Part shown: positions 1 through 10,114 of the stretch, piece by piece | Layout of the letters: each line of letters begins with the position of its first letter | How positions within the stretch are numbered: the stretch's first letter is position 1 | NCBI GenBank assembly: GCA_016214445.1 | Contig: JACROM010000092.1 | Span: forward strand, 4,497 to 14,610 | Source of the DNA: Microcaldota archaeon | Lineage (GTDB): Archaea; Micrarchaeota; Micrarchaeia; Norongarragalinales; Norongarragalinaceae | Length of the DNA: 10,114 bases | Direction of reading: 5' to 3' | The notes under the pieces: model-generated | Database searches by the model: none | The model's input: only the letters and a program-made list of their open reading frames with translations | Told to the model about the DNA's origin: nothing | Made by a program: the position numbers and the translations under genes

Positions 1-1558
1 GAAAACAGTCGGGCCTTCGTCGAGGTGCTTTTTCAGGAAGGAGTTTATTGTTTTCTCGTCAGCGTAACGGTCCAAAACGCCCCAGAACTTTTTCTTCTCG
101 CCCTCGTTGGTTAGCTTCGTGAAAGCATCCAAATAATCCGTGCCGGCAAAAGCCTCGTACATTTTCTCGTTGGAAGTGTCGAACTCTGGAACATACAACG
201 AAACCGTTTTCTTGCCGTCAGCGCCAGTCTCGAAGGTCAGCCCCGCTTGTTCCATGCTTTCCTGAAACGCTTTGGTTGCGTAAAGGGTGACTTTCGGCGT
301 GGATGTTGCGGCGACCGGTTTTACTAGAGTCAATACCCTCTCGCCCGGTTTGCTCTGAAGGAACCTTTCGGACTGGGAGCGGACGATTATCCTTATTGCC
401 TCCCTTTCCGTGCCGTATTCTGGAAGCACGGCGCCACCGCTCCCGCTCGCCTCCCTTTTCAGATAAGACATAAGCGAGTTGGGGTTGCTATCCTTGAGGG
501 CGGCTTCGTAAGTAACAAGATACTTGCCCGGTTTGTTGAAAGTTGCGGAAGAACAACCATACGTGCGGTCGATGTCTGCACTTGCGAGACCTGGCTCTTT
601 CGTGACGTCTTTAATCGTGTTGAGTGCGATTTGTTCGGGGGCAACACTTCCGTCTTCCTTCTTGATGAAGAACAAAGGTTGTTTTTCTTCAACCGTAGCC
701 AAGTCTTTGTCGTGCTTAGGGCACAAAATGGCGGTTGCCTTGCCGTCTGCCGCCTGGTAAACGTCTACGCTGGCGGCAGCGGTTTCGAATACAGCGGCGG
801 GGGCGGCAGTTGCAAAAGCCAGAAGTGCATCTGTTACCGTTTTTTCCTTGGTTCCCGTAACCACCTTCAAATCCACCAAATCCTGCTGCACCAAGTCATC
901 GCGGAACCAAATCAAGGCGACGTTGGTTTCCGTTGGTGTGCCCTTAACCGGAATGGTTTGTTTGCCGATGCCTTGGTAGACGCGGATGATGTTCTTCAAG
1001 CCTTTTGCACGAGCAGTAAGCAATGAAGCAACAGACGCCTCGCCGACGTTTACGTCAAAAGTCGTAAATTTTGACTCTCCTTTAGAAACTTCAAGTTGGA
1101 GTGAAACGGTAGACGCCGTAGTTAATTTTGGTAGAATGGAATAGTCTTTGTCCTTGCCCAAGCCCTCTATTTTTTCTATTGCCACTTGAGGCCTTAAGTT
1201 TGTTGCACTCGCCGAGTCCCCGCAAATTGCGCCAAGCGGTGAATCCAACCCTGTTTCAGTGCCCTTCGGGAAAGTTGCTACAATGAATTGGTTGCCTTGT
1301 TTCTGGACGCACGCTTGGCGGTCTGCAGAGTCTGAGTCGCCTCTCTCCGGAGTTTGAACCTTGTTCAGGTCGTTATCGCTGAAAGCCAACGTAAGCTGTT
1401 TTCCGCCATCAGTGATTTTGCCGTTTGTGGGTTGTGAATCAAAAACGTAAAAGTTAGTTGACGTCAGTAACGCTTGAGCAGCTTCCGCCCCCACAACCGA
1501 AGACAAAAACAAGACTCCGAAAAGGACGAGAACGCCGAAGAACCTGTTTGAACCGCAT
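1..1558 (-). CDS. Secreted protein of unknown function, partial (C-terminus beyond window); start region disputed
   Basis: One minus-strand frame stays open from position 1749 to the left edge, so more than 500 codons are visible and the C-terminus lies outside. After a few basic residues there is a hydrophobic run (FFGVLVLFGVLFLSS) and a small-residue cleavage-like site (VVGAEA), which is a Sec signal peptide or N-terminal anchor. The rest is hydrophilic and Thr/Val/Lys-rich with scattered Cys, as in exported beta-rich proteins; I recognise no catalytic motif or family. The start is a problem. The ATG at 1558 (MRFKQ...) is one base out of frame with the signal peptide. Removing one base from the A-run at 1547-1549 would give MRFNRFFGVLVLF. 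The only in-frame alternative before the hydrophobic run is a GTG at 1668, which would add a Gly-Ser-Arg/Cys repeat tail. So this is either a sequencing or natural frameshift, or an unusual N-terminus. That an exported protein is encoded is fairly sure; its function is unknown. Confidence 0.72.
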
Positions 1559-1570
1559 GATGAACCGCAC

Positions 1571-1690
1571 GAAACCGAATGGCGAGAACCCGTTCCGCGA
1601 GAACCGGCTTTACGGGAACCGGCCTTGCAAGAACCGATTTCGCGAGAACCCGTTTTGCACGAACCCACTTCAACACAACCCCGTTTAGTT
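1571..1690. repeat. Degenerate 15-bp tandem repeat array upstream of the secreted-protein gene
   Basis: About seven to eight consecutive 15-bp units start with GAACC, for example gaacccgttccgcga (1586-1600), gaaccggctttacgg (1601-1615), gaaccggccttgcaa (1616-1630), gaaccgatttcgcga (1631-1645) and gaacccgttttgcac (1646-1660). Units at both ends are more diverged. The period is a multiple of three, so all frames stay open: the minus frame continuous with the secreted protein reads as Gly-Ser-(Arg/Cys)-x-x pentapeptides. The array lies between a TATA-like box at about 1830 and the ATG at 1558. It may be an untranslated leader, an N-terminal extension or simple repeat expansion. Confidence 0.8.
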
Positions 1691-1756
1691 TTGAACTGCT
1701 TTTGATTTTGGACTACTTTTGAACTGTCTGACTGGACTATCTGGCCGAACTAACTC

Positions 1757-1784
1757 GCCTTCCAAAGAACGCCTTCCAAGGAAC
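1757..1784. repeat. Two tandem 14-bp repeats
   Basis: gccttccaaagaac (1757-1770) is followed directly by gccttccaaggaac (1771-1784), with one mismatch. It lies in the same gene-free stretch as the 15-bp array. Between them (1685-1740) there are further loose repeats of ttttgaactg. No function is apparent. The stretch 1691-1853 holds only these repeats and a promoter-like box; I see no gene in it. Confidence 0.7.
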
Positions 1785-1827
1785 TTCTTTAACCTCTTGC
1801 GAGTTGATACTTTCTAGGGCAAAAGAA

Positions 1828-1840
1828 GTATAAAAAGGGT
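1828..1840 (-). promoter_or_regulatory. TATA-like box, candidate promoter for the secreted-protein gene
   Basis: The minus strand reads acccTTTTTATac. The core CCTTTTTAT (plus strand 1830-1838) is shared with the boxes upstream of the HEPN gene and the 868-residue enzyme. It lies just after the stop of the broken ATPase at 1854. A start about 25 nt downstream (near 1805) would leave a leader of roughly 250 nt before the ATG at 1558, unlike the two other genes with this box, which look leaderless. Confidence 0.4.
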
Positions 1841-2049
1841 CGGGCGGGGTCGGCTAATACTTTTTCAAGAAAAAATCCAGGCCGCTGGCTACTATCACGT
1901 CCTTTTTCTTCTTGAACGACTCAAGCACCTGGTCTTGTTTCTCAGTTGGTTTTTGCCCGTATTTTGCCTCTATGGCCGCATCGCGCGTCACGAAGTCGAT
2001 TTCTACCCCGTTTTCGCTGAAGTACCCTATTACGGGTTTTTCGTCCTTT

Positions 2050-2095
2050 ATAGCAAACCAAGAAAGTTTCCCGACTCTTTTTCTTGGTTTGCTAT
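2050..2095. repeat. Perfect inverted repeat 1 (16-bp arms) inside the broken ATPase
   Basis: atagcaaaccaagaaa (2050-2065) is the exact reverse complement of tttcttggtttgctat (2080-2095), with a 14-nt loop. It forms a strong hairpin in either strand. It lies back to back with a second hairpin at 2097-2141, inside the DUF4143 coding frame. Confidence 0.93.
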
Positions 2096-2096
2096 T

Positions 2097-2141
2097 CAGC
2101 AAGACCGGCCTATTTCGTCGTTTTATTTGCCGGTCTTGCTG
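2097..2141. repeat. Perfect inverted repeat 2 (13-bp arms) inside the broken ATPase
   Basis: cagcaagaccggc (2097-2109) is the exact reverse complement of gccggtcttgctg (2129-2141), with a 19-nt AT-rich loop. It starts two bases after inverted repeat 1. Together they span 92 bp and encode a stretch (QQDRQIKRR...LSWFAI) that interrupts an otherwise family-like sequence, ENLVFLKI + KDEKPVIGYF. Confidence 0.93.
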
Positions 2142-3094
2142 TATCTTCAAAAAAACCAGGTTCTCGTAACTTGCGCCCACATCCTTGCCGCCTGCCGCAA
2201 GATTCTTGATTCCAACATCTCCAGCGTATATTTTCTTTGGGGATGCGATTGATTCATTCAAAGATGCGGCGTATCGGTCCACAACGTGGAATAAGTACGC
2301 TTTCTCAAAATAGCCGACGTATCGTTTGACTGAATCAACTGAGACGCCCAGAATTTTGGATAATTTGTTGTAGCTGGTCGGTTTGCCGACCCGCCTGCAC
2401 AGGAGAGAAAACAGTTCCTTGACCGCTTTTTCGTTCTCTATCTTATGATACGCTATAATGTCCTTGTAGATGATTCCTTCGACGAGTTCGTTCAGGTAGT
2501 CCTCGTCTTCCGTCAACACGTATTGGGGGATGCCGCCCAAGCGCATGTAGTCCTTGAAATAGCCCTCCAGCTTTGCCCTGTCGGCCCTTCCGGCTTCCGC
2601 GTTCCTGAACAGGAGGAATTCCTGAAACGACAGGGGGTTTACTTCATTTTCACGTTGTCATTGTCGAACAGGCTTTTCAGCTCTTTTTCGAAACCATCGC
2701 GCGACGCCACCTCGTCCAGCAGCAGGTAAAAAAAATCCGCCGCCGCCTTCTTGTGCGTTTCCCTGTATTTTTCGACAAGCGCGTGGATCGAGTGGCCCAT
2801 CAGCGGAAACGAATCAAGGTTGATGAAAAACACATCCGCCGGCTTCACGCCTTTTGCCAGCAGCCTTCCAACCAACTGTTTCATTATGGTTGTCTTCCCG
2901 ATCCTTTTCAAGCCGGTCAGGAAGATGATTTCCCTGTTCGCGAGGCCTTTTTCAATCGAGTCGACGTATCCGCTTCTTGGGATGCTCCGCTCCTCGAAAG
3001 GTTTTTCCCACCACGGGTTCTGCCGATAAAGTTCTGCTTCAAGTTCCACGGTATCCCCTTGTGCGACCTTGTTTATAAAGGTTTCGTGCACCAT

Positions 3095-3105
3095 CGTATA
3101 CTTTT
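3095..3105. promoter_or_regulatory. Extra half-site (CGTATACTTTT) next to the start of the broken ATPase
   Basis: The sequence cgtatactttt abuts the ATG at 3094 and matches the arms of the palindrome at 3127-3154 (CGCATACTTT) except for one base. The two same-direction copies start 33 bp apart, close to three helical turns. This pattern would suit cooperative binding of a repressor over the start of the gene. It is inferred from sequence only. Confidence 0.4.
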
Positions 3106-3126
3106 GCCCAAAAGCGTCGTTTGTTG

Positions 3127-3154
3127 TCGCATACTTTGTATGAAAAGTATGCGA
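3127..3154. promoter_or_regulatory. Palindromic candidate operator in the divergent region
   Basis: tcgcatacttt (3127-3137) and aaagtatgcga (3144-3154) are perfect 11-bp inverted arms around a 6-nt spacer. The site covers the expected transcription start of the broken ATPase gene, about 25 nt downstream of the box at 3165-3179. An autorepressor site is the simplest reading. A hairpin in the leader RNA is the alternative. Confidence 0.55.
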
Positions 3155-3164
3155 TACCGTCGGA

Positions 3165-3179
3165 TGATTTTATTTTCGG
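3165..3179 (-). promoter_or_regulatory. Candidate BRE/TATA box for the broken ATPase gene
   Basis: The minus strand reads CCGAAAATAAAATCA: a purine-rich BRE-like CCGAAA followed by an AT-rich box. It lies about 70-85 nt upstream of the ATG at 3094, so the leader would be around 50 nt and would include the 11-bp palindrome. Confidence 0.4.
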
Positions 3180-3202
3180 ATTGGAGAGACGTATATTCTG
3201 AA

Positions 3203-3220
3203 ACGAAAGTATTATATATT
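3203..3220 (+). promoter_or_regulatory. BRE and TATA box for the intact ATPase gene
   Basis: acgaaagt followed by attatatatt (3211-3220) is a good archaeal BRE/TATA arrangement. A start about 25 nt downstream (near 3243) would give a short leader that contains the ribosome-binding site at 3261-3266. Confidence 0.6.
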
Positions 3221-3236
3221 TTAGATTGATCTAAAA
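3219..3236. promoter_or_regulatory. Palindrome overlapping the TATA box of the intact ATPase gene
   Basis: ttttagat (3219-3226) and atctaaaa (3229-3236) are perfect 8-bp arms with a 2-nt spacer. It lies directly between the TATA box and the expected transcription start, where archaeal repressors commonly bind. A second short palindrome, attctagaat, is at 3251-3260. The motif differs from the operator-like site at 3127, so the two divergent genes may be controlled separately. Confidence 0.45.
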
Positions 3237-3260
3237 CTACAGAGTCAAATATTCTAGAAT

Positions 3261-3266
3261 AGGTGG
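3261..3266 (+). promoter_or_regulatory. Shine-Dalgarno site that decides the start at 3272
   Basis: AGGTGG lies five bases before the ATG at 3272 and matches the archaeal anti-SD sequence. The in-frame GTG at 3263 lies inside this site and is therefore unlikely to be the start. Confidence 0.7.
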
Positions 3267-3271
3267 TTTTT

Positions 3272-4558
3272 ATGATTCCGGCGTTTCCGCGAAGTGTTTT
3301 CGGGGAGTTGCTGGCGCAAGCCGGCGAAAGGAAGGTGTCGCTGCTGCTTGGGGCGCGGCAGGTCGGCAAAACCACCCTCCTCGGGCAGCTGCACGGGGAA
3401 CTGTGCCTGAAACGGGGCGCGCCAGGGCTGCTCCTTGACTTGGACGTGTTCAGCAATTTCGAGAAAGTGAGCACGTTCGAACGCCTGTCCAACCTCCTGA
3501 ACGCAAATGGTTTCGGCGGAAAACGGCGGTTCTACCTCTTCCTCGACGAGTTCCAGCGCTACGGCGGCATGACGATGGTGCTGAAAAACGCTTTCGACCA
3601 CCTGGGAAACCTGAAGATTTACGCATCCGGTTCTTCAGCGCTCAAGATAAAGGACGAGGTGCAGGAGTCCCTGGCTGGTAGGAAGAAGACGAACGTCATA
3701 CGCCCGCTGGACTTCCGCGAATTCCTCGAATTCAAGCAACGGACTGGCGCGCTGAACCAGCTCAAAAACACCCGCAAACTCAAAGGGGCGGCACTTGAAA
3801 AGACACTGCCCGAGCTAGCCGGACTGCTCAAGGAGTTCATGATATTCGGCGGATACCCCGCGGTGGTGCTGGCGGAAGGGGAGAAGGCGAAACGCGACGC
3901 CCTCGAAGGCATCTTCGACCTCTACCTGCGCAAGGACCTCGTCGAATACCTGAACGTCAAGAAGATACTTAACGTGAAGAGGCTGGTTGAATTCCTCGCG
4001 GTAAACCACGGCCAAAAAGTCAAGTACGAGGAAGCGGCTGCAGCCTGCGGCCTGACGCAAATCGAAGTGAAAAACTACATGGAAGTGCTCCGGGAGTCGC
4101 ATCTCGTCAGCGTCATGCGCCCGTTCTTCACCAACAAGAACAAGGAGCTAGTCAAGATACCGAAGGTCTATTTCGAGGACAACGGGGTGCGCAACTATTT
4201 CATAAACAACTTCAACCCGCTGGCGCTGAGGCGGGACGCCGGCTTCCTTTTTGAGGGTTTTGCAGTCGGCGAGCTGCTCAAGGGCGGCACACCAGATGAC
4301 GGCATCCGTTTCTGGCAGGACAAGAACAGGCGCGAGGTCGACATAGTGTTGGGCGCAGGGGGCGGGACGGAAACGGCAATCGAGCTGAAGTACAAGAACG
4401 CACCTTCGAAGGATGACGAAACCGGCCTTCGTGCGTTCCTTACCAGCCACCCGGAAGCCAAGAAAGCGTTCCTGGTGAACACGGGAACGCGCAAAACATC
4501 TGGCAAGATAAGGTACGAGCTGCCGTACGGGATCCAAACGCTGTGCGGAAAGAAGTGA
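3272..4558 (+). CDS. Intact AAA ATPase with C-terminal DUF4143 domain
   Basis: A 428-residue cytoplasmic protein of the AAA_14 + DUF4143 type. Walker A GARQVGKT is at residues 27-34, Walker B YLFLDEFQ at 88-95, the sensor-1-like segment ASGSS at 118-122, and LAGR at 134-137. The middle (about 190-310) is mainly helical with a winged-helix-like segment, and the C-terminus has a restriction-endonuclease-like E-VD...ELK pattern (E355, D357, E371, K373). The family is common in archaea and bacteria and is thought to couple ATP hydrolysis to DNA binding. Its biological role is not established; links to toxin-antitoxin or mobile functions are suggestions. It is transcribed away from a broken, only distantly similar member of the same family. 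Its base composition is unusual: two 60-base lines counted by hand give about 67-70% G+C, against 38% in one line of the secreted gene at the left, which could mean a different origin. The start is fixed by the SD site. Confidence 0.9.
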   Translation: MIPAFPRSVFGELLAQAGERKVSLLLGARQVGKTTLLGQLHGELCLKRGAPGLLLDLDVFSNFEKVSTFERLSNLLNANGFGGKRRFYLFLDEFQRYGGMTMVLKNAFDHLGNLKIYASGSSALKIKDEVQESLAGRKKTNVIRPLDFREFLEFKQRTGALNQLKNTRKLKGAALEKTLPELAGLLKEFMIFGGYPAVVLAEGEKAKRDALEGIFDLYLRKDLVEYLNVKKILNVKRLVEFLAVNHGQKVKYEEAAAACGLTQIEVKNYMEVLRESHLVSVMRPFFTNKNKELVKIPKVYFEDNGVRNYFINNFNPLALRRDAGFLFEGFAVGELLKGGTPDDGIRFWQDKNRREVDIVLGAGGGTETAIELKYKNAPSKDDETGLRAFLTSHPEAKKAFLVNTGTRKTSGKIRYELPYGIQTLCGKK

Positions 4559-4568
4559 GGGGGATTGC

Positions 4569-4590
4569 TGCGGAACGAAAAAATTCCGCA
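4569..4590. terminator. Hairpin in the convergent intergenic gap
   Basis: tgcggaa (4569-4575) pairs with ttccgca (4584-4590) around an A-rich loop, between the ends of the ATPase gene (4558) and the M23 gene (4653). On the minus strand the M23 stop is followed directly by a T-rich run (about 4637-4650, ctttttccccttt), which is the usual archaeal termination signal. The hairpin's role is uncertain. Confidence 0.3.
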
Positions 4591-4652
4591 TCGCTTTTGC
4601 GCTTTGCGGCATAGCTGGAATGGAAGAGCGAAAGGGCCAAAGGGGAAAAAGG

Positions 4653-6143
4653 CTAAGCGGTTTTCGTGAAATCGATTTCAGTCGCACCAGTCTTTGTGGC
4701 CGCGAGTTTCTGGTTTCCGCAAACATCCATGGGCCGCCCTGTTGGCTTGCGGTCGTTGCGAATCTCGAAGTGCAAGTGTATTTCTTCCGAATAGCCGGTG
4801 TGTCCTTCCAAGCCGATTGTTTCGTCTTGGGAAACGCGTTGACCCTGCTTCACCCTAACTTCGTTCAGGTGGCCATACAAAGTGGTAATGCGCTTGTCGG
4901 AAGAATGAAGTATCTCGACGGTGTTGCCGTACCCGCCGTTCTGGCTGTTGCCCTGCGCGTTCGTCCCTCCGGAATTAGGCTTAAAACCGTCCACAACGCT
5001 CACCACTATGCCGTCGGCCGCAGCCTTTACAACAGTATCCTGCCGGTTCTGTATGTCAAGGCCGCCATGGTACTCGCGCCGGGGGCTGCCGCGCCAACCG
5101 ACCAAGCTCGTAATGGTTCCCTTCAACGGGCAAATGAAAGAAACCTCGCCGGATGACGGCAAATCGCCCCCTTTCACCGAAGGCGGAATGTAAACCAATG
5201 ACTTGACATACCGCAGGTCGCCGACCGGCATTAAAACATCGCCAATCCTCTTGAAACCGAACTTCTTGGCATCTGGAACAGGCCACTCGTCCAAAGCCTG
5301 CCCCTCCGCAGCATCCTGCACCTCCGGCTTCTTGAACTCCGCGTCAATGCGGGCGAGGAACGAATTGATTGCTTGCTCGGCGTAATTCTTCTTTTTCAAC
5401 GCGGCAGCAACGCGTTCCTTGATTTCATCCAGGCTGTTGGCGCCCTCAATCAACGCTTCCGTGTCCAAGCCAATCTTCTTCAAGTCAAGGAAAACCTTGC
5501 TCTCAAGGACACCCGCCTTCCTCAGCTCGTTCTCGAAGTCGGTCGCGTCAACAACCAGCCTACAGCTTTTGAACGCCAGGGCGTTGTGCTCTTTCGAGTA
5601 AAGTATCTCGCAGTCCTTGTTCAGTTTCATTTCGAAGGTTTCGTCAAGAAGGTGCGCGATGATGTTGACTGCCACTGGAACTGACGCGTCAGTTGCGAAA
5701 ACGTAGGCGTCAGCGCGATTCTTGGTCGAATCGATGAAAACCATGCTGTAGCCGTCGCCGTCCTTGGCAAACGAGTATTTCGCTCCTGTTGTTATGGGCG
5801 TTTTCTGTTCCTTGAGTGTCGGGAAGACGAACTGCTTTGCGGCGGAATAAATCCTCTGGCCGGACTCGCCCGTAACTACATGGAAGGTGACGTAAACCGA
5901 ATCAGGAAGCTCGTCTTCCATGTGCTCGTACACGCCCATCGGCTCCGCCAACAATTGCGGGGCTTTCGCCTGGATGGCGCAATACAACCGAGCCGCAGCT
6001 GCGAGGTTCTCGAGGTCGGAACAGTCCGGCGAATCAACCCCTTTCACCTGGACGGAATACTTGTTGATTTCGAAGAGCGTAGAGGCGTGGGCGCTAACCA
6101 AGGCCGACAAGGCCACGAAAACCAAAACCCAGGACAACTTCAT
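4653..6143 (-). CDS. Secreted M23-family zinc peptidase (LytM-like), second gene of the wall-enzyme operon
   Basis: A 496-residue exported protein. The signal peptide is MKLSWVLVFVALSALVSAHA. About 300 residues of unrecognised sequence follow, with a few Cys and a charged helical stretch around 200-270. A C-terminal M23/LytM domain (about 330-470) then follows. All metal and catalytic positions are present: HGGLD (H359, D363), YGH (H425) and HLH (H456, H458). M23 enzymes are zinc endopeptidases that cut peptide crosslinks, classically in bacterial peptidoglycan. The ATG at 6143 is chosen over an in-frame TTG at 6155 because it places the signal peptide at the N-terminus. It starts 4 nt after the stop of the upstream trifunctional gene, so the two are almost certainly co-transcribed and perhaps translationally coupled. 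The N-terminal part may be a binding or regulatory region. Domain identity is secure; the natural substrate in an archaeon is not known. Confidence 0.9.
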   Translation of the reverse strand: MKLSWVLVFVALSALVSAHASTLFEINKYSVQVKGVDSPDCSDLENLAAAARLYCAIQAKAPQLLAEPMGVYEHMEDELPDSVYVTFHVVTGESGQRIYSAAKQFVFPTLKEQKTPITTGAKYSFAKDGDGYSMVFIDSTKNRADAYVFATDASVPVAVNIIAHLLDETFEMKLNKDCEILYSKEHNALAFKSCRLVVDATDFENELRKAGVLESKVFLDLKKIGLDTEALIEGANSLDEIKERVAAALKKKNYAEQAINSFLARIDAEFKKPEVQDAAEGQALDEWPVPDAKKFGFKRIGDVLMPVGDLRYVKSLVYIPPSVKGGDLPSSGEVSFICPLKGTITSLVGWRGSPRREYHGGLDIQNRQDTVVKAAADGIVVSVVDGFKPNSGGTNAQGNSQNGGYGNTVEILHSSDKRITTLYGHLNEVRVKQGQRVSQDETIGLEGHTGYSEEIHLHFEIRNDRKPTGRPMDVCGNQKLAATKTGATEIDFTKTA

Positions 6144-6147
6144 GACA

Positions 6148-8754
6148 TCAACCAATTTCCATGTTCTTCGATACTTGTGCGACGTACTTTGAAAGCGCGG
6201 CCCTGAACTTCACCACGTGATTCTTGGTTTCGGTATACGGAGGGATGCCGCCATGTCTTTCAACTGCGCCTGGTCCGGCGTTGTAAGCTGCCGCAACCAA
6301 GTCGGTGTTCTTGAACCGTTCGCATTGCGCCTTAAGATATCTTATCCCGCATTTCACGTTCTTTTCAGGGTCGAACAAATCATTGCCGCTAATGCCGCAA
6401 GACCCGCTTGCGGTCGTAGGCATTACTTGCATAAGGCCAACAGCGCCTTTTGGAGACACAGCATTTTCATTACTGCCGCTCTCTATTTCAATCATCGCCG
6501 CAACCAGAGTCACCGAAAGCCCGTACTGTTTCGCGTATTTTTCTATTATCGGGTTCAAAGGCACTCCGCGAGCGGTTTTCAACTGAGAAAGCTTTTCGTT
6601 TTCATTGAAAGGGGGGCATCCGGCAGCCGCTTTTGAAGTTGGCTTTTCCACTTTGGTTGCCTTGACTTCCGCAGCTCCAGGCTCTTTTTTCTGCGTTTCA
6701 GCCTTCGGCCGCTCCTCATCAGGAACGCCCACCCTGACAACGTAGCCGGCCGCCTTCCGCGTTATTCCCTCGTACTCGGTTTCGGCGCCGGAGCCTTTGC
6801 GCTGCGGATTGAAGGAATCGAAGGCGTCCATGCGCTCGCTCAAGAACATCCTCAAAAAGAATCCGGTCGGAGCTTCATCCCTTAGGCGCTTGAGCTTCAG
6901 CTTAACAGCGTAGGCTCCCTTGTAGCTGTTGTCCTTCTCCTCAAAAACGCCCTCATGGAAAGCGACTTGTTCTGCGTAGCCTTCAGGATAAGTCACGCCT
7001 TTCCGCGAGGCAGCGTAGCGCGCCAACGTCTCGGAGCCGCCGCCTTTCAGCCCGCCGTAAGCAGCAAAAGCGACATCGAAAAACTTGTCCTTGGCGCCAT
7101 CGTTCTCGTCAAGGTTGAAGTAAACGCACGCGTAATCGCCCTGTGTGAATTCCCCGGAAGGCTCGTCCGGGCACTCCTCGGATTCCGACCCGCCCGCCAC
7201 AGCGGCTATGCCGGTTTTCTTTTTGCCAGCATCCCCGGTCTCCGCTGATGTTTGCTCGGTGACTGGTTCGGAAGGCGCCTCATCAGACGACGACATTGTT
7301 TGCTGCGCGCCTGAATCATCCTGGCCGTCAGTTGAAACTGTTTCCTGTTGCTCGGACGCGACGCCACCGGCTTTCTTGCACAGGCCGTCGACATCAGACA
7401 GCACCTCGTAACGGCTGTTTTCCTTGTTATAAGCGGCCATTGCGACGTGGACATGAGGAGTCGGAGCTTTGCCGGTCTTTCCGGATAGGCCCAGTGGCGC
7501 ATCCTTCTCGACGGCCTGGCCTTTTTTCACTTTAATCTTGCTCATGTGGCAGTACCAGTACCCGCGCCAGTCCTTGTCGTTTATGTTCTTCCCGTTCGTG
7601 GTAACCAAGACTCCAAGACCGCAGTCGGACTTCTCGTCAGACAGGTATTCGACCACGCCGCCCTCTATTGCCTTAAGCGGAGTGCCAATGCGAAGCTCTA
7701 TGTCCAAAGCGCCGTGAAGCTTGCCGAAAAACACCTTCTTCAGGTAGCCTCCTGCGCCAGTGTCATACTCCTTATGAACGTTCTTGACTGAAGTCTTGAA
7801 AGACCACGAGATGCAGTTCGTCTCACCTTTTCCGTCCGGGTTCTTGCACTTCGGCAACGGCTTGGTTATGGAAACCGGGCACGCCGAGAATTCTGCAACC
7901 GCAGTTGCCGAGGAGCTTTCCGTTAACGCCTCATCATTCGCTTGTTCAGCTTTTGCCGCGGAGCCTGAAAAAGACGGGTGGGGGACGTCCTTGCCGTAGA
8001 TCGTTATGGCTACCGGACCGCCGTTGTTTGACGACACAAGCGAAGACAACCACGAGATGACCGAATTCGGCATCCTTATGCAACCATGGGATGCCGGCTT
8101 GCCCAAATGGGGGTTGCCGTCATCAAACTGGCCATTGCCGTTGGGGGTGCCGTGCATCCAAATACCGCTCGAACCCCAAAAACCAACCTTATAATAAGCG
8201 ACGCCAAAATCCTCCAGGTTCACATAAGTATTGTGTGGATTACGAGGGTCATACTCGCCTACAGTAACTTTTGTGGGGCCAGACAAACAAAAAGTACCTT
8301 CAGGAGTCTTGTGGTCTCTTTCTTTTGTTCTCGGCCCCGGCTCTACTCCGATTTTTCCGTTATTGCCAATGCCAGTTGAAACCGGAACCGGAAAATCAAC
8401 AGGAGAACCAAAATCTTTTTCTTTCACCAGCCTACCGTTCCAGTAAAGGTAGAGTTTTTCAGGCTGCTTCTTGTAAACCTCCAAATACCAACCCTTCCTC
8501 GGGTTGAAGGGCTTAGATTGTCTATTGATGTCCATGCAAATCATTTCGTCAGGAACAGACGCCGGAAGAACTTGCGCGTCCGAGTCGGCAAAACTGGCAG
8601 CAGAAACGAAACCAGTCAGTGGAGTTTCGGAAGCAGGGGAAGCGGAAGAAGGGAAAACAGAAGAGCCTGAAGGTAAAGAAACCTCGGAGTAAGTTACGAG
8701 AAATGCGGCGAGTAAGGCTACTGCAACAAAGGCAAGGAAGAACTGCAGGCGCAT
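6148..8754 (-). CDS. Secreted trifunctional wall enzyme: L,D-transpeptidase (YkuD) + M23 peptidase + lytic transglycosylase (SLT)
   Basis: An 868-residue exported or membrane-anchored protein. A hydrophobic segment at residues 5-22 is a signal peptide or anchor. The YkuD domain (about 88-255) has the catalytic pattern H201...SHGCIR (H223, C225, R227), typical of enzymes that form 3-3 crosslinks or attach proteins to peptidoglycan. The M23/LytM domain (about 290-450) has HGALD (H347, D351), H403 and HVH (H434, H436), so all zinc ligands are present. A Ser/Thr/Glu-rich linker (about 460-530) leads to an unrecognised domain (about 530-680) with a Lys/Glu/Pro linker after it. The C-terminal SLT domain (about 728-868) has the catalytic E758 in IESG, then GLMQVMP and AAYNAGPGA. 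Together these could cut glycan strands and stem peptides and remake crosslinks. The ATG at 8754 is preferred over the more upstream ATG at 8814, because a TATA-like box lies 27-36 nt upstream of it and the signal peptide starts there. First gene of an operon with the M23 peptidase downstream. Confidence 0.92.
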   Translation of the reverse strand: MRLQFFLAFVAVALLAAFLVTYSEVSLPSGSSVFPSSASPASETPLTGFVSAASFADSDAQVLPASVPDEMICMDINRQSKPFNPRKGWYLEVYKKQPEKLYLYWNGRLVKEKDFGSPVDFPVPVSTGIGNNGKIGVEPGPRTKERDHKTPEGTFCLSGPTKVTVGEYDPRNPHNTYVNLEDFGVAYYKVGFWGSSGIWMHGTPNGNGQFDDGNPHLGKPASHGCIRMPNSVISWLSSLVSSNNGGPVAITIYGKDVPHPSFSGSAAKAEQANDEALTESSSATAVAEFSACPVSITKPLPKCKNPDGKGETNCISWSFKTSVKNVHKEYDTGAGGYLKKVFFGKLHGALDIELRIGTPLKAIEGGVVEYLSDEKSDCGLGVLVTTNGKNINDKDWRGYWYCHMSKIKVKKGQAVEKDAPLGLSGKTGKAPTPHVHVAMAAYNKENSRYEVLSDVDGLCKKAGGVASEQQETVSTDGQDDSGAQQTMSSSDEAPSEPVTEQTSAETGDAGKKKTGIAAVAGGSESEECPDEPSGEFTQGDYACVYFNLDENDGAKDKFFDVAFAAYGGLKGGGSETLARYAASRKGVTYPEGYAEQVAFHEGVFEEKDNSYKGAYAVKLKLKRLRDEAPTGFFLRMFLSERMDAFDSFNPQRKGSGAETEYEGITRKAAGYVVRVGVPDEERPKAETQKKEPGAAEVKATKVEKPTSKAAAGCPPFNENEKLSQLKTARGVPLNPIIEKYAKQYGLSVTLVAAMIEIESGSNENAVSPKGAVGLMQVMPTTASGSCGISGNDLFDPEKNVKCGIRYLKAQCERFKNTDLVAAAYNAGPGAVERHGGIPPYTETKNHVVKFRAALSKYVAQVSKNMEIG

Positions 8755-8775
8755 ACGGTGGAAATAAGGAGAAAA

Positions 8776-8797
8776 GAGGGATAAAAAGGCTTTGAAT
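8776..8797 (-). promoter_or_regulatory. Promoter of the wall-enzyme operon, copy of a 22-bp direct repeat
   Basis: This 22-bp segment is identical to 9558-9579. The minus strand contains AAAGCCTTTTTATCC, a TATA-like box. The distance to the ATG at 8754 implies a transcription start at or within a few bases of it, hence a leaderless or nearly leaderless mRNA. Confidence 0.6.
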
Positions 8798-8843
8798 CTA
8801 CCGGTAGGCAGCACAGGCCGCGGCTGCGGATTGCGCGAGAAAT

Positions 8844-8860
8844 ATCAAAAAAGCAAACGT
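8844..8860 (-). terminator. T-rich candidate terminator after the HEPN/MNT pair
   Basis: Beginning 7 nt after the MNT stop, the minus strand reads gtttgcttttttgatat, a T-run of the kind that ends archaeal transcripts. The rest of the gap to the operon promoter (8798-8843) has a GC-rich patch including gccgcggc and no gene. Confidence 0.35.
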
Positions 8861-8867
8861 CTTCTTT

Positions 8868-9182
8868 TTAGAGAATTGCAACTCCCTTGGCCTTGGCCTC
8901 TTTTAGAACAGCCGGTTTGTCCTTGGGGTTGACAACCAAGGCGTGAAGAACAAGGCCTTTGTCAAGGAGCGCGAACAACTGCGGTTCCAAAATCTCGTAA
9001 GCCTGCTTCGAGGAAAGGCGAGTCTTCGGGATGATCAGCAAGTCAACATCGCTCTCAAAAGGAACAGCCGAGTTGTTCACTATGGAACCAAAAAAATAAG
9101 CCCGCTTAACCTTGCCGCGCAAAGCCTTCTTTATTTCCGAAACAACCCTCGGAATGTCCTTAAGCCCGAACGTTTTTTTCAT
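8868..9182 (-). CDS. Minimal nucleotidyltransferase (MNT), antitoxin partner of the HEPN protein
   Basis: A 104-residue cytoplasmic protein of the minimal nucleotidyltransferase (Pol beta) fold. The core motif is FFGS (G32, S33) with S-D-V-D (D45, D47) and a hydrophobic strand after it. In known HEPN/MNT pairs the MNT neutralises the HEPN RNase, in studied cases by transferring AMP to it. The start at 9182 is preferred over the long upstream extension to 9350 because it begins a normal MNT N-terminus and overlaps the HEPN stop as ATGA, typical of translationally coupled toxin-antitoxin genes. The third acidic residue expected on the next core strand is not obvious: that strand reads LVLHALVV. 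The enzyme may therefore be altered or inactive and act by binding only. Confidence 0.82.
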   Translation of the reverse strand: MKKTFGLKDIPRVVSEIKKALRGKVKRAYFFGSIVNNSAVPFESDVDLLIIPKTRLSSKQAYEILEPQLFALLDKGLVLHALVVNPKDKPAVLKEAKAKGVAIL

Positions 9183-9538
9183 GCCGTCACCTTTTTCAAA
9201 AAGTCGTAGTACAGTTTCTCCAAAGAATCTAAATCGGATTCGGATACGGTGGGAACAACGCCATAATCGCCGCCCTCCCTTAAAGACTGCATGCGGGAAA
9301 GCTTGCTCAACCACTCCGGCGGTATTGCAAGTTTTTCTTTCAACGCCCACAACTTGGCAACCAAACCGGCATGAGTTTTGGGTGGTGCCTCGCCAGCTTC
9401 ATCCAAAATAGCCAAACCGACGTGGAGCAAAGCATAATAGCCCCTGGAAAAAGCGTCCTCCAACAATTTTTTTCCGCGCAATATACGATACGCTTCAAAC
9501 GCCTTCTTTGCCCGTTCAACATGCTCCTTCGACGCCAT
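9179..9538 (-). CDS. HEPN-domain protein (UPF0332-like), likely toxin of a HEPN/MNT pair
   Basis: A 119-residue all-helical protein. Diagnostic motifs are SRGYYALLH (residues 31-39), KTHAGLV (54-60) and REGGDY (87-92), which match the UPF0332/COG1895 HEPN group. HEPN proteins with such partners are usually RNases or RNA-binding toxins. The Arg of REGGDY with the conserved Tyr is the best candidate for the active or modified site, by analogy only. The ATG at 9538 is preferred over 9583: the sequence before it (NSKPFYPSFEL...) overlaps the promoter box and the cbf5 stop, and the box at 9558-9579 lies 20-41 nt upstream, giving a near-leaderless mRNA. It overlaps the MNT gene by 4 nt. The pair is flanked by 22-bp direct repeats. 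Confidence 0.85.
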   Translation of the reverse strand: MASKEHVERAKKAFEAYRILRGKKLLEDAFSRGYYALLHVGLAILDEAGEAPPKTHAGLVAKLWALKEKLAIPPEWLSKLSRMQSLREGGDYGVVPTVSESDLDSLEKLYYDFLKKVTA

Positions 9539-9557
9539 TAATAGAATTAGCTCAAAG

Positions 9558-9579
9558 GAGGGATAAAAAGGCTTTGAAT
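9558..9579 (-). promoter_or_regulatory. Promoter of the HEPN/MNT pair, copy of a 22-bp direct repeat
   Basis: Identical over 22 bp to 8776-8797. It starts on the base right after the cbf5 stop codon. The TATA-like CCTTTTTAT core is placed as expected for a transcript starting at about the ATG at 9538. Confidence 0.6.
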
Positions 9580-10114
9580 TCAAGCCGGCTGTTCCGGTTT
9601 GCCGTACAAGTCATGCGGCCGGATTACGCGCGAAATGTCGAATGCGATTCCCTTCTTGCGGGAGGAGATTTCATCAGAGGAAAGAAGCGCGGTGGCGAGG
9701 CACAGGAGTTCGCCTTTTCCGGAAAGGATTTTGACCGGCTCGTCCTTCCGTATGTTCTCGTCAAGGGAGAGGATGCCGGGAATCGCCAGGTTCGCGCCTG
9801 TTGTTATCGGTTTAATGGCGCCGTCCGAAACAACAACCCTCTTAAGCTTGACCGCTTCCTCAACTGGAACCAGGATCTTCCTCAACTCGCTTCCGTCGCC
9901 GTGCTCCTTCCACAGCCAAAAGGCATCGGACAAGTCCTGCAAAGTGAATGCCTGGTCCTCGGTGAATCCAGCGGAAACAGTGCGGCGAAGTTCGGCCATA
10001 AGCCCTCCGCACCCCAGCACCTCGCCGGCATCGTGGCAAAGCTTCCGGATGTAGGTGCCGGCTTCAACCTCGGTCTCGAAAAGAACGAAGTTGCCCTCGT
10101 TCTCCAAGACCTTG
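9580..10114 (-). CDS. cbf5: Cbf5, archaeal H/ACA pseudouridine synthase, C-terminal part
   Basis: The 5' end lies beyond the right edge, and the visible frame reads through it. Visible are the end of the TruB-type catalytic domain (GTYIRKLCHDAG, MAELRR) and a C-terminal PUA domain (GANLAIPGI...KGELLCLA). These match archaeal Cbf5, the catalytic subunit of the H/ACA RNP with Nop10, Gar1 and L7Ae, which isomerises uridines in rRNA and can act on tRNA U55. The order EAGTYIR-LC, AELRRT, WKEHGD and the PUA segment is archaeal/eukaryotic in style, not bacterial TruB. It ends in TGA at 9580, immediately before the HEPN promoter. This is the best clue to the domain of the organism. The catalytic Asp lies outside the window. 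Confidence 0.93.
   Translation of the reverse strand, partial: KVLENEGNFVLFETEVEAGTYIRKLCHDAGEVLGCGGLMAELRRTVSAGFTEDQAFTLQDLSDAFWLWKEHGDGSELRKILVPVEEAVKLKRVVVSDGAIKPITTGANLAIPGILSLDENIRKDEPVKILSGKGELLCLATALLSSDEISSRKKGIAFDISRVIRPHDLYGKPEQPA

Follow-up and report, generated by a model that had tools for sequence, protein, structure and literature searches.

Enzymes directed at peptidoglycan are already known from archaea. A survey of 3,706 archaeal genomes recorded modular peptidoglycan hydrolases in 175, and bacteria are killed by two such enzymes from haloarchaea (PMC12352652); the view that enzymes of this sort have no place in an archaeon is outdated. Large proteins with transglycosylase domains have been described from Pacearchaeota and Woesearchaeota (PMC8204110, PMC9723730), and an extracellular, lysostaphin-like M23B peptidase from Ca. 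Norongarragalina meridionalis, for which predation, parasitism or defence was suggested (PMC8561730). Among bacterial enzymes, Tlde1a, an effector of type VI secretion, is lethal to bacteria and acts on the ends of tetrapeptides by trimming and exchange (PMC9638812).

The locus described here lies within a window of 10,114 nucleotides, the whole stretch of DNA analysed, and its features are listed in Table 1. The gene order on the minus strand is cbf5, HEPN, MNT, hydrolase A and hydrolase B. Hydrolase A starts with the ATG at 8754 and ends with the stop codon at 6150-6148; the ATG of hydrolase B lies 4 nt past this stop, and the ORF of hydrolase B also has a TTG at 6155.

Table 1. Features of the hydrolase locus and of a possible second chromosomal slot (window positions, except where a locus is named).
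Feature	Position	Strand	Basis
Hydrolase A, YkuD-M23-X-SLT, 868 aa, predicted exported	6148..8754	minus	ORF list and Pfam
Hydrophobic N-terminal export signal or anchor of A, residues 1-25	8680..8754	minus	Hydropathy
YkuD L,D-transpeptidase domain, residues 90-242	8029..8487	minus	Pfam and residues
M23 metallopeptidase domain of A, residues 346-441	7432..7719	minus	Pfam and residues; lysostaphin among PDB relatives
Lineage-specific domain X, residues 531-677; all-beta fold predicted (low confidence)	6724..7164	minus	Alignment and model
SLT lytic transglycosylase domain, residues 737-840	6235..6546	minus	Pfam and PDB relatives
Hydrolase B, Nd-M23, predicted exported (hydrophobic N-terminus)	4653..6143	minus	ORF list, Pfam and junction
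Nd domain of B, common to the N-termini of the g2 enzymes	5520..6098	minus	Alignment
M23 domain of B	4743..5072	minus	Pfam, 2.1e-21
Cbf5, C-terminal part (TruB_C_2 and PUA), cut by contig end; upstream landmark	9580..10113	minus	Pfam, relatives and synteny
GCD14-hydrolase loci	L041:8099-10031, L049:5490-7103, L047:9857-12002, L046:1521-3476, L038:12445-15615, L036:5846-8991

The presence of YkuD, M23 and SLT in one chain, each with its catalytic residues kept, was confirmed by Pfam scores over the curated cut-offs and by inspection of the residues. The YkuD domain (PF03734; E 1.8e-15, 58.2 bits against a cut-off of 23.4) carries H201 and S222-H-G-C225-I-R. Its spacer from the histidine to SHGC is 20 residues long and exceeds the 14-17 that PMC9638812 quotes for the YkuD-type family, counted from His to (S/T)HGC; the profile match stands, and in a Micrarchaeia YkuD protein (G039) the spacer is 12. 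The M23 domain of hydrolase A (PF01551; E 1.8e-14, 54.1 bits against 28.7) has complete motifs, namely H347xxxD351, H403 and H434xH436, and that of hydrolase B scores 76.4 bits. The SLT domain (PF01464; E 1.5e-27, 95.9 bits against 21.3) displays E758 in an ES motif, GLMQVMP at 773 and AAYNAGPG at 822, and E758 aligns on E478 of Slt70, the catalytic glutamate of that enzyme. Relatives in the PDB by sequence include lysostaphin in the case of M23 and, in that of SLT, MltC and Slt70. The enzymatic activity of hydrolase A and its substrate are predictions from sequence.

The length of the chain agrees with the original prediction, and its secretion is suggested by the N-terminus, where the hydrophobic stretch begins at residue 3 with a mean Kyte-Doolittle value of 2.5; the hydropathy scan revealed no further stretch above 1.6 in the rest of the protein. 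The modular archaeal peptidoglycan hydrolases of PMC12352652 are defined as being secreted and acting on bacteria; of this, hydrolase A shows the hydrophobic N-terminus. A Pfam search with E up to 0.1 detected no known wall-binding domain in hydrolase A, in which X is unclassified. No second protein with YkuD, M23 and SLT occurred among the 120 listed of 248 matches. A scan of named genomes returned six loci, all bacterial, and in each of them the SLT part alone was matched.

The HEPN gene and the MNT-type nucleotidyltransferase gene (8868-9583, minus strand) overlap at their ends; the two separate cbf5 from the hydrolases and resemble a toxin-antitoxin pair. On the other side of the hydrolases, AAA_14/DUF4143 ATPases are found on both strands at 1854-4558, the one at 1854-3094 being divided over two ORFs of 230 and 151 aa. 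Two large ORFs flank a run of N, at 1-1668 of the window (minus strand) and at L003:1699-4428 (minus strand); in the former nothing reaches a Pfam cut-off, and it carries short GSR-type repeats in a run at its N-terminus, and the latter has a hydrophobic C-terminus.

The genome (1.29 Mb in 140 contigs, estimated contamination 0.69%) is 72% complete, which renders absences in it weak. Its RpoB', encoded on a 21-kb contig (C44), points to a place in Micrarchaeota near Norongarragalinales, since Candidatus Micrarchaeota (80%) and also Candidatus Norongarragalinales (72%) appear under the named ones among the 120 listed of 7324 matches; these taxon names rest on matches to C44, not to the contig of the window (C74). 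On C44, rpoB seems split (L051:2-2907), and an intein-like end is seen in the reading frame that precedes rpoB'. The Cbf5 of C74, put forward originally as an archaeal sign, was confirmed in its C-terminal part and has its nearest relatives in another genus (g2) of the same family, represented by G001 (76%), G008 (74%) and G010 (72%).

That C74 is a bacterial contig or phage fragment contaminating the bin is hardly credible. The bin does contain a 3.5-kb contig (C8, L063) with a second archaeal rpoB'/rpoA1, deviating in composition and with an rpoB' 72% identical to that of C44, and thus appears slightly mixed in spite of its low contamination estimate. However, the tetranucleotide correlation of C74 is 0.94 with C44 and 0.92 with C37 as compared to 0.65 with C8, which makes C74 probably native and C8 a probable foreign contig; gene A alone gives 0.88 and gene B 0.80 against C44. 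The contamination reading was rejected on this composition, on the identity of Cbf5 to that of three genomes of the family and on the presence of the same locus in those genomes, and the claim of an archaeal, non-chimeric contig is upheld.

The conservation of the locus was traced by tblastn in 24 loci of the order, comprising the own contig and 23 stretches from a sample of 28 other genomes (24 with a Cbf5 match, G022 left out). Twelve of these 24 loci have both cbf5 and the uS13 gene. In the three g2 genomes a peptidoglycan hydrolase sits between them, with distances between the alignment ends of 4177 bp (G001), 3441 bp (G008) and 4838 bp (G010). In the remaining nine (G002, G004, G007, G011, G012, G014, G015, G017 and G023) the two genes lie 195-1744 bp apart, and the hydrolase queries found no match on the stretch. 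The other 12 loci, the own one included, are without uS13 on the stretch, as the contig ends or different genes follow cbf5. The hydrolase starts less than 40 bp from cbf5 in G010 and G008, which leaves no HEPN/MNT pair at those loci; in G001 the gap is 0.7 kb. In the simplest reading, the locus would have been gained once, downstream of cbf5, ahead of the split between the genera g1 and g2.

The enzymes of this locus differ in composition. G001 encodes Nd-M23-X-Amidase_3-SLT (997 aa), and G010 encodes Nd, M23 in two stretches, X, a weak CHAP match below cut-off, Amidase_2 and SLT (1460 aa). In G008, Nd-M23-X and the start of Amidase_3 lie in one frame and the remainder of Amidase_3 with SLT in the next; this gene (L037:7743-10726, minus strand) is interrupted by a frame break within the amidase domain and may be decaying or misassembled. 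The own genome combines YkuD-M23-X-SLT in hydrolase A with Nd-M23 as the separate hydrolase B. The third enzyme thus differs between hydrolase A and the g2 versions, while X and Nd are constant. X and Nd each occur in four of 242 Micrarchaeia genomes, the same four, and have no Pfam match in the proteins scanned; their structure models are weak (pLDDT 62 for X, 64 for Nd) and the folds point nowhere firmly. X, and the Nd of hydrolase B, are the best candidates for binding a wall or surface.

The catalytic modules are distributed unevenly. Of 246 Micrarchaeia genomes, 53 have an SLT match over cut-off, and in the own family 4 of 11 do; its non-detection in the other seven suggests that the trait is dispensable. 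YkuD is matched in 4 of 60 genomes, the own included, and in none of the ten others of the family; the YkuD proteins of the other three genomes have no second Pfam domain, and the g2 enzymes show no YkuD. The single SLT match, the single YkuD match and both M23 matches of the own genome all fall within hydrolases A and B. An SLT tree was built from 119 columns and 129 of 131 rows past the length filter (the SLT rows of G021 and G018 being dropped), with 50 of 123 inner branches open. Its ten Micrarchaeia rows require six changes, of which well-supported branches force only two. G010 groups with the SLT of the second locus of G008 (97/90) and G008b with P0032 (100/96), and the SLT of hydrolase A takes an unsupported position. 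Exchange of the SLT module, rather than vertical descent, is therefore likely, in a weakly resolved tree. Polymorphic toxin systems swap C-terminal toxins on a fixed carrier beside an immunity gene; here X and Nd are constant, and the exchanged modules are not confined to the C-terminus.

A possible second slot became apparent at a GCD14/TrmI-type methyltransferase gene (one copy matched by Pfam, 2.4e-23), present in 8 of 16 loci; the 16 were fetched for their hydrolase matches, and the true rate of linkage is not given by this fraction. In six of the eight, from three families, hydrolase genes of varying make-up directly follow it: SLT then M23 in G013, SLT in G018, M74-SLT in G015 and G028, M23 then M23-SLT in G008, and two M23 genes in G010. 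In G024 and G020 the gene lies near hydrolases, not adjoining them. Pfam is the basis of these calls for G013, G028 and the 436-aa protein of G008, the SLT search for G018, close likeness to G028 for G015, and BLAST matches to M23 parts for the 352-aa protein of G008 and both proteins of G010.

Whether the producer possesses a wall of its own bears directly on the substrate. A SEDS polymerase was detected in none of 60 genomes (the own and 59 relatives), with 10 of 14 controls positive. Mur_ligase_M was matched in 30 of the 60; the own copy, the one identified, is FolC (NCBIfam 323.5 bits against a cut-off of 162.65) and the only such match of its genome. An autolysin of an own murein wall would presuppose a murein polymerase and Mur ligases in the producer, which neither search showed in this 72% complete genome. 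The lineage is apparently without sign of a bacterial-type wall in these searches, in agreement with the original expectation of an archaeon without murein of its own. Its alternative, that the hydrolases remodel a murein-like polymer of the archaeon itself, gained no support and is very improbable; the conserved chromosomal place beside housekeeping genes speaks for it, and the SEDS result, the FolC identity and the patchy occurrence of SLT in the family speak against it. The reading was set aside on the SEDS and Mur ligase searches.

As the archaeon apparently does not produce murein, the target is most likely that of bacteria, outside the archaeal cell. Each version of the enzyme joins one activity against glycan strands, one against peptides and a third that varies, so murein is the obvious common substrate. 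It is held with moderate confidence that hydrolase A is an exported, multi-catalytic enzyme acting on the murein of neighbouring bacteria, from a locus gained once in which X and Nd stayed constant and modules were exchanged. SLT would cut the glycan strands and M23 the peptide cross-links, and YkuD might trim or exchange residues on tetrapeptide stems, as in Tlde1, or make 3-3 links; the enzyme modules would have been swapped after the locus was gained behind cbf5. Against this explanation stand the Gram-negative outer membrane, which would block hydrolase A without a delivery system, the lack of a known wall-binding Pfam domain, the weak models of X and Nd, the long YkuD spacer, the incompleteness of the genome behind its absences, the non-detection of SLT in seven genomes of the family and the frame break of G008. 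Of the role foreseen originally, action on bacterial murein is most likely, and symbiosis, predation and fusion are conjecture.

Use against living bacteria rather than debris is our inference. Digestion of the murein of dead bacteria as food, with no killing, is unlikely. A three-activity enzyme would fit complete digestion, Norongarragalinales have been proposed as less host-dependent (PMC12892359) and the text of PMC12352652 leaves scavenging open; module exchange at one locus resembles an arms race more than steady nutrition. Less probable still is the use of the enzyme by an epibiont or periplasmic archaeon to open the wall of a bacterial host, YkuD resealing or marking it as in predatory bacteria. 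Secreted wall enzymes take part in the invasion by Bdellovibrio (PMC10127604, PMC3276566), and the union of cutters and an L,D-transpeptidase-type domain within one chain would suit this purpose. The rarity of YkuD in the 60 genomes, its absence from the ten others of the family and the g2 versions without it argue against such a tool. To our knowledge, moreover, Micrarchaeota are not known to live on bacterial hosts. The evidence does not distinguish between a weapon, a feeding aid and a host-wall tool. For YkuD, trimming and exchange as by Tlde1a have the best precedent, and wall resealing in the way of predatory bacteria is the bolder option.

Tentatively, and with more doubt than confidence, two dedicated chromosomal slots, one following cbf5 in two genera and the other following the GCD14/TrmI-type gene in several families, may load and swap bacterial-type wall enzymes, the first slot around an X/Nd chassis. 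This would be an archaeal counterpart of polymorphic antibacterial weapons, with a vertical chassis and cassettes turning over, YkuD acting here as a D-amino-acid exchange toxin or resealer.

The findings suggest that a DPANN lineage may hold on to enzymes against bacterial walls rather than acquire them in passing, as a position beside a core gene is kept in two genera while the enzymes change. The differently assembled versions at this position in some relatives suggest a long-kept tool for attacking or feeding on bacteria. The interaction of archaea and bacteria in Micrarchaeota thereby becomes testable with a few defined proteins. A survey demanding a known binding domain (PMC12352652) would probably miss this group, since X and Nd have no Pfam match.

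The kind of enzyme is already known, and the three-enzyme chain, the conserved locus and the module exchange around X/Nd were not found described. The literature covered, which excluded bioRxiv, most subscription journals and supplements, gave no account of this locus or of a protein uniting YkuD, M23 and SLT in that order; the main text of PMC12352652 does not mention Micrarchaeota, YkuD or SLT, and that of PMC12892359, on Micrarchaeota evolution, contains neither "peptidoglycan" nor "murein". Two long chains among the matches, P0068 and P0112, combine SLT and M23 as in hydrolase A, have no YkuD in the precomputed Pfam lists and may, at a guess, be phage proteins; 9b45, a phage tape-measure chain, likewise bears SLT in a long chain. 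NCBIfam NF052336, presumably the Halogranum salarium enzyme by its name, gives matches to the M23 parts of hydrolases A (1e-7) and B (2.1e-15) that fall well short of its cut-off.

Tlde1a shares the L,D-transpeptidase-type fold, used there against bacteria, but is an injected effector with a spacer of 14-17 residues (PMC9638812). The proteins of Pacearchaeota and Woesearchaeota resemble hydrolase A in their DPANN origin, their transglycosylase and the proposal that they attack bacterial walls or attach to them; they belong to other DPANN lineages, and the relevant passages name no fused M23, YkuD or amidase (PMC8204110, PMC9723730). The M23B of Ca. Norongarragalina meridionalis comes from the same order, as far as RpoB' tells, and is the single enzyme mentioned, with no SLT, YkuD or locus named in that account (PMC8561730). 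Woldo and Danwoldo of H. salarium are likewise archaeal M23 enzymes with domain shuffling, but consist of M23 and two PG_binding_1 domains and are patchy and often plasmid-borne (PMC12352652), whereas hydrolase A has no known binding domain and unites three catalytic domains at a conserved chromosomal locus.
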